In this document: piece after piece, positions 1 through 64,000 of the stretch
Layout of the letters: every line of letters begins with the position of its first letter
Position numbering within the stretch: position 1 is the first letter of the stretch
DNA from: Sipunculus nudus
Taxonomy: Eukaryota > Annelida > Sipuncula > Golfingiida > Sipunculidae
Direction: 5' to 3'
Length of the DNA stretch: 64,000 nt
Assembly (NCBI GenBank): GCA_026874595.1
Contig: CM049314.1
Location: 57,956,300-58,020,299, forward strand
Notes under the pieces: generated by a model
Told to the model about the DNA's origin: nothing
The model's input: the letters and a program-made list of their open reading frames with translations, nothing else
Database searches by the model: none
Made by a program: the position numbers and the translations under genes

Positions 1-840
1 CAAATGTTCAATTCAGGCTTAAAAATCTAATTAATGAACTGGAATTTTTATTTCATTTAGGAAAATACATCAAGAACGCTAGGCCATTTTCCCATAATTG
101 ATAAAATATTCTGTCCCACTTAGCCAAGTCGAAGCACAGTAATCAATTTCTGTTTGTCATCAAAGATACTACAAAAATTATAATATCTTTGCTTTTCATT
201 AAATAGGATATTTACATTTTGGTTGTTGTAACTCATCTTTATAAAAGAACGAGGATTCCTTTATTTCTGCGCATCAACTGTATCCTGTACTTTTCCAGGA
301 TCACTTGAACTTATTTCTAACGTTTAAGGCAAAGATAAGGCCTCGTGAATGAATGTATTGCAGTTTTCTTAACTTAGCTTCGTTATGATAGTTAACTTCC
401 AACTATTCTTTTAGCGATATGCCTCACAATATATAAAACGGAGAATCGCTGAATCAGATAACACTCGAAATATTTCATGACCTCCAAATATTGGATAAAG
501 TATCTAGTTATGGAGGGTTTATGTATATATATATATATATAAGATTTTAATTTTATGTAATATAAATATAATACTAACCACAAATATAGATATATAATAT
601 AAAGTTCCATTGAAGGATAACATCTAATCTGTATCAGTATTTGTAATCTGGATTTACTTTACTCATTTGTAAAATGACGTTAAAATTTGAAATAGGAGCA
701 TTGTCTAAAGTTAAGTTGAAACTAAAAGAAAAAAACTTCATAGTATAAATAGTGTCAATCCTTTGTCCTGTATAGCTTTTAAGTTTATATATAAACCTTA
801 TTTATTTTCAAATGGATTGTACAACTAGTTATTATAGCTT
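1..840. repeat. Distal part of upstream flank A (segmental duplication)
   Basis: AT-rich non-coding sequence that aligns by eye with 50391-51200 ahead of acyl-CoA synthetase copy 4; for example, the block around 'aatgaactgg' and the block ending 'gcctcgtgaatgaat' recur in the same order. The left edge of this flank lies outside the window. A short (TA)n run sits at about 522-542. No gene is visible; short ORFs here are low-complexity. Confidence 0.7.
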
Positions 841-844
841 TTAC

Positions 845-1020
845 GAGGCACTCTTCATGGCTCGGATGTAGGCGCTCGGTAGTCGCTGAAGGTGGAGGAA
901 ACAGGAGGACCTGGAGAAAACCACCGACCTTGGACGGGCCCAAGCAATCGACTCTTGTAGCCAGCGGAGAAGGCAGAGCGTTTTACTACTCAGCTGTCCA
1001 CCAAGACTAAAAGCACCTGC
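845..1020 (-). repeat. SINE-like repeat, upstream flank A of copy 1
   Basis: A less AT-rich block with the phrase 'gagaaaaccaccgacctt' recurs at 51540-51720. Read on the minus strand it begins with an A-box-like 'cagctgagtagtaaaacgc', suggesting a tRNA-derived short interspersed repeat. The B box is not convincing. It could equally be a fragment of another common dispersed repeat. Confidence 0.4.
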
Positions 1021-1114
1021 AATAAATAGATGATATTAATTGCACTTCACTCGAGGAAAAAGCATATAGGCATTCTAAGGGCAAATTTAAACAGAAACTG
1101 CTCAGTACACTTAC

Positions 1115-1160
1115 GTCGGCCTTTTGTTTTAAAATCGTAATAACAGCAAATGGGAATTAA
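1115..1160 (-). other. Possible 46-nt minus-strand exon (unknown gene)
   Basis: On the minus strand this segment follows a good acceptor (tttttctaattcgcag) and is followed by a consensus donor (gtaagtgt). It would encode about 15 residues, LIPICCYYDFKTKGR, in phase with the exon at 1609-1752. In the duplicate (about 51831-51877) the donor GT has become CT and in-frame stops have appeared, so that copy is dead. A short exon like this could arise by chance; its value comes from the better-supported neighbour. Confidence 0.3.
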
Positions 1161-1608
1161 CTGCGAATTAGAAAAATATTGTGAGACAAACTGGTGTATA
1201 TACTGTGCATACTGGCTGATATATTTTGCATACACTGGTGACCAGTAATTTATGTAATCTAATAAGAGGGTCATGTACATTAACCCTTTCTTGAACCTTG
1301 AAAGCTTAAGGGCAAGCGTATTATATAACTAACAGCAGATATGTTATGTTATCCCGAAATGAGTATTGATATATTCCACCTAGGTCAAAATTGAGACAAA
1401 TACGCAAATAAAAGTGGTAATGATTTAAAGACAATCTATTTAATGCGCCAGAATTACAAATTCACTACAACTTTATATCATTTCATAACGCAGCAGCGAC
1501 CTAACACATTTAAAACGTTAGAAGACAATAAGTCCATCCGATGAGTAGAAAAGTGAACATAGCATAAAAGGTGACCACATTACATTGAGGAATAAAAACA
1601 AAGTGTAC

Positions 1609-1752
1609 CTGACATGAGCATGGATCAAACGTCATTGGCGTGACGGTGCACTTTTTCTGTGGCCGAAAAATGGTAGACTGTGTACCGTATGTTACGAGCT
1701 GAAGGCTCATGGGCGTATTTGCAAAGTCAATAAATGGACAATTAACAACGGC
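1609..1752 (-). other. Probable 144-nt minus-strand exon, gene not recognised
   Basis: On the minus strand the segment starts after 'tttaatgtttcag' and ends at CAG|gtacac, giving exactly 48 open codons (starts AVVNCPFIDF, ends MTFDPCSCQ, with four cysteines). The paralogous segment in flank A of copy 4 keeps the same splice sites and frame with mostly conservative changes (the KCTVTPMTFDPC-like core is retained) but has one in-frame TAG (CAG to TAG) and a 6-nt in-frame insertion. Frame conservation between duplicates is the evidence that it once coded. I do not recognise the family; cysteine content suggests an extracellular protein. It runs antisense to the synthetase gene. Confidence 0.45.
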
Positions 1753-2132
1753 CTGAAACATTAAAGCATATATATTTGAATACAGGAAAAACAGGTTCTG
1801 TCCAATTATATATACACAAGTAGTGCAAAGCAAACTTTGTGACTTATGTTTTTGACTGGGAGGGCATTCAAATTACCGCTGGCTTTCTCACACTGTGCAC
1901 AAAAGTACCTAAGTGGCTGACTGACTTTTCTAGGTATGTAATGAACTAGTGGATTCAGGCTGAAGCCATCTAGCGGAGGTTACATTTACTAGATTCCCTG
2001 GTCGGAAACTAAATTTACATTAATATACAGATACAGTAAACTCTCACCTAACGTCCACCTCGGTACAGGTAAAACCTCAAAACGACGATCACTTTTTCAT
2101 TGCTTCTTTCTATATATCTTTCAATTTAAATC

Positions 2133-2552
2133 TGGGACACCGGCCACCTCTTTTTTTCTGTTTTACGAACAGTTATTTTGGCCCACACGAGTGACCAGAC
2201 AGTGGACCATATCAGTTAGAGGTATGCGGTAAACTTTAGTATTCCAGTTAGTAATGAAGATATATATGGCAATCATAGATACTAATATTAACAATGCATA
2301 GCCATACGGGCTGTTGCGAAATCCTTTGGAAGTCAAACCTCGCTTAGACGACAATCTCGAAAATGCAGTACTGAATAAAATGGCATAAAAATGGATAAAC
2401 TGTTTGTCGGTTACTGCATTGTGATATTGCTTAAATTAAAACCTCAAGAAACCATAAGATATTGACTTGCGAATATGAGAGTAACCTCAGTATATTTGGA
2501 TTTGGTTAAGTGCGAAGTCCGTACCACGGTATATGCGAGCACAGTGTTACAC

Positions 2553-2612
<60 letters not shown>

Positions 2613-2637
2613 TGTGTGTGTGTGTTGGTGTATAGGC
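2133..2637. other. Copy-1-only segment with (GA)n(GT)n and a hydrophobic minus-strand ORF
   Basis: About 500 bp present here and absent from flank A of copy 4, where flanking sequences meet near 52850. It ends with a long (GA)n tract followed by (GT)n at about 2558-2625. On the minus strand a 2163-2390 reading frame contains one strongly hydrophobic stretch (YALLILVSMIAIYIFI) after a basic segment, as in a signal anchor. A possible acceptor (ttttattcag) precedes it, but no convincing donor or start codon is visible. It could be a further exon of the minus-strand gene or chance. Confidence 0.3.
2558..2625. repeat. (GA)n followed by (GT)n microsatellite
   Basis: Uninterrupted 'ga' dinucleotides run into 'tgtgtg'. 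The two ORFs that cross it in opposite directions (RERERE... and SLSLSL...) are microsatellite translations, not genes. Confidence 0.95.
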
Positions 2638-2639
2638 CG

Positions 2640-3640
2640 CAGCTGTTGTTGTCCGTAGTTGACCTAAACGAAGACATGGTATATGAGGCCAATTTTATAA
2701 TTTTTTAATGAGCAATTGGCGGTGACCTCAAACGTTGTAATTATAAGGATGGTGATGCTTTAATTGTGTCAGGCGAATCAAGTACACCATAAAAAGATCG
2801 TAATGTGCTAATTACAGTGCTATGTGTTTTTGCATTTGTAAGGAACAACAGCACGGGAAGTTAACGTTTTGCTGTCAGTGTCCAGAAGCTGAGGGAACAT
2901 TGCAGCCGGATATAAAATAGAAGATAGAAGAATATCGTCATCATAGGTCAAACTTTATTTTATTATTTGGATATCATTTGAGTTTATTATTCTTTGTACT
3001 ACCTGTGTATTTGTCCAATGACCACGAAAACGGTGATCTTCATCTGGATCTGAAAGGTCATGTCACCCGAAACGCAGGGTTATTGTGAACCCCGTATTTT
3101 CCAAATGTTGTACATCTTGATTTGTACCTAGTCGTTGGATTGATCGGAAGACAGGTGAACTTGACCATGGTCGTCATAGTCAAATTTGCGGAAATAGAGG
3201 AATTTATGAGTTATAAATTTCCATATTCTTTCAAGTACTGCATATTTTTCCTTAAATTGTATATACAAATTTTATCAGCAAAGGTTTCAGAAGAGTTTGA
3301 AAAAAATTGTTGCCTTGACCTTGGAAAGGGTTTATGTATGCCTCAGTTGAAGGGGACCTTTTTAAAATGGGGCATGCCTGATGTCTGGGAATACAACGGA
3401 TATTCGGTGCTAGATCTTTCTAGGGTTTAATTCATTTAAATTCGGATCCGAGAAGATGAAATTGCAAATCAAATATTTCTAACAATATTTCATATTCTAC
3501 CTCCATAACAAGACAGAGCTGGATACTGCAGATGAGAGTATTATCTTTTCATATAAAAATACAGTCATTATCTTTCAATTAAATTTGTTTATATAGTTTA
3601 TGCAGTGATGTAAATACCTTATCTTTATTTTCTCTGTTTC
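2640..3640 (+). promoter_or_regulatory. Gene-proximal upstream region of copy 1, with intron 3' part
   Basis: Conserved by eye with 52860-53840 (copy 4) and, over its last several hundred bases, with 24540-25150 and 42400-43010 (copies 2 and 3), including the 'gatcggaagac.ggtgaac' and 'tcatataaaaa.acagtcattatct' blocks. Because an acceptor lies at its end, at least its 3' part is probably the intron separating a non-coding leader exon from the coding exon. I could not locate the leader exon or a TATA box. Confidence 0.4.
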
Positions 3641-3642
3641 AG
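3628..3642 (+). promoter_or_regulatory. Splice acceptor before copy 1 coding exon
   Basis: The pyrimidine tract and AG (ttttctctgtttcag) stand 13 nt before the ATG at 3656. The same arrangement occurs at copies 3 and 4 but not copy 2, so the gene is inferred to have a spliced 5' untranslated exon. Confidence 0.65.
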
Positions 3643-3655
3643 TTTTAAAAGAGCG

Positions 3656-5305
3656 ATGGACCAGAAGAGCTACATTAATAGTCCATCATCATTTCCCCTC
3701 ATGTATACAACATGGCCGGAACTGTTAGATGAACGTGTCAAGGAAAACCCAAACAAGGTAGCGCTAAAGATTTACACAGAGGATATGAATTCCGATTCGC
3801 TAACATACGCCGAACTCCAGCAGAGATCCTTGGCGGTTGCTACTGTACTCCGACGCTCGGTGCCTGAAATGGAATATGAGGACACGGTAGGCATAATCGG
3901 TGCTAACACGTGCGAACTGCTAATAACCATACATGCAGTTTTCGCTCTAGGCGCTGTGATTGTGTTTCTTCCACATCATGCTAAAACAGCTAAAGACCTA
4001 CGTCCCTTCCTGCAAACAACACAGTGTAAATTATTGGTTTTCCAGCATGGTAGTTTGGATTCCTCCACATTGGGTCCATTAGAGGAACAGGGAACCCGAC
4101 TAGTTCGTTATGGATGCAATGGTGAGGAGGGCATCAATGGGATTAGATCCCTCGGCAAACTTCTGGAAAATGTGACTTCATCGGAAGTGAATGATACGAA
4201 GAAATTGAAAAATGAAATTCACTCCGATTTGGCAGCCACAGTGTTTTTTACTTCAGGGAGCACTGGCGTTCCTAAAGCTGTTACTTACTCACATTTCCAG
4301 CTGATTAACAATGTCCATATTTTCGGAAAACAACTGAAGCTTACGCATAACGATATTTTCTTCAACGACAGGGCCATTGTCCATATTGCGTCATTCGTAT
4401 GCATACATTGGTTTCTGGTATCAGGCCTGTGCTCCGTCTGTCTGGACACTCATGTCACAAGAACGGACATAAAGACAATATTTGAAATCACTAAAAGAGA
4501 AAATTGCACCGTTTCCCTGGCGTTTGGTTATGTTCTCTTCGATATGCTAAACGCCGAAAAATTAGCAAAGCAATACCTTAGTTCCCTAAGGCTTGTCATC
4601 ACAGCGGGGCAGACGCTGAACGAACGATTAGCATCAGAATTCCGACGGGTGCTGCCAGATATTTGGCTGGTTAATGGGTTTGGGTCAACAGAAATAGGAT
4701 ACACTCTGATGAATCAGGAACGATTGGAGGAGCGGGAAGACGGCTTCATAGGGCCGCCCCTGCCGTACTATGAAATGAAAATTGTTGGAGATCATGGTGA
4801 AACATTACGACTTGGCGAAATTGGCGAACTGCATATAAGAGGCCTTTTAATGGCGATGGGGTATATGCGTGGAGACAACCTACAGGATCTGACGTCACGG
4901 GAGGGGTGGTTTGCCACCGGTGACATGGCCGTGTTGAACGGTAGCGGTCATATCAAGATCGTTGGCAGATGCGCGGACATAATTAAACGTGCTGCGATTA
5001 AAATATATCCAACAGAAGTTGAAAACGTTATTTCTGAACATCCTGAAATCAGTGCTGTCCAAGTGTTTGGCGTCCCCGACGAGCGACTCGGAGAAGAGAT
5101 CTATGCATGCGTGATTCTGAAGCAGGGCAGCACGATGAATGAGGCGGATTTGTTGGATTGGTCTGCTGGAAGATTCAAAGATTCCAAAGTTGGAGATAAT
5201 AGGGCCCCGAAGTTTGTGGAAGTATTTGGAGACTTTCCACGCCTTCCTTCTGGAAAGGTTTTCCGAAAAGGACTGAAGGCAGAAATCCTTGGGCGTATGG
5301 GCTAG
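3656..5305 (+). CDS. Acyl-CoA synthetase, ANL superfamily (ACSF2-like), copy 1
   Basis: Predicted 549-aa adenylate-forming enzyme that would activate a carboxylic (probably fatty) acid with ATP and load it on CoA. All core motifs are visible: P-loop TSGSTGVPK (199-207), A5 GFGSTE (341-346), A7 TGD (421-423), hinge/A8 GR.ADIIKRA.IKIYPTEVE (437-456, hinge Asp441), and A10 LPSGKVFRK with the catalytic-type Lys534. Order and spacing fit a complete enzyme. Human ACSF2 is longer because of a mitochondrial presequence; no presequence, signal peptide or C-terminal SKL is seen, so a cytosolic location is inferred. The first ATG lies 13 nt after a splice acceptor and the coding region is one exon. Residue 447, normally Gly in A8, is Ala. 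It is closest to copy 4. The substrate cannot be read from sequence; 4CL/luciferase-like activity is an alternative. Confidence 0.93.
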   Translation: MDQKSYINSPSSFPLMYTTWPELLDERVKENPNKVALKIYTEDMNSDSLTYAELQQRSLAVATVLRRSVPEMEYEDTVGIIGANTCELLITIHAVFALGAVIVFLPHHAKTAKDLRPFLQTTQCKLLVFQHGSLDSSTLGPLEEQGTRLVRYGCNGEEGINGIRSLGKLLENVTSSEVNDTKKLKNEIHSDLAATVFFTSGSTGVPKAVTYSHFQLINNVHIFGKQLKLTHNDIFFNDRAIVHIASFVCIHWFLVSGLCSVCLDTHVTRTDIKTIFEITKRENCTVSLAFGYVLFDMLNAEKLAKQYLSSLRLVITAGQTLNERLASEFRRVLPDIWLVNGFGSTEIGYTLMNQERLEEREDGFIGPPLPYYEMKIVGDHGETLRLGEIGELHIRGLLMAMGYMRGDNLQDLTSREGWFATGDMAVLNGSGHIKIVGRCADIIKRAAIKIYPTEVENVISEHPEISAVQVFGVPDERLGEEIYACVILKQGSTMNEADLLDWSAGRFKDSKVGDNRAPKFVEVFGDFPRLPSGKVFRKGLKAEILGRMG

Positions 5306-6985
5306 AACAGGTTCATATTAACATCTGACCTTTGCATTTAAGCAAAGAAAAGATATATTTTTAAATTACTAATATAATATCTGCAACATAAATATCACTG
5401 ATGATAAATGCGAGATGCTTTTCTTAATCACCTGTACATATCAGCTTATGCTATTATTTGTAAACAAATATTATTATATATTATCATGGTCAAAGGAAGC
5501 ATTTCATATTCTTTACATTTTTAGCGAACCTATTTGCTTTTTCGATGGTTTGTGGCTTTATCCTTCGTCTGAAGGTTTATAATTTCAAGTAATATACCGG
5601 TTGTCTGAAAGATTTAATGAAAGCGGTCAGCAGTTGATTCTGTGTAAAATGTAAAGATCGAACAAAATGGCCTTTAAAAATCCTTTAAAAAATACCTCAC
5701 ACTATATATATATTTTAAATGCTTACTGGATTGTAAATTTAAGGCCTAACCTAAACAACTAAGGCCATTGTGACTTACATTTTGCAAGTTACACCTGTTT
5801 TTGTGTGCTTTTAATACACAGATGTTTACACACTGTTCAAGTCAGCTGGGCGTCATTACTAATGGGTCACTTATTGTTTGGTTTGTTGAATGTCTGCTGC
5901 TATTAAATTCTGTGTTTTTGATTGAGCAAAGAACAGAGTGATTCATGTAAGTTTTTATTAAATCAGTGTTAGAAATAAAATTAGGAAGGTTCGTTAAAAA
6001 ATATTGTTTTATTTACCTTTGTATGTAATATCATACAAATTTCATGAAGATTTCGGAATATTCCTCCTCTTCCATGACAAACTGACAGCCTTGTAATCCG
6101 ACATAAATACGAGGACTATCAAATTATGACCATATATGCAAAAAAATCTGCATATAAACCTTACTTGCTTGATAGCTACACTATTACCTAAATTAATGTA
6201 GGATGCATTATGTGAAGAGGATAAAGTAAAAAAAATCATCTGGACCTGAGAATTTAAAATACGACGCCTATCGAGATTAAATAAAAAAGATAAAGGCTAC
6301 ACCAAGCATAGCGCCATATCGGCCCTTTGACATTACGACCAGATTGAGTGGGCTTACTAGCCCAAATACCATTGCCTACCGAGTCGGGTTGTCACGGCTA
6401 CACAAAGCATTAATTGTTCTACTGTTTCTGGGAACAAAAATATGGTGCGAGCGGGAATTTTGAAAGTTTACAAGGAAAATTTTTAAGATTCACTTTATTT
6501 CCCGAGTTTTATTTGCAGAGTGGAAATAAACTATTGTATAATAATAATAATACACGAGGCGGACTATTGCACCTTAACCTCATAACAATATATATAGTGT
6601 GATAATTAAGCAAGATAATAAAAAAAACACAGACAAAATTCTGAGAAAAAAGTCCTTTACCTTGACTGTCACCTTATGATTCATTACCTTATATTGTTTT
6701 ATATTGACCTGATTGCCAAGTCATGGCTGTTAGTGTGCCGACCAAGCCAGCATTTAGGCCTCTTACTGTAATTTGCTAGTGATAAAAATGTGGTTAATGT
6801 CGAGTCATGCTACTCACATCCAACGGGTCATGAACACTTGATGGATTTTTTTTTATTTGGGGGGGGGGCAGGGTCAAGTCATTAATACATTCACAAAACG
6901 ACTCCTCCGCTAACCGTTGTTTTGTGCAACCTTGGCCTTCCTGTACTTTTCCGTTGCAGGGGTGGATCCAGGATTATTGAAATAT
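5306..6985. repeat. Downstream flank B of copy 1, proximal part
   Basis: Non-coding AT-rich sequence collinear with 26819-30440, 44682-48990 and 55512-57600 behind the other copies. Shared landmarks include 'ttttagcgaacctat', 'gtggctttatcc', 'cttgtaatccgacataaat' and 'gcaggggtggatccagg'. Relative to copies 2-4 it lacks most of the roughly 500-bp tandem repeat block, only a tail near 5735-5830 remaining, and the hAT-like MITE. No gene is seen. Confidence 0.75.
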
Positions 6986-7049
6986 GGGGGGTGGGGACAT
7001 ATATAGAGCATATATGATGGATCACTGCCACCATATCTTTCGTCAAAAA

Positions 7050-7424
7050 TATGTATTTATCGGCCGGTGCGCACCCTACGCTCTTCTAACGAAAGTCTTC
7101 TAATATTGCCTAAGTGCCGTACGAAAGTCGGTGAACGTTCTTTCAGTTATATTGCCCCTAAGATCTGGAATTCCCTTCCAGCTGAACTTAGAAAATCCCC
7201 CACTATCAATACTTTTAAGACAAATCTTAAAACATACCTATTTCTGCAGGCATTTTGTAATTAGCAACCTTTACCATACATGTAATCTCGGGTGTGTGTG
7301 GTTGAGTAGGTGTGTGTGTGTGTGTGTGTGAGTGTGCTTATATATTTATATATTGTGTAACTGATGTGTAAAAATGCAAGCGCTGTGAGTCTGATCTTGG
7401 AGTTCAGCGCTATATAAGTACTAT

Positions 7425-7450
<26 letters not shown>
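7050..7450 (+). mobile_element. 5'-truncated LINE 3' end (L2/CR1-like)
   Basis: The frame from 7067 to 7264 encodes the conserved extreme C-terminus of a non-LTR reverse transcriptase ORF (TKVGERSFSYIAPKIWNSLP, then TFKTNLKTYLF). The following untranslated part ends in 'agcgctatataag' and a run of ATT, the kind of 3' end found in L2/CR1-type LINEs. The segment is absent from the matching positions near 30430 and 48990, so it inserted after the flank duplications separated. RT and endonuclease domains are missing by 5' truncation. Confidence 0.8.
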
Positions 7451-7470
<20 letters not shown>

Positions 7471-7520
7471 TTTAAATATATATACTCCCCAAGAGTGATA
7501 TATATATATATATATATATT

Positions 7521-7551
<31 letters not shown>

Positions 7552-7555
7552 ATTT
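7444..7555. repeat. (TA)n microsatellite cluster
   Basis: Alternating TA runs broken by a short spacer; no coding potential. Confidence 0.95.
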
Positions 7556-7992
7556 AACGTAAACGGCGGAATTCATTGAAGGGAAATCATTTAGCTACAG
7601 AAATGTTTATATCTGAATCCATCATTGGTATATATCCAAATTAATTATTCTTCTGAAAATACAAATAGATATCAGCATGGCACAGACACACGCTTATAGC
7701 CCGGTGATTCTTTGTTTCTTTTTAAACTTTTGTGCTTAAATTGATTCGGGGGACTTTTATCTTAGCTGACTGAAAGTCATATGAGCTACAGTGATCACTC
7801 TTTGTCCGTCGTCCATTGGGCCATCCGGCCATCCGGCCGTCGGTCCGTTAACGGGGCTAAGTTCGTGACCGCTGGACCTAGAATCTTCTCACTCAACATC
7901 CCGGGAGGTCCATGAAAGATCTCCTAGCAAACCTGAAGTCCAGTCGTTCTCGCCCGCGGAGGAAAGACTTCATTCCCGCATATCATTTCTAC

Positions 7993-8076
<84 letters not shown>

Positions 8077-8250
8077 TACAATATGCTGTCATACGTTTGT
8101 TCGATTTCAGAAATATACTGATTGAATAGCATCTGACCTACAATTGTTGTTACCAGTTTAAAATCATACATAGAAAAAAGACTTTCGAAAGAGGAGGGAT
8201 AACGAAACCCAAGCAAGATAAATTCTCAGTTCTGTTATGATACCGGTATA
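7556..8250. repeat. Flank B continuation with GTCCGTC bivalve-type repeat and (TA)n
   Basis: Collinear with 30610-31075. It contains 'gagctacagtgatcactc' followed by 'tgtccgtcgtcc' (7780-7815), a phrase I know as a very common dispersed bivalve repeat, and a long (TA)n at about 7998-8075. The 69-aa ORF through the TA tract is not a gene. Confidence 0.65.
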
Positions 8251-8254
8251 CCTA

Positions 8255-9887
8255 AGCTAAAAGAATCCGACTTCCCAATGCAGCGCTGGAGAAAAATGGT
8301 TGGACACTGCTAATCAATGATAACCTTGGTCCATTGATCCAAAAGTCTGACCAACTACATCTTAATTAGAAAGGCACACAGGTCTTTCGTTCAAATATAT
8401 GTATTGAAATCAAAATTGCAACCTCACTTAAAAATTTTCACACGCAAGCCGTAATAGAATTGACATGAACTGTACCCCTTGCAACCTGAACAACTTACCC
8501 TATCAAATAATTGACAGTTACATTCCTGTTGGTCACAATGAACCGCCTATCTGCTCGCAGAAAACTGGAACTTCTATTAGACACTGTTACAAAGTATCAA
8601 CAATCAACATGGCCTTACTATAATCCACTTAAATATAAGAAGTCTTCCCCCTTAATTTGATGAACTATCGCTCCTACTTAAGGTTTATACAGTCCATGTA
8701 GCTTGTCTCTCTAGGACTTATATACGATATACTGTTGGGTAAACTAAAACAATATGGCGTGTTATATAAGCAGTTCGTCCGATTCCATAACCATAATTCC
8801 GCATTGAGGTCCGTTAATACTGGTGTACCACAAGGCACGGTACTCGGACCTATTCTGCTTTTATTATACCATAACGACTTGCCTGTTTATATAACAGACG
8901 CTAAATGTTCAATTTATGCTGACGACATCACTCTATACGCAGACGTTGAGGAATTCTCTCACCTTGGCCTCATAATTGATTCACATCTCCCATGGAAATC
9001 TTACACTTCTGCTGGTTTAAAAAAGTTATGTTGCAAAAAAGGGCTATTACACAGACAAAGCAAATATCTGCCACCAAAGGTTCTACTCACAATATATCAT
9101 GGTTTCCTTCAGCCGACATTAGACTTTGGCTTAACTGTATGGGGCAGCTGTCCGAGCATCTTCCGTGCCGCTATCCAACGTATTCAGTGTCGGGTGGCAA
9201 GGAATATAACAAGAAGCTATAACCCGTCACAAAGTAGTCTGGAATTAATCAAAGAGATAGTTTGATGACAGTCGAGCAGCGATACCTTTTATCTGTTGTG
9301 ACTTATAAATGCATAAATGGTTTAGCCCCTGCGTATCTATGTGATAAATTCGCTCTGGCTAAAGACATTCATCATCATTCCACACGCTCAACCAATAACA
9401 ATAACTGTATCCTTCCCAAACCACGGATTGAATCTTTCAAAGCTGCTTTATTCTATGCAGGCAGTATCCTAGTGAATGCCCTTCCCCTGGACATTAAATG
9501 CGCCGCTAATTCGCAGAGTTTTTTAATAGCTACCACGTGCGTACTTTTCTAGTCTAACAGCGGTTTCTTAGTTTTGGCACTATACGAGATTGTTTAAGTT
9601 AGAATATTCGTTCTTACCACTCTTAGTACGAATATCTCCATGATAATCTATTTATTTTAAAGTATAATCTGTCATTTTGTAATAGTGTTATTGTCTTAGT
9701 AAGTCTTTCATATTCGTATTGTAATTTGTACTTTAATTCTATTTCATGGTCATATTTTGTTGTTTAAAAATTTCTTGTACTTTATATATGTAACAGGGCC
9801 CTGCTTACAAGAGAAGTGTTCTTCTGGTGCAGGCTACCCTGCATGTTATTGTAATAAATCTATTACTTAATAAATAAATAATCCTTA
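8255..9887 (+). mobile_element. Degenerate LINE with reverse transcriptase, inserted in flank B of copy 1
   Basis: A 1.6-kb insertion relative to copy 2, where flanking sequences meet near 31075-31095. Frame 8735-9265 carries RT palm signatures GVPQGTVLGPILLLLYHNDL and SIYADDITLYA (YADD at 8915-8926), then jumps, apparently by internal deletion, to the thumb/connection region (HLGLIIDSHLPWKSY). A one-frame shift leads into 9262-9552, which holds a Jockey/CR1-type C-terminus (YKCINGLAPAYL). The 3' end is 'taataaatctatt' plus TAAA repeats at 9850-9887. The endonuclease is missing. It is non-functional. Confidence 0.85.
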
Positions 9888-10680
9888 GAGACACTTGCCG
9901 TAGAACACAACCACTAGCGACCTGATAAAGAACTACTCTTTGTACTTATGTATTTGCTCGGAACATGTTCAATGAACCTGGACGCTGATGCGCACCTTGC
10001 GATATCATGGCGCAGATTTTGGGTCCACGAATGAGGAGAACTCTCAATTTGCATTTGTACACCGCACCCTGCATTCTAACCTGATTTCTCAGTGAATAGT
10101 GCAATATCTTTCCGAAAGCACTTGCTTAAGTGATGACACCCTGTATATTATGCATTACAATATCGGAAACACTGTCAGAATAACTGATTTGGTGTTTTAC
10201 TAACAGTTGTCATAAATTGTCATAAATAATTGATACAACATTATCACGACATAGTAACCAATGATGAGATTTACTTTGCCCCTATTCTCCTTACAATGTT
10301 TTTTTTTGGCTGGCAGAACAAGGCTTTTTGAGGTACCATAATACCTCTGACACAGCTTTGGCTGAACCTTCCCTCTTAGCATGGCAGGTCAGTTTTTATC
10401 TTTTGTATTGATCACCTTATTCAGTACATGACTACTTGTCCGCTTGAACACTTATTCGTTCGTATGGCAATACAATTAAGCCCGAGATAACGCTAACTGG
10501 TTTTGTATGGAGAATTCGACACATTCAGTTTCAGCAAGGTGGTGATAATGCCACCCCTGTCCACTTACCTAGGGGCGTAAATAGAAGGGGGGGGGGGGGT
10601 AGTCAAAGTTTTACAAAGTTGGGATAGTCAATGTAATCACCACCCTCTACCCCTGATTTTCAGAGAAAAATGTTTATATA
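9888..10680. repeat. Flank B continuation with G-run foldback repeat
   Basis: Collinear with 31090-31905 (shared 'gatatcatggc.cagattttgggtccacgaatga' broken into the same blocks). It ends in a GGGG...CCCC repeat at about 10563-10665. Small antisense ORFs here are not conserved in the duplicate. Confidence 0.65.
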
Positions 10681-10681
10681 T

Positions 10682-11985
10682 TGTTACATGTATATGTTTT
10701 ACAGTGTCGCGTGTATCTGATGTGTTATGCGCAGGGTTTGGCGTTGACATTTTGATTCGTGTAGCGCAGGCATAGGGCGTTGCTATGGCGTTAAGAGACA
10801 CAACGCTCGGTGTAGTCTGTACTGGTTGAACTCTGATGGTAAACACAGCGCTCGCTGTTGTGCTAATCTGGAACTTTCTGGGCTGTTCGCGCTCCACGAG
10901 CGCGTCTTGTTGTGTTCTTTGGGAAGTTTCTAGGCTTTCGGTCAAAATGTTATAAATAGGGGCTATGCTAGAGCCGAGAGGAGGAGAGTGAAAAATTCCA
11001 GCGGATAAGGAAGAGTGTGTGTCAGTTTAGGGACGGACATTTCCGAGAATTGCAGAACCTATAGATATTCTTCTTTGGGATTATTTGGGATTCTTTGAGA
11101 TAACATTAGACTATTCTCCGAGTAGATTTACGAGAACTGTTCATCTGGATTATATGTTTTAAAGGACTGGTGGAGCTGTGAGAATGGTAGTATCCAGATT
11201 CAGAGCAGAGGATTCTCTGGTACTGTAAATTTTGATTGTTTTACTGTGTAATTCTATTGATTAAGTGTCCAGGAGGCTTAATAGTTTAGACATTTATTAG
11301 GCCTTGACCTAGACACATTGTTTACATTACAATGTTAACAGGATTTATCTCAGTGGTTTTTTTGCTATTGTTTTTACATCTTAACATGACAGATTTCAAA
11401 CCTGACGCATATGTTGAAGAACCAGACCCTGGTCAATTTGAACAGTTGACAAAAGATCAGTTGTTGCGTTTGGTACAACACTTAGGGCTAGGTGTGAAAA
11501 AAAGCTTTGAGAAAGCCTGATGAAAAACATTTGCTATAATCATGCAAGATCTAGTTATCATAGGTTTAATTGAAGAGAGTGAAGTGGAAACATCAAGAAA
11601 TGATAGCTTTGCTATGCAGTTAGCATTAAAAAGTTGGAAATGTAACATAAACTAGCATTAAAAGAGAAAGAAAAAGAAAAAGAAATTGAGTTAAAACGAC
11701 TGGAGGTAGAAAGACAAACTAAAACACAGTCTAGATGAATACGCTGATGATGAGTGGGCCATCAAACATCAAATAGTAATGCCAAAAAGCTATCGCAATC
11801 AAATTGATATTTCTCAAGAAAGTTTAATGCAAACCAGAAAAAAAACTACTCAACTATTAAAAAAAATGTTTGACTTTGATTTTGGCATTGCAACATTTTG
11901 AAGTTTATGTTACTTCATCGGTCAAGCCTATCATTGTCTTCAGTGATCACAATCCCCTCACCTTCATGAACAGGTGGAATTGTAA
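10682..11985 (+). mobile_element. Internally deleted Ty3/Gypsy-like LTR retrotransposon
   Basis: Replaces about 600 bp of flank B seen at 31905-32505 in copy 2. It starts TGTTACA with a promoter-like 'ttataaatagggg' near 10950. A gag-type N-terminus begins at ATG 11386 (MTDFKPDAYVEEPDPGQ, then LTKDQLLRLVQHLGL) and runs to a stop at 11518-11520. Shifted frames continue it with a charged helical segment (KEKEKEKEIELKRLEVERQ). Without protease or RT, the sequence then enters an RNase H fragment (LQHFEVYV ... DHNPLTF, about 11887-11975). The middle of pol is deleted. LTR boundaries are not defined; 10682 to about 11330 is the probable 5' LTR plus leader. Confidence 0.7.
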
Positions 11986-12631
11986 AAATCAAGATTGTTG
12001 AGATGGAGTTTTTTTAAGGTCTATTTAACGACTTTTATATTTGGTTCGGGTTTCTGAAGAATCAGAAATTAAAACCAAAAAAAAAAAAAAAAAAAAATTA
12101 GTAATATTATTTGCCGCCAGGTAGGAGCACCTGATCTAGGGTTTGCCATTGGGAGACCAGGTCTAAAAAGCTGTTGGTCACGATGTCCTATTTATATACC
12201 TGATATAGAGTAGTGAATAGTCTGGCTTTCTCTGGTTGGCTCCAGCCATTATGTGATGGAGAATAAAAAAACACGACATTGCATGATGTTTTATAAGTTT
12301 GTTAAAAAGGTTCATGTATTCTGAGTGATTAGAGTTCTTTGAAAATAGTTTTAAGTTGTACAATAAAGTTGAGAGTATTGGTCATTTTTTATGGCCAATC
12401 AATGACATGTTGTCAACATGCTTGTTGGGGACTGCTTGGACTGCTTTCGGCTTCACTGCATTCGGACCAGGTTGGCTGGAAAAGGAGATGCACAAGCTCC
12501 CATTTTCTTAGACTTGTTGGACTGAAAAAAAACTCTCAGGTAAAAAAAGTTGAATATCAGAATTTATTTTTAGAGTTGTGGAAAAGAGGCCCCCTGCCTG
12601 CAGGTTTACCTGCAGCGCAAATGCTCCACAC

Positions 12632-12711
<80 letters not shown>

Positions 12712-13090
12712 TTATCTGTATGTTTTTAAAAATAAATACAGACACGCACATATATATGGGCTTCAGCACGGGGGGGGGGGGGGTAGGGGTACTAGAATGG
12801 GAGGATAAATGTTATAATACCCCCTGCTGTTCAGAGAATAAGATTTACAGACTGGATTTATATACTGGAAATGAAATACGTCAATTATTATAATGAGAGA
12901 CTTTGTTTATATTTCTGCCTTTCTGCTTCACCATATTTTAAAAATCTTATACTTTGATTGCATCAAACTACACCAAGTCGTTAAAGAAGGTTGTAGTACA
13001 CTGTTTCACCAATAGGGAACAGCACTTAAGTCTGAAGGATACCATCATGAATTACTGGAAATGGGGCACTTTTAAAATGTGCCTGTATTA

Positions 13091-13128
<38 letters not shown>

Positions 13129-13135
13129 ATATATC
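11986..13135. repeat. Flank B continuation, distal part
   Basis: Collinear with 32530-33540: the 'tatttgccgccaggtag' and 'ctatttatatacctgatatagag' blocks, a G-run repeat (12765-12845), (TA)n at about 12636-12710 and a CT/TA tract at 13090-13130. The large ORF across 12339-12893 is a chance frame through (TA)n and G-runs. Confidence 0.7.
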
Positions 13136-13790
13136 ATATACAGTTGGTGTATCACTTTGATTTTATATATATACATACATATATATATATATATGTATAT
13201 ATATGTATATTCACAGGTCTTTTTATATAATCCGACTGGGCCTTGGGGTTATAATACCAGTCACAGTTGAACATCTGCTCCATAGGTCAGATCAAAATAT
13301 TGCCTGAATGGAAGTATTTCAAATAAAAACATGTAAAAGTCAGGTTATACTTGTACTGTGATTGAACATATACCTAAATATTGGTTGGTGCAAAACACCT
13401 CTCTATTCTTCAACACCAGCTTTGTCGTGAGAAAGCAATCATTACGTTATTACCCGAGCGCTGTTATGAACAATTTATTCTTCTTTCACCATACAGTGGG
13501 TGAAACTGCGCTGGTTCTATGTGTACGGCAGTCTTGCATATCGTTTCTGAGGACACTTTTAAAGCTGAAGTGATATTTTTGCACATTTGTGATGAAAACG
13601 CCTTTATTTATCACAACATGTAAGTTTACTTGAGATGTGATATCTTTTAGTTATTTTTTTTTATTTCTCTACTATCGATGTCTTAGTATTTTATTTTCTT
13701 ATTCTTCTTTTCATCATTGACATCGGAGAAAAAAGAATGTGATGTCAACAGTCGTAACACTAAAATTACATATGATAGCATGTTGACAAA
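13136..13790. other. Copy-1-specific non-coding stretch
   Basis: No counterpart is recognised behind copies 2-4. It holds a (TA)n-rich start, then ordinary AT-rich sequence with no convincing ORF or repeat signature. Confidence 0.5.
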
Positions 13791-14650
13791 AAAAATACTT
13801 CTTACGATCATCAGGACATGATAGGACTACCGTTCACGTGACAAATGTAAACAGAAGAGCGAGCATGAAGTGGTGACAAATTATCTCGCTTCATACTAGA
13901 ACGCTGCTGAATTTCATAGTATAAATATGTATATTTAATTCAAGTACTGTAGGGGCCTAAAACTGTGAAAGAAACCAAGCGAGAAAGTTTGTTTTAGCGA
14001 GTTAACATAGGGAGAAATCCGAGTCGAGCGGCAATCAGCTGATCAGCCACAAGAAGCCATCACGTCGAATAGCAACCATGGAACCGGCAAACATAAAATT
14101 GATAACTTGCACATGTAAGAGAAGAAACGCTGGAGGCAAGAATAAGCGCCCTGGAAATGGACAATGACCCACATACGAGAAAAACTGAATTGGTTCAAGC
14201 TGAAGTAAGACTTGGCAATAGTCCATGAAGCCGGCTCCAGCAAATAGCCTGACAAACGAATTGAATATTAAGAAAATAAAGAAAAAAACAAGCTCCACAC
14301 CCTACCGGAAATTCACGAGGAAACCAAAACAAGCCTCAAAACAAGAGTGACAGAGGTTTTGAAACATAAAAACAAACATCTTGATTCAGACCATGTACAA
14401 AAAGCGTATTGGTTCGAAACAAAACAGCAGCCAGCATTAAGTTAAGGCCGAAGCGACCCAAAAAGGGGATCGACTGTGTTGGTCACACTGTCAGCCGAAG
14501 AGCTCGTTGACGGGATATTAAAACATGGAAACAGCACTAAAATCCTAAAAACAGGTAAATACAGAGTTGTTGACGATGTCTGTAAATATACACACGAGAA
14601 AAGAAGGGGCGACCATAGAAACCGGGCTTCAGCCTAACGCCGGTACCGAT
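13790..14650 (+). other. Possible decayed LINE ORF1-like region
   Basis: Less AT-rich than its surroundings. Plus-strand frames broken by stops give charged protein-like stretches such as 'VTEVLKHKNKHLDSDHVQKA' and 'KTGKYRVVDDVCKYTHEKRR'. They resemble the basic ORF1 region of a non-LTR element, but no signature motif is intact. It could instead be an old host exon set. Confidence 0.25.
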
Positions 14651-15449
14651 CATAAGATATGCATGAAGTCATACCTATATTGTTCAATAGAACATATTTA
14701 GTCAACAACGTGTATATCAAAACATGCAGGTCTACCTCGTTCGCAATAATTTAGTATCCACCCACGCTATAAGTACTGGGAAGTATGTCGTCAACATTAC
14801 CAAATGTTTACGTGCGACTCCATGTAACCCCGTGTGCACAAGGTATACCTACCTCAAGCACATTTCTTTTAAGGGGGTGGATTATAGCGTGGGTGTGAGG
14901 GCGCTAGCCCCCATTTCATTTTGATTCTTATTTTGAAATATTCGCATTATATTTATTTTCATGTACACTTTTTTAACCTTTATACAGAGATACATTTCAA
15001 CAGTCATTTAAAATTTCATTTGAAAGGTACATCACATGCAAGATGTATGGGGCAATTCATGTGCAAAAAGGTATATCGGGTTTGTTAAATTATCATATTT
15101 GTACTTGCTGATACATTTTTTTGCTATAAAAATATATTCGTTTATAATGTCTATGTGATGTTGTGTAAGTATTTCTGTTTTCTTTTACCCTAGCATTGTT
15201 TCTCTTTCTATTAGTGTTATCCTTTTACATAGTTTAACACATCTGTCTTAGTTTCACACAGTGAAAGACGAAATGTCCCACAAATTCTATTTCACTGCAA
15301 TAGAAACACCTGTTTGTTTCAGTCACACCACATTTTGGCAACATGATACGGGTAGGTTAGATGTTGAGGACGATTTTCCACTGTAAGACTCTTAATCTGG
15401 TTTCTTTAGTACAACTGTATATGTTTTTCCATAAAGTACTTCTCCAATT
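14651..15449. other. Non-coding stretch
   Basis: AT-rich sequence with only short ORFs. A 66-aa frame at 14724-14924 shows no recognisable motif. No repeat counterpart was found in the window. Confidence 0.4.
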
Positions 15450-17880
15450 ATAATTTTTATATTTTTTGGTTCAAGAACTTTTGAATTTGGGGATTTAGGT
15501 CATCATTCAATAAAGATATTCTTATAGATCTCGGGGTCCAGTTACTAATTTCTTTATCTCTTAATAGAATAGCTGAATTTAGCGCCACCTGGAGGCTAAA
15601 TGAGCTATGCAAGACATCTGTCTTCACTACGTTATATTTCTGCTTGACCCACACCCCTTTTTCTGCACTATCTCATCAGATGATAAAATCTGTCCGTTTT
15701 GAAATATATCTTCAATGTAAATAATATTTTCTTTAATCCAGTCTCTGAAGAACATAACCGATTATTTATGAGTAAATGCCTTATTTTTCCATATAACCCT
15801 CGATCCATGATCATTTTCTCACATTATACTAGCTTTAGTTAATATTAGGCATGTGTTCCATCAATTTCTGTAGAAATTTTATTTTATTGGGTGTGTCCCT
15901 TTCATATTAATGGGTTTGATACTACTTTGAAATACAGAGAGATTGTTTCTCATTTTACCAAAGTAGTATAACGGAATGTTTTTCTTAGTTGTTTTATCTT
16001 TGCTCAATAATAATATTACCCATTTTTGGAGTAGGGCATGTTTTATATCTTTTGCGTTTATACCTCCAGAGTCCACCAATTTCATAATCAGATGACATTA
16101 TTTTCCGTTCTACTTTTTCATATGCCCTTTTGTTACTGATTTTTTTTTCTGCCAAATAAATTTGAAAATCATTTTATTAATGGTATTTATAACCTTTTTA
16201 GGCATATACAAAGCTTGCATAATGCATACCATCTGGGATATAAGAAATTTTTTCACAAAAATTATTTTCCCTACCATCGAGAGATTTCTCTTTTCCCATT
16301 TCCTAATTTCTTCAAATATTATTTTACTCGAAGCTCCCAGTTGGTTTTTAATATCAGATGCCGGCTAACAGCTGCCAAATTTGACTACTTAAATTTTGAT
16401 TTCACAGTTTGGATAGAAATTCCATTTAATTTCTTCATATTTTTCTTGTTTACGTTTTAAGATCCCTACCCATATAGCTTCCGTTTTATTTGGTTTTAAC
16501 GCCGTTCTAGAGACTTCTGTAAATTTCTTAATTTGTCTTAAGCATAATCTGATATCTGCTTGATCTCTCATGAACAAATTAACATCATCAGCATACAATG
16601 CATTTTTAACATTGTTCACCGAGTAATAGGTCAACGGTAATTTAATACCTTTTATTTCAGTTGTCTGTCTGATTTAAATTGCTATCAGTTCCAGGCCAAG
16701 AACAAAAAAAAAAAAACCAGGAGAGAAAACACACACCCCTGTCGGACCTAACCATGAACTTGAAACATTTGAAAAAGCCAGCCGTTGAGAGATATACAGT
16801 TTTCACTGCCATTGAATAAAACTGACACCCAATGCATGAACTGCCAACCGAAACCTAATATCTTCATTGTCTCGAGTACATTTGTATATACTCTTTGTTA
16901 ATCGAATCAAAGACGCTTTTAAAATCTAGCGTTATTACAGCACCAGAAATATTTTGTTTGCGTTATTTATGACATCGTCCATTTGTCGGAAAATTGTAAC
17001 AATGTTGCGAACTCTAATAAAACCCACGTGGTCTCGATTTACTATATCACTGATTACGGACTGCAACCTCATAGCGAGCACTTTCGCCAATATTTTATAA
17101 TCGGTGTTGCAGAATTACACAATTCACCCTTTGGTTATTTTTCCCTTTATTCAGTAAATTAACAACCCCTCCCCTTTTTTTGTAGTGAAAATAACATTCC
17201 TGTTTTATATGCAGAGTTAACAGAAAAAGCACTAGGTATTTCACAGGTGGCCAAACAAATTATAAAAAAAATCCGTTGTAAGTCCATGTAATCCCAGACT
17301 TTATCCTGTTTCATTTTTCTTAAGGCACTTGCAACTTCAGCCGAGAAAACGAGACCTTCACATTTCCCTTTCTTTCTTCATTAAGCCTTGGAATTATAAG
17401 GCCATCTTTAAATGAATTACTCTTGTAATTAAGTGGCCTGACTTCTCGTTCACTGTTATCTTTGCCTGATACAATGTCCAGAGAGTTAGCCATTACTGAA
17501 TTAAAATCTCCTAACACTGCTATATAATCAGAGTCAGTTTCCTTAGATGCTATATTATCCTGTATTCTACGTAAGAATTCGACATTTTCTTTATTTTCAC
17601 AGGGCGCATATATATTAAATATTTTTCTCATCTGCCTATTTTTCTTGGAAGCATGCGATATTTATTTTGTTGCGTTTAATTTCGTTTATAATTGTGTTTC
17701 TTCTTATTTTGTTATATCTCAAACCATGACAATTTAAAATTACACTTACAACTGCAGTCCACGTATTAAACAAGACCGTATAACTTTAATGCAAAGTCCG
17801 TACCAACAGGCAATGTTAGAGAAACGAAGCGTACAGCCGCTAAGCTGGCGAATCCTGAATCAAATTTAGTTTCTGTTCTT
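15450..17880 (-). mobile_element. Tx1/L1-like LINE remnant, minus strand, behind copy 1
   Basis: Read on the minus strand, 17631-17320 is apurinic-type endonuclease (IYAPCENKENVEFLRRIQDN, then YIAVLGDFNSVM). RT follows around 17000-17120 in broken frames, and 16634-16389 carries the RT active-site loop (NALYADDVNLFMRDQADIRL) with the thumb. Frames at 16085-15457 give the C-terminal region typical of L1/Tx1 elements. Many frameshifts make it dead. It is homologous to 33730-37080 in the same orientation. Its 5' part is cut off at about 17880, where a DNA transposon begins. Confidence 0.85.
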
Positions 17881-17885
17881 ATATT

Positions 17886-19076
17886 ATGAATGAAACTGGT
17901 AATGTAGTCTTAAGTCCAATAGCTGTATTCTGTCTTTGCAACCTGCAGGGACGTAGATTATTTAGACGTTGTTGGCCTCCAGACACTTGTGGACCTCTTC
18001 TTTCTGGTAGGCCTCGTAACATCACAAATCACCAGGGCTGTCTGTTTTGGTTCCCCCAGCACTTAGCGTTGATGCGTCATTTACGGCACGAGGATTTTCT
18101 CGACAAATTCCACCATGGTCTAAGAAGTGCTCCAGTGATCGGGTGAGCATGTTACGTTACAGTTACCTGGGAATGGGGCTGTAAGTAAACATCTGTTTGT
18201 TTTGCCGGCGTAGATGAGCTGGGGCAGTAAAAGTGCGCCCGTTTATGTCACAGACAAGAGGAGGAGGATCTGCTGTTTGCCATCTTTCCCCGCTATGGTC
18301 ACCTACCTGTGGCACCTCTTTCTCTATTGTCCAATCTCCTCCAGGTTTGAGCTGGCAGCCTGTACGGTCAAAGTTGATGAAAAGCTCATCAGTAAATATC
18401 GCCATCCTTTGTCGCTTTATCAATGCGCTGGAGGTATTCTGCCTTGATGGAGTCGAAATCGCTTGGTAGGTGTTTGACGTCCTTAGTTCCCTTCCGCTGA
18501 ACAAATCCGATACGGCGCAGCACCGTCCGGACCCAGCTCTATGTGATGACAATGGGGCCTCCGTTACAAGCCAGCCGGGATGGTGCTTCTTTGCGGACTA
18601 TTCCATCAGCTGCGGCTATAACCAATTTCGATGTGACGGCAGCACCATTATTAGGACATGCATTGATGTAACGTTGCACTTTAACATTCAGATCTCCGAG
18701 CATCAGGTGTTGTCCTCGCAGGCTGCGTTGAAGGGTAGTTGGCTTACTGTAGAGCTGTTTTTTCACCTTGACGTAGCGGTCACGAATGATGCGCACGGTA
18801 GTCCCTGAAAGCCTTTCCCCCAAAAATCTGTGAACATGTTCTCTCAGTTTTGGCTACACCGATCTCGACTGCAGACCGTCCAATTTTGACTCTGTCACCG
18901 GCTGAGTAGTGTCCGCTTGCTGGTAGATGTGACAAACTCGCTGGACTCGACAGCGTTGTTTGCAGCCTCGAACAGGAGAGCACCCTGTTTTGTGTCGCAG
19001 TCCTGTGGATTTGGCAGGCATGACGAATTTGGTCGTTTACTGGCTTTGGGGATTTCAGCCAATTCAGGAGAGACAT
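17886..19076 (-). pseudogene. Pogo-like DDE transposase, degenerate
   Basis: Minus-strand frames in order: N-terminal helix-turn-helix-type region (DRVKIGRSAVEIGVAKTER, 19076-18780), linker (TTVRIIRDRYVKVKKQL ... LVIAAADGIV, 18823-18539), then the catalytic domain with a first-Asp motif (LFINFDRTGCQL ... GGDWTIEKE, in 18552-18163). From about 18146 to 17886 the last part reads DHWST, FVEKILVP and QTALVICDV. Four or more frameshifts separate the parts. The order matches the DDE_1 family of mollusc pogo/Tigger-like transposases of roughly 400 or more residues. The element sits at the break of the Tx1-like LINE, so it probably inserted into it. I did not define its terminal repeats. Confidence 0.75.
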
Positions 19077-20042
19077 CGTAGGCTATCTAGCAGAGATTTA
19101 GGCTGTAAACAAATGACGTAGTACAAAGTTGATCGAAGTATGACTGACCAGGGCTATCGGGGGATGTATTTATATTAAAGGGCCGTGCAGGTAGTCTCTG
19201 GTACAAGTGATTGTGACAAAACACCCCGAAAAGAGCACATCTTTGCAATGATTGCAGGGGTGGGGGGGGGGGTTCATAGTGGGGTTCCTTTATTGTCTTC
19301 GTTTTTAATATTGTGGGTTTCTCGGGATGCACGAGGGTTCCGATCAACAGTAAAGCACTGGGCTTCCTTGGGGTTTCACTGAGTTTCTTTGACCTGTTTA
19401 TCCATTCGTGCACACGTTAGGGTGTAGGTGTCCCTCACAAATTAATCACTAGGACAAACACGGGATGAAACTACCACGGCCGAAAGGTAAGTTTTGTGTG
19501 GACGATATTATGAATTTAGATAGCAGCTGTCGACGTAAAATCATAATAATGTTATAAATATTTGACGTACTTCTGATTAATTTACATCCTCATTTCTGTT
19601 ATTCATTAACTGTTGTTATTAATTATTTCTCGTAAAGTACAATTAAAGAATAAGGGGACGATAAGCTTAGGAGGATAAATGGATCAGCACGCGCACATCA
19701 CGGCTAATTAATCTCTGTATAGAAGGCACAGAGGAAGCGGGCGTTCCTTGTTTGTACAACACTTATGTAATGATTGCGCGGGAAGCACATAGTGTAATCT
19801 GGTAATACGTAACTAAATTGAATTGCCGATGTATATGCCGATAATAAGCTCTTTTCTAAAGTATGTACATGAAGATTTATTAACCACAACTTATAAAAAT
19901 TTTCAGTCTCTTTCCACGAATTCAAAAACCACACGATATGCTTTGATCACATAAACCACGAAATTTTAAGCCGTGAAAATATCTGAATTTACAGTATATA
20001 TATAAGTTATAAGTGGTATAGCCGTGTTAGTCTGTAGTTAAA
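19077..20042. other. Unassigned stretch between transposase and inverted repeat
   Basis: The proximal part (to about 19500) is likely the 5' side of the minus-strand transposon, with a G-run at 19257. The rest is AT-rich with no recognisable gene. A 108-aa proline-rich minus-strand ORF (19087-19413) has no motif I know. Confidence 0.4.
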
Positions 20043-20157
20043 GCAAAAGTTAAGATAAACAGTGACGCCTTTTAGATAGACTAACTAGTTTATTAATAAA
20101 CTAGTTAATAAACTAGTTAGTCTATCTAAAAGCCGTCACTGTTTATCTTAACTTTCG

Positions 20158-20158
<1 letters not shown>
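20043..20158. repeat. Near-perfect inverted repeat, 50-bp arms
   Basis: Arms 20043-20092 and 20109-20158 are reverse complements with about two mismatches, separated by 16 bp. The arm contains 'ttaagataaacagtgac' and 'tagatagactaactag'. The flanking 'ggtatagccgtgttagtctg' (about 20013-20035) resembles ends of known MITE-type repeats. It abuts a (TA)n tract. Probably a foldback/MITE remnant. Confidence 0.85.

Positions 20159-20206
<48 letters not shown>
20158..20206. repeat. (TA)n microsatellite at the start of flank C
   Basis: Uninterrupted TA repeat immediately after the inverted repeat. The following 'tatgattctccttattatat' matches 37386 on, marking the start of the duplicated C flank. Confidence 0.95.
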
Positions 20207-20208
<2 letters not shown>

Positions 20209-21290
20209 GATTCTCCTTATTATATACTTTTTAAATGAAATATACATATCTTCGTATTATTAAAAGTTTTTATATATATATTACTTTTTATATTTATGTT
20301 TTTTTAATTTTTCAAATATTTTTCATTTGTTATACTTGCTTTATCTATTTCTTATTGCGCACCACGCTTGACTTGAACAAATATATGTATGTACATCACT
20401 CACCTCTCCACCATTTTATGCTTTCCCTACCTTAACTGCGACTATAATGTTAAGTTAATCCTCCTTCACATCCTTTTGTTTCCACCTACCGGTACTCGCT
20501 GTCTGTTATACCTTTTTCCTTGTCACTTTAACCTCATTGTATCCACATCTCTCTCTATTTTGGAAAGGACGTTTGAAGACACTCCGTTCATTTCAACAAA
20601 TCTCATCCGACCTTAGTCAGAACATAGTTCTTTGTTATTAATATATTTCTTAATTATTCTTCATAATAACATTTTTCTTTTTCCATTCAGCACCACATTT
20701 TTATTCTCATTATCTTCCTATCATTATCACTCCCTTTCAACCCTCCTTTTACACGTTTGTTTCCCAAACTTACTTTTTCAAATCGAAAGATCTTTTAACC
20801 TCAATGTCACCTACGACTCTATCGGGAATGTCCGCCCCTCCCGTGTTACACAAAATTAGTACCTATACAGTCCAATAGGGGTCGCAACCGGTTCTAATTA
20901 CGTCACCACATTTTCCATGTGCTTTCACATGGGATTTCACTGACAATAGAGTTAAATACCCCACTTTTCGCTTGCTTGCAATTTGCCTTCGTGACTCAGT
21001 TGGTTACGCAGACGGCTTCTGGGCATACGGTCGGTGGTTCGAGTCTCCTTCTGTCTTGATATTATTGTTATTGATATATCACGTTATGCTCTATATACCA
21101 ATGAGTCATGTCTCTATTCAATTCCAGATTAGCAACTTCAGGGTTACGCTAACAATGGTGATCAGGGAGTTTAGAAATGACATAGATATATACGCCTTAA
21201 CGAAATATACGTTTCCCCCGAAAAAAAAACTAAAACCCAAGTTTTACTCTATCCATATCAATTATATCGCCCTCTTTAGCTAGTTCCTTG
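20207..21290. repeat. Distal part of upstream flank C, copy 2
   Basis: Pyrimidine-rich non-coding sequence collinear with 37386-38240 (for example 'catcactcacctctccacca' versus the copy-3 form). It includes a hairpin and tRNA-like boxes, listed separately. The several ORFs here are not conserved in frame. Confidence 0.65.
20913..21050 (+). repeat. tRNA-like SINE module with hairpin, copy 2
   Basis: An A-box-like 'gactcagttggttacgca' (20992-21009) and a B-box 'ggttcgagtct' (21036-21046) are correctly spaced for RNA polymerase III. About 60 bp upstream is a hairpin (20914-20933, ccatgtg/cacatgg with a 4-nt loop). The cloverleaf does not fold: D and anticodon stems fail and the T stem is poor. 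I therefore call it a tRNA-derived SINE or tRNA relic, not a tRNA gene. Confidence 0.5.
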
Positions 21291-21508
21291 AACCAAGATG
21301 AAGCAAGCGTACTATAGTCGCTCCCAAATCAGATATAACGCAACCTCAGCACGCCAGGAAATACCTATTATTTATACCGGTATGTCATTCATTCATGAAG
21401 TTTTTATCATTGAAGTGACTCGGACATTTATTTTCAAGAATATACATCAGAGAATGATGGAATATCAAAAGAATTGTACTTTAGTATTTTTAATGAATTA
21501 GGTTTAAA
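21291..21508. other. Short non-coding stretch before LINE remnant
   Basis: A 67-aa ORF (21298-21501) is present but has no recognised motif. It may be LINE-derived, since the following segment is. Confidence 0.3.
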
Positions 21509-22402
21509 ATGACTGCTGGTTTAAATGAAGGGTGTCAATCAGGGAGAGTTATCAGAGAGCAAAAACAAAAAGTAATTAAGCTTTTAGAAAAACCAGGTAA
21601 GAACAAAAGATATATAGAATCCTTGAGACCAATAAGCTTAATAATTGTTGACTGTAAGGTGTTATGTAAAATTCTTGTTTCACAATTGCGTAAGGTTTTG
21701 CAAAACTTGGTCCACTAAGTTCAGAATGCTTTTGTTCTAAATATGTTTATGATATATTGATGGAACAAAAATCAACTGCAACCTCTTCATTGGTCCAATT
21801 AAGAGATACAATACAGGATGATAATATCAACTGGGAGAGTTACTTTGGAGCCACCCAAATAATGTCATGTGATATGTTCTCAGAGGAATTCTTATTTAAA
21901 ATACTCTACAACTATTAACCAACCAACAGTTTACTATACAATTGAATTTTAGTTGATAGTTGCCGATGTTCTTATTGCTTCATAAATTTTGAGACCAAGG
22001 AACACATATTTTTATGAATGTTTTGTAACAAAAAGTCTGTATTTTAGAATTGTGGATTTGATGAAAACAAATGGAGTGATAATGCCACCATTAACCTTGT
22101 CCACAGTATTGTATAGAATGTTTTCAATTAAGAATAACCTTTTAAATCAGGTGCTCCTTACATTTAAAATGTGTGTATATCAAAGTAAAAAGGAATATGA
22201 TCAGAACACAAGCAATTTAATGCCAGAATTTTTAAGGAGGTTGAAATATATAGAAGAAATTGAACTTATAAAAATAAAACAGAAATATAAGATTACTGCA
22301 CATTTGGAAAAATGGGAAAAAATAAGGAAAAAAATTAAAAAATACAGCAGCATTGTAGATTTAGTATTGCAAGAAAAATCAAGGGGAAAATATGTTCTGT
22401 AA
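21509..22402 (+). mobile_element. L1-like LINE remnant, plus strand, flank C of copy 2
   Basis: Frame 21509-21718 is an RT finger/palm segment (QKVIKLLEKPGKNKRYIESL, then RPISLI and VDCKVLCKILVSQL). The sequence then skips to the C-terminal region (frame 21989-22402: FYECFVTKSLYFRIVDLM and a lysine-rich end). The latter aligns with 40202-40600 in flank C of copy 3. The active-site block is deleted. It is a non-functional relic shared by both C flanks, so at least part of it predates the C duplication. Confidence 0.8.
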
Positions 22403-23300
22403 AGACCACTAAAATATATGTATATTGTGGTATATTGTGCTAAGGCGATGAGTTCCGGAATCGACCAGAGTTACCTCCAGGTTTTGGTAGAGAAGAGGCC
22501 AGACCTTGACCTCAGAGAAAAAGACCAGGATGGTGCTAAGCACACGGAGCTGAGCATTTGACCGATTAAGCACGTCTTCTCACGCTGGGGATCGATGTTC
22601 TTCAGTCTCAGGAGTGAGTATCTTTGTAGAGTAATATACGCTGTACTCAAACTGGCGGCTAGTCTATTTGGAGCAGGATAATATTTCATAAACGAGGTCG
22701 ATATTAATCGGGGGTGTCAATTTCGTTCTGGCTTGTACCCAGCTCGCTACATCGTCTGTTACTCGGCCCATCCTAGATAGTCCGCTGTGACTGTTGCTAA
22801 TTTTAGATGCAACAGCAGACACGGACGGTTTTGTAGTAATTTGCCCGCAACCTGTAAGTGACAGGAAGGTTGACTTTCTTATAACTACTGCCTTAATTCA
22901 GTCACGTTACGTTTCGTGGGAAATTGTAGCAGTCAAAACCTCAGTCACTGTAAATTTCGTACACAACCAATTGGCGCACCTCGTATAACAGTCCCCTTAT
23001 TCTCATAATTTGATCAACTCTCAGTATCTTATACTTGGTACATAATTAAAGGAACTTAATTACCATTGTATTCATCCTAATAAAGAATATTTCCCCACCC
23101 ATAGAAACCTGCTTATTGAATATATTATTTATTGTTTTCCAAGTGTTTTGGGAATATTCTTCATGTGACTTGACATTATACTCAGTCGTCTGTGTACTTT
23201 CTTAATTCTTTCTTATTTTATTCCAAAGAGTATTGAAGGTACTAGACAAGCAACAAAAGCTCTTTTTATAAGTAGTTTTGTAGGCTGATTAGCTAAAAAA
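22403..23300. repeat. Flank C, middle part, copy 2
   Basis: Collinear with 40620-41535 (shared 'gagttacctccaggttttgg', 'aagcacgtcttctcacgctg'). It contains a moderately GC-rich block at 22440-22760 with no intact ORF. No gene is recognised. Confidence 0.6.
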
Positions 23301-23685
23301 AATAGTGACATCATGATAGAAATTACTGTTGCTTGGGACTTCAAGCACTCGCTTTCATAGTGCATTATATATATCTCTGAGCGTGTGTAAGTCCATACAC
23401 ATACCCCCTTGATGTTTATTTAAAGTTTCACTTAATGGCCATACGCAACTGTGAATACATTTACAGTAAAACATAGATGTTTTAACATTACATACATCCA
23501 TTAAGGTGGTCCAAATTGGCATTGTTTTATCAGTTTGGTTATAGTTTATTAATGTGATAATTCTTATCTACAGATTATTATACTTCTGCTTATTCATATT
23601 TTATCTGCCTTTTGCTTGTGACTTGACATTCTGTTAGCTCTGCTAATTTACCTTTGCTTTTGGCCTCACTGTGCATTCCGCTTGG
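23301..23685. other. Copy-2-specific indel within flank C
   Basis: About 385 bp absent from copy 3, where the flanks meet near 41545. No mobile-element signature was found, so insertion versus deletion is undecided. Confidence 0.5.
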
Positions 23686-23689
23686 TTTC

Positions 23690-24353
23690 AACGATCTCTC
23701 TTGTAATTGTTGCTAGCATAAGAGAATTTACTCACCCTGTTCATCATGGCATTGAACGTGTGCACGGCAACTGTTCCGGAACTGGTTCTTGGCTGCCATT
23801 TGCTTTGACTTGTGATTCAGTTCAAGCCTAAGTTACCATACACAAGGTTAAGCCTGAATTTCTTGTTCAAGACCTGGAGAAGGTTACCAACTACCCTTCT
23901 TCTGCTTGGACAAAATTGATCTATGATGGTTCCGTCATTATAACTCCTGTGCATACTTCAGGAGTTTGAAGCATAAAGTCAGAGATCTCAGTCCTCCAAA
24001 CCAATCTGTACCCGGGTAATGAATGTGAAACAAATGTTTTGCGCTCCCATGCTGCAGTTATATGGGGCAGAGACAGAACTGTGGCGTCAAGTCAAGCTGC
24101 AAACTCCAACTCTGATAACAAAAATGACCAAATTATGTATGCTTTGCCAAGAAGCAATATTTACCATCAGCGGCCAGATGAGCCACCACCAGTTAAGCAG
24201 GCTACAGGATATTCATATGGCATGCAATATAATTCTGAATTTGTCCTTGACAGAACATGGCCACCTGTTGGAAACATAGATTATTGTCTATTCCAGTTTG
24301 CTGGTGGGGCCACTGAGTCCGTAGAATTGTCAGTGAAAAATCTTGCGGATTAG
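23690..24353 (+). pseudogene. Decayed coding segment of unknown family, flank C of copy 2
   Basis: A plus-strand frame interrupted by few stops gives protein-like sequence: 'QDLEKVTNYP' and 'DGSVIITPVHT', then an open part at 24039-24353 (no ATG at its start) with TVASSQAANSNSDNK, YALPRSNIYHQRPDEPPPVK and DRTWPPVG. The duplicate at 41570-42219 keeps the same last 104 codons with one in-frame 3-nt difference and one TAA. An earlier shared stretch (HPVHHG.ERVHGNC, about 23730-23770) may belong to the same protein. I do not recognise it; an old host gene or a transposon protein are both possible. Confidence 0.4.
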
Positions 24354-25167
24354 TCGGCCCTTATTCTCAGGAATGTTGAAGTTACATCTTTTCTCATTTA
24401 TCAACATTGCTGTGTTTACAAACATGTTGTTGATAAACAAGTTCAGGGAACCTTCACTGAGGCCTTATAAGAACTTTCAATGACCAGGATTCCCCTTAGT
24501 TCATTTATATATACACAGAGGAAGCCAGAAAGCACATGTATTCTTTCTTTTCTTTAATTATTTTTTTTTGTACTACATGTGTAATTTTTTATTGAGAAAC
24601 CCATATTTTCAAAGTACTTCTAATTTTTTTTCTCAGATTTTTTACACCTTGGTTTGAAGCATGGATTGATCGGAAGACGGGTGAACCTTACTTTGATCGT
24701 CAAAGTTAGAAATTTTCATAAATAAAGAAATGAATGATTTATCCTTTTCTTTATCCTGTTTAAGTACTACATATTTTCTCTTAAAATTTGATATACAAAT
24801 TTTTAAGCAAAGGTTTCGAAAGAGTTTGAAAGAAATGTTGCCTTGACTTGGCAAAGGATTAATTTATGCTTCAGATGAAGGGGACCTTTTGTAAAACGGG
24901 TTATGCCCAATGTCTAGGGATACAATGGGATATTGTGTGCCAGAAATGTCTAGGTTTTAATTTATTTAATTTCGGATTCATGAAAATGAAATTACCATTA
25001 AAAATATTTCTAACAATATTTCGTATTCTCCTTCATAACAATACAAAAAATGAGAAGAGTAATGAGATAAATATCTTTTCATATAAAAACAGTCATTATC
25101 TGACAATAAATTAGTGTTTATGGTGTAGGCACATTTTTTTTTATTTTCTTTGTTTTTTAAAAGAGCG
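24354..25167 (+). promoter_or_regulatory. Gene-proximal upstream region of copy 2
   Basis: Homologous to the region before copies 1, 3 and 4. Where the others have '...tgtttcag|ttttaaaa', this copy reads 'tttgttttttaaaagagcg' (about 25148-25167): the CAG of the splice acceptor is missing. A transcript from here could not use the usual acceptor. Confidence 0.6.
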
Positions 25168-26818
25168 ATGAACCTGAAGAGCTACATCAATTATCCATCA
25201 TCAGTTCCTCTCCTGTATACAACATGACCGGAACTGTTAGATGATCATTTCAAGAAAAACCCCAACAAGGTGGCGCTGAAGATTTACACACAAGATATGA
25301 ATTTCGATTCGCTGACATACGCCGAACTCCAGCAGAAATCCCTGGAGGTTGCTACTGTTCTCCGACGCTTGGTGCCTGGAATGAAATATGGGGACATGGT
25401 AGGCATTATCGGTGCTAACACGTGCAAACTGCTGATAAACATACATGCAGTATTCGCTCTAGGCGCGGTGATTGTGTCTATTCCACATTATGTTAAAACA
25501 GCTAAAGACCTACGTCCCTTCCTGCAAACAACACAGTGTAAAATATTGGTTTTCCAGCACGGTAGTTTGGATTCCTCCACATTGGGTCCAATAGAGGAGC
25601 AGGGTACCAGGCTAATTCGTTATGGAGATAATGGTGAGGAGGGCATCAATGGGATTAGATCCCTCCGCAAACTTCTGGAAGATGTGACTTCATCATATGT
25701 GAATGATACTAAGAAGTTGAAAAATGAAATTTGCTCCGATTTGGCAGCCGCAGTATTTTTTACCTTATGGGAGTACTGGCGTGCCTAAAGCTGTCACTTA
25801 CTCACATTTCCAGCTGATTAACAATGTCAATGTTTTCGGAAAACAACTGAAGCTTACGCAAAACGATATTTTCTTCATCGACAGGGCCATTGTCCATATT
25901 GCGCCATTCCTATGCATACATTGGTTTCTGGTTCCAGGCCTGTGCTCTGTCTTTCTGGACACTCATCTCACAAAAACCGACATAAAGACAATATTTAAAA
26001 TCATTAAAAGAGAAAATTGCACCGTTTCTCTGGCGTTTGGTTACGTTCTCTTCGATATGCTAAACGCCGAAAAATTAACAAAGCAATACCTTAGTTGCCT
26101 AAGGCTTGTCATCACATCGGGGCAGACGTTGAACGAAAGAATAGCATCAGAGTTACGACGGGTGCTACCAGATATTTTTCTGGTTAATGGGTTTGGGTCG
26201 ACAGAAACAGGATGGACCCTGATGAATCAGGAACGATTGGAGGAACAGGAAGACGGCTTCATAGGGCCGCCCCTGCCGTACTATGAAATCAAAATTGTTG
26301 GAGATCATGGTGAGACATTACGACTTGGCGAAATTGGCGAACTGTATATAAGAGGCCTTTTAATTGCGATGGGGTATATGCATGGAGACAGCCTACAGGA
26401 TCTGAAGTCACGGGAGGGGTGGTTTGCCACCGGTGATATGGCCGTGTTGAACGCTGGCGGTCATATAAAGATCGAAGGCAGATGCATCGAAATAATCAAA
26501 CGTGCTGGGATTAAAATATATCCAGCAGAAGTTGAAAATGTAATTTGTGAACATTCTGAAATCAGTGCTGTCCAAGTGTTTGGCGTCCCCGACGAACGCC
26601 TAGGAGAAGAGATCTACGCATGTGTGATTCTGAAGCAGGGCAGCACGATGAAGGAAGCGGATTTGTTGGAATGGTTTGTTGAAAGATTCAAAGATTCCAA
26701 AATTGGAGATTACAGGGCCCCTAAGTATGTGGAACTATTTGATGATTTTCCACGCCTTCCTTCTGGAAAGGTATTCCTAAAAGAACTTAAGGCAGAAATC
26801 CTTGGGCGTATGGGCTAG
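25168..26818 (+). pseudogene. Acyl-CoA synthetase copy 2, pseudogene
   Basis: Same gene as copies 1, 3 and 4, starting MNLKSYIN. Codon 20 (Trp in the others) is TGA at 25225-25227. A one-base insertion at about 25762-25769 turns the P-loop TSGSTG into an out-of-frame TLWEYW. The remaining frame (from 25724 on) is fully open to the usual stop and keeps VPK, GFGSTETG, TGD, GRCIEIIKRAGIKIYPAEVE and PSGK. The A10 Arg537 is Leu. The upstream splice acceptor is also lost. Everything else is intact, so inactivation looks recent. It is closest to copy 3. Two separate ORFs (25270-25788 and 25724-26818) are halves of one gene. A sequencing error could explain one lesion but hardly all three. Confidence 0.92.
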
Positions 26819-27306
26819 AACAAGTTCATATTACTTGTATATCTGACATTTGCATTACAGCTAAGAAAAGATATATATTTAAAATGCTAATATGATATAT
26901 AAAACATGAATATCACTTTAGATAACTGCGAAATGCGCCTCTAATTCAGCTGTGAATATCAGATTTTGCTATTATTTGTCAAATATATTATTAATATTAT
27001 ATATTATAATGGGCAAAGGAAGCATTACATGTTCTTTCAAATTCTAAACCAAATTCTTATTCAGCGAACGTGTTAGCTTATGTGATGGTGTGTGGCGTTA
27101 TCCCTCGTCGGAATCTTAATTTCAAGTAATATTCCGGTTGTCTCAAAGATTTAATGAAAGGGGTCTGCGGTTTATTCCGTATAGAATGTAAAGATTGAAC
27201 ATAATGACCTTTAAAATCTTACCTGACACAATATAAATATTTTAAATTCTAACTTGATTGTAAACATTAAAATGTGACAATATACCGATACATATACGAT
27301 AAAAGT

Positions 27307-27361
<55 letters not shown>

Positions 27362-27640
27362 TTTTTTGAGGCAATAAGATTTATGCTGATAATGGTTTTC
27401 AGATTAGAGCGTTATTGTTGTTTATCAAGTTCAAGAAAGATTAATGATATACCCAATCAAGTGTCCGTGTGTGCGAAAAAATGCAAAGTGTCACCAAAAA
27501 GAATATCACTTTATAATCTCGTCAGGTTTGATTATGTATGGACTACAAATTGCCGGGCTCCGATTGTCATTTTGTCGAACTAATTCGATGGCTATAACCG
27601 TTTTGCGTATCTAGACGCAATGTATTTTTAGCTCAGCTGA
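26819..27640. repeat. Downstream flank B of copy 2, proximal part
   Basis: Collinear with 44682-45460 and 55512-55870. It includes a (TA)n run at about 27310-27358. No gene was found. Confidence 0.7.
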
Positions 27641-28930
27641 CCATAGATCATATTAGCTTTAAGGATCACCCTTCGTCCGTCGTACGTCTCTCCGGTCGTC
27701 CGTACATAAACAAAGCACATATCGTAACCGTCTGACCTAGAGACTTCTTACTTGATATTAAAGTAAGCCCTTGGTAAATCTCCTTGCAAACTAAATGTAG
27801 GTCCCTGTGACCTATATTTAACGAGTTAAGCGCGTTTTTCTGTGTTTTCCGTAGTTAAAAAATCAGATTTTTTAGTGTTCTTGGCTGCAAAACAAACATT
27901 TTGCACTCAACCCTTAAACTAAATCATGATAGATCAACTGCACATATTACGTTGTAACCATGCAAAAATTAAGACATCGTCCTAGCCAGTTCTTCAGAAC
28001 TGCTGTGGACACATTGCAAACATTTTAACATTTTCAGATTTTGATGTATGAAATTCATACTAAAGAAAAAATATCTCAGTAATGATTGTATGAATCTTTC
28101 TGAGACTCGGCAAGCTTTTTGATCTTTGAAAGTCCTTTCTACTCTGAAAGGTGATGTAGACTAGCTGTAGAAGATTGGTGGCATGATCTACATTTTTTTT
28201 ATTTTTGCCCATTTCTTTATTGTATTAATTGTACACAGAAATAATGCAAGCCAGTTAAGCGGTTAATAAGGTCAAATCGTTACCGACCTAAAACCTGTTC
28301 ACCTAATATTTTGGTAGGTCCTTTGTAAGGCTCCTGTTATCCTGTATAAGGCTATTTATGTGTTTTAAGTATTTTAGTTTTTAGTAAAATCAGTCTCATG
28401 TTAGGGTTGTGGGCTACATAACAAAACACTTGCACTCAACCCTATACCTAAAACATTGTGCATCATCTGCCCATATAACATTGTTACCATGCACATCATT
28501 AAGAAAATCCGCCCAGCCGGTTCACCAGAGGTGTTTCAGACACAGTTTCATATGTTTACATTTTCAGCTGTTTATGTATGAAACTAATACTCATCGGTAA
28601 CATCTCAGTAATACTTGCATGGATCTTTCTGAAATTCTACAATCTAATTAGCCATGGATGGTCCTTTTATCTTTGAAAGACTGGTTGTGCCATCTTCATA
28701 TTCTATATTTTTACACAATTTTTAATGTATTTTTATTTAGAAATTACGGACGGCCAGATGTGAACGAAGCACAGCTTGTAACCGCTTGACCTATAAACAT
28801 TTTACTTTAATTAGGTCCTTTGTAAATCTCGGAGCATACCAAAACTTAGGCCAGTGTGACTTAAATTTTGCAAGTTACACCAGTTGTTGTGTGTGTTTCA
28901 CACCCAATAATTTACACACTGTTCAAGTCA
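27640..28930. repeat. Roughly 500-bp imperfect tandem repeat block in flank B, copy 2
   Basis: Begins with 'agctcagctgacc' and 'cttcgtccgtcgtacg', the bivalve-type dispersed repeat. The phrase 'cgtaaccg.ctgacct' recurs at about 27721, 28276 and 28776, and 'cttgcactcaaccc' at 27901 and 28430, giving about 2.4 units of 500-555 bp. The block is repeated at 45470-46700 and 55870-57000, but behind copy 1 only the last part (about 5735-5830) remains. Confidence 0.75.
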
Positions 28931-30471
28931 GCTGAGCGTCATTACCAGTGGGTCACTTGTTGTTTGGTTTGTTGAATATCTGCTGCTATTAAATTCTGTG
29001 TTTTTGTTTGAGAAAAGAGAGATGCATGTACATTTATATTTGTTTAATGTAAGAAATAAAAGTAGGAGGGCTCCATAAATTTTTGTTTTATTTTACCTTT
29101 ATAGGTAATATCATACAAATTTCATTAAGTTTAAAGAAATTTATTTTTTTAGAATATTACTCCTCCTCCATGACAAACTTACGGCCTTGTAATCCGACAT
29201 AAATATGAGGGTTTTTCAAATTATGACTATATATGCAAAATTATCTGCATATAAACCTTACCTGCTTGATACATAATCGTAGCATGTATTAATTAGGAAA
29301 GTATTAGGGAGTATTTAAACTGCGACGCCTACCAAGCTTATATGAAATAATTTTATTAAAAGCAGTCAGATATAGGCCACACCAAGCATAGCACCATATC
29401 GCCACATTACGACCAGATTAAGTATGCTTATAAGCCCAATTATCATTGCCTAAGGAGTCGTAATATTACGGCTACACTAAGCATTAATTGTTGTACTGAT
29501 TGTGGGCAGGGGCGTCAAAACAGCTTTGGGGACAGGCGGTCTGGTATTTTGTGTTAGCGGTCCTGGAACGGTCCAGCCCAAAATTGTGGACTACACGTGT
29601 CTAAGCGGTCTAGTCTGCACCCCTTCTACCTTGTGAACGGAATGCCATCTCATAAACAAGAAACTTTGCACAACGTGTGTGTATGTGTAAGAACAGTGTT
29701 TGTTATAATGCAAGGATTCAGACCTAGAACCTTTACCTTTCAACCAGGACTTTTATTTAATTACATATGGAATTAATGGTAACATATATATATGTTATGT
29801 TCGACAATATTTTTCATCCCTTGTCTCAGCTTAACATGCAGAGTGGAAATGAACTATTGTATAATATAGTGGTTATGGAAGGTGATTTCCCGAAAAAAGG
29901 AGATACCGTATAGCTTAGGATACATGGCCCATGGCAGTATATTTACAAACGAGAACGCACCGCTTGGCACGTCCCACGATGCGGACTTCGTGCACATTAA
30001 CCTCATTACAATATATGTAATGTGACAATTAAACAAGATAATAAAAAAACAACACAGAGAGAAATCCCAGAAAAAAGTCCTTTACCATGAAAGTCACATT
30101 GCTCTGGTAATTTTATTAACTTATATAGTGTTAGATTTTGACCTGATTGCCCAGTCATGACTGCAAGTGTTCCGACTAAGCAAGCATTTAAGTGTCTTAC
30201 TGTAATTTGCCAGTGATAAAAATGTGGCTCATATCGAGTCATACTACACACATCCAACGAGTCATGAACTTTTGACGGATGTATTTTTTAAATTTAATTT
30301 TTTTTTGGGGGGGGGGCAGGGTCATTATAATAATCACCAAACGACCCCTCCGCTAACCGGTGTTTTGTGTAACCTTGGCCTTCCTGTACTTTTCCGTTGC
30401 AGGGGCGGATCCAGGATTTTTCAACTGTGGGGGTGGCGTCATATATATATTTATAGATATATATACCCCAG

Positions 30472-30475
<4 letters not shown>
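28931..30475. repeat. Flank B of copy 2, middle part
   Basis: Collinear with 5830-6985 and 46700-48990. It contains the right part of a hAT-like MITE at about 29515-29630 (the 'gcggtcctggaacggtcc' phrase). No gene was found. Confidence 0.65.

Positions 30476-30476
<1 letters not shown>

Positions 30477-30529
<53 letters not shown>
30477..30529. repeat. (TA)n microsatellite
   Basis: Pure TA run; the ORFs through it are artefacts. Confidence 0.95.
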
Positions 30530-33484
30530 CTCTGAAGAAAAACAACACTGTTAATTCACAACAGTCTGTTTCACGGGATGCAGGTGAATGTGGTTATATA
30601 TATATACATTTATTTATCAAACGGGAACGGCGAAATTCATGGAAGGGAAATCATTTAGCTATAGAAATGTTGATATCTGGATCCATCATGGGTATATATC
30701 CAAATTAATTATTCTTCAGATACAAATAGATATCAGCATGGCAAAGACACACGCTTATAGCCCGGTGTTTCTGTGATTTATTGGCCTTAACGCTTAGCTG
30801 ACTGAAGGTCATATGACCTATAGAGATCACTCCTTGTCCGTCGTCCGTAGGGCCACCCGGCACTCCGGCCGAGTGAGACCTGGAATCTTCTCACTTGACA
30901 TCCGACACTCTCGACATCGACATACGTTTGATCGAATTGAGTAACATACTGAGTGAATAGCATCTGTCCTATAATTTGTGTTATCCATTTAATATCATAC
31001 ATGGAAAGAAAAAGACTTTCGATAAAGGAGCAATAGCAAAAACCATGCAAGATAAATTCTAACCTCTGTTATAACCTCTGTGTACCCGGGCGAATCCTTA
31101 GAGACACTTGCCCGTATAACACGCCGACGTAATAAGGAACTACACTTTTGTACTTACGTTTTTGCCTGGAACCTGGACACTGATGCGCGCCTTGCGATAT
31201 CATGGCACAGATTTTGGGTCCACGAATGAGTAGAAACACACAATCTGCAGTTGTGCACAGCACCCTGCTTTCTAACCTGATTTGACAGTGAATAGTGCAA
31301 TATCTTTCCGATAGCACTTGCGTAAGTGATGGCACCCTGTATATTATGCATTACAATATCGAGAACACTGTCAGAATAACTGAGTCGGTGTTTTACTAAC
31401 AAGTGACATAAATTGACATTAACAATTAAAACAAAATTATCACGACATAGTAACCAATGATGGAATTTACTTGGCACCCTATTCTACTTACAATTTGTTT
31501 TCTGGCTGGCAGAACAAAGCTTTTCTAGGTACCACAATACCTCTGACACAGCTTTAGAAGTAAACAGCTGAACCTTTCCTGTTAGCATGGCAGGTCAGTT
31601 GTTTTTTTGTATTAGAATGGTCACTGATCATCTTATTCAGTGCATGACTACTTGTCCGCTTGAACACTTACTCGTTCGTATGCCAAATTATGCCCGAGAT
31701 AACGCTAACTGGTTTTGTATGGAGAATTTGACACATTCAGTTTCAGAGAGGTGGTGATAATGCCACCCCTGTCCACTCACCTAGGGGCGTTAATAGGGGG
31801 GGGGGGGTTCATATATCCCCACATATTTTACAAAGTGGGGATAGTCAATGTAATCACCCCTCCCCCCGACCCCTGATATTCAGATAAAATTGTTTATATA
31901 TTGGAAAAGAAATATTTTAATTATTATAGTCTTTGGTAAATTTTCTTTGTTTATTATGAAATTATATATATCTAAACCTGGTTTGAATTAACCTATGCTG
32001 AGAACATAATACCATATTTTTTTAAAATCTCATACTTAGCTGTAAGGTCTAGAACTGATTTCATTATACAGAGATTGTCTGTCTTATCTTAATCAAATTA
32101 AAAGGTAGACTGGAATTTGATTTTGGTCATTTAATAAGCTCTCACTATTAACGAAATACAGATTTATTTATTTACCCAGTAAAACCCAGGAAAAGGCAAT
32201 ATTAAATATGTTGTGTTAGAATTGTTTTCCATATTTTCCCTCGTGAATAAAAACAGGATGAATACCACTCTAAGTGTTGCAACAATAACTTTTTAAAGTC
32301 GGTAATTCATAGATTTTAAAGTACTTTGACCTATGCAAGGCTAAGTTTCAGCCACGTTACGGGCCCAATTCAAGGACCGACAGTTATTCAAAATAGGGTA
32401 GAAGAGTATTTCCCACATACAACCATGCAACGAATGAATACAATGGAATTGATACTCCTTTTTTACTGTTAACATGGTAGTAGGTAACCAATTCATGGCA
32501 ATATTTGTAAGATCTATTAAACAACTGGTATATTGGGCTCGGGTTCCTGAAGAATCAGAAAACAAATTAGTAATATTATTTGCCGCCAAGTAGCAGCACC
32601 TGTTCTAGGGTTTGCCATGGCGAGACCAGGTCTCATCAGCTGTTGGTCACGTGGTCCTATTTATATACCTGATATAGAGCAGTGAATGGTCTGGTTTTCT
32701 TTGGTTCGGTCCAGCCATTATGTGATGGAGAATCAAAAACATGACATTGCTTGATTTTTATAAGTATGTAAAAAAAGGTTCATGTTTTCTATGTGATTAG
32801 AATTCTTTGAAAAAAGTTATACAATTCTATAATACAGTTGAGAGTATTGGTCATTTTTTTTTATCTGTAGCCAATCAAAGACATGTTCTCAAAACTGCTT
32901 GAAGGGGTATTTTCGGTATCACTGCATTCGGGCCATGTTGGCTGGAAAAGGAGATGCACAAGCTCCCATTTCCTTGGACTTGTTTGACTGAAAAACAACT
33001 CTTAGGTAAAGAAAAAGTGTAATATCAGAATTTATTTTGAGAGTTATCCAAAAGAGGCCCGCTGCATAAAAAAACATATATACTTATATATATATATGTT
33101 TTTAAATAAATACACACAAGCACATATATATTCGGGCTTCAGCACGGGGGGGGGGGGGTAGGGGTAATAGATTACCCCCCACGTTTTTGCAATGGGGATG
33201 ATAAATGTGATCATACCCCCGTCTGTTCACAGAGTAGGATTTAAAGACTGGATTTATATATACTGGAAATAAAATTCGTCAATGATTATAATGAGAGATT
33301 TCATTTAAATTTCTGCCTTTCTGCTTTACCATATTTTTTTAATCTTATACTTGGATTGCATCAAACTGCACCAAGCCATTCAAGATAGTTGTAGTACACT
33401 GTTTTACCAATAGGGGACAGCACTGAAGTCTGAAAGATGTCATCATCTATTACTGGAAACGGGGCACTTTTAAAACGTGCCTGT
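30530..33484. repeat. Flank B of copy 2, distal part
   Basis: Uninterrupted version of the flank that in copy 1 is split by two LINEs and an LTR element. It includes the GTCCGTC-type repeat (30790-30860) and G-run foldbacks at 31785-31875 and 33140-33225. The 31905-32505 segment is missing in copy 1 at the LTR-element site. Short minus-strand ORFs at 31069-31477 and 32341-32589 have no motif. Confidence 0.65.
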
Positions 33485-33486
33485 AT

Positions 33487-33540
<54 letters not shown>
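33485..33540. repeat. (TA)n microsatellite
   Basis: TA run that ends the recognisable collinearity of flank B. Confidence 0.95.
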
Positions 33541-33546
<6 letters not shown>

Positions 33547-33729
33547 ATGTTTTGGCCTCCTTTGCATGACTTAATAACCATATTTCGATATACTTGCACA
33601 AAGTTTATCTCCTTTAAGATATTTCTGGCCTAATTTATGACCCCTTCAAAAAATCCCAAACAAACATTTGAAACCATGTCATTCACAGGACACAGATAAA
33701 AAACTATTGACCAACGTAGTAAACGTGCT

Positions 33730-36700
33730 AAATTTGACCCCTGAATTTTAATTTCACAGTTGGGATAGATATTCCATTTAATTTCTTCATATTGTTCTTG
33801 TTTACGTTTAATGTTCCTATTCCATATAGATTCGTGTTATTTGGGTTTAACGCCATTCGCGAGTTTTTCTGTAAATTGCTCTCTTTGTCTAAAGCATAAT
33901 CTGATATCTGTTACCTATCTCATGAACAAAGTTACATCATCAGCATTCATTGCAACTTTAACATTGTTTACCAAGTAATAAGTCAACTGTAGTTAAATAC
34001 CTTTTATTCCAGTTGCCTGTCTGATTTTAATTGCCATCAGTTCCTGGCCAAGAACAAAAACCAGGGGAGAAAACGGACACCCCTCTCTGACCCCAGACTG
34101 AACTTGAAACATTTGAGAAAGCCAGACTTTGAGTTGTATACAGTATCACTGCCATTAATAAAACTGACACCAAATGTATTAACTGCTAACCGTAACCGAA
34201 TATCTTCATTATCTCTAGGATCTACTCGTTGTTAATCGAATGAAAGGCGCTTTAATATCTAGCGTTATTACAGCCCAAAAAATATTGTCTTTGTTTGCGT
34301 AATTTACGATGTCATCTATTTGTCTGATTATAGTGACTATGTTGCAACATCTAATAAAACCCATCTGGTCTGAATTTACTTTATCACTGTTTACGGACTG
34401 CAACCTCATAGCGAGCACCTTCCGCTGTAATTTATAATCGGTGTTGCATACACTAATAGGCCGCAAATTACACAATTCATCCTCTGGCAATGTTTCCCCA
34501 TTGTTCAGTAAAGTAACAACCCCCCTTTTGTTGTTGTGTGGATAACATTCCTGTTTTATATGCACAGTTAAAAGAATTGACAAGAAGTGATTTCACAGTT
34601 GGCCAAAAAAAAATGATTTAATAAATAAATAAAACATTTCCGTTGTAAGTCCACCTTATCCGTTATTTGGTTCGTTTTTCATTTTCCTTAAGGCACTTGC
34701 AACTTCAGCCGAGATATCGAGACCTTCACATTCTCCTTTTTATTCTTCATTAAGTCTAGGGATAAACATACCATCTTTAAATTAATTAATCTTAGTTGGC
34801 ATGCATTCATCTGAAAACCCTTGTTTGCGTCTTTATAGATCCCTGTAATAAGTTATTTGAGCATTTAAAATATCGGCCTGTTTTGTTAGCACATTACTAT
34901 ATGTAGTTTTGAGACTTGTTTTCGTTTTTCCTTGTTCCCTTGACTTCTCTAAACTAAGAAAATATTTCTTGCTTCTTTCCCCTTGCTCACACCATTTGGC
35001 CCTTGCTCTTGTTCGTATGCTATATATCAAGTTCCCGTTGGATCTGAATGAATTTATTTTGTATCAGTTTATGTCTCATGTCATAGTTTGCTTCTGTCTG
35101 TTAAAGTTTATTTAACAATATATCTTTCTTAGTTATATTGATTTACCACGACAATAAATCTATGTAATCTCTTTAATTTTGGCTTTACAACTTTCCCATA
35201 TGAATTGCCAGTTATTAAATTTTCAGAACGAAGGGACTCTTGTCTCTGTGTTTATATGTATTGTGACGATAGTGCCTCTGTGACGAGTAAGCTGTTAATA
35301 ACTTAATCCATAGTGCTTCGTTAGCGAAAACGTAGTCTATTCTCCTAGTAAGGAAAGGATTACTCCGACTCCATGTAAAAGCGCTTTTTATATCCATGCA
35401 TTACACGCCACACATAAATTAACAGGGAATTTTGCATCATGTCATTAAGGGCCCTGTCATCTCGTTTTCTGTGAACTTTGCCTGATACATTGTTAAGAGA
35501 GTTATTCCATTACTGAATTAAAATCTCCTCACACTGCGATAAATCAGTCAGAGTCCTGAGATGCTAAGGTATCCTGTATTCTACTGAAGACTTCTACCTT
35601 TTCCTTACTTGCACAGGGCGCATATATGTTAAATATTTTTTTCTCATCTGCGTATGTTTCTTGTAAGCAAGCGATATTTATTTTGTTGCTTTCGTTTCAT
35701 CAATAATTGTGTTTCTTCTTATTTTGTCCTCAAACCATGTATATTTAAACTTACAATTTTACAATTGAATTCGACGTATTTAAAAGTCCGTATACCTTTA
35801 ATGCAAAGTCTGTGGACAATCCGTACTAACAGGTCAGAGAAACGAAGCGTACCTCCTCTTGGCTGGCGAATCCTGCATCACATGTCGTTTTTGTTCTTGG
35901 TTGTCCACAGGGGAGAGAGCGTTGGCCTTACGTTTCTTGGAGTCTGAGCGGATGTCGGCGAGGTAGTTGGTAATGGCTTATTTTTCTTTACCGCTGAGCG
36001 TGATAATGATCTTGGGCGATTTTGGTCTGATTTTCCCCGTGTGTTTTCTGTTCCCTCTCTCTCTTCGAGGTTGGCGTTTGTCTTTGTATGTCTGTGTGTT
36101 AGCTACCTCAGTGTCTTGTGCCTGTATCTCGGGGTCTGGTTGCTGAGTCGGGTGGAATATGACTTCCCCCATTTCTAGTATCTCACATTCTGGGTCATCA
36201 GTCCTGTGTCCATCCTTTCGACAAGATTTACATTTTATAGGAGCGTCACATTCATGTTTGTATTGTCCCACGTTCAGAAAATGTCCACAGCTTTTATTTT
36301 TTCTCTTTTTTCTTCCATTACCTTTTGTGGTACACTTTGTGGCGTCGAAAATTCCCATTCGTATTTTCCTAGGGAGGCAATTATTTTGTTTAGATATATA
36401 TACAAATCGCTTTCCAGTTTTCCAACGTGGGAGCTGACCATTATGATAACGGTCACATTCACCATATATTTTTGATCTCAGTTGGTATCCTAAGTTTTCT
36501 TGCGTTCGCTTTATTTCGTCAGTGAAAACGAAAGTGGAATGGCTCCAATCTTAACGCGAGTGGTGGGGTTTTCTTCTGTTCCCTCGGAGTCCGTTTGTTG
36601 GCTTACAACATAGGGATTAACAGCATGAGGTATAATGGTGAGGCTCCTTAAATGTAAACCCTCTATAAGCAAGCGAGCCCTAGCGTCACTTGATTTTGGA

Positions 36701-37080
36701 TATAATCAAGACGCCCCTGATCCGCTGAGCGTTCTCTATTGTCCCGTATCGCGACCACCTCGCCGGCAGCGCACAGCTCTCTTGTTGATATGTTAACTGG
36801 TTTTGAGCCTCGGCCTTTGCGCCTTTGCACCGAGTGAATTCAGTTTCAACTCTGGTTGATTGGGTATTGCTAGCAACGCTAGATGCAGGTCCTTGTTTAT
36901 TGTTTGCATGTTTTTTTTCGCCATCCATTCTTATAACTTATAACCGGCCAAATTACAGTCCACAACCTGCAATCACGACGCACGGATACAATTCTTACAA
37001 ACCGACAGTCCACCGAGCCACAAATCAAAGATAAAACACTTTAAAGCGAGAACCCTTAAAAGTCCTGCCCAGCCGACATC
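33730..37080 (-). mobile_element. Near full-length but dead Tx1/L1-like LINE, minus strand
   Basis: ORF1 begins at about 36928 (MDGEKKHANNKQGP). It continues through 36465-36274 to a cysteine/histidine region at 36358-35978 with a zinc knuckle (KCKSCRKDGHRTDDPEC, C-x2-C-x4-H-x6-C). ORF2 follows in broken frames: endonuclease end (FTWSRSNPFLTRRIDYVFAN, 35397-35215), linker (RARAKWCEQGERSKKYFLSL, 35030-34833), RT (LCNLRPISVCNTDYKL, 34583-34215), and a decayed active site read as NADDV near 33930-33950. The 5' UTR-like sequence runs to about 37080. It is homologous to 15450-17880 in the same relative place and orientation. Confidence 0.85.
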
Positions 37081-37299
37081 ATTCGGAATCGGAACTGTCT
37101 ACATTTTCTTTATTTATTAACAAAATGAGTAGGGGTGTCTTTTTTCAATTACTCTCATTGTATAGAAATATATATACGTTTTGATTCTATTCTGTATGTT
37201 CGATTGCCTAATATCAATACATCTACCTTTCTTATGAACCTTTTGGTTAGGTTCATTGACGTATTTCGGTTGCATTCCTTTTTGAATTTTTTTCCTCTG

Positions 37300-37317
37300 A
37301 ATATATATATATATATT

Positions 37318-37386
<69 letters not shown>
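37300..37386. repeat. (TA)n microsatellite at the start of flank C, copy 3
   Basis: Long TA run with the same right-hand neighbour as at 20206. Confidence 0.95.
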
Positions 37387-37389
<3 letters not shown>

Positions 37390-38268
37390 GATTCTCCTTA
37401 TTATATCCTTTTTATCAAATATACATATCTTCATATAATAAAACGTTTTTATGGATATTTCTTTTTATATTTAGTTTTTTAACTTTTCAAATATTTTCAT
37501 TACATTTGTTTTACTTACCTTATCTATTTCTTATTGCCTACGACGTTCCACTTGTTCAACTATATGTACATCACTCATCTCTCCACCATTCTTGCTTTAC
37601 CCCCCTTAACTGCAACTACAATGTTGGGTTTAACTGTGCACAAATCTATTTGTTTCCTTTAACAGACACACAGACTCCAATCTACCACTGTCACCATTCT
37701 TTGCATCTTTCTGTTTCTCTCTACATGGACGCCCCTCCCGTTTTACACAAAATTAGTAGCTATAAATTCCAATTCGGGGTCGCTGCCGGTTCTTATAACG
37801 TCAACATTTCCCATGTGCTTTCACATGGGATTTCACTGATAATAAAGTTAAATACCTCCACTTTTTGCGTGCTTGCAACTTGCCTTAATTGCACAGTTGG
37901 TTACGCAGACGGCTTCTGGACATGCGGTCAGTGGTTCGAGTCTCCTTCTGTCTTGATAACATTGCATGTTATTCTTTATATACAAATGAGTCATGTGTCT
38001 ATTCCTTTCCTGATTAGCAGCTTCAGGATAACGCTAACAACGGTAATCGGGGAGTTAAAAATGACATAGATATATAAACGTCTTTATCAAAATATACGTT
38101 TGCCCCCTCCCCCAACAAAATAAAAACTGAACCCAGTTTTACTCTATCCTCATCAAATATATCGCCCTCTTTAGCGAGTTTAAATTTGAAGGCACATCCA
38201 GTATTATAGTATTAAAATCTTTCTCATATGACGTTCATACATTGTACAGTTATTCAGTGTAAGTTTAA
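37387..38268. repeat. Distal part of upstream flank C, copy 3
   Basis: Collinear with 20207-21290. The 187-aa ORF at 37506-38069 is not conserved in the duplicate (stops and frameshifts) and runs through the SINE-like module, so it is not annotated as a gene. Confidence 0.65.
37810..37945 (+). repeat. tRNA-like SINE module with hairpin, copy 3
   Basis: Counterpart of 20913-21050. Hairpin 37810-37829 is a perfect 8-bp stem (cccatgtg/cacatggg) with a 4-nt loop. A-box-like 'cacagttggttacgcaga' is at 37892-37909 and B-box 'ggttcgagtct' at 37933-37943. Both promoter boxes and the hairpin are preserved between copies although neighbouring bases differ. Confidence 0.5.
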
Positions 38269-40600
38269 ATGATAAAAAAGAACAGCTTCAAATTCAAGAA
38301 TCCCTTAATGGAAGGTGATCATTATAAATTCCCAAGGTTAAATGTGCGTAGCATCAGTAATTATGTAAGACGCAGGAAACTTTTAAATTTGTTAACAAAA
38401 CACGACATGGATAGAGAAGTAAGTTTTATTCAGGAAACTCATTCAGTAGGAAAGAGAGCCATTGTTTCTACAGACCCTACTATTATTTTTTATAACTGTT
38501 ATTTCATGAATTCTCTTTTCAAGATTTAAGAAATATTTTGAACTGCGCTCACCCTGCTCATACCACTTCTTTAACTCTTTGTATTTTCAAGAATACTTAT
38601 ATCATTACACTCTTTAATATTACTCCCTACCTGCTCCACTTCATTTTGCTAAGCTTATCCGCTTTATTCTGTTAGCTCTGCTTTTTTCTTTTGAGTATGC
38701 TAATTTTAATTTGGTGATAAATATGGTGTCTTCAGCTGATGAATTATTAAATTTCCATTACGATGGTTTTACAACACCTTACATTTTGTGGTCTAGGGGT
38801 ACTTAACAAGGGAATACAATATCCGCATATTTGTTTATATTAGTTTTGGAAGTTTTAACACCATAAGATCGTATAAATAAAAATATCCAAGGAGTCCATG
38901 TCGATGCATATGGACAAAAGATGACATGTTTTGCAGATGACATAATTTTTTTCATCAGGAACACAACTTCATTTGAAACTTTGATTAGCCATATATATGG
39001 GTTTTCACAATTTCTTTCCTACATGTCAATAAAATAAATCTGGGGCAGCCTGGATAGGTGCAAGTAAACATAGTGTACAACAACCAGTTTCATGTAAATT
39101 GGTGAAACTGACAAAAGGAGCAATAAAATTCTTTGCATATGGCAATCCTATTATCAAGATATCAGTAGAAACTTATTTTTGAAAATATGAGAGAAAAGGT
39201 GAGAAAATCTTTACTGTGTGGTCAAGCAGAAATTAAGCATTGTTTGGAAGGGCAAAATTTGTAGAACATTAGCTTTATCCAAAGTTATTTATGTATGCAA
39301 TATGCACGTACCACCTAAGTCATTCGTAGATATAGTTATATCAATGATGACACAATTTTTATGGAGAGTAAAAAAAAAACAAAAAAAAACTTAGGGTCAG
39401 ATATAGTACACTGATAGGACCATACCATAAAGGTGGTATAAACTTTGTAGACTTAGCAAGCAGGCTGAAAACTCAAAGAATAATATGGATTAAATGGTTG
39501 ATCCTATGTAATAATGCTTATGCTTGGAAAGCAGTACCAAGGTTTTATCTTTGGAGAACCGCTGGAGTTACCAATGTGTCTTCATACTTTGAACCCAATA
39601 GAATACCATAAAAGAAACCAGGCTTTTATAAACAATGTTTGGAAGATAGGTCACAATTTGTCTCAAAAGAACCAACCCTAAAAAATGAGTTAAAACTGCA
39701 AACTCTTTGGAACAATAGGTGGGTTAAAGTGGATGAAAAGTCAGTTTATTGAAAACATTTGAATTTATGTGGAATAAGGTTTGTTAAAGACTGTATCAAA
39801 GAAGAAAAAACGCTAAAATGGTATGAATTGATTAAATAATATCCAAATATTAGATCTCATATGGGGACCCAAATTAGCCGCAATACCATGTTACTGTTTA
39901 CTATTGCAAAACAAAGGTATCGAATCTAATAAAGGTATATCAGATGAGCCTATAATTATTACAACAAAGGTTATAACAAATATACAATCTTTGTCTTCTA
40001 AATATGTTTATGATAAATTGCCTGAAAAAAAATCAACTGCACTCGATCAATGGTCCAATCAAGACATACAAAACAGGATGATAATATCAACTGGGAGAGT
40101 TACTTTGGGGCCTTCCAAAAAATCTCATTGAATATGTTCTCAAGGGAATTCTTATTTAAAATACTCTAAAACTGTTTAACAACCAACAGTTTATTATATA
40201 AATGAAGTTAGTTGATAGTTACCAATGTTCTTATTGCTTCATAGAATATGTGACCAAGGAACACATTTTTGATGAATGTTTTGTAACAAAAACTCTGTAT
40301 TTTAGAATTGTGGATTGGATGAAATCAAATGCAGTGATATTGCCACCATTAACCTTGTTCACAGTTTTGTATAGTATGTTTCCATTTAAGAATAACCTTT
40401 GGATAAAATTTAGATGCTCCTTACATTTAAAAAGTGTCTATATCAAAGTAAACAGGAATATGGTCAGAACACAAGCATTTAAATACCAACATTTAAAGGA
40501 GCTTGAAATATATAGAAAAAAAAAAAAAAATTCTGAAAAATGGGAAAAAATAAGACAAAATATAAAATACAGCAGCATTGTCGTTTTGTATTGAAAGAGA
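38269..40600 (+). mobile_element. L1-like LINE remnant, plus strand, flank C of copy 3
   Basis: Starts with an endonuclease N-terminus (LNVRSISNYVRRRKLLNLL, then FIQETHS) and, after a large deletion, enters the RT active site (TCFADDIIFFIRNTTSFE, near 38920-38980). The C-terminal part follows in many broken frames: GPYHKGGINFVDLASRLKTQ and WIKWLILCNNAYAWKAVPRF at 39415-39570. Frame 40202-40594 has the zinc-ribbon-like end (YQCSYCFIEYVTKEHIFDEC). Its 3' portion matches 21989-22402 in the other C flank. Confidence 0.8.
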
Positions 40601-41560
40601 AATCAAGGGGAAAATGTGTTCAATAAAGACAAATAGAATATATGTATATTGTGGTAGATTGTGCTCGAGGGCGTTCTTAGCCGATGAGTTCCCGAATCGA
40701 CAAGAGTTACCTCCAGGTTTTGGTAGAGAAGATCCCCAACCTTGACCTCGGAGAAGAAGACCCGGATGTTGCTAAGCCCACAGAGCGGAGCATCTGACCG
40801 AATAAGCACGTCTTCTCACGCTGGGGATTTGTGGTTTTCAGTCTCAGGAGTGATTATCTTTGTAGAGTATGATTCGCTGTACCACAAATGACGGCGAGTC
40901 TAGTTGGAGCTGGATAATATTTCATAAACGAGGTTGATATTAATTTGGTATGTCAATTTCGCTCTGGCCTGTACCCAGCTCGCTACATCCTCTGTAACTC
41001 GGCCCATCCTAGGTAATCCGCTGTGCCTGTTGCTAATTCTGGATGCAGCAGCAGACACGGACCGCTCTGTCATTTTGCCAGGAACCTGTTCTTTACAGGG
41101 AGGTTGTCATTCTTATAACTGTTGAATTAATTCAGTCACGTTACAATTTGACGTCACTCGTGTGTACTTGTAGCAGTCAAAACGTCAGATACTGTTAATT
41201 TGGTAAATAACCAACTGGCGCACCATGTACACCAGTCCCCTTACTTTTATAATCTGATCAACTCTCAGTATATTAAACTTGATCAATTATTAAAGGAACT
41301 AAATTTCCATTGTATTCATACTAATAAAGAATATATCCCCATCCATAGAAATCTGCTTATTAAATATATTATTTATTTTTTTCCAAGTGTGTTTGGGAAT
41401 ATTCTTAATGTGATTTGACATTATACTCAGTACATCTGAATACTTTATAAATTCTTTCTTATTTTATCCCAAAGAGTATTGAAGATACTAGACAAGCAAC
41501 AATGGCCCTTTTAACAAGTGGGTTTGTAGGCTGATTCGCTAAAAAATAGCCTCTTTGTTC
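40601..41560. repeat. Flank C, middle part, copy 3
   Basis: Collinear with 22403-23300; no intact ORF. Confidence 0.6.
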
Positions 41561-41569
41561 AAACGATTT

Positions 41570-42219
41570 CTCTTGTAATTGTCAATAGCATAAGAGAATT
41601 TATTCACCCTGTTCATCATGGCAATGAACGTGTGCACGGCAACTGTCTCGGAACTGGTTTATTGGCTGCCATTTGTTTTGACTTGTGATTCAGCTCAAGC
41701 AATCGTTACCATACACAAGGTAAAGCCGTGACAATTTTTCGTTCTAGACCTGGAGAAGGTTACCAACTACCCTGCTTATGATTTGACAAAATTGATCCAT
41801 GATGGTTCCATCATTATAACTCCTGTGCATACTCCAGAAACATAAAGTCAGAGATCTCAGTCCTTCAAACCAATCTGTACCCTGGTAATGAATCTGAGAC
41901 AAATGTTATGCGCTCCCATGCTGCTGGTATATGGGACAGAGAAAGAACTGTGGCGTCAAGTCAAGCTGCAAAATCCAACTCTGGTAACAAAATTGACCAA
42001 ATTATGTATGCTTTGCCAAGAAGCAGTATTTACCATCAGCGGTCAGACGAGCCACCACCAGTTAAGCGGGCTATAGGATATGCATAAGGCATGCAGAATC
42101 ATGATCAATTTGTCCAAGACAGAACATGGTCACATGTTGGAAACAGAGATTATCTGCTCCAGTCTGCTGGCGGGGCCACTGAATCAATAGAATTGTCAGT
42201 GAAATATCTTGCTGTTTAG
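41570..42219 (+). pseudogene. Decayed coding segment of unknown family, flank C of copy 3
   Basis: Duplicate of 23690-24353. The frame 41908-42219 (starting at an ATG) shares TVASSQAA.SNS.NK, MYALPRS.IYHQR.DEPPPVK, DRTW and AGGATES with copy 2 and carries one in-frame TAA after the GYA residues. Upstream, EKVTNYP and DGS.IITPVHT are recognisable with a frameshift. Not recognised. Confidence 0.4.
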
Positions 42220-43019
42220 ACGGCCCTTATTCTCAGGAATGTTGAAGTTACATCTTTTCTCATCTATCAACATTGCTGTGTTTACAAACATGTTGTTGAT
42301 AAACAAGTTCAGAGAACCTTCACGGAGGCCTTATCAGAAATTTCAATGACCAGGATTCCCCTTAGTTCACTTATATATATACACAGAGGAAGTCAGAAAG
42401 CACATGAATTCTTTCTTTTATATATCATTCTTTGTACTACATGTGTATTTGTTATTGTGAAACCCATAATTTTAAAGTACTTCTTATTTTTTTCTGTTTT
42501 TTTTACACTTTGGCTTTAAGCAAGGATTGATCTGAAGACTGTTGAACTTGACTTTGATCGTCAAAGTTAGAAATATTTGAAAATACAGAATTTAATGATT
42601 TATCATTTTCCTTATTCTTTTAAGAACTACATATTTTCCCTCAAAAATTTGATATACACATTTTATAAGCAACGGTTTCGGAAGAGTTAGAAAATAATGT
42701 TGCCTTGACCTAGCAAAGGACTAATTTATGCTTCAGATGCTTATAAAAATATTATACCCAATGTCTAGGGTTATAACGGGATATTGTGTGCCAGAAATGT
42801 CTAGGTTTTAATTTATTTAAATTCGGATTCATGAAGATGAAATTACAATTAAAAATATCTCTAACAATATTTCGTATTATCCTTCCATAACAAAACAAAA
42901 ATTAAGAAATAATGAGAAAAATATCTTTTCATATAAAAAAACAGTCATTATCTGACAATAAAATTAATGTATATGGTGTAGTCTGTGATGTTAACACGTT
43001 GTTATTTTCTATGTTTCAG
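42220..43019 (+). promoter_or_regulatory. Gene-proximal upstream region and splice acceptor of copy 3
   Basis: Homologous to the region before the other copies. It ends in the acceptor 'ttttctatgtttcag' (AG at 43018-43019), 12 nt before the start codon. Confidence 0.6.
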
Positions 43020-43031
43020 TTTTAAAGAGCG

Positions 43032-44681
43032 ATGAACCAGAAGAGCTACATCAATAATCCACCATCGCTTCCTCTCCTTTATACAACATGGCCGGAACTG
43101 TTAGACGAACATGTCAAGAAACACCCCCATAAGGTGGCGCTGAAGATTTACACAGAAGATATGAATTCTGATTCGCTGACATACGCCGGACTCCAGCAGA
43201 AATCCATGGCGGTTGCTACTGTTCTCCGACGCTTGGTGCCTGAACTGAAATATGGGGACACGGTAGGCATTGTCGGTGCTAACTCGTGCGAACTGCTGAT
43301 AAACATACATGCAGTATTCGCTTTAGGCGCCGTGATTGTGTCTATTCCACATTATGTTAAAACAGCTAAAGACCTACGTCCCTTCCTGAAATCAACACAG
43401 TGTAAATTATTGGTTTTCCAGCACGGTTGTTTGGATTCCTCCACATTGGGTCCAATAGAGGAGCAGGGTACCAGACTAGTTCGTTATGGAGATAATGGTG
43501 AGGAGGACATCAATGGAATTAGATCCCTCAGCAAACTTCTGGAAGATGTGACTTCATCGGTCGTGAATGATACTAAGAAGTTGAAAAATGAAATTTGCCC
43601 CGATTTGGCAGCCGCAGTATTTTTTACTTCGGGGAGTACTGGCGTGCCTAAAGCTGTCATTTACTCACATTTCCAGCTGATTAACAATGTCAATGTTTTC
43701 GGAAAACAACTGAAGCTTACGCAAAACGATATATTCTTCAACGACAGGGCCATTGTCCATATCGCGCCATTCCAATGCATACATTGGTTTCTGGTTCCAG
43801 GCCTGTGCTCTGTCTGTCTGGACACTCATCTCACAAAAACCGACATAAAGACAATATTTAAAATCATAAAAAGAGAAAATTGCACCGTTTCTCTGGCGTT
43901 TGGTTATGTTCTCTACGATATGCTGAATGCCGAAAAATTAGCAAAGCAATACCTTAGTTCCCTAAGGCTTCTCATCACATCCGGGCATACGTTGAACGAA
44001 CGAATAGCATCAGAGTTCCGACGGATATTACCAGATATTTGGCTGGTTAATGCGTTTGGGTCAACAGAAATAGGATGCACTCTGATGAATCAGGAACGAT
44101 TGGAGGGACAGGAAGACGGCTTCATAGGGCCGCCCTTGCCGTACTATGAAATCAAAATTGTTGGAGATCATGGCGAGACATTACGACTTGGCGAAATTGG
44201 CGAGCTGTATATAAGAGGCCTTTTAATGGCGATGGGGTATATGCATGAAGAAAGCCTACAGGATCTGACGTCACGGGAGGGGTGGTTTGCCACCGGTGAC
44301 GTGGCCGTGATGAACGATAGCGGTCATATAAGGATCGTAGGGAGATACATCGACATAATCAAACGTGCTGGGATTAAAATATGTCCAGCAGAAGTTGAAA
44401 ATGTAATTTCTGAACATCCTGAAATCAGTGCTGTCCAGGTGTTTGGCGTCCCCGACGAGCGCCTAGGAGAAGAGATATACGCATGTGTGATTCTGAAGCA
44501 GGGCAGCACGATGAAGGAAGCGAATTTGTTGGAATGGTTTGCCGAAAGATTCAAAGATTCCAAAATTGGAGATTATAGGGCCCCTAAGTATGTGGAACTA
44601 TTTGAAGTCTTTCCACGCCTTCCTTCTGGAAAGGTATTCCGAAAAGAACTTAAGGCAGAAATCCTTGGGCGTATGGGCTAG
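43032..44681 (+). CDS. Acyl-CoA synthetase, ANL superfamily (ACSF2-like), copy 3
   Basis: Open 549-aa frame collinear with copy 1 without gaps. Motifs: TSGSTGVPK (199-207), FGSTE (342-346), TGD (421-423), GRYIDIIKRAGIKICPAEVE (437-456) and LPSGKVFRK with Lys534. The A8 glycine 447 is kept, but Gly341 before the A5 motif is Ala (NAFGSTE) and the A8 Tyr451, part of the usual IYP, is Cys. It shares with copy 2 SIPHYVKTAKD, GPIEEQG and LTKTDIKTIFKI, so these two are sister copies, as their C-type flanks also say. Predicted to make an acyl adenylate and then acyl-CoA, probably in the cytosol. The start is the first ATG after the conserved acceptor. Antisense ORFs inside it are shadows. Confidence 0.93.
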   Translation: MNQKSYINNPPSLPLLYTTWPELLDEHVKKHPHKVALKIYTEDMNSDSLTYAGLQQKSMAVATVLRRLVPELKYGDTVGIVGANSCELLINIHAVFALGAVIVSIPHYVKTAKDLRPFLKSTQCKLLVFQHGCLDSSTLGPIEEQGTRLVRYGDNGEEDINGIRSLSKLLEDVTSSVVNDTKKLKNEICPDLAAAVFFTSGSTGVPKAVIYSHFQLINNVNVFGKQLKLTQNDIFFNDRAIVHIAPFQCIHWFLVPGLCSVCLDTHLTKTDIKTIFKIIKRENCTVSLAFGYVLYDMLNAEKLAKQYLSSLRLLITSGHTLNERIASEFRRILPDIWLVNAFGSTEIGCTLMNQERLEGQEDGFIGPPLPYYEIKIVGDHGETLRLGEIGELYIRGLLMAMGYMHEESLQDLTSREGWFATGDVAVMNDSGHIRIVGRYIDIIKRAGIKICPAEVENVISEHPEISAVQVFGVPDERLGEEIYACVILKQGSTMKEANLLEWFAERFKDSKIGDYRAPKYVELFEVFPRLPSGKVFRKELKAEILGRMG

Positions 44682-45157
44682 AACAAGTTCATATTACTTG
44701 TATATCTGACATTTGCATTACAGAAAAGAAAGGATATATATTTAAAATACTAATATAATATATTAAATATGAATATCACAATATATAACTGCGAAATGCT
44801 CCTCTAAATCAACTGTGAATATCAGCTTTTGCTATTATTTGTCAAATATATTATTAATATTATATATTATTATTGGCAAAGGAAGGTTTACACGTTCTTT
44901 AAAATTCTAAACCAAATTATTTTTCAGCGAACGTTGTAGCTTATGCGATGGTGTGTGGCGTTATCCTTCGTCGGAATGTTAATTTCAAGTAATATTCCGG
45001 ATGTCTCAAAGATTTAAGGAAAGCGATCTGCGGTTTATTCCGTATAGAATGTAAAAAATTGAACATAATGGCCCTTAAAAGTCTTTAAAAATACCTTACA
45101 AAATATAAATATTTTAAATTCTTGATTGCAAACATTAAAATGTAACAAATGTACAGA

Positions 45158-45205
<48 letters not shown>

Positions 45206-45465
45206 TTTCATGAGGCATTACGATTTATGCTGATAATGGTTTTCAGATTAGAGCTTTATAATTGTTTATCAAATTAAAGGAGGATTAATGATATTCCCAA
45301 TCAAGTGTCCGTGTTTGCGAAAAAATGAAGTGTCACTAGTATTAATATCACTTTATTATATCGTCAGGTTTAATTATGTGTGGACAACAAATTGCCGGGC
45401 TCCACTTGTCATTTTGTCGAACTAATTCGATGGCTATAACCGTTGTGCGTATCAGGGTGCAATGC
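44682..45465. repeat. Downstream flank B of copy 3, proximal part
   Basis: Collinear with 26819-27640, including a (TA)n run at 45160-45202; no gene. Confidence 0.7.
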
Positions 45466-46710
45466 ATTTTAGCTCAGCTGAATATAGATCATTTGATTTT
45501 TAGGCATCATCCATCGTCCGTCGTACGTAATGCCGTCTGTCCGGTCAGTCGTAACTGTCTGACCTAGAAACTTCTTACTTGATATCAAAGTAAATGTAGT
45601 TCCCTGTGACCTTTAATTTACGAGTTAAGCGCGTTTTTATGAGTTTTCCGCAATTAAAAATTCAGACATTTTTTAGTGTTTTATGCTGCAAAACAAAAAT
45701 TTTGCACTCAACCCTTAAACTAAAACATTATGGATCAGCTGCACATATTACGTTGAAACCATGCAAAAATGAAATACATCGTCCAAGCCAGTTCTTCAGA
45801 ACTATAGTGGACCCAGTTGCAAACATTTGAGCTGTTTTTTTATATATGAAATTCATACTTTAGATTAAATATCTCAGGTATGATTGTATGAATCTTTCTG
45901 AAATTCGTCAAGCTTTTTGATCATGGAAAGTCGTTTCAACTCTGAAAGACTGGTGCGGTAGACTAGCTGTAGAATACGAGTGGCACGATCTACATTTTCT
46001 TTATTTTTTCCCATTTCGTTATTGTATTTATCGTACACAGAATTAACGCAAGCCAGTTAACCAGTTAACAAGGCACAAATCGTTACCGCTTGATCTAAAA
46101 CTGTTCACCTAATATTTAGGTAGGCCCCTTTGTAAGGCTTCTGTTATCCTGTATAAGGCTATTTATGTGTTTTTGGTAAAGTCAGGCTCGTGATAGTGTT
46201 GTGGGCTACATAACAAAACACTTGCACTCAGCGCTATACCTAAAACATTGTGCATCATCTGCCCATATAACATTGTTACCATGCACAAGATTAAGAAAAT
46301 CCGACCAGCCGGTTCACCAGAAATATTTCAGACATAGTTTCAAAATGTTTACATCTTCAGCTGTTTATGTATGAAATTAATACTCATCGGTAACATCTCA
46401 GTAATATTTGCATTGATCTTTCTGAAATTCGACAAGCTTATTAACCACGGAAAGTCTTTCAACTTTGAAAGACTGGTTGCGCCATCTTCATTTTCTTAAT
46501 TTTTGCACAATTTTAATGTATTTTTTATTTAGAAATTACGGACGGTCAGATGTTCACAAAGCACAAATTGTAACCGCTTGACCTATAAACATCTTACTTT
46601 AAATAGGTCCTTAGTAAATCATCGAGCATACCAAATCTTAGGCCACCATGACATAAATTTGCAAGTTACACCAGTTAGTGTATGATTTTAACACCAAATA
46701 ATTTACACAC
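45465..46710. repeat. Roughly 500-bp imperfect tandem repeat block in flank B, copy 3
   Basis: Same composition as 27640-28930: 'tttgcactcaaccc' near 45700, 'cttgcactcagcgc' near 46222, and a third partial unit with 'gtaaccgcttgacct' near 46570. Confidence 0.7.
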
Positions 46711-47683
46711 TGTTCAGGCCAGCTGAGTGTCATAACCTGTGGGTCCCTTGTTGTTTGGTTTGTTGAATATCTGCTGCTATTAAATTTTGTGTTTTTGTTT
46801 GAGAAAAGAGGGAGTCATGTAAATTTATATTTGTTTAATGTAAGAAATAAAAGTAGGAGAGTTCCCTTAAATTTTGTTTTATTTATCTTAATATGTAATA
46901 TCATACAAATTTCATGAAGTTTAAAGAAACCTATTTTTAGAATATTCTTCCTCGTCCATGACAAACTTACGGCCTTGTAATCCGACATAAATATGAGAGT
47001 TTTTCAAATTATGACTATATATGCAAAATTATCTGCATATAAACCTTACTTGCTTGATACATAAACGTAGCATGCATTAATTAGGAAAAGGATAAAGTAA
47101 AAATTCATCTGGACCTGAGTATTTAAACTGCGACGCCTAACGAGATTTAGTGAAATGATTATTATTTAAAGCAGTCAGTTATAGGCCACACCAAGCATAG
47201 CGCCCTATCGCCACATAACGACCGGATTAAGTAGGCTTTTAAGCCAATTATCATTGCCTAAGGAGTCGGGTTGTTACGGGTAGACAAAACATTAATTGTT
47301 GTACTGATTCTGGGAACAAAAATATGGTGCGAGCGGGAATTTTGAAAGTTTACGAGGAAACGTTCAAAGATTCACTTTATTTCTCGAAATGTTGCATATA
47401 ATTTACACAAGTTAAGTTTATTTTCCATAACTTTAAAGTTATTTTAGGAATTGAGCACATACCCGCAATATTACCAAAGACCTGGTCTTCATTAAAAAGT
47501 AATAACTATAGAAAACGGAAGCCGCGAATCCGTAGACACATGTGATGTTCCTAAATGTACACCGAGATACTGAGGATGTAGCAACGAACTCTATTTACAT
47601 AACATGAAACCCTGTTGTGCCTTGCCATACTTGATACGTGCTTCAGTCTTATAACTGTAACTTCACTAACTTCAAGTAGAGAT
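46711..47683. repeat. Flank B of copy 3, middle part
   Basis: Collinear with 28931-29500 and with 57040-57840; the 47390-47680 part is shared with copy 4 but not copy 2. No gene was found. Confidence 0.6.
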
Positions 47684-48228
47684 GCGGACCAGACCAGTCT
47701 GGCCAGTCACATAAAGGGTCGGTCCTGGTCGAATCCAATAGGTCAAAGCGGACCGATTCATTTATTAAAATATCATTAAATAAATTTAAATTGTAGTTTT
47801 TTAATTCTGTTTTATTGTACATAATTTCTCTTCACTTATATTCGAATATTTATTAAAAACGGAATATTTTTTACATATCAAACCGTTAAATGAATGTAAT
47901 ATTACAATCTGTACGTGAATTGCAAGATCTGGGTATGAATTATTAATAACAAATTGAAATGACAATCTTTGTAAAGAATTTAACAACAGTGGAATAATTC
48001 GTGATACTGTGTGAGGCATTATGGTTTTAATATAAACAAAATGGTGCATGTTGCACAGGGGCGTCAATAGAGCGGTGGGGATAAGCGGTCTGGTATTTTG
48101 TGTAAGCGGTCCTGGAACGGTCCAGGATTAAGCGGTATGGTATTTTTGTTAGCGGTCCTGGAACGGTCAAGCCCAAAATTGTGGACTGGTTAGGTCTAAG
48201 CGTCCGGTCCGCACCCCTCCTACCATGT
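47684..48228. mobile_element. hAT-like MITE with terminal inverted repeats
   Basis: Left end 'gatgcggaccagaccag' and right end 'cgtccggtccgcacccc' are inverted copies of a GGTGCGGACCGGAC-type terminus of the kind seen in hAT elements. Internally a roughly 50-bp unit ('aagcggt.tggtatttt ... gcggtcctggaacggtc') occurs twice in tandem (about 48088-48180). There is no transposase. A right-end fragment with one unit lies at 29515-29630, and a left-end fragment at about 57845-57950. Confidence 0.55.
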
Positions 48229-49200
48229 GTAAGGAATGTCAACTCGTAAATAAGAAGACTTTGCACAATGTGTGTGTGTGTAGGTGTGTAAGAACAGTGT
48301 TTGTTAAAATGCAAGGATTCAGACATAGAACCTTTGCTTTCATACAGGACTTTAATTTAATTACCTATGGAATTAATGGTAACAAATATAAATATTATAT
48401 TCGACAATGTTTCATCCCTTGTGTCAGCTAAACACAGAGTGGAAATCAACTATTGTGTAATAATATGGTTATCGAAGGTGATCTGCCGAGAGATACATAC
48501 CATATAGCTTAGGATACAGGGCCCATGCCAGTATATTTACACACGAGAAAGCACCACTGGGCACGTACCAAGAGGCGGACTTCGTGCACATTAACCTCAT
48601 AACAATGTATGGGATGGGATAATTAAGCAAGATAATAAAAAACACAGACAGGTCCTTTACCTTGAAAGTCACATTGCTCTGGTATTTTTATTAACTTATG
48701 TAGCGTTAGATTTTGACCTGTTTGGCCAGTCATGACTGTAAGTGTTCCGACCAAGCGAACATCTAGGTTTGTTAATGTAATTTGCCAGTGATGAAAACTG
48801 TGGCTCATGTCGAGTCATTCTACACACATTCAACGGGTCACGAACATTGGGACTTGACAGATTTTTTTTTAGGTGGGGGGCAGGGTCTTTATAATAATCA
48901 CCGGACGACCCCTCCGCTAACCGTTGTTTTGTGCAACCTTGGCCATCCTGTACTTTTCAGTTGCAGGGGCGGAACCGGTGGTTTCAACTGTGGGGGGATA
49001 TACGTATATATATAATTAAACGTAAACTACAGAAGCTATGCCAGAGAAATCATTTAGCTATAGAAATGTTAATGTCTGATCCATCTTGGGTATATATCCA
49101 AGTTAGTTTTTCTTCAGAAACTACAAATAGATATCAGCAGGGCATAAACATACGCTTATAGCCCCATGTTTCTTTGTTTTTTTTTTTTTTTGCTTTTGTT
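48229..49200. repeat. Flank B of copy 3, distal part
   Basis: Collinear with 29640-30760 and 6500-7700; it ends shortly after the 'agatatcagca.ggca' block. No gene was found. Confidence 0.6.
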
Positions 49201-50390
49201 TTAATTGATTTGGAGGTCTTTTAGCTAAGCTTTCTTTTTAAAACATCGGGAGGTCATGACTTAAGTCACGAGCACATGTGTGTATTATGGTATAAACGAT
49301 AATAACGCTACAGATGCAACAATGTTATTCAGGCCAGTTAATGGGTTTAAGTCTAATGTAAAATGATTGTTACAGATACATGATCTATATATGTGTTAAC
49401 AGCTGTGCGTCATTAGCATTTTCTGCAGAACTGACCTCATTATAAGTGAGTTAAAATGGGTATTACAGGCCAAAACCATGACAGCCATCGATTTACGATA
49501 ACGTTTCCCTCTCTTGTTCAAATCTGTCTAGTTTACAAATTACATACCCCATTGCTCCCAGTTAATATTCGGTCATTTGGACAACTAAAAAAGCCAATCC
49601 GGCATTTTAAAATCCAGTTTGTAATTTAGAATTCTGAATTTAACAGGGATTCTGGCCAAGGTTTGCTGATATCTGGCTACCATTAATGCCACACTTTCCA
49701 AGTTAAATACATGTTGGGGGACCATATGTGCCTCAAGGCCCTTGCTAATTTATAAATTTAAAATATGGAGCCTAGCTTGATTAATTAATACATCTTTCCT
49801 GTTACACAGGCTGAATTAAATTAATGTAATGGTTATATTTAAGGTAACACAACAGTTGTTCAATCTGGCATGTATATTATTCAGTTACCGACTGCAAAGA
49901 GTAAATCTGGAAAATTGACCCTCTCAGTCCGTCTGTCCATATGTATGTTGTCAACATTGCACATGCAATGCAATATTTCAAATCAGTTACTCATATGCAG
50001 TTCCCATTTACATATCAGGTATATCTCTTGTGGGTCTTCTCTCGTGATTATGTTTTGGACATAAGTTTTAACATTTCTGACATTTTTTTTGTCAATTTTG
50101 GTTTTAATATTTCATCATTGATCAGGATTGCCTGCATGGCATCTCCCGTACAACCCTCATTGAAATACACGATACATCATGTCCTAGATTGATTTCAGCT
50201 GAGGTATCCGTCTATGTTTTCCTGTTTCATTTACCCCAATCAAAAAGGGAATGCTCAATGTAAAATTGAAATATAAGGCCGTAAACCTAAGTTTAAAGGC
50301 AAACATTTTCACAGTCTAACCTGGCGGCGAACTCGGTCCTCTTGCCATGATTGTCTGCATTATCTATCCTTATATTGACATGATATTGTG
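49201..50390. other. Single-copy-looking stretch between flanks B and A
   Basis: No match elsewhere in the window, though its counterpart before copy 1 would lie outside. Two overlapping ORFs at 49870-50192 contain 'HAMQYFKSVTHMQFPF' but no motif I recognise. Otherwise AT-rich and featureless. Confidence 0.4.
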
Positions 50391-51446
50391 CAAATGTTTA
50401 ATTAATGCTTTAAAAAATGAATGAACTGGATTTTACTATTTCATTTAGAAAAATGCATCAATAATGTTGGGCCATTTTCACATAACTGATATAGTGGTCT
50501 GTCACATTTAGTCAGGTTGAAGCAGAGTGATATATTTCTGTGTTGTCATCAAGGATACTACAAGATCTATAGTATCTTTGTTTTAACATTAAATAGGATA
50601 TTTTCAATTTGGTTGTAACCCATCCTTATAAAAGAATGTGGATTCCATTATTTCTGCGCATTAACTGTAACCTGTACTTTTCTGGGATCTTTGAGCTCGC
50701 TTCTAACTTTCAAAGCATAGATAAGGCCTCGTGAATGAATCTTCCTGGTAAATCAACAATCGTGATACTGCTACCTGGTTACTGAAAAATTACAAGATAT
50801 GAATGTGCTGTAGTTTTCTTAACTTTGCTTCGTTTCTGATAGTTTACTTCCAAATATATAAAAAGGTAAATCGCCAGGATCAGATAACATTCGAAATATT
50901 TCATGACACCTAAATATTGGATAATTATCTAGTTATAGAGGGTATATGAATATATATATATATATGATTTTAATTTGATAAAATATAAATATAATATCAA
51001 CCACAAATAAAGATATATACTATTAAGTCCCTTCCATTTTTTTCAATTGAAAAGGATAAAATCAATCTGTATCAAAATTTATCTTGATTTATTTTTCTCA
51101 TTTGTTTAAATCACGTTATAATTTGAAATAAGAGTATTTACTAAGTAAAGTTGAAACTAGAAATAAAAAAGACAATAGTATAATGAGTGTCAATCCTGTG
51201 TCCTGTCTCACTGTTAAGGGTTTTGTCAGGGCCTACAGCTTGTACTGCCACCTCAATGTGTCCAATTTTTAACATCGAAGTTTCAGACATGTACTGGCAT
51301 CAACGGAACCCTAGAACTGACTTCATTATCAAACAATGGGCATCCGTCCATACATGGTTAAACCTAACTGTGAACATGTTAGATTCATGCAATGCTGCCC
51401 ATAGTTGTAGCCGAAACAAACTGACCTGATCATGGAATATTAATAA

Positions 51447-51503
<57 letters not shown>

Positions 51504-53840
51504 TTATTTATTTTAAAAGGATTGTACAATTAGCTATTATAACTAGTACGTGGCATTCTCCCTGGCTCGAAAGTTGGCGCTCGGTAGTCGCTAAGGGTGG
51601 AGGAAACCGCAGTAACCCGAAGAAAACCACCGACCTTGGACTGGCCACTACAACCACCACTCGTAGCTAGCGGAGAAGGCCGAGCGTTTTACCACTAAGC
51701 TGTCTGTCAAGAAAAAAAATCACCTGCAGTGAATAGATGATATTAAATGCACTTTCACTCGAGGAACAAGCATATCGGCATACTAAGGGAAAATTTAAAC
51801 AGAAACTGCTCAGTACACTTAGGTTAGCCTTTTGTTTTACATTTGTGATATCAGCGAAAGGGAGTTAACTGCTAATATAACAAAATATTGTGATACAAAC
51901 TGGTGAAAATACTGTGCATTCTGACTGATATATTTTGCATATACTGTTGACCAGTGATTTATACTGTAATCATTGGTGTGCCATGTACATTAACCGTGTC
52001 TGTAGCCTGGAAAGCTAAAAGGCAAGCGTATTTTATAACTAATAGCAGATATGTTATGTTGTGCCGAAATGGGTTATTGATAAATAGCACCTCCCATCCT
52101 AATTGAAACAAAAACACAAACAAACGTGGTAATAGTTTGATGACAATCTATTTAATACGCCAGAGTTACAAATTCACTACAACCTAATTTTATTTCATAA
52201 CGCAGCAGCGCCCTAAAACATTAAAACCATTATAAAACATTAAAGTCCATCCGATGAGTAGAAAAGTGAACATAGCTTAAAAGGTTTCCATATTACATTG
52301 AAGAAAAAGAACGAAGTGTACCTGATACGTACATGGATCAAACGTCATAGGCGTGATTGTGCATTTTTCCTGTGGTCGCAGAATAATAGCCTATGTACCG
52401 TAGGTTCCGATCTGAGGGCTCATGAGCGAATTTGCTAGGTTAATACATGTACAAGTACAATTAACAACGGCCTCAGAACGTTAAAGCACATATATTTGAA
52501 TACAAGAAAAACAGGTTTTGCCCAATTATATATACACAAGTAGTGTTACTAATGTGGTGGGATGGGAGGGAAGCCAATCAAATGGCGCCTTCTCGCTCAC
52601 GCTGTGCACAAAAGCTACCTCAGTGGCTGACTGGCTTTTCATGGCATGCCATGGTCCAGTTGGTTCAGGCTTAAGCAATCTAGCAGAGGTTACATTTACC
52701 TTGGTTCCCTTTTTGGAAACTAAATTTATATTTATATACAGATACAGTAAACTCTAGCCTAACGACAATCTTGGTACAGGTAAAACCTCGAACCAACGAC
52801 CACTTTTCCATTATTTCTGTTTTACATATCTCTTAATTTAATTTTGGGATGCAGATGTTGTTGTCCTTAGTTGACCTAAACGAATACATGTATATCATGT
52901 ATATAAGGCCATTTTTAAAATTAGCGATAGACGGTGACGTCGACAGCTGTTATTATCAGGATGGTGATGCTTTAATCAAGTACACTGTACAAACATCTTC
53001 ATGGCCTAATTACCGTGGTATGTGATTTTGCATTTCTATGTACAAACAGCACGTGAAGTTAACGTTTTGTTGTCAGTGTCCTGTATCTGAGGGAACAGTG
53101 CAGTCGGGTATAAAATAGAAAATAGAAGAGATTTGTCTCCATAGGTAAAACTTTATTTATTACTTGGATATCATTTTGCTTTTATCATTCTTTGTGCTAA
53201 ATGTGTATTTGTCCAATGAGCACGAAAACCGGTGATCTTGAACTTGATCTGAAAAGTCACGTCACCCGAAACACAGGATTATTGTTAACCCCGTATTTTT
53301 TTAAGTACTTCTTATTTTTTTCTCGAATGGTGTACACCTTGATTTGAACCTAGAAGACGTATTGATCCGAAGACAGGTAAACTTGAACTTGATCGTCAAA
53401 ATCAAATTTGCGGAAATACAGAGATAACGATTTATTAATTTCCATATTCTTTTAAGTACTGCATATTTTCCCTTAAATTTTATATACAAATTTTATCAGC
53501 AAAGGTTCCGGAAAACTTTGAAAAAAATTGTTGCCTCGACCTGGCTTAGGGTTAATGTATGCTTCAGTTAAAGGGACCTTTTGTAAAAGGGGTTATGCCT
53601 ACATCTAGGAATACAACGGGATATTCGGTGCCAAATCTTTCTAGGGTTTAATCCCTGAAGATGAAATTACAAATCAAAATATTTCTAACAATATTTCGTA
53701 CTCTTCTTCAATAACAAGACAAAAATTGAGATGACGAATGAGATTGATATCTTTTCATATAAAAATACAGTCATTATCTTACAATTAAATTTGTGTATAC
53801 GGTGTATGCTGTGATGTAAAAACTATATTTTTATTTTCTA
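50391..53840 (+). repeat. Upstream flank A of copy 4
   Basis: Collinear with 1-3640. Differences: an extra segment of about 230 bp at 51208-51440 followed by a (TA)n run (51450-51500), and lack of the 2133-2637 segment. It carries the SINE-like repeat (51540-51720), the dead counterpart of the 46-nt exon (about 51831-51877) and the exon counterpart at about 52328-52470 with an in-frame TAG. The gene-proximal part from 52860 matches all four copies. Confidence 0.75.
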
Positions 53841-53848
53841 TGTTTCAG
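53832..53848 (+). promoter_or_regulatory. Splice acceptor before copy 4 coding exon
   Basis: 'attttctatgtttcag' ends at 53848, 13 nt ahead of the start codon, as in copy 1. Confidence 0.65.
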
Positions 53849-53861
53849 TTTTAAAAGAGCG

Positions 53862-55511
53862 ATGGACCATAAGAGCTACATCAATAATCAATCATCAGTT
53901 CCTCTCCTGTATACAACATGGCCAGAACTGTTAGATGAACGTGTCAAGGAAAACCCCCACAAGGTGGCGCTGAAGATTTACACAGAGGATATGAATTCCG
54001 ATTCGCTGACATACGCCGAACTACTGCAGAAATCTCTGGCGGTTGCTACTGTACACCGACGCTTGGTACCTGAACTGAAATATGGGGACACGGTAGGCAT
54101 TATCGGTGCGAACACGTGTGAACTACTGATAAACATTCATGCAGTATTCGCTCTAGGCGCGGTGATTGTGTTTATTCCTCATCATGCTCAAACAGCTAAA
54201 GACCTACGTCCCTTCTTGCAAACAACAAAGTGTAAATTATTGGTTTTTCAGCACGGTAGTTTGGATTCTTCCACATTGGGTCCACTAGAGGACCAGGGTA
54301 CCAGACTGGTTCGTTATGGAGACAATGGTGAAGAGGGAATCCATGGGATAAGATCCCTCAGCCGACTTCTGGAAAATGTGACTTCATTGGATGTGAATGA
54401 TACTAAAAAGTTGAAAAATGAAATTCACTCCGATTTTGCAGCCGCGGTATTTTTTACTTCGGGGAGCACTGGGGTACCAAAAGCTGTCACTTATTCGCAT
54501 TTCCAGCTGATTAACAATGTCCATGTTTTCGGAAAACAACTGAAGCTTACGCAAAACGATATTTTCTTCAACGACAGGGCCATTGTCCATATTGCGCCAT
54601 TCCTATGCATACATTGGTTTCTGGTATCAGGCCTGTGTTCTGTCTGTTTGGACACTCATGTCACAAGAACCGACATAAAGACAATATTTGAAATCATTAA
54701 AAGAGAAAGTTGCACCATTTCTCTGGCGTTTGGTTATGTTCTCTTTGATATGCTAAACGCCGAAGAATTAGCAAAGCGATACCTTGGTTCCCTAAGGCTT
54801 GTCATCACAGCGGGGCAGACGTTGAACGAACGAATAGCATCAGAATTCCGACATGTGCTACCAGACATTTGGCTGGTTAATGGGTTTGGGTCAACAGAAA
54901 TAGGATACACTCTGATGAATCAGGACTTATTGGAGGAGCACGAAGACGGATTCATAGGGTCACCCCTGCCGTACTATGAAATGAAAATTGTTGGAGATCA
55001 TGGTGAAACATTACGTCTTGGCGAAATTGGCGAACTGTATATTAGAAGCCTTTTAATGGCCAGTGGGTATATGCGTGGAGACAGCTTTCGGGATCTGACG
55101 TCACGGGAGGGGTGGTTTGCGACCGGTGATATGGCTGTATTGAACGGTAGAGGTCATATCAAGATCGTAGGCAGATGCGCTGACATAATCAAACGTGCTG
55201 ACATTAAAATATATCCAGCAGAAGTTGAAAACGTTATTTCTGAGCATCCTGAAATCAGTGCTGTCCAGGTGTTTGGCGTCCCCGACGAGCGACTAGGAGA
55301 AGAGATCTATGCATGCGTGATTCTGAAGCAGGGCAGTACGATAAAGGAGGCGGATTTGTTGAAATGGTTTGCTAGAAAATTCAAAGATTCCAAAGCTGGA
55401 GATTATAGGGCCCCGAAGTTTGTGGAACTATTTGAAGACTTTCCACGCCTTCCTTCTGGAAAGGTATTCCGAAAAGAACTGAAGGCAGAAATCCTTGGGC
55501 GTTTGGGCTAG
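53862..55511 (+). CDS. Acyl-CoA synthetase, ANL superfamily (ACSF2-like), copy 4
   Basis: Open 549-aa frame, gap-free against copy 1. P-loop TSGSTGVPK, NGFGSTEIG, FATGD and LPSGKVFRK with Lys534 are all present. Deviations from the family: A8 position 447 is Asp (RADIKIYP) where Gly is usual; position 396 in the GEL.IRG motif is Ser instead of Gly; and GPPLP reads GSPLP. It shares HHAQTAKD, VTRTDIKTIFEI and ITAGQTLNER with copy 1, matching their common A-type flanks. It is probably expressed through a spliced leader exon. Whether the substituted A8 loop still supports thioester formation cannot be told from sequence. Confidence 0.92.
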   Translation: MDHKSYINNQSSVPLLYTTWPELLDERVKENPHKVALKIYTEDMNSDSLTYAELLQKSLAVATVHRRLVPELKYGDTVGIIGANTCELLINIHAVFALGAVIVFIPHHAQTAKDLRPFLQTTKCKLLVFQHGSLDSSTLGPLEDQGTRLVRYGDNGEEGIHGIRSLSRLLENVTSLDVNDTKKLKNEIHSDFAAAVFFTSGSTGVPKAVTYSHFQLINNVHVFGKQLKLTQNDIFFNDRAIVHIAPFLCIHWFLVSGLCSVCLDTHVTRTDIKTIFEIIKRESCTISLAFGYVLFDMLNAEELAKRYLGSLRLVITAGQTLNERIASEFRHVLPDIWLVNGFGSTEIGYTLMNQDLLEEHEDGFIGSPLPYYEMKIVGDHGETLRLGEIGELYIRSLLMASGYMRGDSFRDLTSREGWFATGDMAVLNGRGHIKIVGRCADIIKRADIKIYPAEVENVISEHPEISAVQVFGVPDERLGEEIYACVILKQGSTIKEADLLKWFARKFKDSKAGDYRAPKFVELFEDFPRLPSGKVFRKELKAEILGRLG

Positions 55512-55561
55512 AACAGGTTCATATTTCTTTAACATCTGACATTTGCATTAGAGCAAAGTAA

Positions 55562-55567
55562 AATAAA
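55562..55567 (+). terminator. Candidate polyadenylation signal of copy 4
   Basis: AATAAA 51 nt after the stop codon. No equally placed hexamer was seen behind the other copies, so the true signal may be elsewhere. Confidence 0.3.
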
Positions 55568-58280
55568 TTTTGAAAATATAGATAAATGCGAACGCGTATG
55601 TAAGTCAGCTGTGAATATCAGCTTATGATTTTATTTGTAAAACATATTATTATATATTGTTAATTGTAAAGGAAGCATTTCATGTTCTTTACAATTCCAT
55701 CACAATTCTTTGTTTTAGCGACCCTGCTTGCTTATGCGATAGTTGGTGAGGTTATCCGTTCAGTCTGAACGTTTATTTCAAGTAATATACCGGTTGTCTA
55801 TAATGAAAATTAAATGAAAGTGATCGCAGTTTAATTTCGTATAGACTGAAAAGATTGAACATAATGGCCTTTAAAAAAATCATTTATCAAAGTAGGCCCT
55901 TGGAAAATCTCCTTGCAAACCAAATGTAGGTTCCTGCGACCTATATTTTACGAATTAAGCGCGTTTTCGTGTTTTCCACACTTACAAAAATCAGACTTGT
56001 TTTAGTGTTCTTGGCTGCACAACAAATATTCTGCACTCGAAACTAGAACTATAACATTATGCATCAACTGCACATATTACATTGTTACCATGCAAAATGA
56101 AAAAACATCGGCACAGCCAGCTCTTCTGAACTGCTGTCGACACAACTGCAAAATTTTATCATTTCCATCTGTTGATGTATGAAAGTCTTAATTCATAAAA
56201 TATCTCAGTAATGATTGTATGATTCATTCTGAAATTCAGCAAGCTTTTTGAACATAAAAAGCACTTTCAGCTGTAGAAGACTTACGGTACAATCTACATT
56301 TTCTTATTTTTATGCAATTCTTTTGTATTATTTGTACACAGAAATCACGGCAAGCCAGTTGTTAACAAGGCACAAATTATAATCGCTTGAAATAAAAACT
56401 GTTCACTTAATATGCAGGAAGGTAGTTTTTAGTATCCTGTTATACAATACAAAAGGTCACAATGGCTTTTTTTGTAGGCCTGTTATGCCTGTTTTATGTG
56501 ATTTCAGCACTTAGAAAATCAGGCTCGTGTTAGTGTCATTGGCTACAAAACAAAACATATGCACTCAGCCCTATAACTAAAAAATTGTGCTTTATCTGCC
56601 CATATAACATTGTTACCATGCATAAAATTCAGAAGATCCGCGCAGCCAGTTCACCAGAAGTTCGAGAGTTTCAGATGTTTATGTATGAAATCCATAATCT
56701 TCAGTAACACCTCAGTAATACTTGCATGGATCTTTCTGAAATTCGACAAGCGTATTGATCATTGAAAGTCCTTTCAACTTTGAAAGACTGGTTTATACCA
56801 TCTTTATTTTCTCTATTTTTACGCAATTTTTAATGTATCTTTACATTGAAATTACAGCCGGCCAGATGTAAACGGAGCACAAATTGTAACCGCTTGACCT
56901 AAAAATTTCTTACTTAACATTTACACTGATCCGTGGTAAATCTCGGAGGATTCCAAAACATTTGACCAATAGGACCTATATTTTGCAAGTTACATTTGCT
57001 TTAGCGTGTTTTTAGCACACTTAAATATACACAATGCTCAAATCCATCAATATGTTTTCTTTTCTTTTTATATTTAAGATCTTACTCATTTCATGAAGTG
57101 TAAAGAAATCTGTCTCTGAGAAGATCCCCCCCTTGACAAAGCGCAAGATATCATAATTACATAAATATGAGATTTACATTTGGTGGCGTATTATCAAGTT
57201 ATAACTGTATATATAAACTATCTGTATATACACCTCATTTGGTTGTGACATACTCCTTAATGGTTACACTTATATGAAATGGATTAGTGGTCAATCGGGC
57301 GAAATATAAAACTCATCTGGCCATGATTATCTAAAATATAACGCCTAAAGAAATAAAATTAAACCATTTTATTAAATTCATCTAGATACAGGCCACACCA
57401 AGCATTAATGTCTCAACCGAATCTTGGAACAAAAATATGGTGTGACGGAAGAATGATGAATTTTTTCTTTGTTTCACCAGTGTAACCATGCGTGTACTTT
57501 TCAAACGTTTACAAGGAATAGTACAAAGATTAACTTCAGTTCTCGAAATGTTGCATAAAATCAACAGAAATTTAGTTAATAATCTATACATTTGGAATTA
57601 TTTTAAGGAACTGATGGAAGAGCACATACCCGCAACATTACATGAGGACCTGGTCTTCTTTTAAAAAACCCAAAAGGATCGATAGAAAACGGAAGACGAG
57701 AATCCGTAGACATCTTTTATGTTCAGAAGTTTACGCCGAGATATATTGCAACGAATGTACATAATATGAAACCCCGTTGTGCCTTGCCCTGTACAATAAT
57801 TGAAACGAACTTCAGTCTTATAACTCTTACTTCACCAACCTCAGGTAGAGGTGCGGACCAGAACAGCCCGGCCCGTCAAATTAAGGGTCCGATTCTTGTC
57901 CGGTGTAGCTGCTGTGGGCGGACATGTCCGGTACATGGACAGTTCAAGTAGTCCGATTCAAATATTAGAATATTATTAAAATAAATTTAAATTGTAGTTT
58001 TTGCTATATTGTGTATAATGTCTCTTCAAATACATTGTTCGAATATTTATCAAAACCGAATATCATAGTCATAGCTAACCATGTAATTAATGTAATGTTA
58101 TAATTCGTTGGTGAATCGTATAGGGGGGATGGGGGGGATATATCCACTCGCTTTTCAGCGAGAGGTTATGAATGGTCAATGTAATCATTTCGCCTGCTTT
58201 TCAGAGAATAATATTTGTATACTGGATATGAAATATTTAAATTATTGTAATTGCAAACTTTGGTTCCATTTCTAGGTTTT
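55568..58280. repeat. Downstream flank B of copy 4
   Basis: Collinear with the other B flanks, including the roughly 500-bp tandem repeat block (about 55870-57000), a hAT-like left end (57845-57950) and a G-run foldback (58110-58205). It lacks the (TA)n of copies 2 and 3. No gene was found. Confidence 0.65.
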
Positions 58281-58390
58281 ACAATGAACCATTGAATACC
58301 TAAACCTGGTTTAGAAGTAATATGTCAGGTTAATTATGTTTCACTATGTTTAGATTTGAACTTTCGTTGGATTTTTGTGGAGATTATGAA

Positions 58391-58595
58391 AACTATACCT
58401 TTTTGTAAACCTTATACTATAGACAATCAGAAAAACAATGATTCTATTTGCCTTGCGTCCTATATTGCCGCCATCTTGGATTTTACAAAATGGCTGCTGT
58501 GAAAAATGTTTTTTGTTAATATCTCAGCTTCTAATTAACCTAGAGCTTTTATTTTGACAGCTACACTACCATGTTCAAGGCCAAGAAATCCAATA
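58391..58595 (+). repeat. Left terminal inverted repeat
   Basis: Matches the reverse complement of 63807-63994 in collinear blocks: 'aactatac' (58391-58398), 'aaaacaatg' (58432-58440), 'atttgcc' (58446-58452), 'gtgaaaaa' (58499-58506), and 'atctcagcttctaattaacctag' with one mismatch (58521-58543, against 63859-63881). It continues more weakly through 'tccaat' near 58590. A 16-bp extra block interrupts it. Confidence 0.8.
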
Positions 58596-61500
58596 CTCGT
58601 AGTTGCAGATGGGTAGAGGCATTTGTTACAGCAGTTCAAAGAAATACTAAATTCATAAAAACACTTGGTCATTAGGCCGTACTGAGCACGAACCACAAGG
58701 ACATGATAATCTAGTGGTGTGATTATTGAAATAGGCTAGTATTATGTATGTGTAACAGTTTACTGTACCCTTTATGAAAGTTGGCGGTGAGTGTATTATT
58801 ATTATTTTTTTGGAGGCTCTAAGCATGAGTGACAAACCACAAGCTGCTAAAGGAGCTACTTGTCAAGGTCAAGAGACTATCAACAGGAAAGTATGTATGC
58901 TGTGCCAGTCTGATGCTGAAGGGTTGGTGCAACATCGCCGTCAAGACTCCTACCAGCGTGTGCTGGACATAATATAGGGAGAGGGTCAGTATGCATGAAG
59001 ACAACTATGTTGAGCTCCAACGATGACTGCAAAGCTGTACAAAGAACACATTCTGTACACATCAGGCAGTGTATCATCGTAGTTGCTATGCAAATGCAAC
59101 TAATAAAGACCAAACCCAGCGTGCCCGAGACCGTCATGCACATGTATTAGCTACTGGCTACCACACTGCCAAGAAACGTGGACAGAAAAGAGGGAGCACT
59201 GCAATGGGTGAATCAGGTTAATCAACATCTGGCTCTTTAACACCATCCACACGGTCCTGTACATGTTCGTTGGATAAGAAACAATGTTTCTTTTGTCAGA
59301 AAGATGATGGTGAACTGCTCTATCAGGTAAGAACAGTCAAAGCTGTGAAATCTCTTTAAAGAAGTTGTTGAAAGATCCAATAATGACAAACTGAAAACAA
59401 GACTGAACACATGCATTGCACTAGGGAATGCGCATTCAATTGATGTTCGGTACCACAAAACCTGTTGGACAAAGCATTTTTTTCCATGGACAGCAAGAAA
59501 CGAGCACCATTTGAAGCAGAAAAGGCCGCCAAGATCCCTTGCTACAGCATGCAAATCTGATCGAGCTGATCAACTTCATTGATGTCCAAACACAGAACCA
59601 AGCATACCTACCTATGGAAGATATCGAAACGACATATGTTAATATGCTTGGCCCAAAAGGCTTGGAAAACCTACATTCAATAGAAAGTGGTTGAAAGAAA
59701 AGATCTGCAATGTCTTGCCACACTTTAAGTCCTGCCTTTAAAAATCGAAGGAAATCAGCTGTTCTCTATTCCCCAGGTGAATGTGAGGAAAGCATGGTCA
59801 ATACTGCGATGGAAAGTCATGGTGAAGAGAACAACATGCAGACAATCTACAAGGCAGCAGAGGTATTGAGAAAAAGCATTGCAAACTTTACCAAATTAGC
59901 CACTGATACAAACACCATATGGTCAACAGTGACATCCAGGACGTTCCAGCTGAACTATATACCCTAATCCGCTGGATCATGATAAGACCTGCTGACAGCA
60001 TGGAAACTCAAAGTAGGACCAAAGTTGTTGACAGAGCAGCAGTCACAGTGAGCCAGAACATCATGTATGGATTCAAATCCAACCGACAGGTCAAGTACAG
60101 GCCAAGAAGAGAATCAGCAGCGTTCAGGCCACCTCATGCACGAGAAAACACACAGGTCCTGGGACTGGCTCTTATTGTTCATCGCGACACCCGCAACAAG
60201 ATTCTGTTGGATCTGCTCAGTGCACATGATTATTGTGTACCGTATTGCCGTACCCTACTAATTGAAACAGCTCTGGCCAATGCTGTTGTAAAAAACATCC
60301 GAGAGTTCTGAGGTCTGCATGTACCACCTTTCTTGAAGAAGGGTGCCTTTGTGTTCTTCGCAGTAGATAACATAGACCATTAGGAGGACACTGCTGATGA
60401 GAAAGGAACCATCCATGGAACGATTACTGGTGTATACCAGAAGGCAGAGATACCTAATGAACCAGTTGCACCAACCTTGAAGATTTGCGATGCCCAGAGT
60501 CTAACTGTCACTCCATACCGTGTAGATATGCTGCGCTGTGACAAGTCAAAACCACTGCTTGCCAAGAAGACAAACCACTTCATCACGAGTAAGAGAGTCT
60601 CAGGATCCTACCAGCTGGCACAACTAGGAAAGATTGTTGCCACTGTTTTATCCAGAATGGAAGCAGGGGAAGCATCAAGCAGTATTCCAGGCTGGGCAGG
60701 ATAAACCTGACTGCTGTCTGACAGCAAGCCGCTCACCCAGGTCGGAGCCCTACCACTACTCCTAGAAGTAGCACACGGGTGGTCAACCCTGCTGACTATG
60801 ATCTTTCAAGCAAGTCAACTGAGAAAGCTGTTTGTTTGTGAAGATCACCACATTGTAATTTCATTTGACATGTCTCTCTATGAGAAGGTGGTCCAGCTGC
60901 TAGATCCAAGATCTCACCTGATAAGCACAGTTGTGCCACGACTGGGAGAGCCATATGTTGTCATGGCTGTCATTCCCGCTCTTGGTGCCTCCATTGAGAA
61001 CTCCTGTATCGATGATGCATGGATAGAAGCTAATGTCTATGGGTCTGCAACAACAAGGCAAATCCTGAAGTGTACCCATTACAAGTGTGCTCTTCGTACC
61101 TATTCATATGCAGCTCTCCATGAAATGGCACTGGAGGAGTTCATCAAGGTCATCCCACAACTGAAAGAGGTCAGTATGAAGGCCACAGAGGGAATTGTCC
61201 GCCTGTTCAGAGGGGAGCAAGGACACAAAAGTTGAGTCTGTGAAACAAGCAAACACCAGCCTATTTGAGGCCTTGACCACTGCTGATGTCATCACAGTTT
61301 TCCAAGAGTTGGAGAAATAGAGATCCAAGAGTGCAATGTTCAAGGCAATGATGAAAACCTACATCGAGTGGAAGCGATCCTGCTCTTAGTCGCTGCAACC
61401 CGAAATGCTGACCTGAAACTTCATCTTCAAGCGGAAGAGTAGTTGAGTAAGTTCTTCTTCGCATTAAACCGGATTAAATACAAGCAACTCTGGCCCAGAT

Positions 61501-62799
61501 GCATCACAGACATGTATGATCAGAGGACCAACCACCCTGAAACCTGGAAAGAGCTGCAAGCAGGCAACATTGCAGTCATGAAGAATGACATTCCCTCTGT
61601 ATCCATTGGGGCTGACCATGCATGCGAACATCTGAACATGCTAATAGAAAACTCATTCTGGACTTATCGGCATCTCAAACAATGCCAATGCTAGACAGAG
61701 GTTCTTTTTTATGTCACACCATAACTCTCCCGTACTGCAAAAGCGTTCAAGAGTCAGCTTGACTTAGAATCTGACAAAACAAGAGAGCATCATGACCTTG
61801 GGCCAAGTGCTGTCAAGAAGGAGCATGTTGTTATCGACCAGATCTAGGCAGCCCTAAGGAGAAATGGAAACACATTTGCTGCTGAAATTGACAAGCTGCA
61901 CAATGTGATCACTCATGCCTACATCCCTGATGAGTATGTACTAACGATCTTGAATGCTAAAAAGACTGGTCAAAAGCTGTATGAAGACTACGTGTCAGAG
62001 AGGATCAATGGAGTTGTCAGCCTGTGGGCACCAGTAATGAAGGAGAACAACAAAATGTTTATGTCTGCAAACAAGAAAGCCAGAGTTAATCTCCGAGACA
62101 AGACTGTGGATCTAAAGGTGACCAAGAACTTATACGGCAGACTGATGGTCCGGGCCAGGTCCAGCAGAGAAATCAACCAGAAAGATGTCATTGGGAACCA
62201 TAAATTCACTCTGACACCAAGAGCCCTTTTAGCTCCAGATGGTACAATCCTGCCATGCCTTGACAAATCGAAGTTGATCCACCTCGTCAACAAGTTAACA
62301 ACAGTAGAAACTCCATAGGAAGAACTGCAGCAAGAAGATGGGATCGACCCCACACCAGATGCTCAAAAAAGCAAGACAGCCCTGGTAGATGGAATGGTTC
62401 TCCTACTGAAGATGGCCAAGAAACCAGCAACCATAGTCACAGTCAAAGATCTGAGTAAATGCTTCATTTACCGGCTGATGTCCCTAACACGAGATTACGA
62501 TGAAATCCTCCTCGTGTTTGACACATACAGGGATGTTTCTCTGAAGAGTGAAACAAGGGATAAAAGACGGCAAGGAAGAGCACCAATCCAGTATCAGATC
62601 AGAGATGACACAAACATAAGACATATCTCAATTAGCAGGTTCCTTTCACATGACAAGACGAAGGCTGACCTGACCAACTATCTTGCTGCTAAGACTATAA
62701 GAGTACAACAACACATCACAGAAACTGGTCATCACCTCTTCTTCAGGGCATACCAAGAACAACAAAGAACTGCATTTCCAGGACAACAATCATGAAGAC

Positions 62800-63110
62800 A
62801 CACTGTTGATCTACCAGGCTTTCCTGGCATCACAGCGACACCCATCGGATGCACAGATGATTTTCTTCTCCCAAGACTCAGATGTCCTGGTGTTTCTCAA
62901 AACAAACTTTGGCCTTATGCTGAAGAATACGTCAATTTCCATGGCCTCTGGGGTTATAGGGATAAAGCCAATATGAAGAGCTTTAGGAACAGAGAGAGCA
63001 AAGGTTTTGCAAGGGTTCCATGCGCGTTCACAGGTGCTGACAACACTGTAAGATTCTTTCATATTGGCAAAGCAACATGGCTGCAAGTCTGCATGAAGGC
63101 AGACAGAGAT
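62800..63110 (+). pseudogene. XPG/PIN-like nuclease segment of the element protein
   Basis: In a frame shifted from the main one, 62800-62990 reads LLIYQAFLASQRHPSDAQMI then FFSQDSDVLVFLKTNF. The SQDSDVLV aspartates match the central acidic motif of FEN/PIN-fold nucleases. After a shift back, FTGADNTVRFFHIGKATW corresponds to the next acidic motif plus the 'GKG' loop seen in such proteins. Two frameshifts in 200 bp show this copy is inactive. The nuclease assignment is from motif resemblance only. Confidence 0.6.
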
Positions 63111-63479
63111 GTAATCAGTCCTCTGCAGATGCTTTCAGTAGAAACAGAAATGACCGAAACTATGTTGGCCACTCTTGCCAGCTTCGTCTGTGAAGCCTAC
63201 TCCCCCAAAGGTATCTACATCGAGGCCATCTCCGAAATGCGATGGCATCTCTTTTGCAAGCATATGGCAGAAAGTGATAAGCTAGCTCTTACCCTAGGCG
63301 CTCTGAGAAAACATGTCCTTAGAGTCCATATCCAAGCCAGGGTGTGGGGATAGGCCAGCATTGCTCTGCAGAATCCGCAGCTGGATCCCCTACGGAATTG
63401 CTACCACAAGGGGTCCGATGGTCAGCTGAAACCAACCATGTCAAATGCCCTTCTAACTCCCAAGGCCATCATTGAGATG

Positions 63480-63569
63480 GTTAGCTGTCAATGCAAAACA
63501 GACTGTTTATCTGTCAGATGTTCTTGTCGAAGAGAGAACTTATCCTGCACCGATCTTTGCCAGTATTGA
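63480..63569 (+). pseudogene. C-terminal CXC (tesmin/TSO1-type) cysteine motif
   Basis: After MV, the last residues read SCQCKTDCLSVRCSCRRENL then SCTDLC: C-x-C-x3-C-x4-C-x-C-x6-C-x3-C, as in zinc-binding, DNA-contacting CXC domains. The frame is the main one, separated from the upstream part by a single TAG at 63351-63353. Confidence 0.7.
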
Positions 63570-63806
63570 GAGTCAGAATGGTGAGGACACACTTGAACAA
63601 GTATGAAACTGATGATAACGATGGTGACATGTAAAGACTCCTTCGTTGTCTAAAAGAGTAAACCCATTTCTGTCGTGAGGAGCACGTTGGTTGTTAATGC
63701 ACCCTATGCCAGTGGAACGTTGATGTCTGATCAACTGTAGAACTGTAAAACGAATAATTTCAGTCAAACAGGTCTGTGGTTTAATCTAGCTGATTTATTT
63801 TGATAC

Positions 63807-63994
63807 CATTGGAGTCCTCGATCCTAAAAATGGTGATTTAGCTATCACAATCATATTTCTAGGTTATTTAGAAGCTGAGATGTTGAACAAAACCTTTTTC
63901 ACGGAAGCAATAAGATGGGGCCATATGTGTATCAGGGCAAATGGATACATTGTTTTTTAATTGCTTATACAATAAAATCCAAGAATGTATAGTT
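63807..63994 (-). repeat. Right terminal inverted repeat
   Basis: Inverted counterpart of 58391-58595: 'gtatagtt' (63987-63994), 'cattgtttttt' (63949-63959), 'ggcaaat' (63937-63943), 'ctaggttatttagaagctgagat' split as two blocks (63859-63881), and 'attgga' near 63810. The outer limit may extend past the window. Confidence 0.8.
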
Positions 63995-64000
63995 CTGATA

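Follow-up and report, generated by a model that had tools for sequence, protein, structure and literature searches.

A decayed cut-and-paste transposon of Sipunculus nudus, most likely of the Academ superfamily, with a predicted DDE core and a predicted FEN-type nuclease

In the 64,000-nucleotide stretch of the Sipunculus nudus genome analysed here (the window; bases 57956300-58020299 of contig C9), a pair of inverted repeats encloses a single broken gene for a long protein, raising the question of whether the two form a mobile unit and, if so, of which kind. The sequence-only reading of this DNA had proposed a DNA transposon of an undescribed type. Our analysis bears out the transposon, whereas its type is probably already known: with a probability of roughly 85%, the locus is a decayed autonomous cut-and-paste element that most likely belongs to the Academ superfamily (AcademX-type, combining a DDE transposase with a FEN/XPG-type nuclease), the named Academ proteins being compared by description only.

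Boundaries, copies and target-site duplications

We placed the ends of the element by comparison with a second copy (C12), whose left end carries TAGTCAGTTTCACTATG with a TAGTCAG start, and from the continuation of the contig beyond base 64000. Along with the alignment of the terminal inverted repeats (TIRs), this delimits an element of 5,713 bp on the forward strand at 58331..64043 (58331..64000 within the window); the right end, anticipated past base 64000, was found 43 bases beyond the window. The left TIR (58331..58593, forward strand, about 263 bp) starts with TAATTATGTTTCACTATG, a diverged form of TAGTCAGTTTCACTATG, with which the right TIR (63809..64000 and on to 64043, reverse strand, about 235 bp) starts when read inward. 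A repeat search of the window recovered the pair as collinear inverted blocks. When 270 bp from each end were aligned locally, with one of the two in reverse complement, the score was 128, against maxima of 32 in 1,000 shuffles in two-base blocks and 29 in 1,000 random window pieces, which rejects a chance inverted repeat. Thus, the inverted pair reported earlier at 58391..63994 is real, but the true ends extend beyond those coordinates by 60 bp on the left and 49 bp on the right, and the repeats exceed the 190-205 bp first attributed to them.

The 1.43 Gb host genome contains many diverged relatives. Parts of the focal element are found at three loci (C12, C6 and C4) in blocks that are 71-85% identical to it; both ends were recovered at none of these, and all three combine TIR sequence with parts of the focal gene. 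A search of the genome with the homologous protein P0001 (see below) yielded at least 45 stretches; as 29 of the 803 first-look candidates were scored, the copy numbers of the relatives are lower bounds. The relatives fall into families, within which copies are mostly 90-99% identical. In family F, for instance, the copies on C13 and C15 are 94-96% identical and the similarity ends at the TIR ends. The search with the family F TIR gave 18 matches, of which 14 pair into seven elements with oppositely oriented ends 6.2-6.8 kb apart on six contigs, the remaining four being short and unpaired. In families A, B, E and F the ends start with TAGT, except for one terminal base in two elements (the 3' end of family B copy C10 and the right end of family F copy C9) that we treated as mutated.

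Using this common TAGT, we set the boundaries of the target-site duplications (TSDs) by hand in those copies from these four families that could be read at both ends. The set leaves aside single-end copies, families C and D, whose ends gave no clear boundary on inspection, and families G, H, I and J. A perfect 3-bp TSD was present in 12/12 such relatives (A, 1; B, 2; E, 2; F, 7), or in 12/13 if the focal copy is included. Two of them (C13a and C13b) were counted as one insertion because their left flanks are identical (20/20 bases), as are their right flanks over the first 14 bases. The resulting 11 independent insertions display varied duplications: ATA, TAA (twice), TTT, TTG, TAT (twice), TAC, TCG, TCT and AAG. 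Among these 11 relatives, the flanks agreed in 5/11 at a length of 1 bp, in 1/11 at 2 bp and in 0/11 at every length from 4 to 15 bp, and mispaired flanks agreed over 3 bp in 4/110 control combinations. Duplications of 8, 9 and 10 bp were likewise seen in 0/11 relatives and were absent from the focal copy. The focal copy itself is flanked by GGT and AAT, and its two flanks disagree at every length between 1 and 15 bp. Thus, the search for a TSD succeeded in the relatives but not at the focal locus, where the lack of one is understandable given the high divergence of this copy; a 3-bp TSD for the focal element would be carried over from its relatives and is unproven.

The decayed gene and its homologues

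A single gene lies between the focal TIRs (58825..63634, forward strand), and we recognise it as a decayed transposase gene with 20 homologues. It comprises 13 segments distributed over three frames, with in-frame stops and frame changes; we joined it from its reading frames up to 63566 and set the final codons to 63634 by eye. Related predicted proteins have about 1,610 aa when complete, and the contigs of some barely exceed the coding sequence (e.g., P0001, with 1,614 aa on a 5,147-base contig), and the gene is therefore very likely intronless, in line with the single intronless decayed gene described from the sequence at the outset. Given its stops, its frame changes and its lack of a TSD, the focal copy looks long dead.

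The segments that had been likened to zinc modules, a PIN/XPG nuclease and a CXC motif were all found in place. The two N-terminal CxxC...YHxxC modules (58894..59086 and 59285..59465, forward strand) each span a frame change, and their patterns are found in 12/20 and 14/20 homologues, respectively; homologues without the pattern are mostly shortened at the N terminus. The C-terminal CXC (tesmin/TSO1-like) motif lies at 63486..63566 on the forward strand, and its pattern is seen in 19/20 homologues. The corresponding Pfam family (TCR) is matched below threshold, with an E-value of 0.7 on a window piece and in 3/20 homologues (best 0.54).

To collect the homologues, we used a read-through of the broken focal transposase (residues 356-1565, with X at stops) as the query and scored 7,991 candidates. 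It matched 20 proteins with 43-69% identity over 71-100% of the searched part and one further protein, from toothfish, with 7% coverage. Complete homologues have about 1,600-1,650 aa. Their alignment (A1) opens with two N-terminal CxxC...[YW]HxxC modules, continues with a core of high conservation and another conserved part, and closes with the C-terminal CXC cysteines. As a profile, A1 matched no PDB sequence at E-values up to 10. Scans with A1 gave 25 pattern stretches in viral contigs and 48 in genome contigs, none of which tblastn confirmed as relatives. A FastTree phylogeny with 43 tips, built from the core and the nuclease part, joins the focal protein to P0001 and P0002 (support 1.0 for the trio, 0.24 for its internal order) and places it a long way from the remaining families of its own genome, with which it shares 20-30% identity.

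The predicted transposase core and nuclease

The fold prediction returned a transposase-like model for the core, with strands and helices in the order of an RNase-H fold and a long helical stretch preceding the last acidic residue. Its best fold match is the P element transposase, followed by hAT Hermes, ISCth4 and RAG1, the model being of middling confidence. In a Foldseek search with the core alone, 0/173 matches reached an E-value of 0.001 or lower, the best (0.12) being ISCth4, amid unrelated membrane proteins. Three acidic positions on the forward strand are proposed to be catalytic. The first Asp (60366..60368, in a VDNxD motif; D520 in P0001) lies within a predicted strand and is D in 18/19 relatives of the same genome whose sequence includes the site; the second Asp (60867..60869, in ISFDM; D687) is D in 19/19 relatives covering it. 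The Glu (61626..61628, in DHACEHLN; E943) is invariant in A1 and is E in 19/20 relatives covering the site. The core is accordingly predicted, from the model and these residues, to be an RNase-H-like DDE transposase. The Pfam family DUF6589 is matched over the core in 15/20 homologues at E-values up to 1; its best match (E-value 2e-5, 23.9 bits) falls under the curated cut-off of 27 bits.

The C-terminal part is predicted to carry a nuclease domain of the FEN/XPG/XRN fold (62370..63400, forward strand), on the basis of a model built from the homologous stretch of P0001, of conservation and of a weak XPG_N match (E-value 0.094) on one window piece. The acidic positions of this domain lie at 62388, 62520, about 62794, about 62875 and 63039 on the forward strand. 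In total, the 20 homologues match 16 Pfam families at E-values up to 1, and no helicase model is among them. L022 and L030, which are more distantly related proteins of the same genome, match no informative Pfam family at E-values up to 1.

These parts suggest a mechanism in which the long TIRs would be bound by the zinc modules, perhaps also by the CXC motif, and the DDE core (D520, D687 and E943 in P0001) would cut at the TAGT-type ends and insert them into a target cut with a 3-bp stagger. Trimming of 5' flaps or of overhangs might fall to the fused FEN-type nuclease, either in excision or in the repair of gaps, acting on donor breaks or on the gaps remaining after strand transfer. We give even odds to flap trimming being its task, and the role of a fused flap-type nuclease now becomes a testable question.

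Placement among known transposons

The view of the TIR-bounded unit as a DNA transposon is supported by the seven family F elements with paired TIRs, by the 3-bp TSDs of the relatives and by the models of core and nuclease. The same evidence also supports the earlier suggestion that the multicopy unnamed proteins are transposon proteins: long proteins with zinc modules, a FEN-like part and a CXC tail, present in multiple copies in the genome, are thereby tied to transposons through the termini and TSDs of the relatives. Together, the predicted nuclease and DDE core, the 3-bp TSD and the length point to AcademX. The proposal of an undescribed type is not supported, since a nuclease with a TSD of 3 or 4 bp (PMC10045372) and a length of about 5.6 kb (PMC10294476) fit Academ as described in the available excerpts.

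The alternative that survives best is that these elements, FEN-bearing, CXC-tailed and TAGT-ended with a 3-bp TSD, constitute a separate superfamily or an undescribed, deeply branching lineage next to Academ. We consider this unlikely; if it were true, a DDE transposase of the P/hAT/RAG-like kind would come with a flap endonuclease built in. In its stricter form, namely an undescribed cut-and-paste superfamily (DDE core, FEN nuclease and CXC) resembling AcademX only in TSD length and nuclease, it appears rather improbable. It draws on our knowing the named Academ proteins by description alone, on the identity of only about 20-30% between the focal protein and the families of the same genome, and on the CXC motif and duplicated zinc modules, which go unmentioned in the excerpted Academ descriptions. 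Against it, the nuclease, the 3-bp TSD and the length of about 5.6 kb agree with those same excerpts, and novelty at the superfamily level would require an absence of homology.

Membership in KDZ, Zisupton or Kolobok is very improbable. KDZ includes long cysteine-rich transposases, but the 20 homologues, with matches to 16 Pfam families at E-values up to 1, hit no model of any of the three (an absence that is weak evidence), and the varied 3-bp TSDs of the relatives differ from the 8-bp TSD of Zisupton and from the TTAA target duplication of Kolobok, which is rejected on this count. Equally remote is an unrelated, older inverted duplication flanking a host gene, which the lack of a TSD at the focal copy would suit, but which is countered by the joint recurrence of TIR and gene parts at C12, C6 and C4 and by relatives that are similarly organised and have TSDs.

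The Academ reading can be set against known systems part by part. The core model resembles, at its middling confidence, the transposases of the P element, Hermes and RAG1; however, the P element and hAT make 8-bp TSDs and Transib/RAG 5-bp ones, as against 3 bp in the relatives of our element, and P element or hAT membership is rejected by the absence of an 8-bp duplication from the 11 relatives and the focal copy. A FEN nuclease is not known from the transposases of the P element, hAT or RAG1/Transib. The C-terminal part of the element protein shares, in the model, the fold and acidic constellation of FEN1, EXO1 and XRN, whereas its nuclease forms one protein with a transposase and a CXC tail.

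The nuclease of Academ is of the XPG type. Academ is listed as a known superfamily (PMC9587614, PMC5753468), and the excerpts of PMC10799480, PMC12210899 and PMC9004415 contain no structural detail on its nuclease. AcademH, which would belong to the same superfamily as our element if the Academ filing holds, has a TSD of 9 or 10 bp and that of AcademX is 3 or 4 bp, a difference seemingly related to the encoded helicase (AcademH) or nuclease (AcademX) according to the excerpted text (PMC10045372). In contrast to AcademH, our element has a predicted nuclease and its relatives a 3-bp TSD; as the 20 homologues hit no helicase model in Pfam at E-values up to 1 and 9- or 10-bp duplications occur in 0/11 relatives, AcademH is rejected. 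The CXC tail and the two CxxC...YHxxC modules of the element go unmentioned in the excerpted descriptions of AcademX. It shares with AcademX a nuclease, as modelled, and a TSD, seen in its relatives, within the range of 3 or 4 bp (PMC10045372). It also shares with Academ, going by the available excerpts, a predicted DDE core, in keeping with the inclusion of Academ among the superfamilies with a DDD/E transposase (PMC9587614), and a length (5,713 bp) close to the mean of 5,565 bp of 100 curated bivalve Academ consensuses from a study reporting expansion in bivalves (PMC10294476).

Related copies elsewhere in the host genome

Three related copies on contig C10 of the host assembly, G000 (L016, C10:68728359-68735240; L028, C10:69122958-69128288; L015, C10:69201926-69208807), share more than 99% mutual identity and all lie inside 0.5 Mb. 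Because this identity runs up to the ends of the fetched pieces, the trio possibly reflects segmental duplication instead of transposition. Adjoining the partial copy on C6, the self-matches of L009 5240-6640 (81-87% identity) overlap, which suggests a tandem repeat array at this position. The C15 element of family F, one family of relatives in this genome, contains an internal duplication of about 0.7 kb, with two units (L041 6511-7195 and 7266-7949) that are 98% identical.

Other features in the window

An open frame on the minus strand (35978-36550) displays a cysteine-rich, zinc-knuckle-like pattern that is gag-like by eye; it recovered no Pfam matches at E<=0.001. The plus-strand reverse transcriptase fragment at 8702-9265 (RVT_1, E 1.7e-8) is a retroelement remnant.

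Tandem AMP-binding genes

The window also carries four AMP-binding (acyl-CoA synthetase-like) genes in tandem on the plus strand. The first, third and fourth (3614-5305, 43026-44681 and 53820-55511) are intronless open frames of 551-563 codons; the second (25228-26818) is the exception, its open frame being split by a frame change.
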